Shown here: positions 1 to 64,000 of the stretch, piece after piece
How positions within the stretch are numbered: position 1 is the stretch's first letter
How the letters are laid out: every line of letters begins with the position of its first letter
Source of the DNA: an uncultured Pirellulaceae bacterium
GTDB taxonomy: Bacteria > Planctomycetota > Planctomycetia > Pirellulales > Pirellulaceae
Assembly: GCA_937929805.1 (NCBI GenBank)
Contig: CALFUT010000016.1
Span: forward strand, 1-64,000
Length of the DNA stretch: 64,000 bases
Direction: 5' to 3'
The notes under the pieces: generated by a model
The model's input: the letters and a program-made list of their open reading frames with translations, nothing else
The model's database searches: none
What the model was told of the DNA's origin: nothing
Made by a program: the position numbers and the translations under genes

Positions 1-18
1 CTTGGTCTTGGGCTTCAT
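1..18 (-). CDS. Possible 5' end of a CDS running off the window
   Basis: An ATG on the minus strand at position 18 opens a frame reading MKPKTK before the window ends. Six codons are too few to assign a family. The short basic start would suit a small ribosomal protein such as bL35, but that is only a guess, and no clear ribosome-binding site is visible upstream. Confidence 0.2.
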
Positions 19-914
19 GAGAGGGCTCAAATTGCAAGGTTTCGAAAAGTATCCTTCAACTTCCTTGCAATCTAAACCATCAACCTAAACCAAACCAGGC
101 TGCTTTTACCCAACCGAAACTCATTCCGCAGGGACGACTACCCAATCAAGAAGAACAAAGGCCTACGAAAAAACGAAAAAACGCGTAACAGAATCGAAAC
201 ACTAGAAAATTCTTTTCACCTCCCCAGGGTAAGGCTCCGTCCGCACCCCGGTTTAAGGCTCCGTCCGCATCCCGGTACAACGCTCCGTCCGCACCGCTTG
301 GATGGTTGAGCTATCTGCCGCACACAGCTCGGGCGGAGCCTCGCTCTCCCGACGACACGATCGCCTGGAAACCGACAGTGAAATTGAAAAGCGGACGCTG
401 ACCAAACAGGAGTCACGGGAAAAATTGGCTCCCTGCGAACCACCTATCCAAATGTTCCGTTTAGGCAGTTTTGGGCTGCCTTTCGGGCGGTGGCGGTTCT
501 GCCGCTTGTTCGTAGCGAATTCCGACTGTTCCGGTTCCAGCGGTTCATCCCCGCTTCCCCCGATACCGATGAAGATTACACGCGTGTCCGCCAACACACG
601 AGAAATCGCCTTCGGTACGGGCTACCCATCATGGAACGTCCGTTTCAACCGCCGCATAGCGTATTTCGATAATCAGGCGGATTTGCCGAGTCCAAAAGAA
701 ATTGCCAAGTGGATTTGCACGCACCGTGAAGTATAATTCAGTGGCTTTTCAATCGCGCAGAACGAGCAATCGTTGCGATTTAGCTATTTTGACATTCGAT
801 AAATTGACGACGTTTTGCGAGCCTCCCGGTCGCAATAAGCGGCGCTCATCTGAGCGACGCTGAAATTCGTTTTGATCGCCGGTTTTTGATCGGCTCTAGT
901 TTTGAGGTGCTGCA
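19..914. other. Long intergenic region without a convincing gene
   Basis: I see no supported gene here. The open frames present have no recognisable domain and are partly built from the GGCTCCGTCCGCACC repeat described separately at 231-302. Bases 340-360 carry the companion motif CTCGGGCGGAGCCTCGCTCTC. The last 100 bases before the gene at 915 probably hold its promoter, but no clear consensus boxes stand out. Confidence 0.5.
231..302 (+). repeat. Three 24-bp tandem units of the GGCTCCGTCCGCACC repeat
   Basis: Units begin at 231, 255 and 279, each carrying (G/C)GCTCCGTCCGCA(C/T)CC with a variable linker. The same core recurs in the coding array at 26557-27230 and, reversed, at 43436-43537, so it is a dispersed family in this genome. 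Confidence 0.7.
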
Positions 915-1739
915 ATGAAGTGGATGGGCCAAACGCTGACGCTGTTGATTTTGATCATGAGCATTTGCTTTTTCGTGATCTCGATCATGGTGGGTGCCAC
1001 GCACCGAAACTGGAAAGAAGCCGCCACGAAAGCGAACCAAATCGCTTCGTCTGCCACGGCTCGCTTAGAAGAAGCAAAATCTCAGACCGGCGAAAAGCAG
1101 AAGCTGCTGGCCGCTGAGAAGTTCTCTCGCGCGATGCAGATTGCACAATTGGAATCGCAACTCAAACGAGCCAACGAAGAATACCGAGCCAAAGAAGAAC
1201 AGCTGCGGAAGGAAACCGAACTCGGTCAGCAGCTGATCTCACAGCTTGAGCAGGCGGAAAAGCGATTGGCTCAGCAGGATCAGGAAGTTTCCACGCTTAA
1301 GAATAGCAACTCAAAACTGGTTGATGAAATTGCGGACAAGTTCGCGATGGTTCAAAACCTGACCAACCAGCAGTTCGAGCTTGGGAATCGGCTGGAAGCG
1401 GTCGACCAACTCAATCAAGACCTGACCGAAAACCTCGCAATCAAAGATCGCGTCATGAAAGCCAACGGCTTGACTGACACGGACTTCACCGACGACATCA
1501 CGCCGCCGATCGATGCGTTTATCGTAAAAGTGAACGATCGAGGCGACGCCATCGGCATCAGTGCCGGTACCGATGATGGTTTACGAGTCGGTCACGAGTT
1601 TGACATTTATCGCGGCGATCGCTACGTCGGGAAAGCCAAGATCACTCGCGTTGATCACGATGTCAGCGTTGGACGTACGATCAAGGACTTCATGAAGGAC
1701 CGCGTACGAGAGGGAGATCATGTCACAAGTAAGTTCTGA
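915..1739 (+). CDS. Membrane-anchored coiled-coil protein
   Basis: A 274-residue protein. Residues about 5-30 form a single N-terminal membrane segment (WMGQTLTLLILIMSICFFVI). Residues about 35-170 are an Ala/Glu/Lys/Gln-rich coiled coil. The last 85 residues, from about 190, form a compact mixed domain with GISAGTDDGLRVGHEFDIYRG and an ending REGDHV, which resembles small beta-barrel domains that follow coiled coils in planctomycete envelope proteins. The membrane segment and topology suggest that it sits in the cytoplasmic membrane with the coil and C-terminal domain outside. It overlaps the next gene by 20 bases, so the pair is probably translationally coupled. Function unknown; a structural or scaffolding role is inference. 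Confidence 0.75.
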   Translation: MKWMGQTLTLLILIMSICFFVISIMVGATHRNWKEAATKANQIASSATARLEEAKSQTGEKQKLLAAEKFSRAMQIAQLESQLKRANEEYRAKEEQLRKETELGQQLISQLEQAEKRLAQQDQEVSTLKNSNSKLVDEIADKFAMVQNLTNQQFELGNRLEAVDQLNQDLTENLAIKDRVMKANGLTDTDFTDDITPPIDAFIVKVNDRGDAIGISAGTDDGLRVGHEFDIYRGDRYVGKAKITRVDHDVSVGRTIKDFMKDRVREGDHVTSKF

Positions 1740-1992
1740 TTTTGACGAACCGCTGCTTGACGATGCTGATCTGGTCGACGACGGATTCGGAGACAGCGAC
1801 TTCGGCGACGGCGGCTTTGATGATGGCTTGGAAGCCCAAGAATGGGACGACAGCGCCGAAGGAGCAGTCGCGAAGGCGGCTCCCATCAAGAAACAAGGCT
1901 TCAGCATCTACACGGTGATGCTGATCATGTCTTTCGTCTTCCTGACGGCGGCGGCCATTATGATTTTTATGGAACTGGGGCGATTGAAGTAA
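1720..1992 (+). CDS. Small acidic tail-anchored membrane protein
   Basis: A 90-residue protein. Residues 1-60 are very acidic and low in complexity (many Asp with Gly and Phe), and residues about 61-86 form one C-terminal membrane helix (VMLIMSFVFLTAAAIMIFMEL). The start codon lies inside the 3' end of the preceding coiled-coil gene. The C-terminus ends ELGRLK, which matches in layout the end of the next protein (ELRQFG), so the two look like diverged paralogues. The likely topology is N-terminus in the cytoplasm. No enzymatic motif is visible and I do not recognise a named family. Confidence 0.7.
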   Translation: MSQVSSDFDEPLLDDADLVDDGFGDSDFGDGGFDDGLEAQEWDDSAEGAVAKAAPIKKQGFSIYTVMLIMSFVFLTAAAIMIFMELGRLK

Positions 1993-2022
1993 TCGCCGAT
2001 TCGATTTCGGACTAACTACGCT

Positions 2023-2472
2023 ATGGCAGATTCAGATTCGTTTTTTGACGACGATGATTTGATCGACGACAGCTTTGCTGGCGCTCCGTCGGAAGAACTG
2101 CTGCGCGAATCCGAGGGTTCTTTCGAGAACCTGGATGATGTGGGGCTCGATTCCGACACCCCCGACGCTGCCATCCCGCAGGAAGAATTGATCGCCAAGG
2201 CTCAAGAAGAAGCCTCGGTGGAAGATGACCAGCAGCCAGCAGAAGCAGAAGCCTCGGAAACAGCGGAAGCTGCCGTCGCGACGAAGCCCGCAAAGAAAAA
2301 GAGCCGTTTCAATTTCGGGGCAATCGACACCAGCGAGATCACCATCTTCGATGCCGCGCTGTTGATCTCATTGATCTTCATCTCGCTGGCAACATTGATG
2401 ATGTTTTTTGAACTGCGTCAGTTCGGAAACTTCCCGTTCGACGGATTCCCGTGGCGTACCGACAAGTTTTAG
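2023..2472 (+). CDS. Acidic membrane protein, paralogue of the upstream gene
   Basis: A 149-residue protein that starts with an Asp/Ser-rich stretch (MADSDSFFDDDDLIDDSF), continues with a Glu/Ala-rich linker containing a basic patch KPAKKKSRF near residue 90, and ends with one membrane helix at about residues 110-133 followed by ELRQFG. It begins 30 bases after the previous stop and is most likely in the same operon. The pairing of an acidic head and a membrane tail in two neighbouring genes, with a coiled-coil membrane protein before them, suggests a three-component membrane assembly, though this is inference. Confidence 0.7.
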   Translation: MADSDSFFDDDDLIDDSFAGAPSEELLRESEGSFENLDDVGLDSDTPDAAIPQEELIAKAQEEASVEDDQQPAEAEASETAEAAVATKPAKKKSRFNFGAIDTSEITIFDAALLISLIFISLATLMMFFELRQFGNFPFDGFPWRTDKF

Positions 2473-2488
2473 GATCTGCGGCCCGTCT

Positions 2489-4195
2489 TCATCGCTTGCG
2501 TGCTTCGCGAACGACCTCAGGCCGGGAAACTCGAACCGCCGATGAACCCATCGCGAATCCATCCGGCGACACGACCACCGCTCGAATTTGGCAACGTCCT
2601 GACGCGGATTCCGGCACCTCGATCACTTGCTCAAACGAGCCCCGCTTCACCGGCACATTGATCTTTGCCACGGTCCGCTGCTGAACCTGACGATAAACTT
2701 CGTCGTACTGGCGAAAGGCGAAGTCGGATGACTCGTACTCTCGACGGCGTTTGGGTCGCTTCAGAAATCGGTCGCGGTCGTAAACGAGCTCGATCTGCAG
2801 TTCACCATCGCTTGGAGCCACACCTTCGACCGACAGGTTTGTTCCAGCCACCACTTTGTCCTTCACGTCGATTGATAACCGTTGGGGGCGAGCCAACTTA
2901 AGCAGTGGGTCGCCCAGCAAATGGATCAGCTTCGCATGCTCCAGCCGTTCAAGTGGAAGCAACTGCGGGAACGGACTGAGCGACTTCCCCATTTCTTCGA
3001 TCAGGCGTCGGTATCGATCGCCATCGGTTTCTGATCCTTCCTCGCCAGCCATCCGCCGCAACGAGACCCGAACCAGTTCTCCCAACGTGGGTGCCTCGCC
3101 CTCGAAAAACTCCTCCATCATCTCCAGCGATAACCGACTCATCGCATACGGCATCGTCACCCGCGTCCCGCACAAAACTGCGATGGGACCGCCCGGGCGC
3201 ATCAGCATCGTTTCCGCCAACCCGTCCTGACAACCGTCCGTCGCGCCGGTGTAACATGCCAGAAAGATCGCAATTGGACTGCCTTGAGTGCACGACAATT
3301 GACGGGCACGATTTATATCCAGAATGGGATGCGATTGGTCGGGAAGGTGAACGTGATCCAGCTGACAGCGATTGCCGTGTCCGACATAAACCCAAAACAA
3401 ACATCCTTCGTTGAATCGGTCAATTGTTGTCTGGCTGAAACGTCGTGGGTCGGGACAGTAGGGGCTCGACCAACTGCCGTAAGTCATTGAAGTCTGGTAC
3501 TCGGCCGGAACCAGATCGGTAATCATCTGCTTGGCCGTTTGCTCGACCACCGCGTCAACGACTCGGCCAAGCCCTCCGACTCCCGCCACTAAATTGATCC
3601 GCCGCTGCCACAACGATTCCCGAAGACTACGATTCGCGTTCGTCTCATACGCGATGACTCGATCCATGAACTGCGTTAACTGTGTCGCTGAATCAGCCGG
3701 AATGCGACCGATCGTGAGCTCAGGCAAACCATCAAAATCGAGGTCCGCATACGTGTTGTCGGTCGCAATGTCTTGGTCGGAGCCAAAGAAGACGTTGACC
3801 TGAGCCGGAACAAAATCGGTCGCGACCAGTTGCTGAAAACGAGCATACTGATCCGCCGAATCACCAACCAGCAACACATGTTTTAGCGGATGAGTGGCCG
3901 CCACGATCTGAATCTGCTGCTTGATCCCCGCAGCGATCGGGGCAGGGGACTCGACGCGAATCTGATAGCCCTGCTGCCGACGATACGCCAACCATTTGGC
4001 TAACGCTGGCTGAAAATCGACGGGACACAAAACCAATGTATCGACTTTTGGGCCACGAAGATCGTTTGCTGGATCCGAAATGAGCTGTGCATCGGCTCGC
4101 GTGCCAAGCAACAGCAGACAAAACAAAACGATCGCGGCCTTTATGCATTGATCGATCATCCACTGTCCTTGTTGATTCTTGAGCTCTTTGTTCAT
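2489..4195 (-). CDS. Secreted C25 family (gingipain-like) cysteine peptidase
   Basis: Counted from the ATG at 4195, the protein has 568 residues; a TTG at 4207 would overlap the upstream stop and is an alternative. An N-terminal hydrophobic segment (IKAAIVLFCLLLLGTRADAQ) is a signal peptide. Next comes a Rossmann-like gingipain N-terminal part with VLLVGDSADQY and the DLDFDGLPELTIGRIPA motif typical of C25 peptidases. The core has the catalytic His in FWVYVGHGN (H273) and Cys in IFLACYTG (C314), the clan CD dyad. The C-terminal 130 residues look like a beta-sandwich. It is directly downstream of the CHAT protein gene with an 8-base gap, so the two are co-transcribed. The family assignment rests on the motifs; the substrate is unknown. 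Confidence 0.8.
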   Translation of the reverse strand: MNKELKNQQGQWMIDQCIKAAIVLFCLLLLGTRADAQLISDPANDLRGPKVDTLVLCPVDFQPALAKWLAYRRQQGYQIRVESPAPIAAGIKQQIQIVAATHPLKHVLLVGDSADQYARFQQLVATDFVPAQVNVFFGSDQDIATDNTYADLDFDGLPELTIGRIPADSATQLTQFMDRVIAYETNANRSLRESLWQRRINLVAGVGGLGRVVDAVVEQTAKQMITDLVPAEYQTSMTYGSWSSPYCPDPRRFSQTTIDRFNEGCLFWVYVGHGNRCQLDHVHLPDQSHPILDINRARQLSCTQGSPIAIFLACYTGATDGCQDGLAETMLMRPGGPIAVLCGTRVTMPYAMSRLSLEMMEEFFEGEAPTLGELVRVSLRRMAGEEGSETDGDRYRRLIEEMGKSLSPFPQLLPLERLEHAKLIHLLGDPLLKLARPQRLSIDVKDKVVAGTNLSVEGVAPSDGELQIELVYDRDRFLKRPKRRREYESSDFAFRQYDEVYRQVQQRTVAKINVPVKRGSFEQVIEVPESASGRCQIRAVVVSPDGFAMGSSAVRVSRPEVVREARKR

Positions 4196-4203
4196 CGCGA
4201 TAT

Positions 4204-7200
4204 TCAATTCTGCTGGCCTGTTTTGCTGCCAGATCCTTCGCTCGTTTCGTCATTCTTTGTTTCTTCTGAAGCGTCGTCGCTGTCTTTGATAACGCCATCC
4301 TCAGTTGCATCGCTTTGGTCGGCAGGAACTCCGTCGCTCGAATCATCTCCATCTTTTGTGGCACTCCCATTTTCGGCCGCTGGTGCTTCAGCCTCAGGGG
4401 GAGCAGCGTTGGCAGCCGGAGCGCTCGCGGCGGGTGCACTGGCTGCAGGAGCGTTCGCAGCGGCGGCCGCCTTCGCAGCTGGTACCTGAATAACCAGCGT
4501 GCTAGACCAGAACACGGGATACTTTGCCGTCGCCTGGTCCGTGCCACGCGGCAATCGCAGCTTGGGTTCCGATTCTTCTGTAATTGTCTGCTGCTTTGCA
4601 AAACGTTTCGCTTCCATGAGTGCCTGACTGCTTGCGAGCGTTTTTCGTTGCCGAAGATACTCGCGCCCAATCTTCAAACTGAGACCGCCACCCGTGTTCC
4701 AGCGACTGATCAAAATTTCATCCGTTCCGGCAGCCATCAAACCGCATGTCGAGAGAAATAGATCGTTTCCCTCCAGCTGATTTTTCAACCCGTTCCCAGC
4801 GTCAGCCTGAAACCCGGGCATAAGCACTGCCTTGGGCCCGAGCCAAGGGAAGGCCACCCACGAATTTAAGGATGGATTATCTCCTTGAGCAAATCCCGGT
4901 GGAACGGGAACAAAGCTGAGTGGTTCCGAGCGATCAATGTTCAAACCACCCCACACCAACCATTGATGGACGAGGCTGGCAAACAGCCCGGAATCAACTG
5001 GCAACTGTTTTACCTGAACGATATCAGGCTGTTGTTTTTTAAGTTCTGCGACTTGGGCTTCGATCAGTTCGACTTGACCACGAGCAGACATTTTCCCAGC
5101 CAACACCGCGGTCGTTGCGTTAACACTCGCCGCTGCGGCGGGACGCTGATCCCCCAAGGCAGAATAAAGCGTGGGGGAGTAACGAACCGCAATCTGGTCG
5201 CCCAGCATCCGCGGATCTTTCTCTTGTCCGCCGACAGGAAACAGTTCCACAGGCGAGTACCACAACCAACCATCGGGAACGATTACCAGTTCTTTTAAGT
5301 CCGTCCATTCGGTCAAATCAACCCTTGGCCAGATCGTCTCCATCAACTTCCGAGCCGGCTTTTGCCATTTGTTCTCATCCAGTTTTTCTGGTTCCAGTAC
5401 GTTGTCCGCAACTTGCAGCGACTTGATGTACGCATTGACAATCGGCTTGAACTTCCGCCGTGCCACTTTGCTTAGATACTGCACGCCTTGATCGCTAACC
5501 ATCAGACTATGGTAAGCATCGGCGGTGGCGACTCCCACGATTGCCCGCTGACCGGGCCGAATCGACTTAAGCCACTTCTCGGCGTCTCGTTGCGGAGGAA
5601 ACTCCATCTTGGCCGGCTCACGCAACAGTGCCAGTTTTGAAATGAAAGCTTCTTGCTGAGCCGCAACCTCAGCCAACTGGGGCAACAACTTGGCCTGCTG
5701 ACGAAGTTCGTCCGATTTTGGATCGGGGACGACGGGCAATGCCGTCAGCTTGGCGTCAATCTGATCCGACTGACGCACCAAATCTTGATAGGCCGGATGC
5801 TTAATAAAAAGGTCACTACGGCGAGCCAACGTTTCCTTGCTGACAGCGAACGAAGACGCGTTAAGCATCCAGCGGAGCGACAACAAACGGCCCGCCATCG
5901 GAAGGTTGGCATAGAATCGGTAACGCCGCAGCCTTTCTGATACATCGATCGCACGAGTATAGTTTTTTCGTGAGACGACAATTTCGAACCATCGCTCTAA
6001 CGCATTCACTCGAGAAAACAGCAACGCAGACATGGCCTCAAACGGATCTAGCAGCCACTCGTCTTCGGAGGGATCATCTAGCAGGACGCCGAAATACTGA
6101 TCTGAACTACGTTCACCAATGGAACCGTTGGCAGAAAGCGTGTTGATCAACTCGATTCGAAAACGAGACAATGATCCGTTGCCACTTTGGTTCATCGCGG
6201 CGTTTAAAAGTGAATTGCCGGACGCAACATCTCCATTCAAAAACGCGGCGGCGGCCGACACGTATCGATATCGACTGGCGATCACGGTCTTGGGAAGCGA
6301 TTCTCGTTTGACCAACTTGGCTGCCTGCCCAAGCACACGATTCGCGTCCGCTCCACTGCCCGCTTCGACCAAGCACTCGGCCAAGCGAACCTGCAACATC
6401 GCGTTCAACCAGTTAAGACGATCGTTAGACCAACCGATCGCATTCTGCAACGGAGGAAAAACGGATCGATTCTTTTTTAAGTGAATCATCGTCGCTTTGC
6501 TGAGCGATTCTTCGACGATGTCGAACTGGTCGAAGATCGCGGCAAGGTAACTGGCTTCCAATGCCAACTTTTGAGCAACGTCGTCGCCTCCGGTTGCCAA
6601 TGCGATGTCGGCCATCGTTAAATAAGCAACGGGGCCGAGCGAGTGGTCATACTTGCCTTCAAATAAGACCGATTTTTTCAAACGGTCCGTCGCATTCTTC
6701 CAATCTTCCAGCGATGCCGCGGCGACGCCTTTCAAGATTCCGTTGTAAGCACCGACCGCCGTGGAAGTGTTGGTGATCGTGCGTCGCAGACCGTTGACCA
6801 ACTCAGTCGTGAACGGATGGTACTTGCACGTCGGACCAAGAATGACTCGACGCCGGTGCATGGCCAATGCCGTACAACGCATGATTTCGGTCACATCGAC
6901 CTGCCGAAGCTCAGCCGGGTTGTAAACGCCGCCCTCTTGGAACGCTCGCAACGCATCAAGACGACCAAAGAGCATCAACATCTCGCTTGGCAACCGCGAT
7001 ACGCGAACTTTTCGCTGCGGCCGGAACCAGTTAACTCGAGCCCGATTGACTTGGACGTTGTCTTCTTGAACTAGGCGAGGCTTTTGAAGACGATCCTGCC
7101 ATTTGAGTTGTGTGTACTGAAGGTACAACTTCAGCGAGCGATCGTACAACTCCAACGCTTCGACATAGTTCCCAAGATGAAAATGGCACTCGCCCATCAT

Positions 7201-7494
7201 CGTCCACGCGCAGACCGAGTCCAAAAACCGCTGGTCTCCAAACCGATACGCCGTTCTGGCACTGGAAGTGAACGATCGCAAAGCAGATCGATAGTCCGCT
7301 TGATAAAAATCGCGGAAGCCTTGGTAGTAAGTCAGCGATGGCAGTCGGCTACCGCTCACTTGAGCGACTGCGGAACCAGCTAGCGACAACAAACCAGTGA
7401 TGCCAACTAGGAATCCGAAGCACATCGCCAAAAACGGCGATTGTCGGTGAATCGCTCCGCGACGAAAATCTGTTTCTTGTGGTGGTCGATTCAT
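4204..7494 (-). CDS. Secreted TPR-CHAT protein with a degenerate active site
   Basis: Counted from the ATG at 7494 it has 1096 residues. An upstream in-frame start at 7611 exists but would place the signal peptide 58 residues in, so 7494 is preferred. Residues about 18-45 form a signal peptide ending AGSAVAQ. Residues about 60-560 are helical with TPR-like repeats. The region from about 640 to 1003 fits a CHAT domain: it contains LISRW near 908-912 and closes with YPVFWSSTLVI, matching the usual hPyyWAaFvl end. In my alignment the catalytic HG motif reads WLVWGG (845-850) and the LSACET motif reads VLMPGF (890-895), so both His and Cys appear replaced. The last 90 residues are an Ala/Pro then Asp/Glu/Ser tail. 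It forms an operon with the C25 peptidase. Confidence 0.75.
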   Translation of the reverse strand: MNRPPQETDFRRGAIHRQSPFLAMCFGFLVGITGLLSLAGSAVAQVSGSRLPSLTYYQGFRDFYQADYRSALRSFTSSARTAYRFGDQRFLDSVCAWTMMGECHFHLGNYVEALELYDRSLKLYLQYTQLKWQDRLQKPRLVQEDNVQVNRARVNWFRPQRKVRVSRLPSEMLMLFGRLDALRAFQEGGVYNPAELRQVDVTEIMRCTALAMHRRRVILGPTCKYHPFTTELVNGLRRTITNTSTAVGAYNGILKGVAAASLEDWKNATDRLKKSVLFEGKYDHSLGPVAYLTMADIALATGGDDVAQKLALEASYLAAIFDQFDIVEESLSKATMIHLKKNRSVFPPLQNAIGWSNDRLNWLNAMLQVRLAECLVEAGSGADANRVLGQAAKLVKRESLPKTVIASRYRYVSAAAAFLNGDVASGNSLLNAAMNQSGNGSLSRFRIELINTLSANGSIGERSSDQYFGVLLDDPSEDEWLLDPFEAMSALLFSRVNALERWFEIVVSRKNYTRAIDVSERLRRYRFYANLPMAGRLLSLRWMLNASSFAVSKETLARRSDLFIKHPAYQDLVRQSDQIDAKLTALPVVPDPKSDELRQQAKLLPQLAEVAAQQEAFISKLALLREPAKMEFPPQRDAEKWLKSIRPGQRAIVGVATADAYHSLMVSDQGVQYLSKVARRKFKPIVNAYIKSLQVADNVLEPEKLDENKWQKPARKLMETIWPRVDLTEWTDLKELVIVPDGWLWYSPVELFPVGGQEKDPRMLGDQIAVRYSPTLYSALGDQRPAAAASVNATTAVLAGKMSARGQVELIEAQVAELKKQQPDIVQVKQLPVDSGLFASLVHQWLVWGGLNIDRSEPLSFVPVPPGFAQGDNPSLNSWVAFPWLGPKAVLMPGFQADAGNGLKNQLEGNDLFLSTCGLMAAGTDEILISRWNTGGGLSLKIGREYLRQRKTLASSQALMEAKRFAKQQTITEESEPKLRLPRGTDQATAKYPVFWSSTLVIQVPAAKAAAAANAPAASAPAASAPAANAAPPEAEAPAAENGSATKDGDDSSDGVPADQSDATEDGVIKDSDDASEETKNDETSEGSGSKTGQQN

Positions 7495-7830
7495 CTCACT
7501 ACCGTTTGTTTGATGGTTCTCGCGACCCAAAACCTGTCGCATTCTCAGCGTGCGGTACTTTCGAGGGACAATTTCTACGGTAGCAGGACACACCAATCGT
7601 CGATGCCTCAATCCGACTACGCCTCAATCTGCCCATCTTTCGCCTTCCTCCTACACCAACACAAAACGGGGGTTCAGGACGCCACATTTGTTAAGAAATA
7701 ACGACTGAGCCAAATTTTCCGGGATTAAGCCAAAGAATGGCCGACCCTGCGACGATACCTTTTGTAACGGTTATCGTGCGGCACGATTTGCTGTGATGGC
7801 GTGCCACGAAACCGCAACTGGAGCTAAACC

Positions 7831-8064
7831 ATGTCTAAGACAACCAAAAATCGGTCCATTCACATTGCCTTGGGCGTTGCCGCATTGCTTTCAACTGCCG
7901 TGACGACAGGATGTCAAGTCAGCGTGGCGGGTCAGACGCTGCCTAGTTCATTCTACCATCTGGATGACGTTCAGTATTTCCCAAAGGGTCCCGAATTCAA
8001 GCTGGCTCGTGAAGCTGCCGCCTTAAAAGAGGCTAGGGCGGAAGAAGCGGCAACCCGACGTTAG
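7831..8064 (+). CDS. Small conserved planctomycete lipoprotein
   Basis: A 77-residue protein preceded by GGAG seven bases before the ATG. A basic N-terminus (MSKTTKNRS) leads into a hydrophobic stretch and the lipobox-like TTGC, so Cys28 would be lipidated. The mature part is short and ends in a charged helix rich in Ala, Arg and Glu. The motif LPSSFYHLDDVQYFPKGPEFKLAREA resembles, from memory, small proteins found widely in planctomycetes. It is divergent from the CHAT operon and stands alone. Function unknown. Confidence 0.75.
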   Translation: MSKTTKNRSIHIALGVAALLSTAVTTGCQVSVAGQTLPSSFYHLDDVQYFPKGPEFKLAREAAALKEARAEEAATRR

Positions 8065-8222
8065 ACATTTCGCAAAAGACTCGCCACGACAGTTGTTCCG
8101 CGAGTCCTAGGCAGAAGGCAAGTTAAAACCTACCGCTAAATAGACCGAAGCCTCGAAGGATTTCCTTAATTTGCCGGTGGGTTATATTCTGCCACTTGCC
8201 CTAAACAATCTACATCGCAGCA
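8065..8222 (+). other. Spacer before a strong terminator, possible 3' UTR or small RNA
   Basis: No open frame here is convincing. The segment links the lipoprotein gene to the terminator at 8223-8258 and is longer than an ordinary 3' UTR. It contains a GC-rich stretch with some self-complementarity. It could be a long 3' UTR or contain a small RNA; the sequence alone does not decide. Confidence 0.3.
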
Positions 8223-8258
8223 GCCCGTCTTGTTGAGTTCTCAGCAGACGGGTTTTTT
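8223..8258 (+). terminator. Rho-independent terminator
   Basis: CCCGTC pairs with GACGGG (outer arms 8224-8229 and 8247-8252), and TGTTGAG pairs with CTCAGCA inside, with one bulged T. Six T residues follow at 8253-8258. It would end transcripts from the lipoprotein gene at 7831. Confidence 0.8.
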
Positions 8259-8376
8259 ATGCGCGCGTGCCCCGCGAGGCTTCAGGGTGCAGGGTGCAGT
8301 GAAGCTTGAACTCGGAGCCCTTAACACGTTTCGCGGTTTCCCAGTTTTCAAAATTCCGCATTCCGCATTTCCGACT

Positions 8377-8919
8377 TCACGCTACTGCGCAAGTGCCACA
8401 GTACTCGAAAAGAGCAACCCACTCGGCGACCGCAGTTTCGTGAACGGCAGGATCTGGCGTTGAGGACGATGCGGCTTGCTGGCACGCGTCAACAAAGTTG
8501 TTGTAGCTCCAGCCACCAGCGATCTGCTCGTCCAGTGTTTCAAAAACTGGGTGTGGCCCAACTTGCCGGCCCCAGTATTTGCTGTTTCCAAAATCGCCTT
8601 CCATGCGATGCATGATCCCGTGCCAGTAACTTCCCTCGGGCGAGTGAATATCTTGGCTGATCGAATGGGATCGATCGAGAAAATTGTGCAGCAGCCAAAG
8701 GCCCGACAGGCAGCACTCGGCCATGCTGTCATCTATGACGCTGGCATTGAAAACGTCAGCGGCCCCCATGCTGCTCAGTTTTTCTAAGCCACCCTGAGCC
8801 GCTGCTCCACCGGTTTTTCCATAGCCATGAAAAGCTTCCTCACTTATGAGTTCACTGGCCGCGGTTGATAGAAATGGAAAGCTGGGCAATGTGAGGCTCC
8901 AGTTTGGACGTGCGGGCAA
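8377..8919 (-). CDS. Conserved hypothetical protein, planctomycete type
   Basis: About 180 residues with a non-ATG start (TTG at 8919; an ATT a few codons further up is also possible because the frame stays open to a TAA). The sequence is rich in Trp, His and Cys with motifs LSGLWLLHNFLDRSHSISQ, EGSYWHGIMHRMEGDFGNSK and YWGRQVGPHPVF, which look strongly conserved rather than random. The pattern of His, Glu and Trp could form a metal or haem site, but I do not know of an assigned function. No signal peptide or membrane helix is seen. A copy of the ATTCCGC heptamer array sits just beyond its 3' end (8350-8372). Confidence 0.65.
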   Translation of the reverse strand: MPARPNWSLTLPSFPFLSTAASELISEEAFHGYGKTGGAAAQGGLEKLSSMGAADVFNASVIDDSMAECCLSGLWLLHNFLDRSHSISQDIHSPEGSYWHGIMHRMEGDFGNSKYWGRQVGPHPVFETLDEQIAGGWSYNNFVDACQQAASSSTPDPAVHETAVAEWVALFEYCGTCAVA

Positions 8920-9090
8920 CGAGCGATGAGCAATAGTTTAGCCGAGCGGTTTGGCGATTGAAATCGCCCAGCAGCGTGACCTTGGGTGATCCAAAGGCTT
9001 GCGATTTGCCTTGTTGCTCCCGTGCGCGACTCCTATACTCCGCCGCCCACTAACGATGACGATGCGCCGTGAAGGAATGGACGGACCGGC

Positions 9091-12000
9091 GTGTGTCACT
9101 TGGATCGTCAGAAATACCGGTTTGGTTTGAGCCCAATTTTCCCGGAATTCGAAACTGCCACCGATGCGAATTTGCGGAATCGACCGCGAACATCGTGGCC
9201 GCTACGCGCGCTCAAATTCTTCGCGTGGTGGTTGGCTGCGCTGACCTTTTGCAATGTCTTTTGCAATGCCGTTTGCGATGTCGCGAATGCTCAGGAAGTG
9301 ACCTTTGGACGGCCCTCCAAAGCCGTTCCGATTCGTGTTCAGTCCGAACAAGCAACCGGGTGGCAACAGGGGCAATACGAGGTGCTGCATCTTTCGGGGC
9401 CGGTTGAGATTGAGCAGCGATCGATTACCGCGTCTGCGAACGAAGCTATTTTATGGGTGCAGAAACCGGGCGACGGAGTAAGCCAAGAACCGGACGCGTA
9501 CAAAGTGATCGTGTATCTAGAAGGGCAAGTCCAGATCGAGATTGCGCGTGATGGCCAGAGTGACCTGCGTGACGCGGAAGTGGAGCGCGATCGTCTGGTT
9601 GATTCTCAATGGCTGGGTCGCTTGTTCACGTCCTCCACGGTTGACCTTGATCAGAATCTTCAGTCGCTTAACGCGTCACCGGCTCCAGCGATTTTCGATC
9701 GAGCGCAACAGGCGTTAGAAAACGGAGCCAATGGCTCGGTTCAAGCCGTTCAATTTCAGACGAACATCAGTCCATCGCCGCAGGCAGCGCCGCTGCTAGT
9801 TTCGCCCCAAACGGGTGCGGTCATTCAGAGCCAGCCGTTTTCTGCCGGCAACGGTTTGCCATTTGATGGCAATGCGATTCCCTCAAGTCCATCGCAATTT
9901 CAACAGCCGTTTGCAGCGCCTCAGTCCGTCGTCACGCCTTTGCAGGACGCTGCACCTGCCGGTTCAGCATTGTTCCTAAGTCCTCAGGCCGCAGCACAGG
10001 CTCAGCCGCAATCACTTTCGCCAAACGGTTCTGCAGCGTCGTCTCCATTCGGTGTCGATATTTCGGCCCGAGATTCGCGTGTGTCGTTGAACATCAAATC
10101 GTTCAACAATCCCAGCAACCCGAATGAACGGGTGTCGATCGGGACCGGCGGCGTGCGAGTCGTGATCAATGATCCACAGCTGGCCGGAGCCGAAGTTTTC
10201 GCGGGTGACCGGAGTCAACAGCTGGTGATTTTGGCGGACAATGTTGTTCAGTGGCAAACAACGCAACCAAACGGCAGCCAGCGGAGACAGTTTTACATCG
10301 AAGGCGACGTCGTGTTTGCCAAAGGACAGCGAGTCATCCATTCAGACCGCATGTACTACGATGTTGAACTGCAACAGGGCACGATCTTGAACGCTGAGGT
10401 TCTGACGCCGGTTCCGGATTATCGCGGGTTGGTGCGATTGAAAGCGGGAGTCATCCAGCAAGTCGATGCCAATAATCTGCAAGCCTATGGTTCAGCGTTC
10501 ACGTCCAGTCGGCTGGGGGTGCCTCGGTACTGGCTGCAATCGGAATCGATTGGGATTAATCGAACACAGGTTCAAGCGACGGACGACGTGACGGGCCAGC
10601 CGCTGTTCGATCCCCAAACGGGACAGCCACTCAGCGAGGATCAATACACCGTTGATAGTCAGGCGAATCGAGTCTACGTGGCCGGGGTTCCCGTTTTCGC
10701 GTGGCCTCGTTTTCAAACGACGCTTGACGATCCATCGATCTATTTAAAGCGGTTCGGGATTAACAACGATAGTATCTTCGGATTTCAAGTCACGACAGGC
10801 TGGGACATGTACCAGCTGCTTGGCATTCGCAAACCACCCAAGGGGACCGAGTGGATTGGGATCTTGGACTACCTGAGCGACCGTGGGGTAGGATTCGGCA
10901 GTGAGTTCACCTACCAACGCGACGGGCTTTTCGGGCTTCCGGGACGTGCGAGAGGTAAATACGAAAGTTGGTTCATCAACGACTCGGGGCTTGATCGGTT
11001 GGGGCAGGACCGATTTGGTCTAGTTCCTGAGGAGGATTTTCGCGGTCGCATCAGGCTGGAACACCGCCATGACTTCGCTCCCGGTTTTCGCCTAAGAGCG
11101 GAAATCGGCTACATCACGGATCGGAACTTTCTGGAACAGTTTTACGAACGCGAGTGGGACAACGAAAAAGATGCGACGATAGGTTTGTGGCTTGAGCGGA
11201 ATCTTGGCACGATCAGCGATCACTTGATTGCCGACATCCAAGTCAACGACTTCGTTGCTCAGACCAGTTGGTTGCCTCGATTTGATCGTTTTCGAATTGG
11301 ACAGTCGTTGTTCAACGATCGAGCTGTCTGGCACAATCACTCGCATGTGGGGTACGCACGGCTTCGGGCTGCAGAAGCTCCGACCGACCCGACGGATCTG
11401 GCAACTTTTGACCCATTGGCGTGGGAAGCGAATGTCGATGGCGTTCGAGCCGGGACTCGGCAGCAGATCGATTTCCCGATCCCGTTTGGGCCATCCAAGA
11501 TTGTTCCGTACGCGTTGGGTGACATCACGTATTGGCAAGAGGATTTGTCGGGCAACGATTTGACACGTGCCTATGGCCAAGTGGGTGTCCGAGCCAGTTT
11601 GCCGATGTGGCGAGTCGATCCCTCGATCCAGAGCACGTTGTGGAACGTCAACGGCTTGGCGCACAAGGTGAACTTCGACTTAGATATTTCTTATTCGGAT
11701 GCATCGCAAGATTTGGCGGATTTGCCGCTGTACGATCCGCTTGATGACGACTCGCAAGAACATTTCCGAAGACGTTTCGCTTTCAATACGTTCGGAATTG
11801 TGCCCGGTGGCAACACGCCATTGGAATACGACGAGCGGTTTTACGCGTTGCGTTCCGGCCTTCAGGGCAACGTGACGTCACCTTCGGCGGAGATCGCGGA
11901 TGATTTGGCGTTGATCAAGTTCGGCGTGCGACAACGCTGGCAGACAAAACGCGGGATGCCGGGCCGAGAACGAATTATCGATTGGATTACCTTTGATGCT

Positions 12001-12510
12001 CAGACGATTTTGTTCCCCGATGCGAATCGAGACAACTTTGGTGCTGAACTGGGAATGTTCGACTACGATTTCCGTTGGCATTTGGGCGATCGGTTCTCCG
12101 TTGTGTCGGACGGCTACGCGGACTTCTTTGGCGATGGTTTGCGAACGGTCAGCGTGGGAGCCAACTTGAGCCGCCCGGGTAGCGGGGATTTTTACCTTGG
12201 GCTGCGTTCGATTGAAGGGCCCATTAGTAGCAACGTGATTACGACCGCGTTGACCTACCGGATGAGCGAGAAATGGGGAACCAAACTGGGTGGGCAGTAC
12301 GACTTTGGTGAAGCCGGTTCGATCGGCCAGTCCGCATCCATCGTTTACATCGGAGAATCATTCTTGATGCAGTTCGGCGTGAACTACGACGTCAGCCGAG
12401 ACAATGTCGGGTTCCGATTCGGGTTCGAGCCACGGTTCTTGCCGAAGCCAACTTTGTTCCGTCCGGGTGGAGTGGCGATTGCTCCTGCGGGATCGCGATG
12501 GCTTGAGTAG
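9091..12510 (+). CDS. LptD/OstA-like outer-membrane protein
   Basis: Up to 1139 residues from a GTG at 9091; an internal TTG at 9172 would put the signal peptide (LRALKFFAWWLAALTFCNVF, ending VANAQE) closer to the start. Residues about 70-480 have the repetitive beta pattern of OstA/LptA-like domains, including IEGDVVFAKGQRVIHSDRMYYDVE, and are interrupted by a Gln/Ala/Pro/Ser-rich linker at about 220-310. From about 560 the sequence alternates like a transmembrane beta-barrel, with motifs such as GVGFGSEFTYQRDGLFGLPGR and a C-terminal aromatic end. LptD inserts lipopolysaccharide into the outer leaflet of the outer membrane, so this is the likely role. It is much longer than typical LptD because of the linker. 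It stands alone, without other lpt genes nearby. Confidence 0.7.
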   Translation: MCHLDRQKYRFGLSPIFPEFETATDANLRNRPRTSWPLRALKFFAWWLAALTFCNVFCNAVCDVANAQEVTFGRPSKAVPIRVQSEQATGWQQGQYEVLHLSGPVEIEQRSITASANEAILWVQKPGDGVSQEPDAYKVIVYLEGQVQIEIARDGQSDLRDAEVERDRLVDSQWLGRLFTSSTVDLDQNLQSLNASPAPAIFDRAQQALENGANGSVQAVQFQTNISPSPQAAPLLVSPQTGAVIQSQPFSAGNGLPFDGNAIPSSPSQFQQPFAAPQSVVTPLQDAAPAGSALFLSPQAAAQAQPQSLSPNGSAASSPFGVDISARDSRVSLNIKSFNNPSNPNERVSIGTGGVRVVINDPQLAGAEVFAGDRSQQLVILADNVVQWQTTQPNGSQRRQFYIEGDVVFAKGQRVIHSDRMYYDVELQQGTILNAEVLTPVPDYRGLVRLKAGVIQQVDANNLQAYGSAFTSSRLGVPRYWLQSESIGINRTQVQATDDVTGQPLFDPQTGQPLSEDQYTVDSQANRVYVAGVPVFAWPRFQTTLDDPSIYLKRFGINNDSIFGFQVTTGWDMYQLLGIRKPPKGTEWIGILDYLSDRGVGFGSEFTYQRDGLFGLPGRARGKYESWFINDSGLDRLGQDRFGLVPEEDFRGRIRLEHRHDFAPGFRLRAEIGYITDRNFLEQFYEREWDNEKDATIGLWLERNLGTISDHLIADIQVNDFVAQTSWLPRFDRFRIGQSLFNDRAVWHNHSHVGYARLRAAEAPTDPTDLATFDPLAWEANVDGVRAGTRQQIDFPIPFGPSKIVPYALGDITYWQEDLSGNDLTRAYGQVGVRASLPMWRVDPSIQSTLWNVNGLAHKVNFDLDISYSDASQDLADLPLYDPLDDDSQEHFRRRFAFNTFGIVPGGNTPLEYDERFYALRSGLQGNVTSPSAEIADDLALIKFGVRQRWQTKRGMPGRERIIDWITFDAQTILFPDANRDNFGAELGMFDYDFRWHLGDRFSVVSDGYADFFGDGLRTVSVGANLSRPGSGDFYLGLRSIEGPISSNVITTALTYRMSEKWGTKLGGQYDFGEAGSIGQSASIVYIGESFLMQFGVNYDVSRDNVGFRFGFEPRFLPKPTLFRPGGVAIAPAGSRWLE

Positions 12511-12522
12511 AAGTTCTCATTC

Positions 12523-12670
12523 GGAATTCGTAATTCGCGCAACCACGAAACAGATGAAAATCCGCTTCACCGAACACCGAACACCGAACACCGAACACCG
12601 AAAACTGAAAACTGAAAACTGAAAACTGAAAACTGAACACCGAACACTGAAAACTGAACACTGAACTTTC
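12523..12670 (-). repeat. Compound heptamer-repeat element upstream of cutA
   Basis: Read on the minus strand this has the order heptamer array (GTTTTCA and GTGTTCG-type units), then a conserved core with CGGATTTTCATCTGTTTCGTGGTTG, then AATTCCGAAT. The same order occurs at 31533-31740. On the plus strand the array reads CACCGAA and ACTGAAA units in tandem, ending about 8 bases before the cutA start codon, so it fills that gene's 5' UTR. Confidence 0.75.
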
Positions 12671-12673
12671 CCT

Positions 12674-13009
12674 ATGTCCACCGATTCACCCGAACCGATC
12701 AACGTGGTCACCACCAGCGATCGCTTGGAAACGCTTGAGCAAATTGCCAAGGATGCTGTTTCGCAAAAGTTGGCCGCGTGTTGCCAGATCGTCGGTCCGG
12801 TCACCAGCCACTACGTCTGGGAAGGTAAGCCAGAAACGTCAACCGAGTGGCAATGTCAGATCAAGACCACGATGAGTGCCTACGAGAAACTGGAAGGCTT
12901 GATCAAAGAGCTTCATCACTACGACGAACCCGAGATCATCTTTTTCCGCATCGACGGCGGCAGCGACAGCTATTTGCAATGGCTATGCAACTCAATTGAT
13001 GGTTCGTGA
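12674..13009 (+). CDS. cutA: CutA1 family protein
   Basis: A 111-residue protein, the usual size for CutA1. The family features are present: NVVTTSDRLETLEQIAKDAVSQKLAACCQI at the start, HYVWEGKPETSTEWQCQIKT in the middle and HHYDEPEIIFFRID near the end. CutA1 forms very stable trimers with a ferredoxin-like fold and was linked to divalent metal tolerance, though its real cellular role is unsettled. It lacks a signal peptide and should be cytoplasmic. No Shine-Dalgarno sequence is visible because a heptamer repeat array fills the leader. Confidence 0.92.
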   Translation: MSTDSPEPINVVTTSDRLETLEQIAKDAVSQKLAACCQIVGPVTSHYVWEGKPETSTEWQCQIKTTMSAYEKLEGLIKELHHYDEPEIIFFRIDGGSDSYLQWLCNSIDGS

Positions 13010-13049
13010 TAGACCGCGTTCAGAAACAGCCCGAAGTCTTGAGGCGGCA

Positions 13050-13083
13050 AGTTTCTATCCCGACACGTTTCTATCCCGACAGG
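13050..13083 (+). repeat. 14-bp direct repeat
   Basis: TTTCTATCCCGACA occurs twice with a 16-base period directly upstream of the hairpin cluster. This 313-base gap between cutA and folP has no gene. Confidence 0.6.
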
Positions 13084-13098
13084 GATTCAAGCGATTAG

Positions 13099-13244
13099 CC
13101 GGGGGTTTGAGCGCAGCAAGCACCCCCGGTTGAAAAACGCTTCCAACCGACCCCGAAGGTGGTCGCAGCGGTCAGTTGCTGTGACCACCTTCGGGGTCAT
13201 ACCTGCGTTCACGTTTCCGGTGGAGTCGCTTCGCTCGCCACCGG
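13099..13244. repeat. Cluster of three intergenic hairpins
   Basis: Three inverted repeats follow each other: CCGGGGGT with ACCCCCGG (13099-13106 and 13122-13129), a perfect 16-bp pair GACCCCGAAGGTGGTC with its complement (13149-13164 and 13183-13198), and CCGGTGG with CCACCGG (13217-13223 and 13238-13244). Similar palindromes recur, as I recall, across planctomycete genomes. No T-tract follows any of them, so they are not typical terminators for the converging genes cutA and folP. Confidence 0.7.
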
Positions 13245-13323
13245 CTATAGGCTGCAACCTCTTCGAGGTAAAAATCGCGTAAGCCAAGACGCAAACGCTG
13301 CGATCGCCGCTCTAAGTGTTCTT

Positions 13324-14223
13324 TCAGGCGCTCAGTTTCTTCGTCACCTTCAGCGCCGCCACCGTGTTCTTGACCTCGTGAACGCGGATCACGTGAACTC
13401 CCTGCTGAGCCAACATCAGCGTGATCGCCAGCGTGGCCGAGTCGCGGTCTGCTTCTTTGTCGCCCAATAGCTGACCGATGAATCCCTTCCGAGAATGTCC
13501 AACCAGAATTGGACAACCAAGCTCGACAAATCGAGAAGCATGCCGCAGCAATTGGATATTATGCTCATGCGTCTTCCCAAATCCGATTCCCGGATCAAGA
13601 CAAATGGAACCTTCATCAATTCCCGCATCCAGCAACCGCTTTTTCCGTTCGGCAAGATATCCATAAACGTGTTCCACCACGTTGTCGTACTTCGGATCGT
13701 CCTGCATTGTCTGCGGCGTTCCCTGCATGTGCATCGCACAAACGCCCACTTTCGATTCGGCCGCGACCTGCAACATCTTTGGATCGCCCTCAAGCCCCGT
13801 CACATCGTTGATGATCTCGGCTCCCGCCTCGATTGCCGCCTTCGCGACGGCCGCTTTCGAAGTATCGATCGAAATCGGAACCGTTCGCAGGACTCCGTTC
13901 TTCATTCGCTCAACTAGCCCTTCGATTACCGGCACGATGCGATTCTGTTCTTCGCGTTGATCGACCGGTTCGCTGTAGGGTCGAGTACTTTCGCCGCCGA
14001 CATCAACGATATCGGCTCTGTCCTCGATCAATCGAATCGCCTGCTTGATCGCCGCGTCCGTCGAATCGTATTTTCCTCCGTCGGAAAAGCTGTCGGGGGT
14101 GACGTTCACGATCCCCATGATGGCCGGACCGGCATCCAAGTGCAGCGTCTGTGTTTTGAGTGACCAATTCAATGGGGAATGCGGAATGGGGAATGCGGAG
14201 TCTGAATTCATGTTCTTCATCAT
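13324..14223 (-). CDS. folP: Dihydropteroate synthase
   Basis: Makes 7,8-dihydropteroate from the pterin diphosphate and p-aminobenzoate in folate synthesis. The start motif MGIVNVTPDSFSDGG and the pterin-site motif DVGGESTRPYSEPV are intact, followed by IDTSKAAVAKAAIEAGAEIINDVTG, LDPGIGFGKTHEHN and a C-terminal IRVHEVKNT, as in the family. Start at the ATG at 14223 or one of two ATGs just after it; the frame extends to 14415 but that part is a hairpin repeat. Residues 5-18 (SDSAFPIPHSPLN) are encoded by the ATTCCGC/ATTCCCC heptamer array and precede the conserved domain, so the repeat has become part of the protein. Confidence 0.93.
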   Translation of the reverse strand: MMKNMNSDSAFPIPHSPLNWSLKTQTLHLDAGPAIMGIVNVTPDSFSDGGKYDSTDAAIKQAIRLIEDRADIVDVGGESTRPYSEPVDQREEQNRIVPVIEGLVERMKNGVLRTVPISIDTSKAAVAKAAIEAGAEIINDVTGLEGDPKMLQVAAESKVGVCAMHMQGTPQTMQDDPKYDNVVEHVYGYLAERKKRLLDAGIDEGSICLDPGIGFGKTHEHNIQLLRHASRFVELGCPILVGHSRKGFIGQLLGDKEADRDSATLAITLMLAQQGVHVIRVHEVKNTVAALKVTKKLSA

Positions 14224-14271
14224 ACTCGTACCGGCAAACTTAATCCTTGGCCGACCACGCAAACGATCAAA

Positions 14272-14351
14272 TTTTGAACAGGAGGAGACAGAGCGAACGG
14301 AGTTGCCGCTGATTACATCACTCCGTTCTCTCTGTTTTCTCCTGTTCAAAA
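14272..14351. repeat. Long hairpin repeat in the folP leader
   Basis: Two 31-base arms (14272-14302 and 14321-14351) match at 28 of 31 positions when one is reverse-complemented; each begins TTTTGAACAGGAG and contains GAACGGAG at its inner end. Two related copies lie at 23601-23693 and 28488-28631. It occupies the untranslated leader of folP and the space before the gyrA promoter. Confidence 0.8.
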
Positions 14352-14457
14352 CCAACCGTGAACCCGCCGCTCGCAACCCATTTTTTGACTCATTCCGCAA
14401 GCCAATTCGGCTCATTTTTCAGTCGGTTTTTCCCGAGCGACAAACACGTTTGGCTCG

Positions 14458-14486
14458 TTGTGATCGAGCCCAATTTTTGATAGAAT
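14458..14486 (+). promoter_or_regulatory. Putative gyrA promoter
   Basis: TTGTGA at 14458-14463 and TAGAAT at 14481-14486 are separated by 17 bases, a good sigma-70-type arrangement. It would give a leader of about 110 bases before the gyrA start. This is pattern recognition only. Confidence 0.45.
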
Positions 14487-14603
14487 TCGCGATTGCTTTG
14501 CGGGACCAAAAAAGCCGGTTTTTACCCGTTTTTTTGCGGCCCAAACAGTTCTCAAACCAATTGATTTATCGCGCGAATTTCGCCCGCTCGAAAGGCACAG
14601 AAA

Positions 14604-17381
14604 TTGTCTGCTGATCTCCCCGAAGACGATAACGAACGAGACGAAACCAACCCTGCCGATGGCGGAGGTGACGATGGAGGCTTCAACGCTGGAAATATCG
14701 AAGGCTTGCCCATCGAGGAAGAGCTCAAAGCCAGCTACCTGACGTATGCCATGAGCGTCATCGTCTCCCGTGCGCTGCCTGATGTTCGAGATGGCTTGAA
14801 GCCGTCGCAGCGTCGAATTTTGGTCGCCATGAACGACTTGAATCTGTCTCCGGGTTCATCCCGCGTCAAATGCGCGAAAATTTCGGGCGATACCAGCGGT
14901 AACTATCACCCGCACGGTGAAAGTATCGTCTACCCGACCTTGGTCCGGATGGCTCAAGAATGGAACATGCGTCACACTTTGGTCGACAAGCAGGGTAACT
15001 TTGGGTCGATCGCCGGTCTTCCTCCCGCTGCGATGCGATACACGGAAGCTCGCATGTCGGCCGTCGCATCACTGATGTTGGAAGATTTGAAGCTGGACAC
15101 GGTCGACTTTACTCCGACCTACGATGATCGCCGGCTCGAACCGACCGTCCTGCCCAGCAAGTTCCCCAACCTGCTGGTCAATGGATCGAGCGGTATCGCC
15201 GTCAGTATGGCGACCTCGATTCCTCCGCACAATCTTGGCGAAGTCTGCGACGCGGTGGACTTGGTCATCCAAAACCCCGATTGCACCGTCCGCGAGATCA
15301 TGGAAGTCCTGCCGGGTCCGGACTTCCCGACCGGCGGCATCATTTGCGGTCGAGCCGGAATCATTCAAGCGTACACGCGCGGCCGCAGCACGATCCCCGT
15401 TCGCGCTAAATGCCATATCGTCGAAGGAAAACGCGGCAAGTCCGAGATCGTCGTCACCGAGTTACCGTTCCAGCAAACAACTGACCCGGTCGTCGAAAAG
15501 ATCGCGGCACTGGTCAAAGGCGACAAAGTCAACGGCATTGTCGGCATCAAAGACTTGAGTGACTTGAAAGAGCCGGTCAAGTTGGTGATCGATGTCAAAG
15601 CCGATGCCGATCCAGAAGTTGTGCTCAATCAACTGTATCAGTTCTCGCCGCTGCAAACGTCGTTCAGCATGAACTTCATGGCGTTGGTCGACGGCAAACC
15701 ACGAGAGCTTTCGATCAAGGACTTCCTAACCGAGTTCCTTCGCCACCGGATTTCCGTCATCCGCCGCCGGACTCAGTTCTTGCTGGCTCGAGCCCGAAAG
15801 CAAAAGCACACCATCGAAGGTTTGCTGCTGGCGTTGGCCGACATCGATGAAATCATTCGCATCATCCGTGCCAGCAAGACTCAGGCGGAAGCCAAGGTCG
15901 GCTTGATGGGCATCGAATGTCCCGCATCCATGATGGAACGTGCGTTGGGCGAAAAAGGTTTCAACGTCTTTAAAGAAGAGCGGGGCGAATCCGACACCTA
16001 CACCCTGACCAGCGTGCAGGCCGACGCGATCTTGAAAATGACGCTGGGCCAGTTGGTCAACCTAGAACAGGAACGACTGGGCAAGCAACATGCTGCCTTG
16101 CTGGATGAGATCCTAGAATACCAGCGAATCCTGTCGGACGACGACAACATCCGATCGATCATTCGCGACGACTTGGCCGACATCAAGAAGAAGCTGGCCG
16201 ATCCGCGCCGCACCGAAATCTCGGGCGTGGAAATTCGACACATCGATCTGGAAGACTTGATCGAGGAAGAGGACATGGTCGTTTCGATTAGCCACAAAGG
16301 CTACATCAAGCGGACTCCTGTCAGCACCTATCGGGCTCAACGTCGCGGCGGCAAAGGCATCAAAGGCGCGAAAATCGAGGACGAGGATCCGATCGAGCAC
16401 GTGTTCGCAGCCAGTACGCACGATTACTTGCTGTTCTTTACGACCTTCGGCACCGTCCATTGGCGCAAGGTCCACGAACTTCCGGCGCTCAGTCGTGAGA
16501 GTCGTGGTCGAGCGATCGTGAACTTGGTCCCGCTGGCCGAAGGTGAATCGGTCGCCGCGTGCCGAGCGATCCGCGACTTTAGTGCACCGAATCATTATCT
16601 GATGATGGCCACCGAAAAAGGCTTGGTCAAGAAAACGCCGCTGGCCGATTACGGTCGTCCTCGGCGAAACGGAATCATCGCGATCAAGCTTCGCGACGAC
16701 GACAGCCTGATCAAGGTCGTCGTTTGCCAAGAAGGCGAAGAGATCGTGCTGTCTACCGCATCCGGAATGGCGATTCGATTCGCCGAGTCTGACGCTCGTC
16801 CGATGGGTCGCAACACCAGCGGCGTGAAAGGGATCTCGTTGGTCGGAGACGACAAAGTCGTTGGCATGGTCGTGGCCGATCCGGAAGCGACTCTGTTGAC
16901 CGCCTGTGAAAAAGGGTACGGTAAACGAACGCTGTTCGGGCCAAACAAAGCCGACGATACCGATGACGAAGAGTCCACCAGCAGCAGCAACCGCTATCGG
17001 GCTCAGAAGCGTGGCGGGAAAGGTGTCCGAGACATCAAGACCACCGATCGCAACGGTCCTGTGATTGGCATCCTGCCGGTCGCCGAGGAGGACGAAGTGC
17101 TGCTGATGACATCCATGGGCAAAATCCAACGGATCCGCTGTGCCGACATCAACACGATCGGCCGTAACACTCAAGGCGTCCGCATCATGGGCCTTTCCGA
17201 CGACGACAGCTTGGCCGTGCTGGCCAAAGTCCCACCGAACGATGACGACGAGGAAGGTGAAGATGCTACAACGACCGGTAGCCCAGCACCCGACGAAAGT
17301 GTGACCGATTCACCCGACGTTGCGAGCTCAACCGCGACCGCTGAACCTGACGCTACGCCAGACGAAACGGAAGGTAAGTAG
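14604..17381 (+). CDS. gyrA: DNA gyrase subunit A
   Basis: A 925-residue protein starting with TTG at 14604 after GAAAGG. The breakage-reunion domain has [11 protein letters not shown], the catalytic Tyr146 in AAMRYTEAR and the [21 protein letters not shown] block. The quinolone region reads [18 protein letters not shown]: Ser107 (E. coli S83) is kept, but the positions equivalent to D82 and D87 are Glu106 and Pro111. Two GyrA-box motifs are visible, QRRGGKG near residue 576 and QKRGGKG near 799, which supports gyrase over topoisomerase IV. The tail is acidic. The N-terminal 30 residues are an acidic Gly/Asp extension. Its last codons and stop (GGT AAG TAG) coincide with the start of a REP element. 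Confidence 0.95.
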
Positions 17382-17552
17382 CCATCACACTCCGTGTGAT
17401 GCCCGCCAAAAGTATGTAGTCATCACACTCCGTGTGATGAACATCACCTGAACATCACATGGAATGTGATGACTACTGACAAACAAGTAAGTAGCCATCA
17501 CACTCCGTGTGATGAACAACAACTTCAACATCACATGGAATGTGATGACTAC
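17378..17552. repeat. Five REP units between gyrA and the RAYT gene
   Basis: Units consist of GTAG, one or two bases, then the palindrome CATCACACTCCGTGTGATG or its variant with ATGGAAT in the centre. Forward units: 17378-17402, 17416-17440, 17491-17515. Reverse units: 17453-17476 and 17529-17552. Forward and reverse units alternate, as in BIME clusters. The first supplies the gyrA stop codon and the last, read on the minus strand, the RAYT stop codon. Confidence 0.9.
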
Positions 17553-18208
17553 TTACTCCAAGTCAAGTACTCCCCCGACTTCAAATTTGCTTTGCTCGGG
17601 TTCTTGGCGATGTAGTCACGATAGTAGTGGAACTGGCGGTCGCTGCGTATCAAATGGTCAAAGCCGTCCTGCTGCCAAAAACGTCCCTTGCGGTGCAAAG
17701 AAGCGTTGATCTTCGTGGCAGTAAATCGCTTCCACGATTCACATTGCTTGAGCATCCCATGCTCGTCTGCGAATGCTGCGAGCAAGTGAACGTGGTTTGG
17801 CATCACAACAAAGTCGGTCAACACGTAGCGATCACCGTCGAAGTACAGCAAGCTATCAGCGACGATCTTTGCAAGCTTCGCATCCCGCAACACACAATCG
17901 CCATGGCATTGATCCAGTTCGTCATGCCAACGCGACGCGAATCTACCTTGGAACTCATGTTGTTTTGATGACCCAAGATTACTCAGTTGAGCCTGCCACT
18001 GATCATGGTTTGGATCAACTCCGTGCGAGCGCAACCAGTCATCGCGCTCTGCCAGCCAAGCCTCGACAACACTCCTTGGCATGGAATCAAACGTGCGAAA
18101 GGTGATAAACGCGAGGCTTCCGGCCTGCGACCAATGCGGCAGTTGCCGCTGCACGACCTCAAAGTCTTCACTAAACTGAAAGAATTGAAGATCCACGGCT
18201 GACCCCAT
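17549..18208 (-). CDS. REP-associated tyrosine transposase (RAYT)
   Basis: A 219-residue Y1 transposase-like protein of the TnpA-REP type. The HUH metal motif is H139-V-H141 in DFVVMPNHVHLLAAF, and the C-terminal part has HYYRDYIAKNPSKANL, where Tyr199 matches the usual catalytic Tyr in the YIxxNPxxA motif. The N-terminus (LPHWSQAGSLAFITFRTFDSMP) matches RAYTs of this group. In the family these single-strand endonucleases recognise and cleave REP hairpins carrying a 5' GTAG. REP clusters lie on both sides (17378-17552 and 18258-18415), so the gene and its substrate are together. The reading frame is complete and its active-site residues are intact, so it may be functional. RAYTs are usually single-copy and domesticated rather than freely mobile. 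Confidence 0.9.
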   Translation of the reverse strand: MGSAVDLQFFQFSEDFEVVQRQLPHWSQAGSLAFITFRTFDSMPRSVVEAWLAERDDWLRSHGVDPNHDQWQAQLSNLGSSKQHEFQGRFASRWHDELDQCHGDCVLRDAKLAKIVADSLLYFDGDRYVLTDFVVMPNHVHLLAAFADEHGMLKQCESWKRFTATKINASLHRKGRFWQQDGFDHLIRSDRQFHYYRDYIAKNPSKANLKSGEYLTWSK

Positions 18209-18257
18209 CGGAATTCATGGCACTCGGCATGATTTTCGTTTCGAGTGTTACCCGTAA

Positions 18258-18415
18258 GTAGCCATCACACTCCGCGTGATGTCAACCGGACCTACATCAC
18301 ATGGAATGTGATGACTACTTACAAACACTCCGCACTGAACGGGCGGCAGGCAAGTACTCATCACACTCCGTGTGATGAACAACAACTGCGACATCACATG
18401 GAATGTGATGACTAC
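18258..18415. repeat. Four REP units upstream of the RAYT gene
   Basis: Forward units at 18258-18281 and 18354-18378, reverse units at 18295-18318 and 18392-18415. The second forward unit has GTAC in place of GTAG, which may disable recognition. The last reverse unit ends about 20 bases from the 3' end of the giant GspK-like gene. Confidence 0.88.
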
Positions 18416-18434
18416 TTACTGAAATGTGAAAAAA

Positions 18435-21400
18435 TCACTCGATCAACGACTGCAGCAGGATGCCGCGATCGATGTTGTGATCCACGCCAGGCTCGTAGGC
18501 CATCGGGATCGAGCGATCAAACATAAAGAAGCCGCGACTTCGCTGCACGGTTCCGGTTTCGGTACCGTACTCGATCGGATTAGGTCCATTCATTCGGAAG
18601 TCATTCGTTTCGTTATCCCACTCAAAATAGCCCACCGTCACCCAGATCGCAAAGACGCTGGATCGATTCGTGGCGACGCCACCAAGTCGCTGACGCAGAC
18701 CATTGCGAAAGTATGAATTGCGGTCAGTATTGTTAAACGGGTTAACGACCTGATGGTAGGACAATCGATAGTCGGTTTCATCAGACAGGTTTCCCGATGT
18801 GCCGGGTGTACGATTACTATCGATTCCACTACGGAACAGCCCCACATTTGCAGTTCCCGGCACGGCCCCTCCGGTCGCGACGTAATTGGCTGCCACCGCT
18901 GGTCGAACTGGACTGTCACCCAACGCTGCCCGCCACGCAGCAAAGTCAAATGCCGATGCGTACGGCCCCAACATAATGCCTCCACCGGTGTCTTTTGCAC
19001 CAAGCAACGCGTCCCAAACCGACGCGGAGGAAATAGTGTTCAAGTTGACTTTGCCTGGGTAGCGATAGGTCGAAAGCTCGTCAAATGGCGGTGACAGTCG
19101 ATAGCCGAAATCCGCAAGAGCAGCAGCGTTGTTTAGGACTCCTGATGCTGGAGTTTCCACGTACTCGTCGACACTGGCAAATCGCGACGGCACTTCCACA
19201 AAATCAAACACTTGGTGCATCCGATCCGATTCGATAGAACCGCCGGTCACCGCATCCGCTTCAAAATTCAGCAAATGTGGGAATGCGGCCGCATTTGGGT
19301 GAATGATACCCCTGAGGCTATCGCTCAACGGATTTTCAGAAAACGCATCATGGTTCTTTGCCGAGTACGTATCGCCAATCCCAGCTCCACGTACATCGAA
19401 CACTCGTGTCAGCCAATGAGCCGAAGTGTAGGGAACATTGACCAGCTCATAGCGGTTGGCAAAAGGTCGATTATTCCAAGCCAACCACGGGAAAGGGTTT
19501 GCGTCCCCTGCATTGATCGTTGCATCCGAATAAAAATCGTTCCGTTCGCCAAACGAGTTTTCTAACTCAAAGCCAACGACTTGGCCGGTGAGTGGAGTTC
19601 CGGACGCTGGATCGACATCGCCCAGCACACCCGTCCGCCACAAACGTCGACGTTCCCTCGCGTTGGGGCTATTCTGTTCCGTTCGTTCGTAGGAACTCAA
19701 TGCGTCTTCGCTGTGCGGAGATTCGACCACGGCAGGCATGATTGCAGCCGACGTTTCCACGCTTTGAGGAACCAATCCATTGAAAACAAACAAATCAATC
19801 GCCGAGGAATCAACGATTCGGTAAGGATTCGTTTGAGCGTTGAACGGAATCTCCGGGTTGGCTAGTCGCTGCAGGTAAACGACTCGGTATCCGGAAATCA
19901 AACCACGGTGGTTCAACGGGTGATTGGCCCATTCTGTGTCATCGTCGAAAACTGCTTGATCGATCGGGCGATCAATCGTCAGCGGAGCCCCACCACCGTC
20001 GATAAACTGAAAACCATCATCGATTGCCTGTACATCCGCACCGCCAAATTCCGCGTTTGCCGCCGCCGCGTATCCAGCGACCGGATCAGTAATTCCAAAC
20101 GAGCGCGGCGTCCCGGTGCCATTCTCATTCAACGCGATCGCAACAATATTAGAGACCGGCGTAGTTTCGCCTCCAGCATCTTGGGTAGTAAAAGATTCGC
20201 TGGATGGATCAAGCACAAATCGTTGCGTATTTGCCAAGTCGGTTGGATTGACTGTACCCAACGTTGCGTCAGTATTCGTCCTGCCAATGTAAGTGGTGAA
20301 TGCTCCACCCGATTCTTGTCCCGCACTGCCAATCACCGCATAGCCACCGGGCTCAAGGATTGAGCCATCAATCCCGTTACCAGCCGGAAAATAGACCTTA
20401 TTTCCGTCAAACTGGGGCTGTCCACTCGCGGCACCGGTTGGCTGTACAAAGTACGCGATTCGAACCAACGCAGGCGAGTTGTTCGCGTCTGCGATGGCAT
20501 CATCGACTAACTGCTCGATCATCGGATCGTCACGAACGTCTTCAGCATCGAGCCTCTCCGTGTTGTCACGAACTCTAGGATTGGGCGCGGCAGAATCTGG
20601 GTCAAAAACGACTAATCGCCAGACGGGGTAATCGTCATCCGCAGCATCGCGAGCCGCCAGCTCGATGCCTGTTGTGCCACGGTAAATCTCTTGTGGTTGA
20701 AGAGCACCGGTTCCTGTCGATGAGCCCGGAGGCACAATCCATGGATTGTAAAGCTCAAAAAAGGCGGACGCATTGGGGACTAGACGGCTGTCATAGTCCT
20801 CATCTTTGTCAGTGGTGTCCGTTGTTTTCGAGGCGGTATTTTGACTGGGATTCGCTTCCGTAGCCAAATCCTCCGTCCGGACATCGTGCAACGCGATCGT
20901 TTCAGTGATAAGCAGTTCCGGACGTTCCATCCCCCAAGCAACGAAGTAGTTAGGCTCGGCGGTTGCCCCGAAATTCGGACTGGTGAATCCACCCGCCATC
21001 CCTTCATCGGTAGCTAAATCTCCATCCACTTCCCAGCCGTCAAATGGATTCAGATCGAATTCCATCCCAGTCATAATCGAATCTGGATCGCGGAAGTCGA
21101 CCACGTTGACGCACCATTGAGCCAGCATCCGACGATGTGCCACGATATCCTCTTCTGCGGCTGTACCGCCATTGTCACTGCCATCGAAATCGAAGAAGTC
21201 CGTGGCAGCATTAATCGCGCCGTTGCGAGACGGATTTTCGGTCAGCAGAATCGCCAACACGAACAAACGGCGGGCAAAATTAACGCGGGCAAAATATCCA
21301 GAATCGGTTTCGGTGTCGTCATCGACTCCATTGTTGTCAACATCCAATTTGATGTCGGAGCCATCGATTCCGACCACGAAGTCTTCCACTTCATCTGGCT

Positions 21401-23474
21401 CGTCCACAACCTCATCCCCGTCTGGATCTCTGCCGTCACCGAAGATTCGGTTGATGTTCATCGGCAGACCTCGCCGCACTTCAGGAGATAGCAGCTCACC
21501 CATCACACTGGCGATCTGCGCCGCGTCAGTCAATCCACCGGCAGTTGTCAAAGCATCATACAGCAAACGATTGATATCTTCCGGGATGGCCGGCACTTCA
21601 TAGCTGTGGGTCGTCAGCAGCTTCCGCAAAAACAATTTTTCATCATCGGTAAGCGTGCCACCGCTGCCCAGCACGTCGTGCAGAACCGTATTCGCGTCGC
21701 TCTCATCACCATCCAGTCGAGCATTCAAAAGGGCCGAGTCTCGATCGCCGGGCCGTAGGACACGTTCCAGTTCATCGACTGTAAAAATACTATCGTTGCT
21801 TTCACCAGACCCCAGCAGGTCCACCTCATAAGGCGAATTGACCACCGTATTGACCGCTGCATCCGGCGCAAGAGCGACGGCAGGCATCGTAGCTTCAAAC
21901 CATTCCGTGGCTGTTGGGAATGATTTGAAAAAGCCAAGGCCAGCTCGCCCATTCAAGTCGAACGGCGACGAAAAATGATTGCCCAGCAATCCATCGTCAA
22001 TCGTTCCATTGGCCGCCAAACCATCCGGATAGCCCGCGAAACGGTACCGGGACCGGTCATCAAAACCGTCCAGTCCGGCGAAGCTCTCAGCGTTCAGCTG
22101 ATTTCGATTCGCGTAACGTGCTTCCAGCAACAAAGTTGCGTTAGGTTGCGATTGCAAAACGGGGGCTAGGCTGATTTCCGCTGGCCCAAAACCGAGCCCT
22201 TGCGGGAACTGAGCCGGCGTGATTGGTGGTCCGTAAACATCGGTCGTGTCAATCACAAGGCTGTCCCGCGAGTTTCCATGGGCATTGATATTCAACCGCC
22301 CATCCATGTCCAGAATCAGGAAGGAAACCACCGGTTTGATGTATTCGCCATCGGGTGTCGAACGAACCTGCATTCCGGTATCAATCCAAATACCATCGTT
22401 GATTCCATCATTGTCGTTGTCGACGTGGCGAGGCCCCAGCGCAGCAAAAGCTTTGAAACTCGTATGCTCTGCGACACCGTCACGCACGCCACCGAAACTG
22501 GGTGATACTTCCATGTCGTTATCATTCAAAACGTCGTCTCCGCTTACGTCAACAAGTCTGGCCAAGGCCATGTTTTGAAAGTCAAAAGCGTCCCAAGGCT
22601 CATTGGTCGATTGAGAGTTGGGTACTTCCGCACCCGGCACAGCGCGCACAAAGTATTCTTCCTGCATGTCCCCTCTGTCCTGCTGAACCCGGTTTGGACT
22701 TTGTGCGGAGGCATCGAAGGCGGCCTCGTCAACAGCCACGGTCGAGTCGAAACGCCCGGCACCCGTACCCGCGAAGGCTTTGCCGTTAATGATGACTTTC
22801 GCGTCAGCCATGTCGTCTAGCGGCCCAGACAGGTCGTGCGTCCCGCCAAGCGGATGGATAATCAAGTCGGTGTCACCGCCACCACCGGTGACGCCCAGAG
22901 GAAGGTGTTGGATGATACGCGCGGTCAATCCTTGAAAATCACCGGTCACAAATGTCAACACTTGTCCCGCGTAATGGCCGGGAATGCTATTTGGAATTCG
23001 AGTCAAATCCTCCCGAGCACCCGTCAGCAAGTTAACGGTGTCCGGCGGAGAGGCGCTTAACGTCACCACTAGAAAAGGCGTGTCGTTTGGAGTCGCACCA
23101 CCGTAAGTTTGAGGCACTCCATCAATCGTTGCTTCAATCCCGAAACCGTACATGTCGCCCAGTAGGTCGTGGCCGCGAAGGGGATTGCTCTCGTTGTCCA
23201 AACTTGGTCCGCGGACGGCTTCCAAGAATGACTGCATGACCAACTGCTGACCTTCCTCACGAGTCACCGCCCCCGCGTTGACGCCGCCGCTCGCGTTGCG
23301 ACGCTTGGCCGCGCGCAGGTAGTCGTTGCTGACGACCACGAACGTGGTGCCCATCAACAAGAACAGCACAATCATGCTGATCACAAACAACAGCGTGACG
23401 CCACGTCGACGAGACGAAGCTGAATTCGGAGGTCGGAATTCAGAGGTCGGAACTTGATTTTGGCGGACGTTCAT
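18435..23474 (-). CDS. Giant GspK-like pseudopilin-type protein
   Basis: 1679 residues from the ATG at 23474 (a TTG at 23504 is the upstream alternative). A prepilin-like start SRRRGVTLLFVISMIVLFLLMG gives a cleavage site after Gly25; position +5 of the mature protein is Phe instead of Glu, which is characteristic of GspK, the minor pseudopilin at the tip of the type II secretion pseudopilus. The rest is far longer than usual GspK (about 320) and is rich in Asp/Asn loops such as DNDNDGINDG, which could bind calcium. Near the C-terminus YPGKVNLNTI resembles the helix-hairpin segment of GspK. The leader contains SEFRPPNSAS, encoded by a heptamer repeat. It is the last gene of the secretion cluster. 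Confidence 0.7.
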   Translation of the reverse strand: MNVRQNQVPTSEFRPPNSASSRRRGVTLLFVISMIVLFLLMGTTFVVVSNDYLRAAKRRNASGGVNAGAVTREEGQQLVMQSFLEAVRGPSLDNESNPLRGHDLLGDMYGFGIEATIDGVPQTYGGATPNDTPFLVVTLSASPPDTVNLLTGAREDLTRIPNSIPGHYAGQVLTFVTGDFQGLTARIIQHLPLGVTGGGGDTDLIIHPLGGTHDLSGPLDDMADAKVIINGKAFAGTGAGRFDSTVAVDEAAFDASAQSPNRVQQDRGDMQEEYFVRAVPGAEVPNSQSTNEPWDAFDFQNMALARLVDVSGDDVLNDNDMEVSPSFGGVRDGVAEHTSFKAFAALGPRHVDNDNDGINDGIWIDTGMQVRSTPDGEYIKPVVSFLILDMDGRLNINAHGNSRDSLVIDTTDVYGPPITPAQFPQGLGFGPAEISLAPVLQSQPNATLLLEARYANRNQLNAESFAGLDGFDDRSRYRFAGYPDGLAANGTIDDGLLGNHFSSPFDLNGRAGLGFFKSFPTATEWFEATMPAVALAPDAAVNTVVNSPYEVDLLGSGESNDSIFTVDELERVLRPGDRDSALLNARLDGDESDANTVLHDVLGSGGTLTDDEKLFLRKLLTTHSYEVPAIPEDINRLLYDALTTAGGLTDAAQIASVMGELLSPEVRRGLPMNINRIFGDGRDPDGDEVVDEPDEVEDFVVGIDGSDIKLDVDNNGVDDDTETDSGYFARVNFARRLFVLAILLTENPSRNGAINAATDFFDFDGSDNGGTAAEEDIVAHRRMLAQWCVNVVDFRDPDSIMTGMEFDLNPFDGWEVDGDLATDEGMAGGFTSPNFGATAEPNYFVAWGMERPELLITETIALHDVRTEDLATEANPSQNTASKTTDTTDKDEDYDSRLVPNASAFFELYNPWIVPPGSSTGTGALQPQEIYRGTTGIELAARDAADDDYPVWRLVVFDPDSAAPNPRVRDNTERLDAEDVRDDPMIEQLVDDAIADANNSPALVRIAYFVQPTGAASGQPQFDGNKVYFPAGNGIDGSILEPGGYAVIGSAGQESGGAFTTYIGRTNTDATLGTVNPTDLANTQRFVLDPSSESFTTQDAGGETTPVSNIVAIALNENGTGTPRSFGITDPVAGYAAAANAEFGGADVQAIDDGFQFIDGGGAPLTIDRPIDQAVFDDDTEWANHPLNHRGLISGYRVVYLQRLANPEIPFNAQTNPYRIVDSSAIDLFVFNGLVPQSVETSAAIMPAVVESPHSEDALSSYERTEQNSPNARERRRLWRTGVLGDVDPASGTPLTGQVVGFELENSFGERNDFYSDATINAGDANPFPWLAWNNRPFANRYELVNVPYTSAHWLTRVFDVRGAGIGDTYSAKNHDAFSENPLSDSLRGIIHPNAAAFPHLLNFEADAVTGGSIESDRMHQVFDFVEVPSRFASVDEYVETPASGVLNNAAALADFGYRLSPPFDELSTYRYPGKVNLNTISSASVWDALLGAKDTGGGIMLGPYASAFDFAAWRAALGDSPVRPAVAANYVATGGAVPGTANVGLFRSGIDSNRTPGTSGNLSDETDYRLSYHQVVNPFNNTDRNSYFRNGLRQRLGGVATNRSSVFAIWVTVGYFEWDNETNDFRMNGPNPIEYGTETGTVQRSRGFFMFDRSIPMAYEPGVDHNIDRGILLQSLIE

Positions 23475-23504
23475 GGGACTGACTCGAACGATTATGAAAT
23501 TCAA

Positions 23505-23722
23505 AGAAGAGAAGAAGGTGAAAGAGGGGGTAGGTTTCAGGGTTCAGGTTTCAGGATGCGATGAAAAACGAAAGCCGTGTTTTTTGAACAGGAGCCGTGT
23601 TTTTTGAACAGGAGGAAACGGAGGTAGCAGAGAATGAAATTCGGGATGGCTCCCTTGCTCTGTTCTCGATGGAAACTCCTGTTTCGTTTGAAATTTGTTT
23701 ACTCTCCGTGCTCAGGTTCGTC
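23505..23722. repeat. Hairpin repeat copy and degenerate heptamers
   Basis: From 23525 to 23555 there are degenerate GGTTTCAGG units. At 23581-23620 a 20-base segment ending in TTTTTTGAACAGGAG occurs twice in direct orientation. The second copy opens an inverted repeat whose other arm, at about 23658-23692, contains CTCTGTTCTC and AACTCCTGTTTC. This is the same family as 14272-14351. No gene is seen in 23505-23816. Confidence 0.65.
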
Positions 23723-23783
23723 GTAGTGGCTTCAGTCGCTGGCCGATCATCGGTACTGGAAAAAAGCCTGAAGGCTTTACTAC
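23723..23783. repeat. REP-like element, GTAG-GGCTTCAG family
   Basis: Begins GTAGTGGCTTCAGTCGCTG and ends with AAGCCTGAAGGCTTTACTAC, so both ends read GTAGT when taken on opposite strands. A second copy is at 29898-29958. GTAG at the outer ends is the signature of RAYT-recognised REPs. Confidence 0.75.
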
Positions 23784-23816
23784 GAACCTTGTTGTTCAAC
23801 TGATATGACTACTTTG

Positions 23817-25232
23817 CTAAAGCGTGATCGAGTCCTCGAAAACGTTAACCACGTCTCGCAAGTGAACGATGTAGGTTTTGATTCGTGTAGAACCTCCCGA
23901 ACCATCGGGACCAAAGTCAAAGGCAGGTCCGTCAAGCGTCAGGCTAGGGAGATTGGCCCCTCCTGCTAATCCGGTGCCCTCGTCGATATTGGCGACACGG
24001 TAAAACTGAATCTGCTGGCGGGCCTCGGTCACACCTCGGAAGCCTGGCGGCAGCCGATTGATCATCATTACCCAGTCGTCGCGACGAACACCGGGAGCCT
24101 CTGGCGTTCCAGCCACGTCGAGAGCATCTTGATTCCACTCGGGCGGACTGTTTGCATCCCAATCAACTGGGCATAAAACGATCTCGCCACCTTGGAAGCC
24201 ACTCGGCAGCCCCCCAGGAATCGCTCCTCGCGTCGAAACCATCGCCGAAAGCATCAGCGATCTTAGGTTGACATTGGTATTAGGATCTACCACATCAGCT
24301 TGGTTACTGGGCCGCGGAATTCCAACGGGATTGTTGTAAAGGTTGAACGTCCGATCGGCGAAGACCAAGGTCACGCGGCGATAGATGCCTCCTAATTGGT
24401 CGTCACCCGGGATGATGAACATCGCCTGAGACAATCGGCCCCCGTCAGTCTGACGACGAAGAATATTCCCAGCTGGATCGCGATCAAAAATCTGGAACGG
24501 TTGACCCGCTAAATCCCCATCGTCCGTGTCAAACTTGCTGAAATTGAGTGCATCGGTTGATTGGAACAAACGCTGAGCAAGCGAGGCCGTCATCACCGCC
24601 CTGCTGCTAGCCCCACTAGTCAGGCTGGCTCGTTGAATCCGCAAGTTACGGGGCAACGCCGGATTGACCTGACCGAAAAACGGATAGGTGGCCGACGCAG
24701 TTCCATCATTCTTTAACAACCGGCCCCGCATCCTTCCGGCGTCAGGGTCAGCCGCGAGGATTCCGTCACCAAAAAATCCAAAGTTGTTCAGCACTTCCGC
24801 GTCCACCTGATCGCCCACGTTCGTATCCAAACTAGGGGCAGCCGCGTCGTTCGCGTCGATCCAAATGGGATCAATCATCAGTGCGAAGCCAAGGGGTGAA
24901 CTGAGTGTCTGTGTTCTTAAGGTTGCAGGGTCTCCGGGAACTCGATTCGCACGACCGCGAACCCAGCGGTCAGGATCATTGAATCCCATGACTTCGAACG
25001 TGGCACGTGAGTTGATGGCTAGGTTGCGAGCGTCATCCAGATCCAAACCCGATTGAGCTTGTTTGACCGCAAACGGGATCAAGACCAACGTGCCGAACAC
25101 GCCGATCATCGCCACCACCACCGCCGTCATGACCTCGATGATCGAGATGCCGGAGCGGCTTTGACGCGAATGCGGAGTGCGGAATGCGGAATGCGGAATT
25201 TCGCGGTTCGAGTTTTCAGTTAGTTTGAGCAT
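23817..25232 (-). CDS. Prepilin-type minor pseudopilin
   Basis: 471 residues. The class III prepilin signal reads SRSGISIIEVMTAVVVAMIGVFGTLVLI with predicted cleavage after Gly28 and Glu at +5 (E33). The membrane helix is followed by a large globular part with no recognised domain, including DDQLGGIYRRVTLVFADRTFNLYN and VNVFEDSITL at the end. The leader EIPHSAFRTPHS is encoded by tandem 7-bp repeats at 25172-25203. It lies between two other prepilin genes in the secretion cluster, so it probably acts as a minor pseudopilin (GspI/J-like position in the operon). Homology beyond the N-terminus was not recognised. Confidence 0.75.
   Translation of the reverse strand: MLKLTENSNREIPHSAFRTPHSRQSRSGISIIEVMTAVVVAMIGVFGTLVLIPFAVKQAQSGLDLDDARNLAINSRATFEVMGFNDPDRWVRGRANRVPGDPATLRTQTLSSPLGFALMIDPIWIDANDAAAPSLDTNVGDQVDAEVLNNFGFFGDGILAADPDAGRMRGRLLKNDGTASATYPFFGQVNPALPRNLRIQRASLTSGASSRAVMTASLAQRLFQSTDALNFSKFDTDDGDLAGQPFQIFDRDPAGNILRRQTDGGRLSQAMFIIPGDDQLGGIYRRVTLVFADRTFNLYNNPVGIPRPSNQADVVDPNTNVNLRSLMLSAMVSTRGAIPGGLPSGFQGGEIVLCPVDWDANSPPEWNQDALDVAGTPEAPGVRRDDWVMMINRLPPGFRGVTEARQQIQFYRVANIDEGTGLAGGANLPSLTLDGPAFDFGPDGSGGSTRIKTYIVHLRDVVNVFEDSITL
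25172..25203. repeat. Heptamer array inside a prepilin leader
   Basis: Units of GCGGAAT and GCGGAGT follow each other with a 7-base period. Read on the minus strand they encode IPHSAFRTPHS, residues about 12-22 of the protein, all before the cleavage site. Confidence 0.8.
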
Positions 25233-25274
25233 GAAAGAGAGTTTTCAAAGGGAGGGTGAGGCTCCGTCCGAGCC

Positions 25275-25312
25275 ATTTTCGGTTTTCGGTTTTCGGTTTT
25301 CAGGGTTCGGTG
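25275..25312. repeat. GGTTTTC heptamer array
   Basis: Five or so units of GGTTTTC in tandem, next to a partial GGCTCCGTCCGAGCC motif at 25260-25274 and directly before the REP pair at 25316. Three repeat families are thus packed into the 150-base spacer between two prepilin genes. Confidence 0.7.
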
Positions 25313-25315
25313 TAA

Positions 25316-25377
25316 GTAGTCATCACACTCCGTGTGATGGGCAGTCGGGCGGACATCACACGGAGTGTGATGACTAC
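25316..25377. repeat. REP pair 3' of a prepilin gene
   Basis: Forward GTAG unit 25316-25339 and reverse unit 25354-25377, both with the palindrome CATCACACTCCGTGTGATG. It ends eight bases from the stop codon of the prepilin gene at 25385. Confidence 0.9.
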
Positions 25378-25384
25378 TTACTTC

Positions 25385-27331
25385 TTATTGACTCGCACTC
25401 TGGCCAGTCGAGGCAGTGCGGCGAGCTTCCGTGACTAGCTCGCCCAGTGTCGTTCCACCGGCTGCGAGTGGCGGGTTGTTGTAACCGATGTTGACTCCAC
25501 CTGACGTATTGCTGATCGTCACCCATAAGTTGGTTTCATCGTAAAGAGGGCGTGCATCCGTTCGCTGCTCCACTTCAGATGGCATCACAAACAATGCCAA
25601 CGGGCCGGTGATAGGCTGCGGAGAATCCAACCCAAGCGACGCCGTATTATTCCAATTTCCACGGTAAGTCCGAACCGATGAAACGCCTCCTGTTGAATCG
25701 AACAAGACATCGATTCGTGAATACTGAGCCGCCAACCTAGCTCTTTCCGCTGTAGAAGTTTGGTCGGCTTCCAAACCCGGTCTCATGACTTCGAAGAAAA
25801 CTGGGCGTACCTCGTGTGTCGAAAGCACCGACACTTCACCGGAACCATCTTCCATCGGAACAACCGGCCCCGACAATCGCAGGTCAACGGTATAACCTGG
25901 TGGTAGATCCGTGATGCTGGAACGAAGAAGTTTGGGTTGACGCTCGATGACATAGCTGACGGAAGTCCCTGCGGACGGCAGTGGCGGCTGAGTCGGTTTG
26001 CGATCGAGAACCAGCTGCAAACTTCCCCCACTAGGCAAGGGGGAGACATTTGTGATTTGATATGCGACCGAAGATGTAACGGTAACAGGCATCGGGGGAC
26101 TGCCAGCTTGGTTGAATCGAACAAAATCACCCGCTCGAACCACATTCTCCTCAGGCGTTGACTGATCGTATTCCAATGGCAAAGGAATGAGCAGTGCTCT
26201 TCCGCCGCCGAAAGTGCTTGTCACGGTAGCCAGAGTATCGTCATCCCCAATGAAGTTCGGGACGGCTCGCGAAATGGAGATGGTGGATACACCAAATTGG
26301 ACTCCATTCACGTCAACCATGTTTGGGTTGCGAAACAACGTGACGGCGGCGGCACCGTCGCGGCGAGCACGATCACTGGCTTCGGCAAATTTGCTGCCGA
26401 CGACCCGAGCGGCTTCACGGATGCCACGATCCTGATTGACCGTTCGCAATCGAGGCAACATCAACGCGGTCAAGGCAGCCATGATCGAAATCACGACCAG
26501 CAGTTCGATGAGGGTAAATCCTGATTTGCCCGCATCATTTTTGTAGGCTGGATCCGACGCTCGGGAGGGGAAGGCTCCGTCCGCACCCGTTCCATGGCTA
26601 AGCGTATTGGTACGCGCCGCTCGGGAGGGGAAGGCTCCGTCCGCACCCATTCCATGGCTAAGCGTACTGTTACGCGCGGCTTGGGAGGGGAAGGCTCCGT
26701 CCGCACCCATTCCATGGCTAAGCGTATTGTTACGCGCGGCTCGGGCGGAGCCTCGCCCTCCCGCTGAGCCTCGAACCTTCGTTGACGCTGGCAACTTCAA
26801 ACCCGCACCCGTTTGCTGGTTGCGTGCTTCGCTACGCATGACTTGGGAGGGGAAGGCTCCGTCCGCACCCATTCCATGGTTAAGCGTATTGGTACGCGCG
26901 GCTCGGGAGGGGAAGGCTCCGTCCGCACCCGTTCCATGGCTAAGCGTACTGGTACGCGCGGCTCGGGCGGAGCCTCGCCCTCCCGCTGAGCCTCCAACCT
27001 TCGTTGACGCTGGCAACTTCAAACCTGCACCCGCTTGCTGGTTGCGTGCTTCGCTACGCATGACTTGGGAGGGGAAGGCTCCGTCCGCACCCATTCCATG
27101 GCTAAGCGTACTGGTACGCACGGCTTGGGAGGGGAAGGCTCCGTCCGCACCCGTTCCATGGCTAAGCGTACTGGTACGCGCGGCTCGGGCGGAGCCTCGC
27201 CCTCCCGCTGAGCCTCGAAACTTCGTTGATGCTGTCAACTTCAAACCCGCGTTGAGATTGAAGAACGAGCGTTGGCCTTGGTCAACTGGCTGCGTTGTTG
27301 CTTTTGTTTGATTCGATTGAGTCATCATCAT
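25385..27331 (-). CDS. Prepilin-type protein with a 271-residue repeat-built leader
   Basis: 648 residues. The class III prepilin motif AGKSGFTLIELLVVISIMAALTALMLP is at residues 267-293, with cleavage predicted after Gly271 and Glu at +5 (E276); the following GIREAARVVGSKFAEASDRARRDG resembles GspH/FimT proteins. Residues 1-30 look like an original leader. Residues about 50-260 are repeats: seven 20-residue units containing GADGAFPS, arranged in a 74-residue higher-order unit. Translation from 27331 is supported by AGGAG four bases before ATGATGATG, and by the 4-base overlap with the upstream stop codon. The nearest later in-frame ATG would still leave about 44 residues of leader. The mature protein is about 377 residues, a normal size for the cluster. 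Confidence 0.8.
   Translation of the reverse strand: MMMTQSNQTKATTQPVDQGQRSFFNLNAGLKLTASTKFRGSAGGRGSARAARTSTLSHGTGADGAFPSQAVRTSTLSHGMGADGAFPSQVMRSEARNQQAGAGLKLPASTKVGGSAGGRGSARAARTSTLSHGTGADGAFPSRAARTNTLNHGMGADGAFPSQVMRSEARNQQTGAGLKLPASTKVRGSAGGRGSARAARNNTLSHGMGADGAFPSQAARNSTLSHGMGADGAFPSRAARTNTLSHGTGADGAFPSRASDPAYKNDAGKSGFTLIELLVVISIMAALTALMLPRLRTVNQDRGIREAARVVGSKFAEASDRARRDGAAAVTLFRNPNMVDVNGVQFGVSTISISRAVPNFIGDDDTLATVTSTFGGGRALLIPLPLEYDQSTPEENVVRAGDFVRFNQAGSPPMPVTVTSSVAYQITNVSPLPSGGSLQLVLDRKPTQPPLPSAGTSVSYVIERQPKLLRSSITDLPPGYTVDLRLSGPVVPMEDGSGEVSVLSTHEVRPVFFEVMRPGLEADQTSTAERARLAAQYSRIDVLFDSTGGVSSVRTYRGNWNNTASLGLDSPQPITGPLALFVMPSEVEQRTDARPLYDETNLWVTISNTSGGVNIGYNNPPLAAGGTTLGELVTEARRTASTGQSASQ
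26557..27230 (-). repeat. 60-bp tandem units in a 222-bp higher-order array, inside a gene
   Basis: Seven 60-bp units carry the GGCTCCGTCCGCACCC motif followed by TTCCATGG(C/T)TAAGCG and a variable CGCG linker, in groups of three, two and two. Groups are separated by a spacer with the GGCGGAGCCTCGCCCTCCCG motif and a GTTGACGCTGGCAACTTCAAA stretch; corresponding points recur exactly 222 bp apart (26771, 26993, 27215). Both periods are multiples of three, so the frame is kept. The units differ at scattered positions, mainly at single bases. Confidence 0.92.
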
Positions 27332-28368
27332 TCCACTCCTCGCGAAATACGTTCGACTACGGGCAATGACTCGGGGATCCGACTTGAACCCACCACGATT
27401 TGCAAATCACCAAGTGCCATCGGGTAGCGTGGGTCAAGCGGAACAAAACCGTTGCTGTTTGAGCGAACAACATTGTCAACGACCGTAGCGCCAAATTGCT
27501 CGATGTCGAACAGCAGCGGATCGCCCCACGCATCAACAACTTCTGGGTAAATGTCATCATCCGTATTGCCGATCGCAGAGTTACCCAGCAGTTCGACCGC
27601 CGACTGACCATCGATCTGAATCGAGCGAAGGATTTCATGCAGGTACTCGCCGGGCAGATCCAGTTCGTTTGTATCTACAGGGGGCGTGGTCGCATCCACC
27701 TGCCGCCGGAATTTTCTGGCCCCACCTGAGGTCACGCTGTTTAACACCGTCCTCAAATCCGTCGGAGGAGAACCAACTTGGGCTGTGTAATTTGCGTCAA
27801 GCCATTCACCAAACGACGGCCCCATCATTCCAAACTCACCTTGATTTTTCGCAAGATTCGTTTGTGCAAACGTACTATCGGCGGACAAACCAAAATTCGA
27901 CCCAAACTGACCGGCGAATTCGTTTTCAGAATATTCAATCGGTTGACCGGTAGGAAATTGTCTCACTGGCCGCGGCATTTCCGAATCGATCAATGCCATC
28001 AAGACTTGACGGCGAAGGTACTTGAGCTGCAACCGATCGTTCCTTGGAGCCGTTCCACCATCAATCGCGATACGGTTCATTCCCACAAACGCGTCCAAAA
28101 CCCGATTTGAGATCGGCAACCTTCGTACTTCGTAGTCTTCCATCTGAAGTTGCAAGATCGAGGTGATCTGGCTGATGCGAGCCTGAGTGGCTGAGATCTT
28201 GGCGTCGTTGGACGCTCCGGCCAGCATGGTCAGCGACATCGCGGTCAGCACACCAATGATCGCAATCACAATCAACAACTCGACAAGTGTGAAGGCCTTT
28301 TTCAAATTCGGAATCCGGAATTCGGAATTCGGAATTTCAGGTTTCGAGTTGTGGAAAAATTGAATCAT
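27328..28368 (-). CDS. Prepilin-type pseudopilin, GspG-like N-terminus
   Basis: 346 residues. Leader MIQFFHNSKPEIPNSEFRI is followed by PNLKKAFTLVELLIVIAIIG, with cleavage after Ala25 (Ala in place of the usual Gly) and Glu at +5. After the membrane helix comes SATQARISQITSILQLQMEDYEVRRLP, the helical spine common to pseudopilins. The rest is a globular part with QFPTGQPIEYSENEFAGQFG and a C-terminal YPEVVDAWGDPLLFDIEQFG, reminiscent of the D-x-W-G-x-P segment of GspG major pseudopilins. Its stop overlaps the next gene's start by four bases, so the two are coupled. Leader residues 11-20 come from a heptamer array at 28301-28340. Confidence 0.78.
   Translation of the reverse strand: MIQFFHNSKPEIPNSEFRIPNLKKAFTLVELLIVIAIIGVLTAMSLTMLAGASNDAKISATQARISQITSILQLQMEDYEVRRLPISNRVLDAFVGMNRIAIDGGTAPRNDRLQLKYLRRQVLMALIDSEMPRPVRQFPTGQPIEYSENEFAGQFGSNFGLSADSTFAQTNLAKNQGEFGMMGPSFGEWLDANYTAQVGSPPTDLRTVLNSVTSGGARKFRRQVDATTPPVDTNELDLPGEYLHEILRSIQIDGQSAVELLGNSAIGNTDDDIYPEVVDAWGDPLLFDIEQFGATVVDNVVRSNSNGFVPLDPRYPMALGDLQIVVGSSRIPESLPVVERISRGVE
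28301..28340. repeat. Heptamer array inside a prepilin leader
   Basis: Tandem (A/T)TCGGAA units with single-base changes. On the minus strand they encode KPEIPNSEFRIPN of the prepilin leader just before the cleavage site. Confidence 0.8.
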
Positions 28369-28399
28369 GAAGAGAGTTTTGGAGGAGGGAGGGGTATTT

Positions 28400-28470
28400 C
28401 AGTGTGCAGTGTGCAGTGTGCAGTGTGCAGTGAAGTCAATTTTCGTGTGGTTCGTTTGTTTCGTGGTCGG
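28400..28470 (+). repeat. CAGTGTG heptamer array with conserved core
   Basis: Four to five units of CAGTGTG (28400-28432), then the core TTTTCGTGTGGTTCGTTTG continuing TTTCGTGGT (about 28440-28468). The core is nearly identical to those at 31640-31670 and, in weaker form, 29989-30018. Confidence 0.8.
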
Positions 28471-28487
28471 GGAAATTCAAAGGTGAT

Positions 28488-28631
28488 TTTTGAACAGGAG
28501 GAAACGGAGGTCGCGGAGTCATTCCGTTATTCAATTGTTGGACGATGGGCCACAAAGACAACGGTCAAAATTCCGGAATAATCGCTTGACTTTTGCTTAA
28601 TCTGTTTTCTCTGCGAACTCCTGTTCCAAAA
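28488..28631. repeat. Hairpin repeat, third copy
   Basis: Left arm begins TTTTTGAACAGGAGG at 28488 and right arm ends AACTCCTGTTCCAAAA at 28631, with GAAACGGAGG and TCTGTTTTCTCTG inside. Same family as 14272-14351 with a longer, diverged centre. Confidence 0.65.
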
Positions 28632-28633
28632 TA

Positions 28634-28718
28634 GGCAGCCCTCACACGGATGTGATGCGGATCGGCCATTACACGGAGTGTGAAAGAGGCAGGACATCAC
28701 ACGGAGTGTGATGGCTAC
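28634..28718. repeat. Degenerate REP cluster 3' of a prepilin gene
   Basis: One intact reverse unit (28695-28718, ending GGCTAC) and two decayed ones (around 28634-28657 and 28667-28684). It sits ten bases beyond the stop codon of the gene at 28728, the same placement as at 25316-25377. Confidence 0.75.
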
Positions 28719-28727
28719 TTACGCTTG

Positions 28728-29840
28728 TTACTCGTTTTCAATGACAAACAGCTCCAGTCGACCGTCGGCGAAGTTTGCCATGTTGTCATAGCCAAATTTG
28801 ATAAAGTTCGAATCGGTCGAAAGGGCAAAGGCCTGCAGATGCTCGACATCGCCCGCTCCAGAAGGGTTTAGTGGTACGCCGGGGTTTCCGTCCAAACCAA
28901 AACTAATCAACTGAAAGGTTTGAGGGTTTGCGAAGTCGTCTTGCACCAGATCTTGTCCAGGCGTTCGACCTCGAGTGTCGCGCTCGCCTCCGGGGATCTG
29001 AGTGATGTATGCGAAAGGAGCAATGTTGTACGAAGCCGCATCTCGGTAGCGATAAATCAAATCACCATTGCTTGGGCCGTTAGGTTGTTTGTAGGCAGCG
29101 ACAGTTGCAAACTCAGTACCAACGTTGATCAAATCAAGCTCACGGAAGTCGACTGCCCCGTTTACACGAGTGACATCGGTTGACGCATCGCTAATGTCTG
29201 CGGTCGGGTCAGGGCCACTTCCATAGACAAGTTGATCAGGCTGAAATTCAAATCTCACATCCCGCTCGATCTCAACATCCCCGCTCGGTGTCGGGATAAA
29301 ACGCGCAGGTCCATTAAATGGCTCGATCAAAGTCGGACTGCCGCCTGTAATAGGAAATTGCTTGCTCTTGCACAGCCCCGACAACCAGAAGACCAACGAA
29401 CTCTGCTGATCTAAGTGACGTCCGATCTTGTTCCACCAGACGACAATTCGCACGTCTCCACCGACAAAACTGTTCCTTTCCTGATGACTTGGAGCAATGC
29501 GATTCAGGTAGCGAAGAAAATCGCTTACACCCGGATCAGTAGCAACTGTGGCCGTCACATTAGGAAACTGCTCAAAGCTTGGCGGGTAAAAACCGTACTC
29601 GGTGCGAAAGGATTCGATCGCTTGCTCGATCTGAACCATCTCAGTCCGCATCGCAAGTTCGCGAGCAGAACTCATGGCTCCATTGATCGCCGGTAGCAAT
29701 AGGCCGACCAAGATGCCGATGACCGTGATCACGATCAGTAGCTCGACCAAGGTGAAACCAAGGCGGAATTCGGAATTCGGAATTCGGCGTGCGGAATGTT
29801 TCAAATTCGAAGTTCGGAAGTCAGAGGTCGGAGTATTCAT
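28728..29840 (-). CDS. Prepilin-type major pseudopilin candidate
   Basis: 370 residues. PNSEFRLGFTLVELLIVITVIG gives cleavage after Gly28 and Glu at +5, the most canonical pilin motif of the cluster. The helix continues SARELAMRTEMVQIEQAIESFRTEYGFYPPSF, the pattern of GspG-like major pseudopilins, where a Tyr/Phe-Tyr-Pro-Pro segment follows the spine. The C-terminal part contains NPQTFQLISFGLDGNPGVPLN, resembling the calcium-site region of GspG (GxDGxxGG), and then DVEHLQAFALSTDSN. It is directly downstream of gspF, where the main pseudopilin gene is often found. The leader residues 14-27 are again encoded by heptamers (29762-29800). Confidence 0.78.
   Translation of the reverse strand: MNTPTSDFRTSNLKHSARRIPNSEFRLGFTLVELLIVITVIGILVGLLLPAINGAMSSARELAMRTEMVQIEQAIESFRTEYGFYPPSFEQFPNVTATVATDPGVSDFLRYLNRIAPSHQERNSFVGGDVRIVVWWNKIGRHLDQQSSLVFWLSGLCKSKQFPITGGSPTLIEPFNGPARFIPTPSGDVEIERDVRFEFQPDQLVYGSGPDPTADISDASTDVTRVNGAVDFRELDLINVGTEFATVAAYKQPNGPSNGDLIYRYRDAASYNIAPFAYITQIPGGERDTRGRTPGQDLVQDDFANPQTFQLISFGLDGNPGVPLNPSGAGDVEHLQAFALSTDSNFIKFGYDNMANFADGRLELFVIENE
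29762..29800. repeat. Heptamer array inside a prepilin leader
   Basis: Three to four GGAATTC units and GCGTGCGGAATG in tandem with a period of seven. On the minus strand they encode ARRIPNSEFRL, ending right at the cleavage-site Gly. Confidence 0.8.
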
Positions 29841-29897
29841 GATTGACTCAAAGGGCTGATAAGTTGAAAGGGTTTAGGTTTCAGGGTGTAGTGGTTT

Positions 29898-29958
29898 GTA
29901 GTAGCGGCTTCAGTCGCTGACCGCGAATCGTTTTAAAAAATCCTGAAGGCTTTACTAC
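29898..29958. repeat. REP-like element, GTAG-GGCTTCAG family, second copy
   Basis: Begins GTAGTAGCGGCTTCAGTCGC and ends CCTGAAGGCTTTACTAC. Matches the copy at 23723-23783 apart from the loop. Confidence 0.75.
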
Positions 29959-29970
29959 CAACGGCGCTGT

Positions 29971-30058
29971 CGGTTTTCGGTGAAGCAAGTTTTCATATCG
30001 TTCGTTTGTTTCGTGGTTATACGAATTTCCGAATTCCACCCCTCCGAATTCCGAATTG
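29971..30058 (+). repeat. Compound core and heptamer element
   Basis: A degenerate core (AAGTTTTCATATCGTTCGTTTG then TTTCGTGGTTAT) followed by ATTCCGA-type heptamers up to 30058, ending right beside the stop codon of gspF at 30062. Confidence 0.65.
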
Positions 30059-30061
30059 GCA

Positions 30062-31462
30062 TCATCCTGTTAGGCCGCCGATGATGCTGATCAATGGCAT
30101 GAACAGCGAGGCCACGATGAACAGCACGACCAGACCAAGGAAGATGATCATCAACGGTTCGATCATTTTCAGCATGCCATCGGTTAGGGTTTCCACTTCT
30201 TGTTCGTAGTAGTCGGCAACCTTGTACAGCATAACGTCCAGTTCACCGGTTTCTTCACCGACGGACACCATGTTGATTACAAGATCTTCGACGACTGCCT
30301 TTTTGTAATTCAGGTAGTACCACGCGACGCCAAGGATACTCAGCACGCCACAGCCGTAAGCGACTCCCTGCCACATTTCTGGATCGACAAACAGCACCAT
30401 CAGCGGCGGCAGTGACATCACGGCACAGAAGAAGAACGCGGCAACCGGATGGAAGCCGGGGAACGAATTTTCCTTCATCGGCACGGCAATCGTTTCACCC
30501 GCGCGAATGGAGTCGGTTACTTTGCTGTAAAGTTTTTCGTACATCGCGTTGCCGGATGTCTCGCGGGTAATGGTCAGTCCCTCGATGATCGGAACACCGC
30601 TGGCGACCAACGCACCGAGCGTTCGTGTGGTTCGGGCGAGGTTGGCCTTTTCGACCAGCTTGCCCATGATCGGCAGCTTCAGCAGGAACAGGTGCCAGCC
30701 CATCCGACCGGCCTTGAATTTACAGACCAGCGTCACAAACAAGACCATTCCGATTGGGATCAACGGGAACAAGAACCACAACTGACAGACTCGGCTTGAG
30801 ATCTTCATCAGTAAGACGGTCATGGCGGGCAGTTCGATGCCAAATTCCTCGAACATTTCTTGGAACTGAGGAATGATGAACAACATGATGAAGGTCAGGA
30901 TACCGATCGTGAAAAACACGACCATGACCGGATACATCATGGCTCCGATGACTTTATTTTTTAGTCCTTGGGTTCGTTCTTTGAACTCGGCCAATCGCTG
31001 CAGAATATTTTCCAGCGATCCACCGGCTTCACCGGCCTTGATCATGTTCACGTACAGCCGATCGAATGCTCGAGGAGCTTTCGCCATCGCCTCGGACAAC
31101 GAAGCACCGCCCTCGATTTCGTCGCAGACGTCAATCAACGAGTTCTTCAAGGCACCCGGTTTGGCTTGGTCTTCTAGGATCTTCAGACTGCGAAGAATCG
31201 GCAGTCCCGCGTCTTGCAAGATGGAAAGCTGACGCGTGAACGTCACGATCTTTTTGCCACTGGCACCGCCAAGTGCGAATGTCTTTCGACCCTTGCCGCT
31301 GGAGTCGCCTTTTTTCTTGGCGGCCTTCTGTTGCGTGATTCGCGTGACGAAGTATCCCATCTCGCGGATGGTATCCTGTGCCTCATCCTGAGTGTTGGCT
31401 TCGATGACATCGCGAATTTCCTGACCCTGCGGGTCCATCGCTTCAAATTGAAAAGTAGGCAT
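30062..31462 (-). CDS. gspF: Type II secretion/type IV pilus inner-membrane platform protein
   Basis: 466 residues with AGGGA about ten bases before the ATG. Two T2SSF domains are visible, the first at about 72-195 (TFTRQLSILQDAGLPILRSLKIL, with GGSLSEAMAKAP-like spacing) and the second at about 270-400 (ARTTRTLGALVASGVPIIEGL, with VSVGEETGELDVML). Three to four membrane helices follow each domain pattern, including VVFFTIGILTFIMLFII and MIEPLMIIFLGLVVLFIVA. The N-terminus (FQFEAMDPQGQEIRDVIEA) is the usual cytoplasmic start. The protein anchors the assembly ATPase to the pseudopilus base. It lies between the ATPase gene and the prepilin genes. Confidence 0.93.
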   Translation of the reverse strand: MPTFQFEAMDPQGQEIRDVIEANTQDEAQDTIREMGYFVTRITQQKAAKKKGDSSGKGRKTFALGGASGKKIVTFTRQLSILQDAGLPILRSLKILEDQAKPGALKNSLIDVCDEIEGGASLSEAMAKAPRAFDRLYVNMIKAGEAGGSLENILQRLAEFKERTQGLKNKVIGAMMYPVMVVFFTIGILTFIMLFIIPQFQEMFEEFGIELPAMTVLLMKISSRVCQLWFLFPLIPIGMVLFVTLVCKFKAGRMGWHLFLLKLPIMGKLVEKANLARTTRTLGALVASGVPIIEGLTITRETSGNAMYEKLYSKVTDSIRAGETIAVPMKENSFPGFHPVAAFFFCAVMSLPPLMVLFVDPEMWQGVAYGCGVLSILGVAWYYLNYKKAVVEDLVINMVSVGEETGELDVMLYKVADYYEQEVETLTDGMLKMIEPLMIIFLGLVVLFIVASLFMPLISIIGGLTG

Positions 31463-31532
31463 GGGATCGATTCCCTAGAAAGAAGGGGTTTAGATTTTTG
31501 GTTTTGCTGGAGGTAAGTGTTTGACGAGAGGG

Positions 31533-31740
31533 AGTTTTCGGTTTTCGGTTTTCAGTTTTCAGTTTTCAGTTTTCAGTTTTCAGTTTTCAGTTTTCAGTTT
31601 TCAGTGTGCAGTGTGCAGTGTGCAGTGTGCAGTGAAGTAAGTTTTCGTGTGGTTCGTTTGTTTCGTGGTTGTGCAGATTCCAAATTCCGAATTCCGACCT
31701 CCGAATTCCGACCTCCGCATTCCGCATTCCGCATTCCGCC
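31533..31740 (+). repeat. Complete compound heptamer element
   Basis: The best preserved copy: 31533-31604 GTTTTC(G/A) units, 31605-31635 GTGTGCA units, 31640-31672 the conserved core TTTTCGTGTGGTTCGTTTG plus TTTCGTGGTTG, and 31684-31739 ATTCCGA, CCTCCGA and ATTCCGC units. Every section has a seven-base period. It fills the spacer between gspF and the gspE gene. Confidence 0.85.
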
Positions 31741-31746
31741 TTTGAT

Positions 31747-33465
31747 TTAACCATCAAGGACCGTTTCACGAATGACTTCTTCGGCGGTGGTGGTTCCGTC
31801 GAACGCGAATCGGATGCCCATGTCTCGCAGTAGCTTCATGCCCTTCTTTTGAGCAGCGTCTCGCAAGACGTCGGTCGCCACGTTTTCCATGATCAAGGCT
31901 CGCAGTTCGTCGTCCATGATCATCAGTTCGAACAGGCCAATCCGGCCCTTGTATCCAGTGTTGTTGCAGTTGCCGCAGCCGGCACCTCGGTAAAACGATT
32001 TGCCTTCGCATTCTTCGGGCGTCAAACCAAGATCGATCCGCATGTCTTCGGTGACCTCGTTTGGCTCACGGCACTCGGGACAGATGCGACGCACGAGCCG
32101 TTGCGCCAAAATCGCTTCGACCGTGGCGGTGATCAGGAAGGTGGGAACTCCCATATCCTTCATCCGAGTCACCGTGCTGGGAGCGTCGTTGGTGTGCAAG
32201 GTGCTGAACACGGTGTGCCCAGTCAGCGAGGCTTGGACCGCGATCTCTGCGGTTTCGGTGTCTCGAATCTCGCCGACCAAAATCTTGTCCGGATCCTGAC
32301 GCAGAATCGCTCGCAACGCGGACGCGAAGGTCACGCCGATATCGTGGTCGATCGGAATCTGAACAATCCCGTCAATGTCGTACTCGACCGGATCTTCGGT
32401 TGTGACCAGTTTGTCTTCGATCGTGTTCAGTTCGTTCAAGGCCGAATACAAAGTCGTTGTCTTGCCGGAACCGGTGGGGCCCGTCACCAAAATAATTCCG
32501 TTCGGCTTATCGATCACCTCGCGGAACTCTTCCATGATCGCTTCGTCCATCCCGATGTTCCCCAAATCCAGCGACACCACGCTGCGATCGAGAACTCGAC
32601 AAACGACGCTTTCGCCAAACATGGTTGGCAGCACACTGACTCGCAAATCGACCGGGTGCCCACCCACCGTCAGCTCGATCCGGCCGTCCTGTGGCAGACG
32701 ACGTTCTGAAATATTCAGGTTGGCCATCACCTTGATTCGGGTCGTAATCGCAAACGCGAGGTGACGTGGCGGCGGAACCAGTTCGAACAACACGCCGTCC
32801 GCCTTGATGCGGATGCGGAACTCGTCTTCGAACGGTTCGAAGTGAATATCGCTGGCGTGTTCTTTAATGGCTTGCAGGAGCACGATGTTCAACAGCTTGC
32901 GAACCGGAGCACTGTCGGCCAGTTCGGTCACGTCGCTCAAGTTGATCGGGCCACCACCGAGCAGCTTCTCTGACGCGGCTTTGAGTTCTTCGTCCGACTG
33001 CAGGTCGTTGATGATTTTCTCGATGCTCTCGACGTCTTCGTTGAAGAACTTATCGATCCCCTTAAGAATCTGAGCCTCCGACGCGACCAACAACGCGATC
33101 TCGTAACCCAAGAAGCGACGCAATTCGTCCTGCATCGCCAAGTTCTGAGGATCACAGGTTGCCAGCGTCAGCCGATTGTCTTCCAGCTTCAACGGGATGA
33201 CTCGATACAACTGAGCCATCGAATCCGAAATCGCTTCCCGAGCTTCTGGTGGTGGCGTCACTCCGTCGATGTCAACGGTTTTCAAACCGAACTGCTCGCC
33301 CAACGCTTGGATCAGTTCTTCGTCCGAGACCAAGCCCATGTCTTCGGCAATCCGACCGATCAACTGGCCCGGATTCTGACTCTGTTCTTCGACCAGCATT
33401 TCCAGCTGATCATCCGAAATGAATCCAAGGTCGACAAAAATTTGACCGAGTTTACGAACGGCCAT
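31747..33465 (-). CDS. gspE: GspE/PilB-type assembly ATPase 1
   Basis: 572 residues. N-terminal MshEN-type region (RKLGQIFVDLGFISDDQLEMLVEEQ), then the ATPase core with HASDIHFEPFEDEFRIRIKADG, Walker A GPTGSGKTTTLYSAL, the Asp box around TTEDPVEYDIDGIVQI, Walker B ILVGEIRDTETAEIAV and the His box HTVFSTLHTNDAP. A four-cysteine zinc motif CPECRE...CGNCNNTGYKGR is intact. It powers pseudopilus assembly in the cytoplasm. It is upstream of gspF in the same direction, and shares strong similarity with the second copy at 35323. Confidence 0.93.
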   Translation of the reverse strand: MAVRKLGQIFVDLGFISDDQLEMLVEEQSQNPGQLIGRIAEDMGLVSDEELIQALGEQFGLKTVDIDGVTPPPEAREAISDSMAQLYRVIPLKLEDNRLTLATCDPQNLAMQDELRRFLGYEIALLVASEAQILKGIDKFFNEDVESIEKIINDLQSDEELKAASEKLLGGGPINLSDVTELADSAPVRKLLNIVLLQAIKEHASDIHFEPFEDEFRIRIKADGVLFELVPPPRHLAFAITTRIKVMANLNISERRLPQDGRIELTVGGHPVDLRVSVLPTMFGESVVCRVLDRSVVSLDLGNIGMDEAIMEEFREVIDKPNGIILVTGPTGSGKTTTLYSALNELNTIEDKLVTTEDPVEYDIDGIVQIPIDHDIGVTFASALRAILRQDPDKILVGEIRDTETAEIAVQASLTGHTVFSTLHTNDAPSTVTRMKDMGVPTFLITATVEAILAQRLVRRICPECREPNEVTEDMRIDLGLTPEECEGKSFYRGAGCGNCNNTGYKGRIGLFELMIMDDELRALIMENVATDVLRDAAQKKGMKLLRDMGIRFAFDGTTTAEEVIRETVLDG

Positions 33466-33540
33466 GGGGTTTTCCGTGGGGGTTAAAAGTTGAAATAGGG
33501 TTCAGAGCTAAGACAAACGCTGTACAGCAATGGTTTTTAA

Positions 33541-33613
33541 ATGCGGAATTCGGAATGGGGAATGTGGAATATCAAAGGTTCGTATTCCACATTCCGCACT
33601 CTCCATTCCGCAT
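33541..33613. repeat. Inverted pair of heptamer arrays
   Basis: Left array of GCGGAAT, TCGGAAT, GGGGAAT and GTGGAAT units faces a right array of TATTCCACATTCCGCA units across an 11-base centre, giving a hairpin with arms of about 31 bases. It lies five bases beyond the stop codon of pilT. Confidence 0.8.
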
Positions 33614-33618
33614 TGATT

Positions 33619-34746
33619 TCAGTCAAAATCCTCTTCCAGATCGCCGTCTTCCAGTTCGTCGATGTCGGCTTCCATCTGGCGTCGGGCGGTCGCGATTCGT
33701 TTGGCAAGGCTGTCAGGATCCTGAGCCTTACCTAATACGGCTTCCATTTCGGCTTTCTCTTCGGACCAAATGTCGAACAGGCAGTCGTCCATCAACTGCA
33801 TGCCAAACTTGGCTCCGGTTTGGATCGCCGAGTTAATTCGGAATGTTTTGTTTTCTCGAATCAGGTTTCCAATCCCGGGCGTCACCACCAGCGATTCAAA
33901 CGCAGCGACTCGGCCGCCACCAATCCGTGGCAGCAGCGTTTGAGCCAGCACGCCAATCAGTGATGTCGACAACTGAGTACGAATCTGGTCCTGCAAGTTT
34001 CCGGGGAACGCGTCAATAATCCGGTTTACCGTGCCCTGAGCACTATTGGTGTGCAACGTTCCAAAAACGATGTGGCCCGTTTCCGCCGCCGAGATCGCAG
34101 CCTCGATCGTTTCCAAGTCACGAAGCTCGCCGACCAGAATCACGTCCGGATCCTGACGCAACGCGCGACGAATCGCCTCGGCAAAGCTGGGCACGTCGAC
34201 GCCCACTTCACGTTGGTTGATGGTCGATTTTTTGTGGTAGTGATAAAATTCGATCGGATCTTCGATCGTGATGATGTGATGGTCGACTCGTTCGTTGATG
34301 AAATTCACCAAACTGGCAAGCGTCGTCGACTTACCCGAACCCGTCGGCCCCGTCACCAGAATCAAACCACGCGGCCGCATGACCAGCTTGGTGAAGATGT
34401 CCGGCACGCCCAGAACCTCTGGCGGCAGCATCTCGTTGGGAATCTGTCGCAGCACCATCGCGATATCGCCACGCTGCTTGAAAATCGAGACACGAAAACG
34501 AGCGGCCTCGCCATAGGCAAAACCAAAGTCAGCACTTCCCGATTCTTGAAGCTCGCGCTGACAACGTTCCGGCGCGATACTTTTCATCAACGCAACCGTG
34601 TCTTCCGACTCGAGCACTTTCGTCTCAAGCTTGCGAAGGCGGCCGTGCAATCGGAAGACTGGCGGCTGACCCGTCGTGATATGAATATCACTGGCTCCCT
34701 GCTTCACACAGGCTTCAAGCAATTTGTCAATTAACGGAGCGGCCAT
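33619..34746 (-). CDS. pilT: PilT-type retraction ATPase
   Basis: 375 residues, the normal PilT size. Motifs: QGASDIHITTGQPPVFRLHGRL at the start, Walker A GPTGSGKSTTLASL, Asp box TIEDPIEFYHYHKKS, Walker B VILVGELRDLETIEAAI, His box GHIVFGTLHTNSAQGT, and the PilT-specific helix GNLIRENKTFRINSAIQTG followed by FGMQLMDD, equivalent to AIRNLIRE and GMQTLD in PilT. These last motifs separate it from GspE-type ATPases. The C-terminus is acidic. PilT depolymerises type IV pili, so its presence suggests a dynamic pilus and not only a secretion pseudopilus. Confidence 0.93.
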   Translation of the reverse strand: MAAPLIDKLLEACVKQGASDIHITTGQPPVFRLHGRLRKLETKVLESEDTVALMKSIAPERCQRELQESGSADFGFAYGEAARFRVSIFKQRGDIAMVLRQIPNEMLPPEVLGVPDIFTKLVMRPRGLILVTGPTGSGKSTTLASLVNFINERVDHHIITIEDPIEFYHYHKKSTINQREVGVDVPSFAEAIRRALRQDPDVILVGELRDLETIEAAISAAETGHIVFGTLHTNSAQGTVNRIIDAFPGNLQDQIRTQLSTSLIGVLAQTLLPRIGGGRVAAFESLVVTPGIGNLIRENKTFRINSAIQTGAKFGMQLMDDCLFDIWSEEKAEMEAVLGKAQDPDSLAKRIATARRQMEADIDELEDGDLEEDFD

Positions 34747-35322
34747 GAATCTCTATCGATTGGAACTATTTAGATTGTTTGTTTTTTTATTCGGCAAGCG
34801 TTCTGTTGTTCGGCCAAATTAGGCCCAGCACGTTTGGGAGCCAAAGCCGGACTTCCGATTTTGGATCCGACCATTTCCGGCCAACCGATCGAACCGCTTT
34901 CTTGCAAATTCGCGATGTTGCGAATTGAACTTGCAAAGCTGGCGATGAGCATCGGCCAACAAAGCTAGGATCGGTCTGCGAAAAATCGCTCGTCGCTTGG
35001 AAGGGCAACCGGTCAGGGACGGCAAGGAAGCTGCCGCATCAGACCGAGTCGATTGAGACGAGAAAAGTGGAAGGCATTCAGAATTGATTTGATAAGAAAA
35101 CAATGGGTTATCTTGCACGAGTGGCTTGGGTTATCAAATCTTCTGAACAGCCCATTATTGAGTGACGGCACCACCAAAGTCCACTTTCAGGCAGGAAACG
35201 CACCGAAATCGCGGTTTTCGCCTCGATCGGGCACCCAAGACACCGCCGCCCAAAAACGCGGCTAACCGCAATTCGTTTACTCGACCAAGCGCTGCGAAGG
35301 CGACTTTCGTCCAGTGTTTCTT
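34747..35322. other. Intergenic region, no gene seen
   Basis: Between pilT and the second ATPase gene. Short frames here have no recognisable features, and none of the dispersed repeats described elsewhere is evident. It may hold the promoter for pilT and the genes after it. Confidence 0.5.
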
Positions 35323-37056
35323 TTAGTGCGCCTCGTCTGCCCCGGTCTTTTTGGCGACCCGGTAAACTTCCTCGAATGTCGTGAAACCATCCATAACCTT
35401 CTCCAATCCATCCTTGAACAAGGTCGCCATACCGTTGGCGACCACATGGTCACGGATCTCCATCGAGGAAGCGTTTGCGAAGATCATTTCCCTGACTTTC
35501 GCGTCCACCATCAGGATTTCGTGGATTCCCATACGGCCTCGGTAGCCCGTCTTATTGCAGCTTTGGCATCCCTTACCCCGCATAAACGTGGCGTTTTCGA
35601 TTTGCTCTTGTGTCAGACCTGCTTCCTTTAGCACTTCGGGCGTTGGCTTGTACTTGGTCCGGCATTTGGGGCAAATCGTCCGGACCAGACGCTGGGCCAG
35701 AATGGCCACGACGCTGCTCGCGACTAGGTACGACGGCACACCCATATCGATCATCCGGGTGATCGCAGACGGCGCATCGTTCGTATGTAATGTACTAAAT
35801 ACCAAGTGTCCGGTTAAACTGGCCTGAATACCCATCGAAACGGTCTCCGCATCACGCATCTCGCCGACCAGAATCACGTTTGGGGCTTGCCGCAACATCG
35901 AGCGAATAATGCGGGCGAAGTCCAGCCCGATCTTGTGTTTCACCTCGACTTGGTTGATCCCCGGTAGATAGTACTCGACCGGATCCTCAGCCGTAATGAT
36001 CTTCCGGTCGGGTCGGTTAAGGCTGTTCAGGCCCGCGTAGAGCGTTGTTGTCTTTCCCGATCCAGTCGGCCCGGTAACCAGCACAATTCCGTTCGGACGC
36101 TTGATCAGTTCGCTGAATCGTTTGTAGGTGGTGTCGGAGAATCCGATCTGCCGCAAACCCACTTTGATGTTGTCTTTGTCCAGCAAGCGAAGCACCGCCG
36201 ACTGGCCGCAACTTGTGGGGATAATGCTGACGCGGAGATCAAGCTCCTTCTCGCCGACCGAAACCTTAATCCGGCCGTCCTGAGGCCTTCGTCTTTCCGC
36301 AATGTCGATGTCTGCCAGAATCTTGATCCGAGACAGAATCGCTCCCAGCTGACGCTTGGGCAGCCGGTCACGCTCGGTCAGCACACCATCGATTCGGTAA
36401 CGGATTCGGACGCGATCTTCGAATGGCTCGACGTGAATATCGGAAGCCCGCAACTGCACGGCTTCGTTGATCATCAGCTGAACCAGCCGCACGATCGGAG
36501 CGCTGTTTTCGTCGCTGTCGTCGCCTCCTTCGGCACCGTCGTCGTCGACTGTTTCCGTGAAGTCGATCTTCGTATCGGTAAATTCCTGAAGAATCGAGTC
36601 CGCGGACTCGCCTTCCTGCTGGCCGTACATCCGGTTGATCGCTTCGGAGATACTCGATCGAGTCGCCAGGGCCACGGTGACATCGCGGTTGAGGATAAAC
36701 CGGAGCTCTTCAATCAGGTCGACCTCGCCGGGTTCGCTCATCAAAATCTTCAGCCCACCGTCGGTTTCCTCGAACGGCAGCACGTTTTTCTCGCGCGCGA
36801 TCGACTGGGGCATAAGCTCGATGACACGCTCAGGAATCTCGGTTTTCATCGGGTCGATGAATTCCATTCGATGGTATTTGGCCATCGCCTCGATGATCTC
36901 CACCTCGGTCGCGTACCCCAACTGGACCAGTGCCTGCGAAGTCGACTTACCCGACTGCCGAGCCACCTTGTGCGCGTCCAGCGCTTGTTCTTTTGTGATG
37001 ACGCCCGATTTGACAAGGGCTTTCACGAAGCCTTCGATTTGTGGAGATGCTGCCAT
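35323..37056 (-). CDS. gspE: GspE/PilB-type assembly ATPase 2
   Basis: 577 residues. N-terminal MshEN-like domain (FVKALVKSGVITKEQALDAH), an acidic insert (VDDDGAEGGDDSDENS) at about 170-190, then the ATPase core: RASDIHVEPFEDRVRIRYRIDG, Walker A GPTGSGKTTTLYAGL, TAEDPVEYYLPGINQ, Walker B ILVGEMRDAETVSM and STLHTNDAP. The zinc motif CPKCRT...CQSCNKTGYRGR is intact. It is about as long as the copy at 31747, but the two differ throughout and were probably not duplicated recently. One may serve type IV pili and the other secretion; which is which cannot be told from sequence. Confidence 0.93.
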   Translation of the reverse strand: MAASPQIEGFVKALVKSGVITKEQALDAHKVARQSGKSTSQALVQLGYATEVEIIEAMAKYHRMEFIDPMKTEIPERVIELMPQSIAREKNVLPFEETDGGLKILMSEPGEVDLIEELRFILNRDVTVALATRSSISEAINRMYGQQEGESADSILQEFTDTKIDFTETVDDDGAEGGDDSDENSAPIVRLVQLMINEAVQLRASDIHVEPFEDRVRIRYRIDGVLTERDRLPKRQLGAILSRIKILADIDIAERRRPQDGRIKVSVGEKELDLRVSIIPTSCGQSAVLRLLDKDNIKVGLRQIGFSDTTYKRFSELIKRPNGIVLVTGPTGSGKTTTLYAGLNSLNRPDRKIITAEDPVEYYLPGINQVEVKHKIGLDFARIIRSMLRQAPNVILVGEMRDAETVSMGIQASLTGHLVFSTLHTNDAPSAITRMIDMGVPSYLVASSVVAILAQRLVRTICPKCRTKYKPTPEVLKEAGLTQEQIENATFMRGKGCQSCNKTGYRGRMGIHEILMVDAKVREMIFANASSMEIRDHVVANGMATLFKDGLEKVMDGFTTFEEVYRVAKKTGADEAH

Positions 37057-37235
37057 GGATTATTTTCGCTTTCGCACCGGGCTTTGCCGGAATTCGCCGA
37101 TCGATTCAATTCGGCCGGACTGATTCAAGATGAGTAAAACTGAGGCTGTCGATTTTGGAAGGATGATTTTTGTAACGGCGGGCAATCATCCGCCGGAGCA
37201 CCTTGCCACCGAGACAATCATAACCGCTGACTCAG

Positions 37236-38090
37236 CTATTGGCGCGGTCGAATTTTGGGGTCTAAAGCGCTTGCTGGCAAGCCTGACCGTGTGCGTGGGC
37301 CCTGAATGGACTCATCGGGCGAAACAGGAGACAGCCTCCAGCCGGGCACGGCCTGCCCGGACTGCTTCGCGTCGGCGGTTCGACTAAACGCCATGGTTCT
37401 GGCCTGCGACCGCAGATTTGCTGAGCTGGCCCGAATCCTGTCAGCCGCCTGGTAGAGTTCGGCATCCTCAAGGTCAGCAGCAACTGCGTCCAGCTCTCTT
37501 GCTGCATTTCTTAGTGCCACAGACGAGCGATTTCCAGCATCCGTGCGGGGCTGGCCGGGGACTGGTGTTGGGACCTCAGCCGGCCGCGGCTTCGCCACCA
37601 GCTGATTGAGTTCGCGATTAAATTCTTGCTGCAATTGCTCGCGACCTTGCTCTGAATCGTCAAACAAGCCGTCCAGTTGATCCGCAACGCCTCCACCCAT
37701 TTGACGACGGATCGCGTTGATTTGATCGATCACTTTTTGATCCATCAGTTCTCTTTGCTGCGCTGGAGCTTGCTGCGACTCTTTGGCGGTGCTGTCCGAA
37801 CCCGTCTTCTGTACTGAGCCATCGCCCAACGCCTTCTTGATCAACTGACTGTGCGTGCTCTGTTCCTTTTGGGGGTTCTTTTCCTGAGCAACCGAGCGAT
37901 CTGGGAGCACCTTGGAGGCTTGTTTGGCCAAGCGGACCTCGGCGGCCGCATCGGGGCCAAGCTGCAATTGAGCCACCGCCGCGCCATCGCCAAACGTCGC
38001 CGGGGACCAGCTCAAGCCAACGAGCATCAACCAGAACCGGCCCCGGATCAGCGGCCGCGCTAAAACACAAGTGTCGCAATCAATTTTCAT
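37236..38090 (-). CDS. Secreted helical hypothetical protein
   Basis: 284 residues from the ATG at 38090, chosen because the signal peptide (LIRGRFWLMLVGLSWSPATFG) then begins near the N-terminus; the frame continues upstream to 38135. The mature part is rich in Gln, Lys, Glu and Ala with motifs RELMDQKVIDQINAIRRQMGGG and ELDAVAADLEDAELYQAADRIR, so largely helical and perhaps coiled. The C-terminal 50 residues are Pro/Ser/Arg rich and disordered. It is 180 bases upstream of the second gspE gene on the same strand. I do not recognise the family; a planctomycete-specific periplasmic protein is likely. Confidence 0.6.
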   Translation of the reverse strand: MKIDCDTCVLARPLIRGRFWLMLVGLSWSPATFGDGAAVAQLQLGPDAAAEVRLAKQASKVLPDRSVAQEKNPQKEQSTHSQLIKKALGDGSVQKTGSDSTAKESQQAPAQQRELMDQKVIDQINAIRRQMGGGVADQLDGLFDDSEQGREQLQQEFNRELNQLVAKPRPAEVPTPVPGQPRTDAGNRSSVALRNAARELDAVAADLEDAELYQAADRIRASSANLRSQARTMAFSRTADAKQSGQAVPGWRLSPVSPDESIQGPRTRSGLPASALDPKIRPRQ

Positions 38091-38558
38091 TTTCTGAACT
38101 CCGCCTACCGAGCCCCATCTCACGGCCAAGCACACTCAAGCCGCCTGCCTGAACCACCCCTACTATACCGGCAGTCGGTATGTCCCGAACAGTTCACAGA
38201 CCCGTGACTAGTCTGCCATCCTGATCAACGGGAAATTCATCTCCCGTATGCTCAAACCGCCTGTAGGCAAGTGTCAGAATGAAACCTACCGGCATCGCAG
38301 ACGGAATCTGTCGAGATTTCAGTATCCTAATCGGCATGTTTAAACTTGCCTTGTGCCTAAGCCGATCAAAAATTGACACAAGCCGGACGTGGCGAGTATC
38401 CTTTACTGCTCGCAAACAAATGCCTTTTGTCCAGAATTGTCCAAGACACTTCTGCTTCTTGGCATGAATGTGCGTTTTGCAAATCCGTTAGGGATTGTTT
38501 CGCGAGTTCCAAGCTGAGGGGCCTGGCACTATTTGCATTATTGCAAGATTGATCAAAC
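38091..38558. other. Divergent intergenic region
   Basis: Lies between two divergently transcribed genes and must contain both promoters. I see no repeats of the families found elsewhere and no convincing small gene. Confidence 0.5.
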
Positions 38559-40376
38559 ATGAAAATTTCCATGAATCCAGCGTCTGCTCATGCTCGTTCC
38601 CGTCGTCCCGATAGCCTGAACTCGAACATGCGAAGGTCGCACTCGCGTGTCGTGCAGAATCCTGAGCAAACATTTTGTCGATCGGTTTTCTTTCGAGCCG
38701 CGATGGGAATGTTCTGGCTGATCGCGAGCGTCCTTCTTGTCGCGTGCGTCACAGCGATCGCCAACGGACAAGACTACCGGCAACTTCCGTTTGCCGAATC
38801 TTATCGTCTGGTCGAACAAGAAGGCGAAGAGACTGCAACGACCAAGCGAAAGAACAAAGAAATTTATGGAGCCATCAAGGATGGCAACAAGGCAGCGTCG
38901 GCCGCAATTGAAAGCGGTAACCCCGAGCTTGCAACAACTTTCTTTCAAGAGTACATCCTTCCTTCGATGACCCGCACGAACTCGAAGTCACTTTCGACAC
39001 TCGGCGAGCGGCGAGAAGAGTTCATCGATGATTTTTTGTCTGACAAAACCTCCGGCCCAGCTCGGGCGGCGTTCATCGGTACCGTTATTCAGTCGATGCA
39101 GAATCTTGCCACCGCTGACGATTTCCATCCGGCCGCACGAACCAACGCGGCGTACGTGCTTGGTTTGCTCGACATTCGAGCTGCGGGGCGAGACACAGCG
39201 GCCGTTCCGTCAGCCGACGCGTTCGCGAGCTTAGTCAATATTTTCACCGATGAATCGTCTCCCGAATTCCTAAAGGCCGCCGCAAGCGCGGGGATTGATC
39301 GACAACTTCAACTTGCATCGGCTGGTAATGCGTCAGCCTTGGGTGCCGGTGACGTCAGCAAGACTTCCAGCCAAGCGTTGGCAATCATCAACGGTACCGC
39401 CAGCGGGCAAGACAAGTGGCAAGAACCAGTTGATTACTGGCTAAAAAAGCGCTCCACAAAAATTTTGGGATTGCTTGGCAAAGCCGGGAACAACGGGGAC
39501 GTGGTCCAAGGACTGATCAAGATGCTGCAGTTTGAAAAGCCAAGTCAGCTTCTGCTGGCGTACGAAGCGATGACTGCTTTAGGAAACATCGACATGACCG
39601 GCGTTGATGCGAGCTTAAATTCACAGGCCGCCGTTGGCGTAACGCAATTCCTCTCGACCGCGCTCGAATCACAAGCCAAAAAGACTCAAAAATTGCTTGA
39701 CCAGCTGGTTTACCAAAACATCTTGCTGGAGGACTTAGACCTGACGCTGAGAGGAAATGATTACAGCGAGCAACCGCTAACCTCTAACAGTGAATCGATC
39801 GTTCGTTCCAATACGCCGAGCAAGAGTAAACGCGGCGGCGGAGGCAGCCGAGGAGGCGGGTTTGACGAGGGAGATTTCATGGAAGAGGGAGACTTCATGG
39901 AAGAGGGCGATTTCGGTGGCGGACGCGGAGAAGGTGGTGGCCGTGGCGGTGCAGCTGCCGTGCGTCGCCCGGGTGCACCGAAGGTAGAAATTCCCGTTTA
40001 CCAAATGAATCGAATTCGCAACATGGTCAAAGCATTGGCTTACGGTGGCAAACGAACGCTGGCCGAAGGCCCCAAAAATCTACAAAGCGTCGGCAGCGAC
40101 CAAGACAAAGGGATGATCGCAGACGTTGTGACCGAGCTCAAAACGCTGATTAAAGAATCGGATGTTGGTATCGACAACTTGGCGGATCAAGACGAAGACG
40201 ACTTCGACGAAGGTTTTGATGAAGACGAAGATCCACCAAGCAACACGGAACAAATGATTGAACTGTGCAACCGAGCCAGCAGTCGTTTGGCTGAAATCAT
40301 TCGCGCCAATGCTCCGGGGGCGGAAGGTGCTGAGGGCAAGGACGCGGCGGTTTCTGCAGACCAACCGAACTTCTGA
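38559..40376 (+). CDS. Large secreted hypothetical protein with acid/glycine linker
   Basis: 605 residues. A membrane segment or signal peptide at about 49-70 (GMFWLIASVLLVACVTAIANGQ) is preceded by a long Arg-rich N-terminus, so the true start may be later, for example at residue 24. Residues about 75-400 are helical and look like HEAT-type repeats (for example AARTNAAYVLGLLDIRAAG and LLAYEAMTALGNIDMTG). A Gly-rich linker at about 425-470 has a tandem repeat of the six-residue unit EGDFME. The C-terminus is helical with a strongly acidic block DEDDFDEGFDEDEDP. I do not recognise a function; the organisation suggests a scaffold on the periplasmic side. Confidence 0.65.
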   Translation: MKISMNPASAHARSRRPDSLNSNMRRSHSRVVQNPEQTFCRSVFFRAAMGMFWLIASVLLVACVTAIANGQDYRQLPFAESYRLVEQEGEETATTKRKNKEIYGAIKDGNKAASAAIESGNPELATTFFQEYILPSMTRTNSKSLSTLGERREEFIDDFLSDKTSGPARAAFIGTVIQSMQNLATADDFHPAARTNAAYVLGLLDIRAAGRDTAAVPSADAFASLVNIFTDESSPEFLKAAASAGIDRQLQLASAGNASALGAGDVSKTSSQALAIINGTASGQDKWQEPVDYWLKKRSTKILGLLGKAGNNGDVVQGLIKMLQFEKPSQLLLAYEAMTALGNIDMTGVDASLNSQAAVGVTQFLSTALESQAKKTQKLLDQLVYQNILLEDLDLTLRGNDYSEQPLTSNSESIVRSNTPSKSKRGGGGSRGGGFDEGDFMEEGDFMEEGDFGGGRGEGGGRGGAAAVRRPGAPKVEIPVYQMNRIRNMVKALAYGGKRTLAEGPKNLQSVGSDQDKGMIADVVTELKTLIKESDVGIDNLADQDEDDFDEGFDEDEDPPSNTEQMIELCNRASSRLAEIIRANAPGAEGAEGKDAAVSADQPNF

Positions 40377-40403
40377 GCACAGCGTCAAAACTTGGAGAGT
40401 CGG

Positions 40404-40481
40404 GTAGCTGGATTCGCCAGAATTCAGGCCCGCCTAGTTGATCGCCAGCCTCAAAAACCGAAGTCTGGCGACTCCGGCTAC
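40404..40481. repeat. REP-like pair, GTAG-CTGGCGACTCCGG family
   Basis: Forward unit 40404-40427 (GTAGCTGGATTCGCCAGAAT plus TCAG) and reverse unit 40458-40481 (CCGAAGTCTGGCGACTCCGG plus CTAC). Both begin with GTAG when read outward. It lies between two converging genes, as many BIMEs do. Confidence 0.8.
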
Positions 40482-40567
40482 AATGCGTCACCTTACTTTT
40501 AATTCTGAACGAAGCGCTGGTCGTTAAACGAGTCAAACATGCTGTTGGTGAAAAAGCCGGTCGGTTC

Positions 40568-41179
40568 TTAAGCCTGAACGCCAACTTGAGCGTTTGATCG
40601 GCGTGTTGCCGTTAAGTAGCCAAACGCCTGCCAGACAACCAGCCCGCAGGTCGTAAACGCTAGATCACCCAACAACGTGAAGCGGTAGAACGGAATCCCT
40701 GCGACGTAGCATTCGACCAAACCCGCCAACGAAGGCGGATACCAACCGCAGGCCCAAACCATCCCGTTGGTCAGCACGTAAAAACAAGTCGACATCACCA
40801 ACGACGCGACCAACATTCGTGGCCCCGTCGATTGCAAAGAAGGTTGCTCTGACGATTTCGCCGACTGTCGACGCACGCGCGATCCAAGCCAGCAGGCAAC
40901 CAGCATGCTTCCATAAACGCTGACCTGAATCGGCCAATCGTAGCCGCCCAGTACCAGATCCGTTGTTCCCATCACGATCAACAACGCAACCGCCGGCAGC
41001 CAGACACCTCGGAAACAAAACGCGACCCAAAGAGCCATCGCGGCCATCGGCTTCACGTTTGGCAAACCGGCGAACTCAAGGCGAGCCACCACTCCCACGA
41101 TCACCATCGCAATCAAAGCAAAGGTCAGTTTCCACATGGGCGAAAAGTTCTGTTTCAAATCCATCGATTGTCGCTTCAC
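40568..41179 (-). CDS. DUF6580-like integral membrane protein
   Basis: 203 residues with five or six hydrophobic helices: LTFALIAMVIVGVVARL, MAAMALWVAFCFRGVWLPAVALLIVMG, VSVYGSMLVACWLGS, LVASLVMSTCFYVLTNGMVWACG and FTLLGDLAFTTCGLVVWQAFGYL. The layout AGLPNVKPMAAMALWVAFCF and the FYRFTLLGDLAF end resemble the DUF6580 family, whose members look like S components of ECF vitamin transporters. The neighbour at 41287 is a DUF4430-like lipoprotein, a fold seen in cobalamin-binding proteins. Uptake of a vitamin or similar small molecule is therefore possible, but this is inference from context. Confidence 0.65.
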   Translation of the reverse strand: MKRQSMDLKQNFSPMWKLTFALIAMVIVGVVARLEFAGLPNVKPMAAMALWVAFCFRGVWLPAVALLIVMGTTDLVLGGYDWPIQVSVYGSMLVACWLGSRVRRQSAKSSEQPSLQSTGPRMLVASLVMSTCFYVLTNGMVWACGWYPPSLAGLVECYVAGIPFYRFTLLGDLAFTTCGLVVWQAFGYLTATRRSNAQVGVQA

Positions 41180-41286
41180 TGGCTAATTTTCACGCTGGCA
41201 AGATTTGTCTCGGTTTCAATCTTGAAACTCGAACCAGCCTCGGCCCAGCTTAACCTGCCGAATAAGAAAATCCCAGAGTCATGTCG

Positions 41287-41781
41287 TCAATCGGAGTTGG
41301 AATCGGGTTCGTATTTGCCATATTTCCACTCGACCACGTCGCCGGGAGCAACGGCCAGCGAGCCGCAACTTTCTTTTGCCAGCTGATCATTGACGCGAAA
41401 GACCCAGTTATTTCCACGTCGGCCGGAGTTCATAACGCCGTCAATCGAGTGAACGAACGCAGTTGTGCCTGAGCCCTGAGAATCGAAATCCAAATCGCCC
41501 ATATTTTTTGCTCGCCGCAAAATCGAAAACACGGTCGAATCGGCCGAGCAGGGCACTTTGAAGGTTCGGTTCTTTTTCTCGCCCGAATAGTCCACTCGTA
41601 ACTCAACGGTTCCGGCTACGACTTCGTCGGCTGGGCGTTCAGCGTTGGGCGACTCGAGCGTCGTCGCCGGCTCGCAGCCTAAGGTAAACACCAGCCCCAA
41701 AGTACAGAACCAAAGGCCAGCGACCGCCAAACCATTGTGTTTTTGAATCAGCATTTTCGTTTTCGCTCCGATGTGCATCAC
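41287..41781 (-). CDS. DUF4430 domain lipoprotein
   Basis: 164 residues. The N-terminus ends with a lipobox-like FTLGCEP, so Cys36 is probably lipidated. The mature protein has the DUF4430 (transcobalamin-like C-terminal) pattern: FKVPCSADSTVFSILRRA, TAFVHSIDGVMNSGRRGNNWVFRVND and the closing VAPGDVVEWKYGKYE. In this fold a ubiquitin-like sheet binds a small ligand or a surface sugar. It is 107 bases upstream of the DUF6580-like gene on the same strand, so an operon is likely. No cobalamin riboswitch was recognised upstream. Confidence 0.8.
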   Translation of the reverse strand: MMHIGAKTKMLIQKHNGLAVAGLWFCTLGLVFTLGCEPATTLESPNAERPADEVVAGTVELRVDYSGEKKNRTFKVPCSADSTVFSILRRAKNMGDLDFDSQGSGTTAFVHSIDGVMNSGRRGNNWVFRVNDQLAKESCGSLAVAPGDVVEWKYGKYEPDSNSD

Positions 41782-41811
41782 TCGCCTAGAAATAAATCAC
41801 GGAATTGACGA

Positions 41812-42057
41812 CTAGAATCGCAGTTGTTTTTCCGCCCAACCGTCCAACCGTCCCGCAAATCCGGACGTGATTGTTTCGCGAGTGCCAATGCCGACCATTG
41901 ATCGATCGAGCGGTTCAAGAACTGACGTGAACGTGCCGGCAGGTGTCGTGCGGCCATCCGGATTCGTGGTAAATTTAGAGCCGCCGTTTGACTGGGCTTC
42001 AGCTGAAGTCGGCTGCCAGTGGAATGATGAACGATAAGAACCGCTTTGCCCAGCCAT
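41812..42057 (-). CDS. Possible small hypothetical protein
   Basis: An 81-residue frame (ATG at 42057) with ordinary amino-acid composition and the stretch TTPAGTFTSVLEPLDRSMVG. It ends 30 bases before the DUF4430 gene on the same strand. Its N-terminus overlaps the start of the dehydrogenase gene by 34 bases on the other strand unless that gene starts later, at 42072. No family recognised; it may be a fragment or not a gene at all. Confidence 0.3.
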   Translation of the reverse strand: MAGQSGSYRSSFHWQPTSAEAQSNGGSKFTTNPDGRTTPAGTFTSVLEPLDRSMVGIGTRETITSGFAGRLDGWAEKQLRF

Positions 42058-43313
42058 CTGGTCTGTACCGTATGAATTCCGCTTTCGACAATTCCGGCTT
42101 AAGCCACCACGATCAGTTGGTTGCACACAATCGTGAACAGGCCGATCAGTATCCCGCGACGCCAAGCCTTGAGACGATTGGAATCGTCGGGGCCGGGTTG
42201 ATGGGTAGCTCCATCGCCGAAAACTGCATCCGTTCAGGAAAAAAGGTGCGGCTACTGGATGCCAACGAAGCCGCAGCGCACGCCGCTGTGGATCGGATCA
42301 AGTCCGCCATTCCGGATGCCAACATCGAACAAGTCTCCTCTTATGATCGCCTGACCGATGTGGATCTAGTGATCGAATCGGTTGTTGAAACGATCGAAGT
42401 CAAAAAGATCGTGCTGGAAAAAATTGGCGGCTCGATCGGCCCGAAGACATTGCTCGCGACCAACACGTCAGCAATCCCGTTAGCCCGGCTAGTTCCATTC
42501 GTTGAACGACCAGAACGATTTTGCGGCATCCACTTTTGCCACCCCGAACTAATGTCGCTGGTCGAAGTGGTCCGCTCCAACGAGACCACAGACCATTCGA
42601 TCGCTAGCGCTGTTGGGTGGGTGCGAAGCTTGGACAAGATGCCCGTCGTCGTGAACGACTGCGCCGGGTTTGTGGTCAATCGTCTGCTGGCGGCGATGAT
42701 TGATCAGTCGGTGCGTCTGCTGATGTCCGGGATCTCGATCGAGCAAATTGACGCGGCGATGCGAGAGTTTGGATTCCAAGGCGGTCCGTTTGAAATCATG
42801 GATGTCATTGGGACCGACACCTGCATGTATGCAGGCCGAACGATGTGGGAAGCGGGCGTCGAATGCGTTTCTCTGTCGCCCATCCTTCCAAGGTTGGTCA
42901 AGAAGCAGCGGCTGGGTCGGAAAACGAAAGTCGGCTTTTACCGATACGAATCATTTCGAGGTGACGCGATTTCTGACCCTGAACTGCATTCGATCATCGA
43001 AGGATACCAAGAAGACGAAGCGATCGATCTAAACCCTTCCGAAATCTGTGAGCAGATTTTGTCCGCCATCGCACGAGAAGCCACATTGATTTTGGCTGAC
43101 GAAATCGTCACCGATCCGCACGACGTCGACCTATGCATCATTCACGGGTTTTCTTTCCCCGACCATCAGGGCGGGATTCTCTATTGGGCCGATCGGTTCG
43201 GGATTAAGAACATCATCAAGACGTTGGAATCGATTTCGAAACGCGAACCAAAATTAAGTCCGCCGGAAGCTTTGCGAACGATGGCCCAATCGGGGAAATC
43301 GTTTTACCGTTAG
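42024..43313 (+). CDS. 3-hydroxyacyl-CoA dehydrogenase
   Basis: About 429 residues from the ATG at 42024 (41988 and 42072 are alternatives). A poorly conserved N-terminal stretch of about 45 residues is followed by the Rossmann fold: IGIVGAGLMGSSIAENCIRSG with the GxGxxG NAD motif, then VDLVIESVVETIEVKKIVLEKI, TNTSAIPLARLVPFVERPERFCGIHFCHPE, where the HFCHP motif holds the catalytic His, and NDCAGFVVNRLLAAM. The C-terminal domain (GGPFEIMDVIGTDTCMYAG, DVDLCIIHGFSFPDHQGGIL) is the paired dimerisation domain. It matches the FadB dehydrogenase half but lacks the hydratase half. Role in fatty-acid beta-oxidation, cytoplasmic. Confidence 0.88.
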   Translation: MMNDKNRFAQPSGLYRMNSAFDNSGLSHHDQLVAHNREQADQYPATPSLETIGIVGAGLMGSSIAENCIRSGKKVRLLDANEAAAHAAVDRIKSAIPDANIEQVSSYDRLTDVDLVIESVVETIEVKKIVLEKIGGSIGPKTLLATNTSAIPLARLVPFVERPERFCGIHFCHPELMSLVEVVRSNETTDHSIASAVGWVRSLDKMPVVVNDCAGFVVNRLLAAMIDQSVRLLMSGISIEQIDAAMREFGFQGGPFEIMDVIGTDTCMYAGRTMWEAGVECVSLSPILPRLVKKQRLGRKTKVGFYRYESFRGDAISDPELHSIIEGYQEDEAIDLNPSEICEQILSAIAREATLILADEIVTDPHDVDLCIIHGFSFPDHQGGILYWADRFGIKNIIKTLESISKREPKLSPPEALRTMAQSGKSFYR

Positions 43314-43435
43314 GCCGAGCACTGTTCGAAGCTTGGCAGGGAGGGCCGAGGCTCCGCCCGAGCCATACGCAGATGATTCGCGCATTCATTGGATTTGGGT
43401 GCGGGCGAAAATGATTCGCGTGTCGGTCGATTTGG

Positions 43436-43537
43436 GTGCGGGCGGAGCCTTACCCTCCCGAGCATCGTCGCCAACTTCAAGTCGATTTGGGTGCGGGCGG
43501 AGCCTTACCCTCCCGAGCATCGTCGCCAACTTCAAGT
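43436..43537. repeat. 55-bp tandem duplication of the GGCGGAGCCT repeat
   Basis: Two copies with GTGCGGGCGGAGCC followed by TTACCCTCCCGAGCATCG and GTCGCCAACTTCAAG, starting at 43436 and 43491. A truncated third begins near 43397. The second copy ends six bases before the stop codon of the sigma factor gene at 43543. It is the reverse orientation of the 231-302 and 26557-27230 family. Confidence 0.85.
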
Positions 43538-43542
43538 TCGCT

Positions 43543-44181
43543 TTACTCGGACAGTTCCGGAAAGACTTCCTCGGGCAAACCTTGCTTGCGAACCAAAGTC
43601 CGCATCCGAGAAATAAAATCGAACTTGAAGTTGGCCACCTGCTGCTCGGTAATCTCAAGCTCGGCTGCCGCTTTCTTGTTCGGTAACCCCTGAACGATCA
43701 ATAGCTCGATGCATTTGAGCTTGGCCCAATCACCCCGCGACTTCCAACGTTCCACTTGTTGCTCGATCGCGGCGACCAGCGATTCCTCTTCGATCTCGCG
43801 ACGTTCACCACTTCGCGCGATGCTGCTGGCGGGTCGGTCGTGCCCCATGAATTGCCACACACCGTCGGAGCCACCTCCTGCCGACATCGGAATCGCGGGA
43901 CGACGGCCCTCGCGACGCAAATGATCGGTCAATTTGTAGGCACAAATTGAAAAGAGGTAACTTTCCAATGAACGACGACCGTCGTAGTTTGGCAAGCTAT
44001 GCAAGAACCCAACGAACGCCTCTTGGACAATGTCTTCGCTGGCTGATCGGTTGGACAAGCGGCGATTGACGAAGGCCAGCAAACGACCTTCATAGCGAGC
44101 GATCAGATCATCCCACGCGGCCTCGTCACCGTCCCGGATGCGCGATACGAGTAGCCTGTCGTCTTCGGTCGAACGTTTCAT
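43543..44181 (-). CDS. ECF-type RNA polymerase sigma factor
   Basis: 212 residues. Region 2 is DGDEAAWDDLIARYEGRLLAFVNRRL, ASEDIVQEAFVGFLHSLPNYDGRRSLESYLFSIC and YKLTDHLRREGRRP; region 4 is CIELLIVQGLPNKKAAAELEITEQQVANFKFDF, a helix-turn-helix. A Gly/Ser-rich insert at about 100-115 links the regions and is longer than usual. It directs RNA polymerase to an unknown promoter set. The next gene upstream on the same strand is an FHA protein, so phosphorylation-linked signalling may feed into it. No classic anti-sigma factor is adjacent. Confidence 0.85.
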   Translation of the reverse strand: MKRSTEDDRLLVSRIRDGDEAAWDDLIARYEGRLLAFVNRRLSNRSASEDIVQEAFVGFLHSLPNYDGRRSLESYLFSICAYKLTDHLRREGRRPAIPMSAGGGSDGVWQFMGHDRPASSIARSGERREIEEESLVAAIEQQVERWKSRGDWAKLKCIELLIVQGLPNKKAAAELEITEQQVANFKFDFISRMRTLVRKQGLPEEVFPELSE

Positions 44182-44224
44182 ATCTGTCGCAAATCCTACG
44201 GCTCAATTTGGCCGCTGAAGGCAA

Positions 44225-45025
44225 TCATCTGGGCAGTTTCTTTAAAAACGAGCCGAGATCAGATTGGTTTGGATCGATCGCGGAAGGGTCACCCGATTCA
44301 TCGAACTGAAATTCAGCCGGGTCGATCGCGCTGGAGGCTTGAGGCTGGCCACTCACGTCCAAAGGCTCGGCCAGTTCAACTGCGGAGGAAGCCGAATCGG
44401 GCAAACCACGTAAGTTACTTAATGAGACAGAACTTTCAGAAACGTCTTGGCCCAATGCACTAGAAACATGGCCTGTGTCAGGTTCGGCAGCACTCAATCC
44501 GTTTTCTTGGTTTACCGATTGATTCGCTACCAGATAAGCCGCGTTGCTGACAGGATCAACTTTGCTCGCAATGTCGTGGGGGGAGCCTGTTGGTTTGATT
44601 GGCCCTGTTTCTTGATTGTCTGATTTTTTGGGGCTGGCTTCTGTGGCATCCTCTTTCGCCGCCTGAGGGACATTGGAAGACAGCTCGATTGCCCGCGAGG
44701 CAGGAAGCTGGTCGCTCTCAGGCGCGTCGGTCACGTCGTAGACTGCACGAAAAGTGACGTTTCCCAGAGTCAGCAGCTGGTTTGGCTCGAGCGGTTGATC
44801 GCCTTCAATTTTTTGATTGTTGACGAAGGTGCCATTCAGCGACCCCAAGTCTCGGACCATCAAACGCCCGTCCTGCTCGAAAATCTCTGTGTGGCGGCGG
44901 CTGACTAGGGGATGGGGCAGGGTAAGCGAAGCTTCTCGACCACGGCCGATCACGGTAGGCAAACGCAGCTGAATTTCACTCGGCTTGGCGTCGCCACCAA
45001 CGACCATCAGTTTCGCGTTTAACAT
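44225..45025 (-). CDS. FHA domain protein
   Basis: 266 residues. An N-terminal FHA domain at about 20-100 contains the phosphothreonine-binding residues: VIGRGREASLTLPHPLVSRRHTEIF (R28, S42, H45) and DLGSLNGTFVNNQKI (N64-G65). The rest, from about 110, is Ser/Glu/Asp/Pro-rich and probably disordered, ending with a short DPNQSDLGSFLKKLP. It is 43 bases from the sigma factor gene and in the same direction. FHA domains read phosphothreonine from Ser/Thr kinases, which are abundant in planctomycetes. It is probably cytoplasmic. Confidence 0.85.
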   Translation of the reverse strand: MLNAKLMVVGGDAKPSEIQLRLPTVIGRGREASLTLPHPLVSRRHTEIFEQDGRLMVRDLGSLNGTFVNNQKIEGDQPLEPNQLLTLGNVTFRAVYDVTDAPESDQLPASRAIELSSNVPQAAKEDATEASPKKSDNQETGPIKPTGSPHDIASKVDPVSNAAYLVANQSVNQENGLSAAEPDTGHVSSALGQDVSESSVSLSNLRGLPDSASSAVELAEPLDVSGQPQASSAIDPAEFQFDESGDPSAIDPNQSDLGSFLKKLPR

Positions 45026-45366
45026 CTTCTGCCTCCGTATTCCGTAAATACCAAGATTTTGCGACGGTCAAATCGAGGAGAGCATCTTGCCGATTAGATT
45101 CGGCGGCCCTCAATTTCTCTCGTTCACAAACCCGAGTCCACTCGGCGTCTTCATCTTTTCCCAATCCTTCACAACGCGGTCAGCCTTAAAAAAGTTCGTC
45201 ACGGTCAGAAGATTCTGGATTGATCGGGATTGGCCCCAAAACCGGCTTCGACCTCGAAAATCGTGCGTTCTCCGTTCAACTTGCAGCCGACAGTCTACGT
45301 CATTTTCGACCTCAAATCAAACAATTGCTTGCAAAGGTAAAGCGGCTAGGATGGTTAAGAAGGCAC
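45026..45366. other. Intergenic region, no gene seen
   Basis: Nothing beyond ordinary spacer. A long frame that runs from 45087 through the tRNA gene is not convincing. The tRNA promoter lies at its end. Confidence 0.5.
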
Positions 45367-45394
45367 TTGCGGAGGGAAAAGCGGCTCTTATAAT
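45367..45394 (+). promoter_or_regulatory. Putative promoter of the tRNA-Gly gene
   Basis: TTGCGG at 45367-45372 and TATAAT at 45389-45394 with a 16-base spacer. The tRNA starts 57 bases after the -10 box, which leaves a leader of about 50 bases to be removed by RNase P. Confidence 0.6.
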
Positions 45395-45450
45395 GGTTTT
45401 TTCGGAGTGCCTAAACTTTTCGGGCCCCAATTCCGAAAGAATCAATCAAC

Positions 45451-45523
45451 GCGGGTGTAGCTCAGTGGCTAGAGCGTCACGTTGCCAACGTGAATGTCGT
45501 CGGTTCGAATCCGATCACCCGCT
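45451..45523 (+). tRNA. tRNA-Gly (anticodon GCC)
   Basis: A 73-base cloverleaf: acceptor stem GCGGGTG with CACCCGC, D arm GCTC/GAGC with loop AGTGGCTA, anticodon stem TCACG/CGTGA with loop TTGCCAA (anticodon GCC), variable loop ATGTC, T arm GTCGG/CCGAT with loop TTCGAAT, and discriminator T. CCA is not encoded. It is alone, with no other tRNA or rRNA nearby. Confidence 0.96.
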
Positions 45524-45847
45524 CTCTTCTGGTTTTTTGCCAGAGATTGGCATGCCTAAATAACGGGATCTGAATTTCCATTGATCCCGATCGGGCCGCG
45601 GCTCGTGGATTTCCGCGATTGCCTGCCATTCGGGCCAACTTCCGCTTGAAGGCTGGCCTCCTTAGGATGCTCGCGGACGAAATCCGACTTCATTCTGCTT
45701 TCGCGTCGGACTCAACTCCAAACGACAAATTACGTCGGAGCGGTTGTTCTTGGTGCTTTGTGAATACTAAAAATCCGGGTTGGCCTTCAGCGGAAACTAG
45801 TTGATCGCAATGCTAACGATCACCGGGCAACCCGAAAATTAAGGTGT
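45524..45847. other. Spacer between the tRNA and the MITE-like element
   Basis: No gene or repeat family recognised here. Confidence 0.5.
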
Positions 45848-45965
45848 GACCAAGCACTAGTGCTTCATCCAGATTTAATTTTAGGGTTGCCGATACGTTT
45901 CGTTAGGTCTTTGCCGAGCTGAAACGAATTACCAACCCTAAAATCTAAGTTAGACCAAGCACTAG
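45848..45965. mobile_element. MITE-like element with 13-bp direct repeats
   Basis: Bounded by two exact copies of GACCAAGCACTAG (45848-45860 and 45953-45965). Inside is a 12-bp perfect inverted repeat ATTTTAGGGTTG and CAACCCTAAAAT (45878-45889 and 45933-45944). At the left end the sequence AAGCACTAGTGCTT is itself a 14-bp palindrome. It encodes nothing. The arrangement fits a miniature transposon, but a regulatory hairpin upstream of tig is not excluded. Confidence 0.5.
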
Positions 45966-46115
45966 CGATTCCCTCACTCCTTTCAAAAATGTCTCGGAAA
46001 CTGGGTAAAAGACGCCTGTAGATCGGCGGTGAATCCGATACAATGCCGGACCAAAATTTGAACTTTTAGTCGTAAGCCCGTCCAATTGACGGCTGGCCTC
46101 TCAGGAACATTGAAC

Positions 46116-47600
46116 GTGAATACTGAAACGACCGATCCGATCGCCACCGAGGAAGAAAAGCAAAAACTCGATCTGGCCGTGGACATTAAGGAAAAAAGTG
46201 CGTGCGAACGCCACATCACCGTGACCGTCCCTCGATCGGACATCGAGCGATACTTCGCCAAGCAGTTTGATGAATTGGTGCCTCACGCTGAAGTTCCCGG
46301 TTTCCGAACGGGTCGTGCCCCTCGGCAACTGGTTGAAAAGAAATTCCGGAAGCAGCTTGGCGATCAGGTGAAGGGTTCCATTTTGATGGACAGCCTGACT
46401 CAGATTAGCGAGAGCGAAGAATTCTCGGCGATCAGCGAGCCGGATCTTGATTTCGAACAGGTCAACATCCCGGAAGAGGGTGACCTGACTTACGAATTCA
46501 ACATCGAAGTTCGTCCCGAATTTGACATGCCCAAGTGGGAAGGTCTTTCGCTTGAGCGGCCCGAGCATGAGTTCACCGATGCCGATGTCGATGCGGAAAT
46601 CGCAAAACTTGGTTCCCGTTTCTCGGACATGGTTCCTGTTGAAGACGCGGTGAAAGCCGGCGACTACTTGGTCTGCAACGTCACCAGCAGCGACGGTGAC
46701 GAAGTGATCGCGGAAGAAGAAGAGCTGACCATCGAAGTTCTGCCGACGCTCAGTTTGGCGGACTGCGTCGTGGAAGGGTTCGACAAACTGGTTATTGGGT
46801 CGGAAGCGGACGATACGGTCACCACCAAGGTCACGATTAACGAGTTCTCAGACAACGAAGCGTTACGCGGCAAAGAAATCGACTTGTCGATCGAAATTTT
46901 GGACGTGAAGCGTGTCGAGCAGCAAGCCTCGGACGAATTGGTGGCCCAGCTTGGCATGGAGTCGGCTGACCAACTGAAGGAAATGATTCGATCGACGCTT
47001 GAAAGCCGTTTGCAGTATGCTCAGCGCGAGCAAATTCGTGAACAGATCAACAAGTCGTTGACCGAGTCAGCCAACTGGGAACTGCCTCCTGATCTGTTGC
47101 GTCGCCAATCACGACGTGAACTGGATCGTTCGGTGATTGAGATGCGTTCTAGCGGTTTCTCCGAGCAGGAAATTCAGGCTCGCGAAAACTTGTTGCGTCA
47201 AAATGTGCTGGCAAAGACCGAGTCCTTACTGAAAGAGCACTTCATCCTTGAGCGAATTGCGGAAGATCAGGACATCGAAGCCGACACGACCGACTACGAT
47301 CTTGAGGTCACTCGAATCGCCATGCAGCAGAACGACTCGCCGCGTCGCGTTCGTGCCCGACTTGAGCGTTCGGGACAAATTGACTCGTTGCGAAACATGA
47401 TCATCGAGCGGAAAGTGATCGAAAAAATCACTGACAAGGCGACCTTCAAAGCAACCAAGTATGAAATTGAAGGCTCCTCAGACACGGCGGCGATTGATTT
47501 CTTCGCCGCTGGCGGAAGCGATCGAGCGATCCCGGAAGCGAAATACGAAGGTGGCGAAGCCGAGCCGATCCCTGGCATGGACAAGGTAGAACGAGACTAA
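46116..47600 (+). CDS. tig: Trigger factor
   Basis: Ribosome-associated chaperone and prolyl isomerase. Start taken at GTG 46116 because AGGA lies nine bases upstream; a TTG at 46086 is the extended alternative. The ribosome-binding signature is PGFRTGRAPRQLVEKKF in the N-terminal domain. A central FKBP-like part (VKAGDYLVCNVTSSDGDEVIAEEEE) and the long helical C-terminal domain (QREQIREQINKSLTESANWELPPDLLRRQSRRELDRS) follow. At about 494 residues it is longer than E. coli Tig (432), with an acidic N-terminus and a Gly/Glu tail. Two clpP genes lie downstream, as commonly found. Confidence 0.93.
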   Translation: MNTETTDPIATEEEKQKLDLAVDIKEKSACERHITVTVPRSDIERYFAKQFDELVPHAEVPGFRTGRAPRQLVEKKFRKQLGDQVKGSILMDSLTQISESEEFSAISEPDLDFEQVNIPEEGDLTYEFNIEVRPEFDMPKWEGLSLERPEHEFTDADVDAEIAKLGSRFSDMVPVEDAVKAGDYLVCNVTSSDGDEVIAEEEELTIEVLPTLSLADCVVEGFDKLVIGSEADDTVTTKVTINEFSDNEALRGKEIDLSIEILDVKRVEQQASDELVAQLGMESADQLKEMIRSTLESRLQYAQREQIREQINKSLTESANWELPPDLLRRQSRRELDRSVIEMRSSGFSEQEIQARENLLRQNVLAKTESLLKEHFILERIAEDQDIEADTTDYDLEVTRIAMQQNDSPRRVRARLERSGQIDSLRNMIIERKVIEKITDKATFKATKYEIEGSSDTAAIDFFAAGGSDRAIPEAKYEGGEAEPIPGMDKVERD

Positions 47601-47638
47601 CCTGGCTTCGGGCCTTCGGTCTTTCGACGGACCTCATT

Positions 47639-47673
47639 GGACGCGTACTGATTTCAGTTCGCGTCCTTTTTTT
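47639..47673 (+). terminator. Rho-independent terminator after tig
   Basis: GGACGCG pairs with CGCGTCC, continued by ACTGA with TCAGT after one mismatch, followed by seven T residues at 47667-47673. It separates tig from the clpP genes, so these are transcribed independently. Confidence 0.85.
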
Positions 47674-47998
47674 GTGAGTTTTCCCGCGGAAGCCGTCGGC
47701 GGGATGGACGAACTTAGATATCGGCCCTCCCAAATTCACACGTCCCTCCGACCGCAAGGTTGTTGACGCCCAATGTCTCCGGTTGGATAGCTGTCGTGGT
47801 CTTGCCTCTGAACAGGCATCCCGTTACCGTTGCGTTTGTTAACAGCGTATTTCACGGGGCGTTTTTGCCCTCATATGAACTCACCCCGGCTTGACCAAGC
47901 AGCAAGGTCGACGAATCTCGATTCGGCTTCGACCAGAATTGATTGGCTAACGTCCGGTTTGCCCAACCGATCACGGCTTGAATTGCGAAAAGGATTTA
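47674..47998. other. Spacer with the promoter region of clpP
   Basis: No gene. It must contain the clpP promoter, but no clear -35 and -10 pair was picked out. Confidence 0.5.
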
Positions 47999-48679
47999 GT
48001 GTTGAACAACATTTCACAACATTCAGAAGGTTCTTTCCTGTCTTCACAGATGGCCGGTCGCGACCCACTGAGCGAACTACAAAACTCGTACTCGGCCGCT
48101 TCGTATCAGCGACAGCGTCAGATGACGCTGGGTGATCTGCTGCTGGAAAACCGGATCGTGTTCCTGCAAGGCGAGATCCACACCGGCAACGCGAACGAAC
48201 TAATCATGAAGTTGCTGTACCTGCAAAGTGAAAACAAGAAGAAGCCTATCAACTTCTATCTAAATTCACCGGGCGGTGACGTGGTTGCTACGCTGGCGAT
48301 TTATGACGTGATGCAAATCATGTCGTGCCCAGTCCAGACGTTCTGCGTTGGCCAAGCTGCCAGTGGAGCGGCTGTGCTGCTTGCCGGTGGAACCAAAGGA
48401 AAACGATATTGCCTGCCGCACTCTCGCGTGATGATTCACCAGCCTTATGGCGGCGTCAGTGGCCAGATTAGCGATATCGAAATTCAGGCGGACGAAATCA
48501 TTCGCAATCGATCGGTACTGAACGAAGTACTTGCCAAACACACTAACAAATCCGTCGAACAGATCGCCAAAGATACCGATCGCGACTTTTTCCTGACCGC
48601 AGAACAGGCAAAAGAGTACGGTCTGGTAGATGAAATCACCATCGTCCAGCAAAAAGATGAAGAAGACGACGACGATTGA
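47999..48679 (+). CDS. clpP: ClpP protease subunit 1
   Basis: 226 residues from GTG 47999, which has AAAGGA about five bases upstream (TTG 47978 is the extended alternative). The catalytic triad is Ser122 in GQAASGAAVLLAG, His147 in SRVMIHQPYGG and Asp196 in DTDRDFFLT. The catalytic Ser is followed by Gly-Ala-Ala where most ClpPs have Met-Gly-Ala. The N-terminus has a non-conserved extension of about 30 residues and the C-terminus is highly acidic (DEEDDDD). ClpP is a tetradecameric serine protease run by ClpX or ClpA. The second copy follows 141 bases later, and the two may form a mixed complex. Confidence 0.92.
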   Translation: MLNNISQHSEGSFLSSQMAGRDPLSELQNSYSAASYQRQRQMTLGDLLLENRIVFLQGEIHTGNANELIMKLLYLQSENKKKPINFYLNSPGGDVVATLAIYDVMQIMSCPVQTFCVGQAASGAAVLLAGGTKGKRYCLPHSRVMIHQPYGGVSGQISDIEIQADEIIRNRSVLNEVLAKHTNKSVEQIAKDTDRDFFLTAEQAKEYGLVDEITIVQQKDEEDDDD

Positions 48680-48820
48680 TTGTCCGATGGAGACTCGCGC
48701 TTTGCCAAACCAAGTTTCTAGAATTGGCAAAGCACTCGAATAAGAAATTTTCTAACGACCTGTCTTGCGGCGTGAGTATTCAAACTTTCCGCGTCGTCAT
48801 TTTTACGGAGCAACTTCCCA

Positions 48821-49417
48821 ATGGCATACGTTCCCTACGTAGTCGATAACACCGGACGCGACGAACGCGTCTATGACATTTACAGCCGACTGCTGAAAGA
48901 TCGCATCATTTTTCTCGGGACTCAGGTCACGGCCGATCTGGCCAACTCGCTGGTCGCTCAGATGCTGTTCCTTCAGTCCGAGGACCCGAAAAAAGATATC
49001 AACCTGTACATTAACTCGCCCGGTGGTAGCGTCACCGCTGGCATGGCGATCTATGACACCATGCAGTTTATCTCGTGTGACGTGGCCACGTATTGCATGG
49101 GCCAAGCCGCTTCGATGGGAGCCATGCTGCTGACGGCGGGAGCCAAAGGTAAACGCTATGCATTGCCAAATGCCAGCATCATGATCCACCAACCTCTGGC
49201 AGGGATGCAGGGAACGGCGGAAGAAATCATGATTCACCGTGCGGAATTTCGACGCACGAAGGAACGATTGAACAACCTGCTTAGCCAGCACTCGGGCCGT
49301 ACGCTTGAAGAAATCGAGCAAAACACCGATCGAGACAACTTCATGACCGCCGAAGAAGCTCTGGAGTTCAACCTGATCGACAAGGTTGTCACGGAATTGA
49401 AAGAGACTGAGGCCTAA
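48821..49417 (+). CDS. clpP: ClpP protease subunit 2
   Basis: 198 residues, typical of ClpP. GGAG precedes the ATG by ten bases. Ser98 ([14 protein letters not shown]), His123 ([14 protein letters not shown]) and Asp172 (NTDRDNFMT) form the triad, all in canonical context. It starts [10 protein letters not shown] without a long propeptide. Compared with copy 1 it is closer to the usual ClpP in the handle and active-site regions, and the pair resembles the ClpP1/ClpP2 arrangement of some other phyla. No clpX gene follows; the next gene encodes a lipoprotein. Confidence 0.93.
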
Positions 49418-49619
49418 ACTTTAATCTGGGTGACTCGCTTTTTAGACACGCAACAGCTCGGCAAATCGCCGAGCTGTTTTCGTATCCACTCATGCCATCG
49501 GCCAATCGCTAGCAGCCGAAGGATTCAGATGACATTGCGACACTCTGCTGAAATTCGCTACACGTCTAGTTGGATTACGTCTTTTTTTCGTTGGAATGGT
49601 CGTTTTGCGAGCCAACCAG

Positions 49620-50834
49620 ATGCGTTTCTTCGGTCTCTTTTTGTTTCTCATGCTTGTTGCCGTCGGCTGCAACGCGGACCCTCGCTGTCGTCGCGAGACC
49701 GCACTGCTACGCGCCGAGATTTTGGACCTTGAGGATAAACTTGCGTTTGCGACCGCCGGTTCGTACTACGATGGCGAAGTAATTTCATCGCCCGGTGAAG
49801 TGATTATCTCGGACTCAATGGTGGATTCGGGAAGCCAAATCATCTACGAATCGGAAGTGCCGTACTCGTCTACCACGACGCTTCAACCGCCCATGGAACT
49901 GGAAGTACAACATCAGATTTTTCCTGACTCGATGCCCGGCTCAACAGCGACACCTTCTCAACCGGTTGAAGTTGACGAGTTCGATATTGAAATCGACTCA
50001 CCTGAGCTGCCAGAAAAACTGAAGTTACCAAACAATAATGGCTCAAAAATTCGGCGCCCCGGAACACGGCAGCGTGAGCGATCGCTACCGGAAACGGAAA
50101 TCACACTGGACGATTCGCCCGTTGAGCTGGATATCGATTTCGCGGATGAGGCAACCGAATTCATCACCGAGATCATCGTTAACCGCCATGCAAGTGTCGG
50201 ACAGAACATAGACGGTCGGACAGGTGACGAAGGTTTGAATCTATTGGTTCAGCCAAGGACTGCTGATGGCACAGTCCATGTCGTGGCCGGCGAGCTATCG
50301 GTTGATTTGATCGATCCTAAAGCGTCGCCCGACGAGCAAGCGATTGGGCATTGGCAATTCCTGCCTGCCGAGACTGAGCTGTTTTTCGCGTCGGACCGCC
50401 AGCAAGGGGAGGGCATCCTGCTGCATCTTCCGTGGGAGCAGAATCTGCCAACCCATCACAACCTAGTCGTTGCGGTTTCGTTTACCACGCCTGACGGCCG
50501 GCTCCTCAGCACGTCGTCACGATTGCGTGTTGATCCACCCTCGGCAGATTATTCACCGGACGATCCACAGGTTACCGGCTGGACCGAGCGAGACACACGC
50601 TGGGAAATCGGAACCCACAATCAGTCTGCCCAAAATGACGCCGACCGATGGACCAAATCTCGCCAGCAGAACCGCCGCGCCGAAGATCAGTTCGCAAATG
50701 ACAGAGCCTTTGATTTTGAAAATGGCAATTCAAGGCAGCGTAGCGACTCAATGACTCGACCTCGCGTCAAAGCCATTCCTGCCAGCTCGATTCGTCCTGC
50801 GACGCAGCTACCCAGCTGGCGACCCGTTCGATAG
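49620..50834 (+). CDS. Hypothetical lipoprotein
   Basis: 404 residues from the ATG at 49620, where the N-terminus reads MRFFGLFLFLMLVAVGCNAD with a lipobox-like VAVGC (Cys17 lipidated). A coiled-coil start (RCRRETALLRAEILDLEDKLAF) follows. The middle, about 50-170, is Pro/Glu/Ser-rich and disordered. Residues about 170-310 form a beta-rich domain (VQPRTADGTVHVVAGELSVDLIDPKA, ELFFASDRQQGEGILLHLPWE). The C-terminus is Arg/Gln-rich. The family is unknown to me; a lipid-anchored envelope protein is the safest description. Confidence 0.65.
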   Translation: MRFFGLFLFLMLVAVGCNADPRCRRETALLRAEILDLEDKLAFATAGSYYDGEVISSPGEVIISDSMVDSGSQIIYESEVPYSSTTTLQPPMELEVQHQIFPDSMPGSTATPSQPVEVDEFDIEIDSPELPEKLKLPNNNGSKIRRPGTRQRERSLPETEITLDDSPVELDIDFADEATEFITEIIVNRHASVGQNIDGRTGDEGLNLLVQPRTADGTVHVVAGELSVDLIDPKASPDEQAIGHWQFLPAETELFFASDRQQGEGILLHLPWEQNLPTHHNLVVAVSFTTPDGRLLSTSSRLRVDPPSADYSPDDPQVTGWTERDTRWEIGTHNQSAQNDADRWTKSRQQNRRAEDQFANDRAFDFENGNSRQRSDSMTRPRVKAIPASSIRPATQLPSWRPVR

Positions 50835-50915
50835 AGCGTGTGGACAAAAGCTCGACAGCATTGAACCCGGCCAACGCCTCGCACCAAATTGAAGGCAGCC
50901 GAACGATCAGCGAGT

Positions 50916-53150
50916 TTATTTTGCCGCGCTGGTTGCCGTACGCTTGCGGGCCCGTGAGAATTTTTGAGACGGGTAGCTTGCCTGCTGAGCCTTCGTTCGA
51001 CTCGCAGGCGAATCATCGATGGAAACGCCTACCCAGCCATCGGTCAGAACCAGTTGCGTGATCCCCAAGGCGCTGCCAGCCATCCGCTGAATCTTGTCAG
51101 ACAGGACATTCACGCGGTACTCGGACTTGAACATCACTTCAAATACGGTTCGCAGCGCGACTTGGTCGCTGAAGCGAAGACGTTTGCCCTTCAGCCGAAT
51201 CCCTTCGTCCGATTGCACCAGCACAACGGTGCCGTTTTCGACGCGAGGCACATACGACGTTTTGACTCGCAGCCGTTTCCACTTTGTCCCGTCTCCAATC
51301 TGCATGGATGCCAGATTCAGTTCGACGGTTACCTTTTGATCATTCAATCGAATGCGAATCGGATCCAAAGGAGCGAACTCGAACTCTGCCTCGGGAGGAT
51401 CGTCGTTCTCGCCAACGGCAGTGACTTCGTTGGTTGCGAACATGTCTCGAAAATGATCCCGAAGCTCTTTGGCGGTGAACGTCTGGCCGTTCAAACCCAT
51501 TCGCATAATGACGTTGTTCATGACCGATTCATGAACCTGACAGCTGCACAAACTACCGGCTGCTGCCGCAGGACGAGCGCTGCTGGCGGCCATCTGATCG
51601 CGACCCGCAAGCCGGTAACGCATGATCACTTCACCTTCGGTCGTGCTCATCTGGACTGGCTCCGGTTCCAGGTCCAGTGCCAGCAAGGGCTGTAACACGT
51701 TGTTGTATAAAGAGCCTCGCATCTGCCGAAGTTCTTTTTCGACTTTCTCCTGCATTCGCTCGGATGCCTGACGCTCGACTTTGTTTTGCACCAACTTCTG
51801 CGTCCGCGGAGCCTCGTCTTCGATCTTCTGCGACGCAATCTTGCGGGCCAAGCGACCGAACAGAGGAACTCCATCAAGCTTCGATCGCATTGCAACGACC
51901 CGCTGATTGGCGGTCGAATAGGCGACGGGTGTCTCAGAAGAATCAATGCCGTCCCGACCAAACGCGAGCCGCTGAAAAACTTGAAATCGAGCCAAGCCTT
52001 GGTTCTGAATCGCAAATCCATCGCGGCGAGCCACCGTATTCGAACGCACGGTGCCGACAGTTTGAAGGCGTAGCTGGACTTGATTGGGATCAGGAATCAG
52101 TTCAACTTGAAGCCGGTTCGAGATGTAGCTCTGACCAGAAACGGCCGCTCCCAAGATCTGATCCGACACCGGCTCTCGTGTTGCCGGAATCTCTGGAACC
52201 ATTCGGTTGAGCAATTCACCACTGACCGCCAACCGCACGTTCGCATTTCGGTAGTGCTGCTGAATTGCTTCGGCCGCTGCTTGGTCGCGAGAGTCTTCTG
52301 ACCAAACAAGGTCTTGAAACACATCATTCAACCGGAATTCCGTCGCACCCGTTGGGTGTTGTTCGTGCTGCTCCATTCGCTGCAAAAATTCTTCAACCGC
52401 AATGGGCTCCGATGCAGACTGTCTGAGAATCGAAATCAGCTGGGGATCAAAGATCTGTTGGAGATACTCATGCTGTTCCGGCTTGAGCACGGGCGAGTAA
52501 ATTCGGCTAAGAGTTTTTCGAGCCGCGTTCTTCTGACGATCCACATCCGGATTGAGTGAATTGAACTCGCGCTTCAAATCATCAAGCAGCAAGTATTCAG
52601 TCCACTCATCGTCCAAGGCTTGAAACCGAATGCGTCCGTGTTTCGCCAACATGAAAGCCGCCCGCGGCTGCGATGACACGGCGGAATCAACAGTTGCGGC
52701 TACAATGCCTGAAAGAGAGCTCCACACGGCGATTCGGCGATCCAGACCGTATTGGATTTGATACACACGATTGACCAGCTCCGAAGTAGCTGCCGTCGAT
52801 CGCAACGCTGTGCCCTTCTGAAGCGATCTTGCTACATCAGTCACTCGCTGGGATTGGCGACGAAGCTGAGCAATGCGTGTCTGAATCGTCTGAAGATCAG
52901 CTGGCTTGATCGGAGGACCAAGCTTTACCGCTGACATTGAATTGAGAAGGTCACGGGTGCTAGTCGCCCAAGCTTCCGCAGGAGTGTCTTGAAACTGCTC
53001 AAGCTGCTCCAGCAACTTGGAGGAAGCCGGCCATGAGGCTGGTTCTCCAGTCGACGAATCGGCGGCGTTGAGAAAGTTGGGCCGCATGAAGGCAGCCAAA
53101 ACACAGGCGACAACGAACAGGCGAAGCGGCACGTCAAATCTCGATCGCAT
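50916..53150 (-). CDS. Large secreted hypothetical protein
   Basis: 744 residues from the ATG at 53150. The signal peptide is VPLRLFVVACVLAAFMRPNFLNAAD. The mature part is divided into a helical first half (for example LRRQSQRVTDVARSL) and a second half of mixed type with VQLRLQTVGTVRSNTVARRDG, a conserved-looking SSCQVHESVMNNVIMRMG-like segment and RVENGTVVLVQSDEGIRLKGKRLRFSDQV. No catalytic motif was recognised. It faces away from rsmD with a 360-base spacer and has no partner on the same strand. Probably a planctomycete-specific periplasmic or outer-membrane-associated protein. Confidence 0.65.
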   Translation of the reverse strand: MRSRFDVPLRLFVVACVLAAFMRPNFLNAADSSTGEPASWPASSKLLEQLEQFQDTPAEAWATSTRDLLNSMSAVKLGPPIKPADLQTIQTRIAQLRRQSQRVTDVARSLQKGTALRSTAATSELVNRVYQIQYGLDRRIAVWSSLSGIVAATVDSAVSSQPRAAFMLAKHGRIRFQALDDEWTEYLLLDDLKREFNSLNPDVDRQKNAARKTLSRIYSPVLKPEQHEYLQQIFDPQLISILRQSASEPIAVEEFLQRMEQHEQHPTGATEFRLNDVFQDLVWSEDSRDQAAAEAIQQHYRNANVRLAVSGELLNRMVPEIPATREPVSDQILGAAVSGQSYISNRLQVELIPDPNQVQLRLQTVGTVRSNTVARRDGFAIQNQGLARFQVFQRLAFGRDGIDSSETPVAYSTANQRVVAMRSKLDGVPLFGRLARKIASQKIEDEAPRTQKLVQNKVERQASERMQEKVEKELRQMRGSLYNNVLQPLLALDLEPEPVQMSTTEGEVIMRYRLAGRDQMAASSARPAAAAGSLCSCQVHESVMNNVIMRMGLNGQTFTAKELRDHFRDMFATNEVTAVGENDDPPEAEFEFAPLDPIRIRLNDQKVTVELNLASMQIGDGTKWKRLRVKTSYVPRVENGTVVLVQSDEGIRLKGKRLRFSDQVALRTVFEVMFKSEYRVNVLSDKIQRMAGSALGITQLVLTDGWVGVSIDDSPASRTKAQQASYPSQKFSRARKRTATSAAK

Positions 53151-53516
53151 TAAGTCCCCAGCCCCCGACAGCAATCCATTGCAGATGGTGTGCGTACTCG
53201 CGTTCCGTTTGAAGCACCTTGGCCATGCTGGCACCGAACCGGTATCAGCAAGCAGCAAACGCTAAACAGTTCGCACAGACTTTCGCCTCACCTCAAAAGT
53301 CATCACGCACTCGTTACCATTTCATCGGTGCCAGTTTGCGGCTCAGTCGAGCCTGATCGAACAATCCGAGCAGTCATTTCTCCATTGAAACATCACAATG
53401 GTAAGCTCAACGGCTTTCGCTGATTATCGGGATGGCCGACGTCGCAAAACTTGTCAAACCCTGCGGATTGGCGGGACATTGACGGCCAATGCGGGTTGCC
53501 AAAAATGACGCCAGAA
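53151..53516. other. Spacer between two minus-strand genes
   Basis: No gene is apparent. The space probably contains the promoter of the gene ending at 50916 and the 3' flank of rsmD. No repeat family was found. Confidence 0.5.
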
Positions 53517-54215
53517 TCAGTCGAGTTCCTGACTCGAATCAACTGCCAATTTTTGCCACACCGAAACCACGGCGGGCGAGTACTTTCGCGTTTCCCAAGC
53601 GCGTGTCTGAGTGGATTCCGGGTCGTCCAAGCGAACATTCGGAAGCAGAGAAACATCGAATCTGGAGTCAGACTCGACCACCATCAGCGATCCTTCGGGT
53701 GCTGCAACGGCCATGCCCTCGATGGCGGCCAGCAAGTGGTCTGTCTTGTCCACAAAGTCTGCATACGGTGGGCAGAAAAAGACAACCCACGGGTCTTTCG
53801 GGCGTGATTCTGGGACTTTCAGGAACTGTCGGATCCAGAAAAACGAGTCCGAAGTTTCGATCGTGACGGGTAGCTCACTGTCCAGCAGCTGAACATTTTC
53901 CTCGATAATCCGTACCGTAGGAATGTGCCGTTCAATCAAGACGGCCTTGCTGGCACCACGGCTGATCGCTTCCAAACCCATCGCCCCGGTGCCGGCAAAC
54001 AGGTCAAAAACGACTTTTCCAGGCACCCAGCCGCCAACGAGGTTAAACACCGCCTCGCGAATGTTGTCCTTCATGGGCCGAGTCACTGGGTCACCCGAAT
54101 AACCGATCGCTCGCCCCTTAAAACGCCCCCCCACAATGCGCAATCTTCCCTGACCAGCATCAGCCCGATTTGTTTTCCAATCCTTCAGGTTTACCCCGCG
54201 TCGTATTTTTGCCAT
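53517..54215 (-). CDS. rsmD: 16S rRNA guanine-N2 methyltransferase RsmD
   Basis: 232 residues. RIVGGRFKGRAIGYSG and TRPMKDNIREAVFNLVGGW are the RsmD N-terminal signatures, followed by the SAM motif VVFDLFAGTGAMGLEAISRGASKAVLIE. The last catalytic motif, usually DPPY, reads FFCPPYADF with Cys148 in place of Asp. RsmD methylates G966 of 16S rRNA on the 30S subunit. The substitution may matter, since the Asp/Asn of (D/N)PP(Y/F) helps position the base's amino group; some relatives with variants remain active. The family call is otherwise secure. Confidence 0.88.
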   Translation of the reverse strand: MAKIRRGVNLKDWKTNRADAGQGRLRIVGGRFKGRAIGYSGDPVTRPMKDNIREAVFNLVGGWVPGKVVFDLFAGTGAMGLEAISRGASKAVLIERHIPTVRIIEENVQLLDSELPVTIETSDSFFWIRQFLKVPESRPKDPWVVFFCPPYADFVDKTDHLLAAIEGMAVAAPEGSLMVVESDSRFDVSLLPNVRLDDPESTQTRAWETRKYSPAVVSVWQKLAVDSSQELD

Positions 54216-54355
54216 CAGTGGTTTCCTCGATTGAACGGAAGTTCTAGGTACACAGCCTTAACAGCCGCTATATTATTACGTTACGCCAGCGGGGTTAACT
54301 TCCCAACGACACGGATTTTGATTCCTCAACCAAGCCCGACATTTTGATCTCCTCA

Positions 54356-55675
54356 ATGCCGACCTTTGCCAACAAACCGACTGATTGTCTCGATCGGGAA
54401 TCGTCGTTCTTATTTCGGAACCGGCCGACGTTGATTAGAGGGGCAACTCAGTTTCTGACGGCAGTCGTGCTCTCTTGGATATGGCTGGTCGCGTCAGGTA
54501 ATGCTCAAGATGCGGCTGCCAATCAGGCGACCGAGCCATCACTGGAGGAAGCTCCTCTCGAAGAAGTGCTGGCCAAGTATAATCGGGCGACCGAAAAACT
54601 TCGATCCTCCATGAAAAAAGTCCAAGCCGCATCGATCCGATTCCATAATGAACCGATCGACCAATCCGAGACTCACCGCGAAGCATGGCAGGAAGCCGTC
54701 GCGTCGGGACAGTCAGACATTGAGTCTTTGCGTGCAGCGGCGATGGAATTGTTCCGCCGACAGGACAAGCCTTCCGAAGACGTGCTGGAAGTGGCTGTCA
54801 GGAGTTGCTTAGAGGACGTTCGGGAAGAACGTTATCGCGTGGGGCTGGAAGTGCTCCAGCGTGCCAACACAATAAAGCCGACCGTGGCTTCGCGAGCACT
54901 CATGGCACGAGTCCAATTGCTGGACAACCAGTTTGAGGCAGCGAAGGCGTTTTTCGATCAGCACCCAGAAGAACTTGAGTCAATGACGGACACCGAACGT
55001 CAGCTGTATGCCTCAATTGATGAATTGATCCCGCAGTTCAGACGTGAGGAACAACTTCGTGAATCGGAAGCCGCGAAAGACGATCTTCCACGCGTTGAGC
55101 TAAACACGAACGCCGGCCGAATCGTGCTGGAGCTTTTTGAGAATGAAGCTCCCCAAACCGTCGCCAATTTTGTTCACTTGGTCGAACAGGGTTACTACAA
55201 CGGCGTGATTTTTCATAACGTCAAGTTAGAGTTTGTCGCACAGGCCGGTGCGTTTGGCATTGCTCAAATCGGTGAGGTTCGGCGGCTATTACCCAGAGGT
55301 GTGCCGTACACGATCTACGACGAAAACCGCAAGCCCGAAGCACGCAAACACTTCCGTGGCTCTTTGAGCATGGCGAATCAGAATTCACCCAACACGGCTA
55401 GCAGCCAGTTTTTTCTTTCTCTAACGCCTCAACCCTTTTTGAATGAAAACCACACCGTTTTCGGGCGCGTCATTGAGGGCTTGGATGTGATGGCAGATTT
55501 GACATTAACTTTTAGAACAGACGAAAAGGGAAAAGACGAACCCATCGAGGACGCGATTCCTTCTGTGATCTTTTCCGCCAAAGTGATTCGCAAACGGGAT
55601 CACGACTATCAACCGATTAAAGTTGGCTCAAAATCCGCGACGTCAGCTGAAAACAACGAATCATCTACCGACTGA
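54356..55675 (+). CDS. Secreted cyclophilin-type protein 1, catalytic Arg absent
   Basis: 439 residues from the ATG at 54356 (a TTG at 54344 gives four more). N-terminal membrane segment (TAVVLSWIWLVASGNAQ) acts as signal peptide or anchor. Residues about 60-240 are helical. The cyclophilin domain, about 245-425, has VELNTNAGRIVLELFENEAPQTVANFVHLVEQGYYNGVIFHNV, where the catalytic Arg after FH is Asn288, while FVAQ keeps its Gln296. SQFFLSLTPQPFLNENHTVFGRVIEGLDV is intact. This is the first of three related neighbours. Peptidyl-prolyl isomerase activity is doubtful; it may act as a chaperone or binder. Confidence 0.82.
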   Translation: MPTFANKPTDCLDRESSFLFRNRPTLIRGATQFLTAVVLSWIWLVASGNAQDAAANQATEPSLEEAPLEEVLAKYNRATEKLRSSMKKVQAASIRFHNEPIDQSETHREAWQEAVASGQSDIESLRAAAMELFRRQDKPSEDVLEVAVRSCLEDVREERYRVGLEVLQRANTIKPTVASRALMARVQLLDNQFEAAKAFFDQHPEELESMTDTERQLYASIDELIPQFRREEQLRESEAAKDDLPRVELNTNAGRIVLELFENEAPQTVANFVHLVEQGYYNGVIFHNVKLEFVAQAGAFGIAQIGEVRRLLPRGVPYTIYDENRKPEARKHFRGSLSMANQNSPNTASSQFFLSLTPQPFLNENHTVFGRVIEGLDVMADLTLTFRTDEKGKDEPIEDAIPSVIFSAKVIRKRDHDYQPIKVGSKSATSAENNESSTD

Positions 55676-55731
55676 CCTTACGTCATTCGCCGGTTCCCCA
55701 ACCGGAAGCTTCAATCCATTGTATTAAAATC

Positions 55732-57228
55732 ATGTCTCTGAGTTTCATGAGCGTATTAGTTATGAGTTTCCATTCACTCTTGTCAAACATCGAAAACTCT
55801 GGTGCCCGGCTGGCCGAAAGTTCTCTCGTGCGATTCACGATCGCTGCGTTGCTGGCCTGCTTCATGAGTCCGATCGTGTCCGCAGAGGGGCAACTCAAAT
55901 TCACTCCTCGGGATCACGGCAGCAGTTCGAAATCGGATGGCCCGGGCAACAAGGCAGATGGTTCAAGCAGCAGTAACGGCTCAAGCAGCAGCAACGGCTC
56001 AGGAAGTGGCGACCGAAATGCTGAGCTGCTGTCCGCTCCTCCCGAAAAGCTTTTCCGGCTGATGCTTGCTCGAATCCAAAAAAATGAATCAGAGATTAAC
56101 CGGCTTTACAGCACGATGCCTCTTGGGTTTCCCAATCGCCAAAAAGAACAACTGGCGCTGATTGACGCACTTGCGAACGAAACCGCCAAGCTGAAAGCCG
56201 CTCTTCCAGCTGCTGCGGTTGAGGCATTTAAAGCCAATCCTGGACAGGATCCGGCAGTGACCCAATTTGTCATTCGAATCCTCAACCAGTTAATCGAACC
56301 AACCTTGCCAGACTCGGTCTTTGGGCCAAAGGCTGCTTTGGAGATCGTCGACGCCATGATGGACGCCGGAGCCGACGAAGATGTGGTGCTGTTGTCAAAG
56401 GGCTTCCGAGCCAGTTTCGCAATTGACGACTTTGACCGGGCGGCCTTGATGCTGGACCGAATACAAGAAGTGAAACCCGGTTTCAATCTGGACGAAACAC
56501 TGCAGCTAGTGGAAGACACCGCAGAAAAATGGCAGCGTGAATTAACCGTCCGGCGTCTAGAGAAGAACAACGACAACCTACCGAAAGTTAAGTTCGAAAC
56601 GACGGCCGGAGACTTTGTCGTGGTTCTGTATGAAGACCACGCTCCAAATACCGTCGCGAACTTTATTAGCCTAGTCGAGAAAAAATTCTACAACGACATT
56701 ATCTTTCACTATGTGAAGCCGGGGGAATACATCCACACGGGCTGCCCGAACGGCAACGGTACGGGTGGACCAGGCTACGCGATTGCCAGCGAGTTTGATC
56801 GGCAACAAATCCGTCACTACTTCTCTGGGACGATTGGAATGGCCAACACCGGGCCCAACACGGAAGGGTCACAGTTTGTGATCACACATCAGCCTCTTCC
56901 CCAACTGGACGGAAACTTCACTGCTTTCGGTCGGGTGATTGAGGGTTTCGATGTCATACTCAATTGCAAAGCCATCGATTCTCGAAACCCCGCGGCGGTG
57001 GACGGAGGAGTGGCTCCGGAACCAGTCAGAATCATCAAGGCAACTGTCCTTCGAAAACGTGACCACAAATACGAACCAAAGAAGGTTCAAAAGCAAGACA
57101 TTCCCGATATGATGGACGATCTTGATGTGGCGCCGACTGGATCGGACGACCTCTTTGCACCGCGGTCTGCTTCCCAGAGCGTTCCTCCGATTGACGGTGG
57201 CAGCCTTTTTTCGCCCAGCGACCCTTGA
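55732..57228 (+). CDS. Secreted cyclophilin-type protein 2, catalytic residues absent
   Basis: 498 residues. An N-terminal signal segment (FTIAALLACFMSPIVSAEG) is followed by a Ser/Asn/Gly-rich linker at about 60-95. Residues about 100-280 are helical. In the cyclophilin domain (about 285-450) FHYVKPGEYIHTG has Tyr327 for the catalytic Arg and His335 for the Gln, although HAPNTVANFISLVEKKFYNDIIF and SQFVITHQPLPQLDGNFTAFGRV are well kept. The tail is Asp/Pro/Ser-rich. Tandem duplication with genes at 54356 and 57437 is likely. Loss of two conserved active-site residues suggests a non-catalytic role. Confidence 0.8.
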   Translation: MSLSFMSVLVMSFHSLLSNIENSGARLAESSLVRFTIAALLACFMSPIVSAEGQLKFTPRDHGSSSKSDGPGNKADGSSSSNGSSSSNGSGSGDRNAELLSAPPEKLFRLMLARIQKNESEINRLYSTMPLGFPNRQKEQLALIDALANETAKLKAALPAAAVEAFKANPGQDPAVTQFVIRILNQLIEPTLPDSVFGPKAALEIVDAMMDAGADEDVVLLSKGFRASFAIDDFDRAALMLDRIQEVKPGFNLDETLQLVEDTAEKWQRELTVRRLEKNNDNLPKVKFETTAGDFVVVLYEDHAPNTVANFISLVEKKFYNDIIFHYVKPGEYIHTGCPNGNGTGGPGYAIASEFDRQQIRHYFSGTIGMANTGPNTEGSQFVITHQPLPQLDGNFTAFGRVIEGFDVILNCKAIDSRNPAAVDGGVAPEPVRIIKATVLRKRDHKYEPKKVQKQDIPDMMDDLDVAPTGSDDLFAPRSASQSVPPIDGGSLFSPSDP

Positions 57229-57436
57229 TAAGTTCGCGAGTGCCTGAAAATGCTGCGGTTGCGCTTTCTCAAATCAGTTTCTGGAATCGCTTAGCCTCGT
57301 TTTGCTTTCCGATCTCACCGCCTCGCAATGCGAACGACGATTGAGAGTTGACTTGCAACTTCGGCTGGCGTTCGAGGTTCTTGATGAATCAAAGATATAT
57401 CTCATTCGGTTAATCGCCTGAACTCAGGAGAATTTC

Positions 57437-58651
57437 ATGTTGCCTGCCTGCTCCCCTCTGCGCTTTCTGAAAAACACCCCTGCGTTGCGACCATTCAATC
57501 ACATCATGTTGGTAACCTTGCTGGCGGTCACGATCGTTCCCTGCCTCGGTCAGGCCTTTGCTCAGGAACCTGCTTCGCAGACGCAGCTTTCGGATCTGCA
57601 GGAACAATGGAAGACGATCAACCAGACGCTTGACGGCGTGCAACAGAAGATAGATTCTGACGAGGGCGATGCGAGTGAGCTCCGCGAAAAATACGCTGAC
57701 TTGGTCGATCAAGCCAATGCGACCATCGAGAAAATCCTCAATGCTGCGATGAACCAGATTGAAACAAGCAAGGGAAAGGACACGGTCGCGACGCGTGCGA
57801 TCATGGGAATCCTGCTAAACGCCGCGAAAGCAGGAGAAGATGCCCAAGTCTTGAAAACGGGTGATTTTCTGATCAAGCACAATGTCAATCCGATTTGGTT
57901 TGAGACGGCCGCCAAATCTTCGCGAATCCCAATCGATGCGCGAGAGATTTTCGACGAGCTACTGATTCGCCAAAGAGAGACTGTGGCCGATGATCTGCCA
58001 CGGGTCAAACTAACGACCAGCCAAGGCGATATCGTGGTCGAACTTTTTGAAAACGAAGCCCCTGAGACCGTTGGAAACTTTATCAGCTTGGTGGAAGACG
58101 ACTTCTACAAGAACATTGACTTCCATCGAGTCCTCGAGGGCTTTATGGCTCAAACGGGATGCCCCCAAGGAACCGGAATGGGAGGCCCCGGATACACGAT
58201 TGAATGCGAATGCGACTCGCCCGAGGCCCGCCCGCACTTCACGGGTAGTCTCTCGATGGCGAAAACGAATCAACCGGACACGGGTGGCAGCCAGTTCTTC
58301 TTGACATTTACTCGCACCGATTCGCTCGATGGCCGGCACACGGTTTTCGGTCGAGTCATCGACGGACTAGACATCCTAGAGAATCTCCAGCGAACCCACG
58401 TTCCCATCAACGGCCGAGAGGAAGAAATTCCTGACATCAAAAAGGACAAAATCTTGTCTGCCGAAGTCATTCGAAAACGAAATCATGTTTATCGACCAAA
58501 CAAGGTCGGAGTCGACGAGCCGCCGTTGGAAACACCCGAAACCGTTGACGAAGATCCGCCAGTGGCCGATGATACGGTAACGAAAGACGAAACTGCCAAC
58601 CGTGAATCGAACGCCGCGGATCAGGATGCCGATGATCAAGCCGAAAATTAG
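57437..58651 (+). CDS. Secreted cyclophilin-type peptidyl-prolyl isomerase 3
   Basis: 404 residues with AGGAG six bases before the ATG. Signal peptide: HIMLVTLLAVTIVPCLGQAFA. A helical region spans about 45-185, and the cyclophilin domain about 188-355. Active-site residues are present: Arg231, Phe236 and Gln239 in FHRVLEGFMAQTG, with SQFFLTFTRTDSLDGRHTVFGRVIDGLDI. The tail is Asp/Glu-rich (DEDPPVADDTVTKDE). It is the only one of the three that looks catalytically complete. It would speed up Xaa-Pro isomerisation in the periplasm. The nth gene begins ten bases after its stop, so they may be co-transcribed. Confidence 0.88.
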   Translation: MLPACSPLRFLKNTPALRPFNHIMLVTLLAVTIVPCLGQAFAQEPASQTQLSDLQEQWKTINQTLDGVQQKIDSDEGDASELREKYADLVDQANATIEKILNAAMNQIETSKGKDTVATRAIMGILLNAAKAGEDAQVLKTGDFLIKHNVNPIWFETAAKSSRIPIDAREIFDELLIRQRETVADDLPRVKLTTSQGDIVVELFENEAPETVGNFISLVEDDFYKNIDFHRVLEGFMAQTGCPQGTGMGGPGYTIECECDSPEARPHFTGSLSMAKTNQPDTGGSQFFLTFTRTDSLDGRHTVFGRVIDGLDILENLQRTHVPINGREEEIPDIKKDKILSAEVIRKRNHVYRPNKVGVDEPPLETPETVDEDPPVADDTVTKDETANRESNAADQDADDQAEN

Positions 58652-58660
58652 TTCCGCGTT

Positions 58661-59314
58661 ATGAAAAAGTCGGAAAGAACCGAGTTCATACTGACGAAAC
58701 TTCAGGCGTTATACCCGAATCCGCCGGTCCCGCTTGATCACTCCAACGCATTCACGTTGTTGGTCGCCGTTCTACTGAGTGCTCAGTGTACGGATGAGCG
58801 TGTGAACTTGGTGACGCCAGAACTGTTCGCCAAGGCCGACAACGCACATGACATGGCGAAAGTCCGCGTACCGACCATTCTTAGAATCATTCGCTCGTGC
58901 GGCCTCTCGCCACGAAAATCGAAAGCAATCTCAGAACTGTCCAAGATTCTCGTCAACGAATACGACGGCGAGGTTCCCGCCGACATCGAAGCGCTTGAGC
59001 GACTTCCGGGAGTCGGCCACAAAACGGCCAGCGTTGTGATGGCTCAAGCGTTTGGCGTTCCTTCGTTTCCGGTCGACACCCACATCCATCGACTGGCACA
59101 ACGGTGGGGCCTTACTCAAGGGAAAAATGTCAAGCAAACGGAAGCCGACTTGAAACGGCTCTTTCCACGACCCACTTGGAACGACCTGCATTTGCAAATC
59201 ATTTTCTACGGTCGCGAATACTGCACGGCTCGAGGTTGCGACGGCACTGTCTGTGAAATCTGTCGGACCTGCTATCCAAACCGAAAGAAACCTCTCGTCA
59301 CCAAAAAAGCGTGA
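58661..59314 (+). CDS. nth: Endonuclease III-like DNA glycosylase
   Basis: 217 residues, standard length. The helix-hairpin-helix is LERLPGVGHKTASVVMAQAFG with the catalytic Lys121 and the conserved Asp139 in PVDTHIHRLAQR. The N-terminal half contains TLLVAVLLSAQCTDERVN. Cytoplasmic base-excision repair enzyme that removes oxidised pyrimidines and nicks abasic sites. The C-terminal cysteines (188, 193, 198, 201, 204) are spaced CX4CX4CX2CX2C, which is not the usual CX6CX2CX5C of the iron-sulfur cluster; either the cluster is bound differently or it has been lost. Confidence 0.9.
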   Translation: MKKSERTEFILTKLQALYPNPPVPLDHSNAFTLLVAVLLSAQCTDERVNLVTPELFAKADNAHDMAKVRVPTILRIIRSCGLSPRKSKAISELSKILVNEYDGEVPADIEALERLPGVGHKTASVVMAQAFGVPSFPVDTHIHRLAQRWGLTQGKNVKQTEADLKRLFPRPTWNDLHLQIIFYGREYCTARGCDGTVCEICRTCYPNRKKPLVTKKA

Positions 59315-59326
59315 CACCGGTGGGGT

Positions 59327-60736
59327 TCATGCGTTTGATTCTTCTTCAACCGGCTTCTCACCTGCCGGATAGTTGTCGTCCCAGTTTTTCTCGATTGGTT
59401 CGTCCAACCGCCCCACACGTTTTGCGACGGCCATCGCGACAGTCGCGTCTCCCGTAACGTTGACCGCCGTTCGACACATGTCCAACGGGCGATCGATCGC
59501 AAAGATCAACGCCAGACCGGCCGACGGGACCTCAATCGCCTCAAGCACAATCACCAGCATCACCATCCCGGCTCCAGGGACAGCAGCCGACCCGATCGAC
59601 GCGAGGCTTGCCGTCATGACGATCGTCAACTGTTGCTGCAGGTTCAGATCCATTCCTAAAACTTGAGCAATAAAAACGGCCGCGATCGACTGATAGAGGC
59701 TGGTGCCATCCATGTTCACCGTCGCACCAATCGGAAGCACGAAACTGCTGACTTCGCGCTGAACGCCCAGATGCTCCTCGACTCGTTCCATCGTCACCGG
59801 AAGCGTCGCGGCACTGGAACTGGTTGAAAACGCCAACAACTGGGCCGGCAGAATTCCGTTGAAGAAAAATCGAACCGACTTGCCGGTCATCAACCAAACG
59901 AGTCCCGGGTAAACCACCAGCATCATCAACGCCAATCCCGCCACCACACATAGTCCGTATTGGATCAATGCCATCAGAATATCCACACCGGGCGACTCGA
60001 CGACCAGCGTCGCCAGCAATGCAAAGACGCCCACTGGCGCAGCCAACATGATCAAATCAATCAGCTTCAAAATGACTTCATTGACTCCATCAAAAACCGC
60101 TTTCACCGGGGCCGCGGTGGCCGAGTCAATCAGAATCAGTCCGACGCCGAAAAAGATGGCGAAAAAGATGACTTGCAGCATGCTGCCATTGCTTGAGCTG
60201 GCCTGAAAAATGTTGTCAGGAACCATCTCGACAAGCGGTTGCAGCGGCCCGTTAGATTTTTGCTTCTTCGCTTGAGCCTGAATTTTGCCAAGTTTTTTGC
60301 TGGTCGCATCGGATTTCGAAACATCCAACGCCTGTTCGTCACTCGGCATCGCCGCCAACAGCCCCGCCCGCGTTTCATCCGATACGCTCCGACCGGGCTG
60401 GAGTACATTCACAATCACCAGCCCAATGACCACAGCGATCACGGTCGTCATGAAGTACAACCCAATCGTTTGAAAACCCATGCTCGACAGCCGCGACAGA
60501 TCTTGCAGGTCAGAAACTCCCTTGATCAACGACGCCAGAATCAACGGAATGGCGATCATCTTCAAAAGTCGTATGAAGATTGTCCCGAACGGTTTGACCC
60601 AATCAATCGTGAATTGCTGGCCGCCCAACTTGACGGCCACCCAACCGAACAACAAACCGGCAACCATTCCGATCAGAATTTGCCAATGCAAAGCCAGCCG
60701 CGGCTTGCTTCCAATATTTTCAACCGGATTGCTCAT
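59327..60736 (-). CDS. Dicarboxylate/amino acid:cation symporter
   Basis: 469 residues, DAACS family. The N-terminal membrane helices (LHWQILIGMVAGLLFGW, GTIFIRLLKMIAIPLILASLIKGVSDL) and the C-terminal signature region (FSTSSSAATLPVTMERVEEHLGV, VLPIGATVNMDGTSLYQSIAAVFIAQVLG) are diagnostic; the Ser-rich SSSAATLP reentrant loop and NMDGT are the substrate and cation site. An extra-cytoplasmic loop at about 120-165 (LAAMPSDEQALDVSKSDATSK) is longer than in most members. It takes up C4-dicarboxylates or acidic amino acids with sodium or protons. The start overlaps the upstream gene's stop by four bases. Confidence 0.9.
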   Translation of the reverse strand: MSNPVENIGSKPRLALHWQILIGMVAGLLFGWVAVKLGGQQFTIDWVKPFGTIFIRLLKMIAIPLILASLIKGVSDLQDLSRLSSMGFQTIGLYFMTTVIAVVIGLVIVNVLQPGRSVSDETRAGLLAAMPSDEQALDVSKSDATSKKLGKIQAQAKKQKSNGPLQPLVEMVPDNIFQASSSNGSMLQVIFFAIFFGVGLILIDSATAAPVKAVFDGVNEVILKLIDLIMLAAPVGVFALLATLVVESPGVDILMALIQYGLCVVAGLALMMLVVYPGLVWLMTGKSVRFFFNGILPAQLLAFSTSSSAATLPVTMERVEEHLGVQREVSSFVLPIGATVNMDGTSLYQSIAAVFIAQVLGMDLNLQQQLTIVMTASLASIGSAAVPGAGMVMLVIVLEAIEVPSAGLALIFAIDRPLDMCRTAVNVTGDATVAMAVAKRVGRLDEPIEKNWDDNYPAGEKPVEEESNA

Positions 60737-61242
60737 TGGTCCTCCAGACGATCCAAATCCTTTTGACCATAGCGACCGCGAAATTTTTCAGCAGGGTATT
60801 TCAATCTGTTCTTTTCCATTTTGGCGCGAATGGTCCGAGTGATATCAAGATTCAGCTGATTGGCCATCGCTAACGTGTAGCACAACACATCCGCGAGTTC
60901 TTCCCCGACCATCTTGATCGAATCGTCGTCCAGTTCATGGGATTGCGGCTGAGTCAGCCACTGAAAGTGCTCCATCAACTCGGCGGCCTCGATCGCGATC
61001 GACATGCTTAAGTTCTTCGGACTATGAAACTGATGCCAATCTCGTTCGGCAACAAACTGGCGCATCTCTTCCTTCAAAACTTCAACGGATGTGCTCGGAT
61101 CCAACCTAGCCGAAGGATCAATGTTTGTTTGGTCAGACACTGCGGCCTCGCTCTGGTTCGATGTGGCGTTTCGGAATTGAGACACCGTCACCGCCCAATC
61201 AAGGCAGCTTTGACGAGATATTCCGGCAAATCTCTCGCTCAA
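60733..61242 (-). CDS. MazG-like nucleotide pyrophosphohydrolase
   Basis: 169 residues. The core has FVAERDWHQFHSPKNLSMSIAIEAAELMEHFQWL with the metal-binding pair E85-x-x-E88, then VGEELADVLCYTLAMANQLNLD with E115-x-x-D118, and the end RLKYPAEKFRGRYG. This is the MazG-like / RS21-C6 fold seen in dCTPase-type enzymes, which hydrolyse abnormal or surplus nucleoside triphosphates. The first 45 residues are poorly conserved, so the true start may lie later. It overlaps the symporter gene by four bases, although a functional link is not obvious. Confidence 0.87.
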   Translation of the reverse strand: MSERFAGISRQSCLDWAVTVSQFRNATSNQSEAAVSDQTNIDPSARLDPSTSVEVLKEEMRQFVAERDWHQFHSPKNLSMSIAIEAAELMEHFQWLTQPQSHELDDDSIKMVGEELADVLCYTLAMANQLNLDITRTIRAKMEKNRLKYPAEKFRGRYGQKDLDRLEDQ

Positions 61243-61385
61243 TGCGAACGCTCAATTTACCCGAAAAACGACAAACTATCGCCCCTGAAACGGTCTTTCA
61301 ATCGGACCGCCAACTAATGGAAGCAAATACGTTTCCGAAAAGACGGTGTCACGAAAGGCTACATCGCTGAAGGAGATGCAAGCCG

Positions 61386-61622
61386 CTACTCGACGACCGA
61401 AACCAAAGCCAACTTCAGTGCCTCGAATTCATCTTTGCAACACGGGCAATTTTGCAGATGATCCTCAACGCGTCGCAGAGATTCAGGCAGAGGCTGATTC
61501 GCGAGATGAATTTCTGCAAACTCGGCAACGCGACCGAAGCATCCATCACAATCCATGCCGTCTGGCGTGGTCGTCACCGCCAGTTGCACGAGTGTTCGGA
61601 CTTGTTGTTCGCTAAGACTCAT
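61386..61622 (-). CDS. Mini zinc-finger protein, possible anti-sigma factor
   Basis: 78 residues. A zinc-finger-like HLQNCPCCKDEFEALKLA resembles the HxxxCxxC motif of ZAS-type anti-sigma factors, and TPDGMDCDGCFGRVAEFAE gives a second CxxC. There is no membrane segment, so if it is an anti-sigma factor it is a soluble one. It begins 42 bases after the stop of the ECF sigma factor gene at 61664 and follows it in the same direction, the classic order for a cognate pair. The function is inferred from the motif and location. Confidence 0.7.
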   Translation of the reverse strand: MSLSEQQVRTLVQLAVTTTPDGMDCDGCFGRVAEFAEIHLANQPLPESLRRVEDHLQNCPCCKDEFEALKLALVSVVE

Positions 61623-61663
61623 CGTTGCTTTTTATTTTCGACATCGAGGGTCGAATCAAGTTA

Positions 61664-62275
61664 TCAGGAAAAGACCGCTAAAACTTCATCGGCACTGTGG
61701 CCTGCAGACTCAAATCCGCTTTTGAGCCGCTTCCTCGCATCGTGAAACATCTTATACACAGCATTGCGGTTGCTTCCAGTCCGATCGGCAATCTCTTCCA
61801 CGGGCATACCGTTTAGTAGTGACCGGACGACAACACGCTGCTTCTCCGTTAGCTCGCCATCGATTAAATCCGAAAGCGTGCCCAACATCGACTTTTTGGC
61901 TACCTGCTGCTGCGGATCACTTGCCGCCATATCAGCCACATCAAACGACATGTCGCCACCGGCCGAGATCGCATCGAGGGAAACATCTTTGAAATGCTTT
62001 CGCCGCAACTGACTGATCCCGGTGCGAATTGAAATCGAAATCGCCCAAGTCGTCAACTTGCTACGTCCTTCAAATGAATCCAATGACTTCAAAATCTTTA
62101 GCAGAGACTCCTGCGCAACGTCCTCGCAGAACGTTTCGTCCTTGCCTCGGGGCAAAAACGCACCGCGCAGGCCTTTGACGAGAATTTCGCGAAGCTCGCC
62201 AATCGCCTCGGGTTGCTCTGGGCTGTCCGCCCGAAGACGCTCGATCCAGTTCTGGTTGGAAATCTCTATCGACAT
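61664..62275 (-). CDS. ECF-type RNA polymerase sigma factor
   Basis: 203 residues. Region 2: FCEDVAQESLLKILKSLDSFEGRSKLTTWAISISIRTGISQLRRKHF. Region 4: LTEKQRVVVRSLLNGMPVEEIADRTGSNRNAVYKMFHDARKRLKSGF. The N-terminal part (EQPEAIGELREILVKGLRGAFLPRG) is longer than usual, as in some planctomycete ECF groups. Residues between regions 2 and 4 form a short linker. It is directly followed by the mini zinc-finger gene, so regulation by a partner is probable. Confidence 0.88.
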   Translation of the reverse strand: MSIEISNQNWIERLRADSPEQPEAIGELREILVKGLRGAFLPRGKDETFCEDVAQESLLKILKSLDSFEGRSKLTTWAISISIRTGISQLRRKHFKDVSLDAISAGGDMSFDVADMAASDPQQQVAKKSMLGTLSDLIDGELTEKQRVVVRSLLNGMPVEEIADRTGSNRNAVYKMFHDARKRLKSGFESAGHSADEVLAVFS

Positions 62276-62702
62276 ACTCTGCCGTCAAAAAATGAGACGA
62301 GACCGGATCAACGATCCTTACACGCCGCTTGGAAAGAAAATGCTAAATCAGATAAAGGTGTTGCTGGCAATCATGAAACCGCGTCGTTTTAGGGCGTTCG
62401 CTGTCGGAATGACCGGCCCTTGGACAGCAGTTCATGAAACTAACGAAGAACAAATCGATTTCTCACTTATTCCGCGCCTTCAAACCTAACCTTTAACAGA
62501 ACAACAAAGCTTGATCGAATCAACCAGCTTTAAGAAGTTCGCGGCCGATCGTTCGACCGCTTAGACATCGTACTCTTTTCAGGCGTATACCGTTCGTGTG
62601 TTTGTGTTCCACCGCACATAACCGCCAGCTCAACTGTACAATGGAACACGACACAACGCGACTCAATCAACGCTACCCCCCGTTAGCGGTCGGCAATTCT
62701 GG
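62276..62702. other. Intergenic region, no gene seen
   Basis: Between the sigma factor gene and the HEAT-repeat gene. No open frame with recognisable features and no repeat family. A frame that enters from 62022 overlaps the sigma factor on the other strand and is not credible. Confidence 0.5.
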
Positions 62703-64000
62703 CTAACGGCGGTCAGTACCGTCACCTGCAGCCGTCGAAGCACTTGGGCTCTCGTTGAATTTTTCATCGCACCATTTTTTCCATGAAGCGACCAACTTGC
62801 TTCGATCACCCGATCCATCAGCAAGCGACTCACCGGACCAGTGTTCCAACAACGCCAGAGCCGATCGCACCGAAGCCTTGTCGTTTCGCTCGGCAACACC
62901 AACCAGTTCGCGGAAGTGCCGGCCGTCTCGCGGTTTGCGGGCCACGGACTTCAATGCGTTAAGAACCTCCGGCGTGGTCGATGGCTCCAAAACAGGAATG
63001 GTACTGACTAGGTATGACCAGTTCTCTCCTTCAGGCTGTTGAGCCAACCCGATCGCGATATCGCTGCGGCGGTAGTCTTCCTGCTGCCACAACTTACGAA
63101 GGTAGACCATCGATTGCTCATCACCACTTTGAGCCAACAGTGCAATCACACCTAGGCGAATTTGCAACGATCGAGCGTCTTTCTTACCGGCAAAATCCTT
63201 ATCTAGGTTGATTAGCCGACTCAGCATCTTGTCGTCCAGCTTTACCGGAACGTGATAGAACACGGGAATCAATGCACTGACGTAGTCCATCGGGTGATCT
63301 AAGACTTCATCCAAATGAGCCGCATTGACGAACTCGCTGCAATCATCCAACGCCAGATCGATGTAGCCTTGGTAGCTGGAACCAACCTGCTTGATGGACT
63401 TTGAAGATTGCATAAAACGAAGCATGGCTAACAGCTCATCATCGGTCATGTCTGCCGCTGAAGCACGAAGCTGCATCGCCACAGCCAGTCGTTCTGAATG
63501 CTTGACGTCGTCATCACCAAGATAGGTCTCAAGACGACCTTCAAGCGATGCGGCTTTCAGATATCCAAGCAATCGAGCCAGCTCCAAGTTGATGATCGAA
63601 TCAGCCGATGGAAACTCGCTGGCGATTCGGCGTGCGAAACCTGGAATATCAGATGGAGCAACCTGAGCCTGAACCAATGCCAACTGCATGACTCGTAACA
63701 TGTCGACAAAATCCGTATCGCTGACAAAACCGTCCATGAACTTGCTCCCACGAGCAAGAATATTGTAAGACGTTTCCAGTTTTGGTTCCGCAATCGCAAG
63801 AGCAGCCGCTCCTTGGATGAACACGCGTTTGTCATCAGTGGTCAGAATCTCTTCCTTCCATCTTGCTGACGGGATTCTTTCCAATAAGCGTCGTGCCACG
63901 AATGCTTCGGTTCGGTCTTCGGAAGCCAGCAGCGACTTCAATGTAGAAAACTCAGGCTCAACCCCAAGCGACAGCATCGCCTCGGCAGCGGCTCGTCGCA
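62703..64000 (-). CDS. HEAT-repeat protein, 5' end beyond the window
   Basis: The frame stays open past the apparent ATG at 63977 to the window edge (RRAAAEAMLSLG), so this is the C-terminal part of a larger protein. About 430 residues are visible. They consist of helical repeats of roughly 35 residues, such as SLLASEDRTEAFVARRLLERIPSARW and LLAMLRFMQSSKSIKQVG, consistent with HEAT/PBS-lyase-type repeats. HEAT-repeat segments of this kind are common at the C-terminus of planctomycete cytochrome-linked secreted proteins, but the diagnostic part lies outside. The C-terminus ends with DEKFNESPSASTAAGDG. Confidence 0.7.
   Translation of the reverse strand, partial: RRAAAEAMLSLGVEPEFSTLKSLLASEDRTEAFVARRLLERIPSARWKEEILTTDDKRVFIQGAAALAIAEPKLETSYNILARGSKFMDGFVSDTDFVDMLRVMQLALVQAQVAPSDIPGFARRIASEFPSADSIINLELARLLGYLKAASLEGRLETYLGDDDVKHSERLAVAMQLRASAADMTDDELLAMLRFMQSSKSIKQVGSSYQGYIDLALDDCSEFVNAAHLDEVLDHPMDYVSALIPVFYHVPVKLDDKMLSRLINLDKDFAGKKDARSLQIRLGVIALLAQSGDEQSMVYLRKLWQQEDYRRSDIAIGLAQQPEGENWSYLVSTIPVLEPSTTPEVLNALKSVARKPRDGRHFRELVGVAERNDKASVRSALALLEHWSGESLADGSGDRSKLVASWKKWCDEKFNESPSASTAAGDGTDRR

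Follow-up and report, generated by a model that had tools for sequence, protein, structure and literature searches.

Our analysis has shown that the 64,000-nucleotide stretch of DNA studied here (the window) carries a 648-aa prepilin in which a 231-codon tandem repeat lies ahead of the cleavage motif. This confirms the array described in an earlier sequence-only reading of the same DNA and partly supports the giant, repeat-built leader proposed there. The feature is real, and it is most likely a translated leader of 269-271 residues built by a dispersed palindromic repeat. Our overall model is that an element was inserted in frame and grew in tandem, and that the product is translated and cleaved off as the leader of a pseudopilin in a type II secretion/type IV pilus-like operon; we assign this explanation a probability of about 0.7. 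The host is a marine bacterium whose genome is a 4.2 Mb draft in 74 contigs (95.6% complete), with the window on contig C16. Named relatives in the genome collection are MAGs of Pirellulaceae/Planctomycetaceae, several of them Mariniblastus, and a scan of this collection with A2 returned 14 loci.

The gene is the third pilin gene of a minus-strand cluster:

18435..23504, minus strand: large last ORF of the cluster, with no family match in domain searches
23817..25232, minus strand: downstream pilin-like ORF, with a weak N_methyl match (15.4 bits, below cut-off)
25385..27331, minus strand: prepilin/pseudopilin gene with the giant leader (648 aa, ATG start; ORF and domain search)
26459..26527, minus strand: N_methyl (PF07963) cleavage/methylation motif (domain search)
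27328..28368, minus strand: upstream pilin-like gene (N_methyl; ORF and domain search)
28728..29840, minus strand: GspG-like pilin gene of the cluster (N_methyl; GspG model at 52.6 bits, below its cut-off)
30062..31462, minus strand: GspF/PilC-type inner membrane protein (T2SSF domain)
31747..33465, minus strand: GspE/PilB-type ATPase (T2SSE domain)

The N_methyl domain was found at residues 269-291 of the product with 26.3 bits against a cut-off of 21.2. The predicted cleavage motif, KSG^FTLIELL, has the form expected of a prepilin, with Gly/Ala before the cut and then a hydrophobic N_methyl stretch with Glu at +5. The earlier reading recognized this motif correctly but let it begin at residue 267; the Gly before the cut is residue 271 (G271^FTLIE). 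No stop or frameshift interrupts the 648 codons, and the mature part retains the conserved columns of its relatives. The predicted structure of the pilin (pLDDT 71.6) has a helix at 3-54 followed by strands. A PDB fold search with this model gave no match at E <= 0.001 and no pilin among the best 50 matches listed, and the GspH equivalog (TIGR01708) matched residues 270-327 only, at 29.9 bits, missing its cut-off of 80 bits. Because the GspH cut-off failed and no solved structure matched significantly, the GspH-like naming is limited to the N-terminus, where the protein appears GspH-like; based on the motif and the predicted long first helix, the mature protein is probably a pilin. An Rfam scan of the window at gathering thresholds gave tRNA only.

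The leader and its array are laid out as follows:

26519..27331, minus strand: leader-coding segment, 271 codons from ATG to Gly271 (sequence and orthologue comparison)
26558..27250, minus strand: in-frame tandem array, 693 bp = 231 codons (period 60 within 222 bp)
27128..27187, minus strand: unit 1 (RAARTSTLSHGTGADGAFPS), this and the following by unit comparison
27068..27127, minus strand: unit 2 (QAVRTSTLSHGMGADGAFPS)
26906..26965, minus strand: unit 3
26846..26905, minus strand: unit 4
26684..26743, minus strand: unit 5
26624..26683, minus strand: unit 6
26564..26623, minus strand: unit 7

Tandem Repeats Finder reported 26623-27250 with period 222 (2.8 copies, 95% match), and 26558-26745, 26845-26967 and 27055-27189 with period 60. 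Seven full 60-bp units, each coding for 20 residues in one common frame, are set within 222-bp blocks, and two degenerate unit-like stretches (QVMRSEARNQQ) were recognized by eye between full units. The seven 20-residue units had been counted correctly in the first reading, whereas its figure of 210 residues has to be replaced by 231 codons; its repeat interval, 26557-27331, contains the array but also takes in 27 codons next to the start that are not repeat. Stops are absent from the array in the sense frame, and the two remaining forward frames have 4 and 11. On the antisense strand one of three frames is also stop-free through the array, and an antisense ORF of 234 codons (26607-27311, plus strand) spans nearly all of it. 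As in known prepilins, the leader is hydrophilic and positively charged (net charge +20) and has no hydrophobic stretch, its best 19-residue Kyte-Doolittle mean being 0.26 versus 2.4 at the motif. The array lies within a 99,948-bp contig and its blocks differ at several positions, although a draft assembly may misrepresent the number of copies in a tandem array.

Seven columns vary among the seven units, six of them second codon positions and one a third, and pairwise comparison of units counted 56 nonsynonymous versus 6 synonymous codon differences, a result that rests on these seven columns in units that may be homogenised. The unit peptide thus appears not to be visibly conserved, as would be expected for a discarded segment. 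Two simpler arguments for coding were rejected. That the periods are multiples of three, as had been stressed previously, is a weak argument and no proof of coding, since copies elsewhere are often spaced likewise: by hand count, among the matches listed, 19 of 30 spacings between neighbouring copies in the same orientation, less than 250 bp apart and outside contig C16, are also multiples of three (4 of these 19 in the coding array of L168, described below). An open unit is likewise no proof of coding, as roughly two thirds of the dispersed copies are open in any given frame (stop-free in 29, 30 and 29 of 45 across the three frames).

The start of translation is central to this interpretation, and two features bear on it:

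27328..27331, minus strand: 4-nt overlap (ATGA) between the start and the stop codon of the preceding pilin gene (sequence and ORFs)
26648..26650, minus strand: last in-frame start (ATG) before the motif, inside the array, from which the leader would be 44 residues

The 4-nt ATGA overlap with the upstream ORF, described previously, is real. Three in-frame ATGs stand in a row at the start, with an AGGAG 4 nt upstream of the first and 7 nt upstream of the second; the leader is therefore 269-271 residues. Neither ATG, GTG nor TTG occurs in the last 43 codons before the cleavage site. The last start codon is thus inside the array, and expression of the gene from a standard start codon would therefore include translation of at least one unit. 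The conserved stop-start overlap, the absence of start codons from these 43 codons and the order-wide frame test described below favor the previously proposed start at 27331, and we infer that the array-coded leader is translated from there (or from 27328/27325).

Orthologues were compared first within the genus (G001-G027), where the gene is present in 13 of 27 genomes; a renewed search of the other 14 gave N-terminal motif matches only. The comparison of leader lengths that had been called for was run, and the best orthologues of the 13 genomes have leaders of 10-26 residues (one match per genome, with further matches in G015 and G026 left out). The orthologue in G015 has the same 4-nt overlap and a leader of 15 residues. 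The insertion cannot be dated because the orthologue is absent from G010, the closest genome by one gene (67% identity) and by the element.

For the order, 196 genomes were searched with an alignment of 17 mature orthologues, and 157 had a match at E <= 1e-12. The 90 best-scoring loci were taken, a non-random sample from the top of the score list, and 81 were parsed. G061, G225 and G149 were left out of the 90 because their match did not start at model position 1, and in place of the planned G186, G096 was chosen for its long open frame (spacer, 13.7 codons). Nine of the 90 loci were dropped by the motif pattern; their spacers are 9.7-21.7 codons, so none reaches the test of spacers of at least 40 codons. 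Three of the 81 had no upstream ORF on the available stretch. From the upstream stop to the mature N-terminus the median is 33 codons (n=78), and the largest value, 270, is that of the present genome. An in-frame ATG or GTG with a 4-nt overlap occurs in 22 of the 81, the present one included. In 66 orthologues a start lies between -20 and +40 nt relative to the upstream stop; the leaders would have at least 30 residues in 30 of these and at least 60 in 7. The earlier expectation of leaders under 30 residues thus holds for the best match of each of the 13 genus genomes but fails in the order.

Of 27 spacers of at least 40 codons, 20 are open throughout in the motif frame versus 5 and 5 in the other forward frames (Fisher p = 1.6e-6), and of 13 spacers of at least 60 codons 9 versus 2 and 2 (p = 0.0014), with the caveat that related genomes are not independent and that true short leaders slightly raise the count for the motif frame. 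The motif frame is closed in the other seven of the 27, including G193 (199 codons) and G207 (103); G072 was scored as closed despite a start 20 nt after the stop. Some stop-to-motif gaps across the order can be non-coding, as seen in G193 and G207. By eye, the leaders of different genera have no evident similarity.

The array unit is part of an imperfect palindrome of roughly 83 bp. With one mismatch allowed, its 15-base core has 200 matches in the genome (91 forward, 109 reverse) versus 1 for a reversed-pattern control. Folded with DNA parameters, a dispersed copy forms a long hairpin and does better than its shuffles (z -4.1), and so does the head of a block in the gene (z -3.7); the one 60-bp unit tested has lost the left arm and folds no better than shuffles (z 0.48). 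The copies outside the array that had been reported were confirmed at 230-295 and 43350-43537. They lie outside long ORFs and overlap short TTG/GTG/ATG ORFs of 114-144 codons. A further copy lies just downstream of the gene:

25260..25274, plus strand: further element copy (core) in the gap just 3' of the gene (core search)

Of 109 distinct exact core copies on the stretches covered, 14 are in ORFs of at least 120 codons with a coding-like flank score of at least 0.1, including three in the leader array and four in L168; on this dicodon scale the training genes of the window score 0.23-0.60, and the gene itself is among them, so that its own score is not independent. By this crude measure the remaining copies look intergenic. 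An earlier codon-usage scan of the copies, likewise trained on ORFs of the window that include this gene, was too noisy and was superseded by the dicodon score. A DNA match to a dispersed copy was found in 7 of 59 other genomes, with many long ones in G010. Taken together, the comparisons agree with the earlier proposal that an intergenic repeat has come to lie in a coding region, and the dispersed palindrome would have entered the leader in frame and grown there in tandem.

The element is also found in other genes of the same genome, the survey of which rests on part of the copies. In L004/L121 (G000:C26:28393-28602), a gene which we take to be BatD-like, three in-frame units share the peptide frame of the leader array (GADGAFPSRA) and lie ahead of a signal-like hydrophobic stretch. 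A similar G-rich RBS is present in its four closest orthologues, in which 27-52 codons separate the ATG from the match, versus 145 here; GTG codons downstream of the array might also be used as starts. The membrane protein L168 (G000:C31:7124-7306) has five 42-bp in-frame units before a Sec-like signal, and its relative in G010 (L305) has different in-frame repeats at the same place. L172 probably carries one copy in the n-region of a Sec-like signal, and L061 (G000:C1:145871), by eye a helicase-like protein, probably has an element-derived stretch in a linker. In L150, L158 and L016 the copies look to be upstream of the true start. Among the 30 of 33 N_methyl matches in the genome that were read, no other lies more than 63 codons from the first possible start to the domain. 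Y1_Tnp has 10 matches in the genome, and nothing ties them to the 83-bp element. The names used here for Sec signal n-regions, BatD-like, helicase-like and GspK-like proteins and RAYT for Y1_Tnp are presumptive.

Predicted leaders built of repeats also occur in other genomes. In G037, which belongs to another family, the orthologous gene has a 183-residue leader whose DNA matches 88 places in that genome, itself included; 4 of 7 dispersed copies have no stop in register over most of the element. All four consecutive pilins of the G037 cluster (L292, C33:33500-43500) have leaders sharing these repeats, with the motif at residues 246, 163, 199 (183 from the overlap start) and 93. All but the first have a start codon only a few bases from the stop of the preceding gene. 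For the orthologous gene, the one pilin of the four covered by this check, a shorter leader could result from a GTG located 26 codons ahead of the mature end. The G134 leader has a few dispersed copies (7 matches, itself included), and those of G053 and G100 have heptamer-type repeats, as judged by eye.

Based upon these observations, we propose that a palindrome of roughly 83 bp entered the gene in frame, downstream of the start codon and ahead of the site of prepilin cleavage, and that recombination would have multiplied its right half (the 60-bp units) and then the 222-bp block. The overlap with the upstream stop would keep the start codon in place; because the start is tied to this stop, the insert would be translated and form part of the hydrophilic, positively charged cytoplasmic leader. 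Such a long positively charged leader would not contradict known pilin topology. Prepilin peptidase is predicted to cut after Gly271 and leave the mature protein unaffected, and the removed leader would be free to drift and grow. In-frame insertions may be tolerated because their product is removed, and the apparent absence of purifying selection among the units fits such tolerance. We infer the cleavage after Gly271, the history of the array and the tolerance alike. More tentatively, and with somewhat less than even confidence, we suggest that removable leaders (prepilin leaders, Sec n-regions) are a favored sink for in-gene mobile palindromes in Planctomycetes. Stop-start overlaps in pilin operons would lock the start upstream, so that every insert that survives is in frame and turns into leader, independently in several families with unrelated repeats and with leaders of up to about 270 residues.

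The most serious alternative, although an unlikely one, is that translation starts inside the array. Several in-frame ATGs are present there, and the likeliest, at 26650, would give a 44-residue leader of one and a half units with the rest as untranslated spacer. The GTG in the orthologous G037 gene is in line with this, as is the warning, in the available part of the source, that many N-terminal REPs may be extragenic with translation starting downstream (PMC3733652). Nevertheless, by eye no Shine-Dalgarno-like sequence precedes 26650, in contrast to the AGGAG before 27331; the stop-start overlap recurs among orthologues, and whole long spacers are open more often in the motif frame than in the others. 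Even an internal start would require leader residues coded by the repeat. We consider it improbable that the gene is dead or unexpressed and the array a product of pseudogene drift, or that the array is an assembly artefact. The genome is a draft in 74 contigs, and an expanded array at the gene start could hamper expression; conserved columns in the mature part and 648 codons free of stops and frameshifts argue against a pseudogene, and the position of the array within a 99,948-bp contig with differing blocks against an artefact.

It is about equally improbable that the array acts at the RNA level, its hairpins setting pilin stoichiometry and its translation being incidental. Elements do sit between co-directional pilin genes, and full elements fold better than shuffles as single-stranded DNA (the z values of -4.1 and -3.7 above); the one amplified 60-bp unit tested, which has lost the left arm, does not, so that it is not the whole hairpin that was multiplied. 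Least likely of these is that the long leader has been selected as a domain, perhaps to delay membrane insertion or to bind a partner. The recurrence of long leaders in the order would suit such a role, whereas leaders of different genera have no evident similarity by eye, the units differ mainly by nonsynonymous changes and 10-26 residues suffice in relatives within the genus. We therefore retain the translated, cleaved and repeat-built leader as our main reading.

Several known systems resemble this one, as far as they are described in the available parts of the sources cited. In type IV pilins the leader stays cytoplasmic, the hydrophobic stretch being the part that enters the membrane; cleavage by prepilin peptidase, after Gly or Ala, takes place on the cytoplasmic face (PMC10191384), as predicted here. 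Long leaders are known from pilins of the T4b type and of S. sanguinis (PMC10191384), and one of 26 residues was called unusually long for an archaellin (PMC12448462); unlike these, the present leader has about 270 residues and is built of a dispersed repeat. Similar to the RPEs of Rickettsia, which are short palindromes of 105-146 bp or about 150 bp, also intergenic, and fused in frame in seemingly functional genes (PMC2229807, PMC10969869), the present element is a dispersed palindrome that also lies in open frames of predicted genes. It differs in forming 231 codons of tandem units ahead of a predicted cleavage site. REPs have been reported in Planctomycetes, and those in ORFs are high-copy palindromes that favor the N-terminus over the end, the larger REP-coded regions having 43-82 residues (PMC3733652); Y1_Tnp (RAYT-type) genes are present here too. 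In contrast to the 20-40 bp, GTAG/CGTC-tagged REPs, our element is about 83 bp and has no consistent tag, with CGTC before 9 of 85 copies and GTAG near 1 of 85. In the RU-2 MITE of Yersinia a mobile repeat likewise forms part of a predicted signal peptide; that peptide is rich in hydrophobic residues, whereas in the present gene it is the hydrophilic part, ahead of the hydrophobic stretch, that the repeat extends (PMC2229807).

In titles and abstracts of open-licence PMC texts, to which the search was limited, no report of repeat-built prepilin leaders or of this element was found. In-frame palindromic inserts are known already; their length, tandem growth and recurrence in leaders look new. 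If the array is indeed translated, prepilin processing would seem to tolerate leaders some ten times the usual length of 10 to 30 residues. The orthologues read would then offer a natural series of leader lengths, from about 6 to 271 residues, for the limits of prepilin peptidase and Sec/SRP, and cleaved leaders would be places where selfish repeats live in coding DNA at little cost. Gene callers may trim the starts of such long leaders, and the broader pattern of repeat-built leaders in Planctomycetes deserves a proper survey.

Other repeats were observed in the window as well. Heptamer-type repeats occur in the leaders of the other pilin-like ORFs of the cluster (28305-28336, 29763-29789, 25168-25199 and 23422-23452) and code for peptides such as IPNSEFR, a stop-free 7-bp repeat giving the same peptide whatever the frame. 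A second palindromic repeat family (CACACTCCGTGTGATG) lies between genes at 17410-17553 and about 28640-28715; HTPCAV, a type of peptide that this family could encode, occurs in the leader of L060 (G049). A weak Y1_Tnp match of 23.4 bits is present at 17603-17827 on the minus strand.
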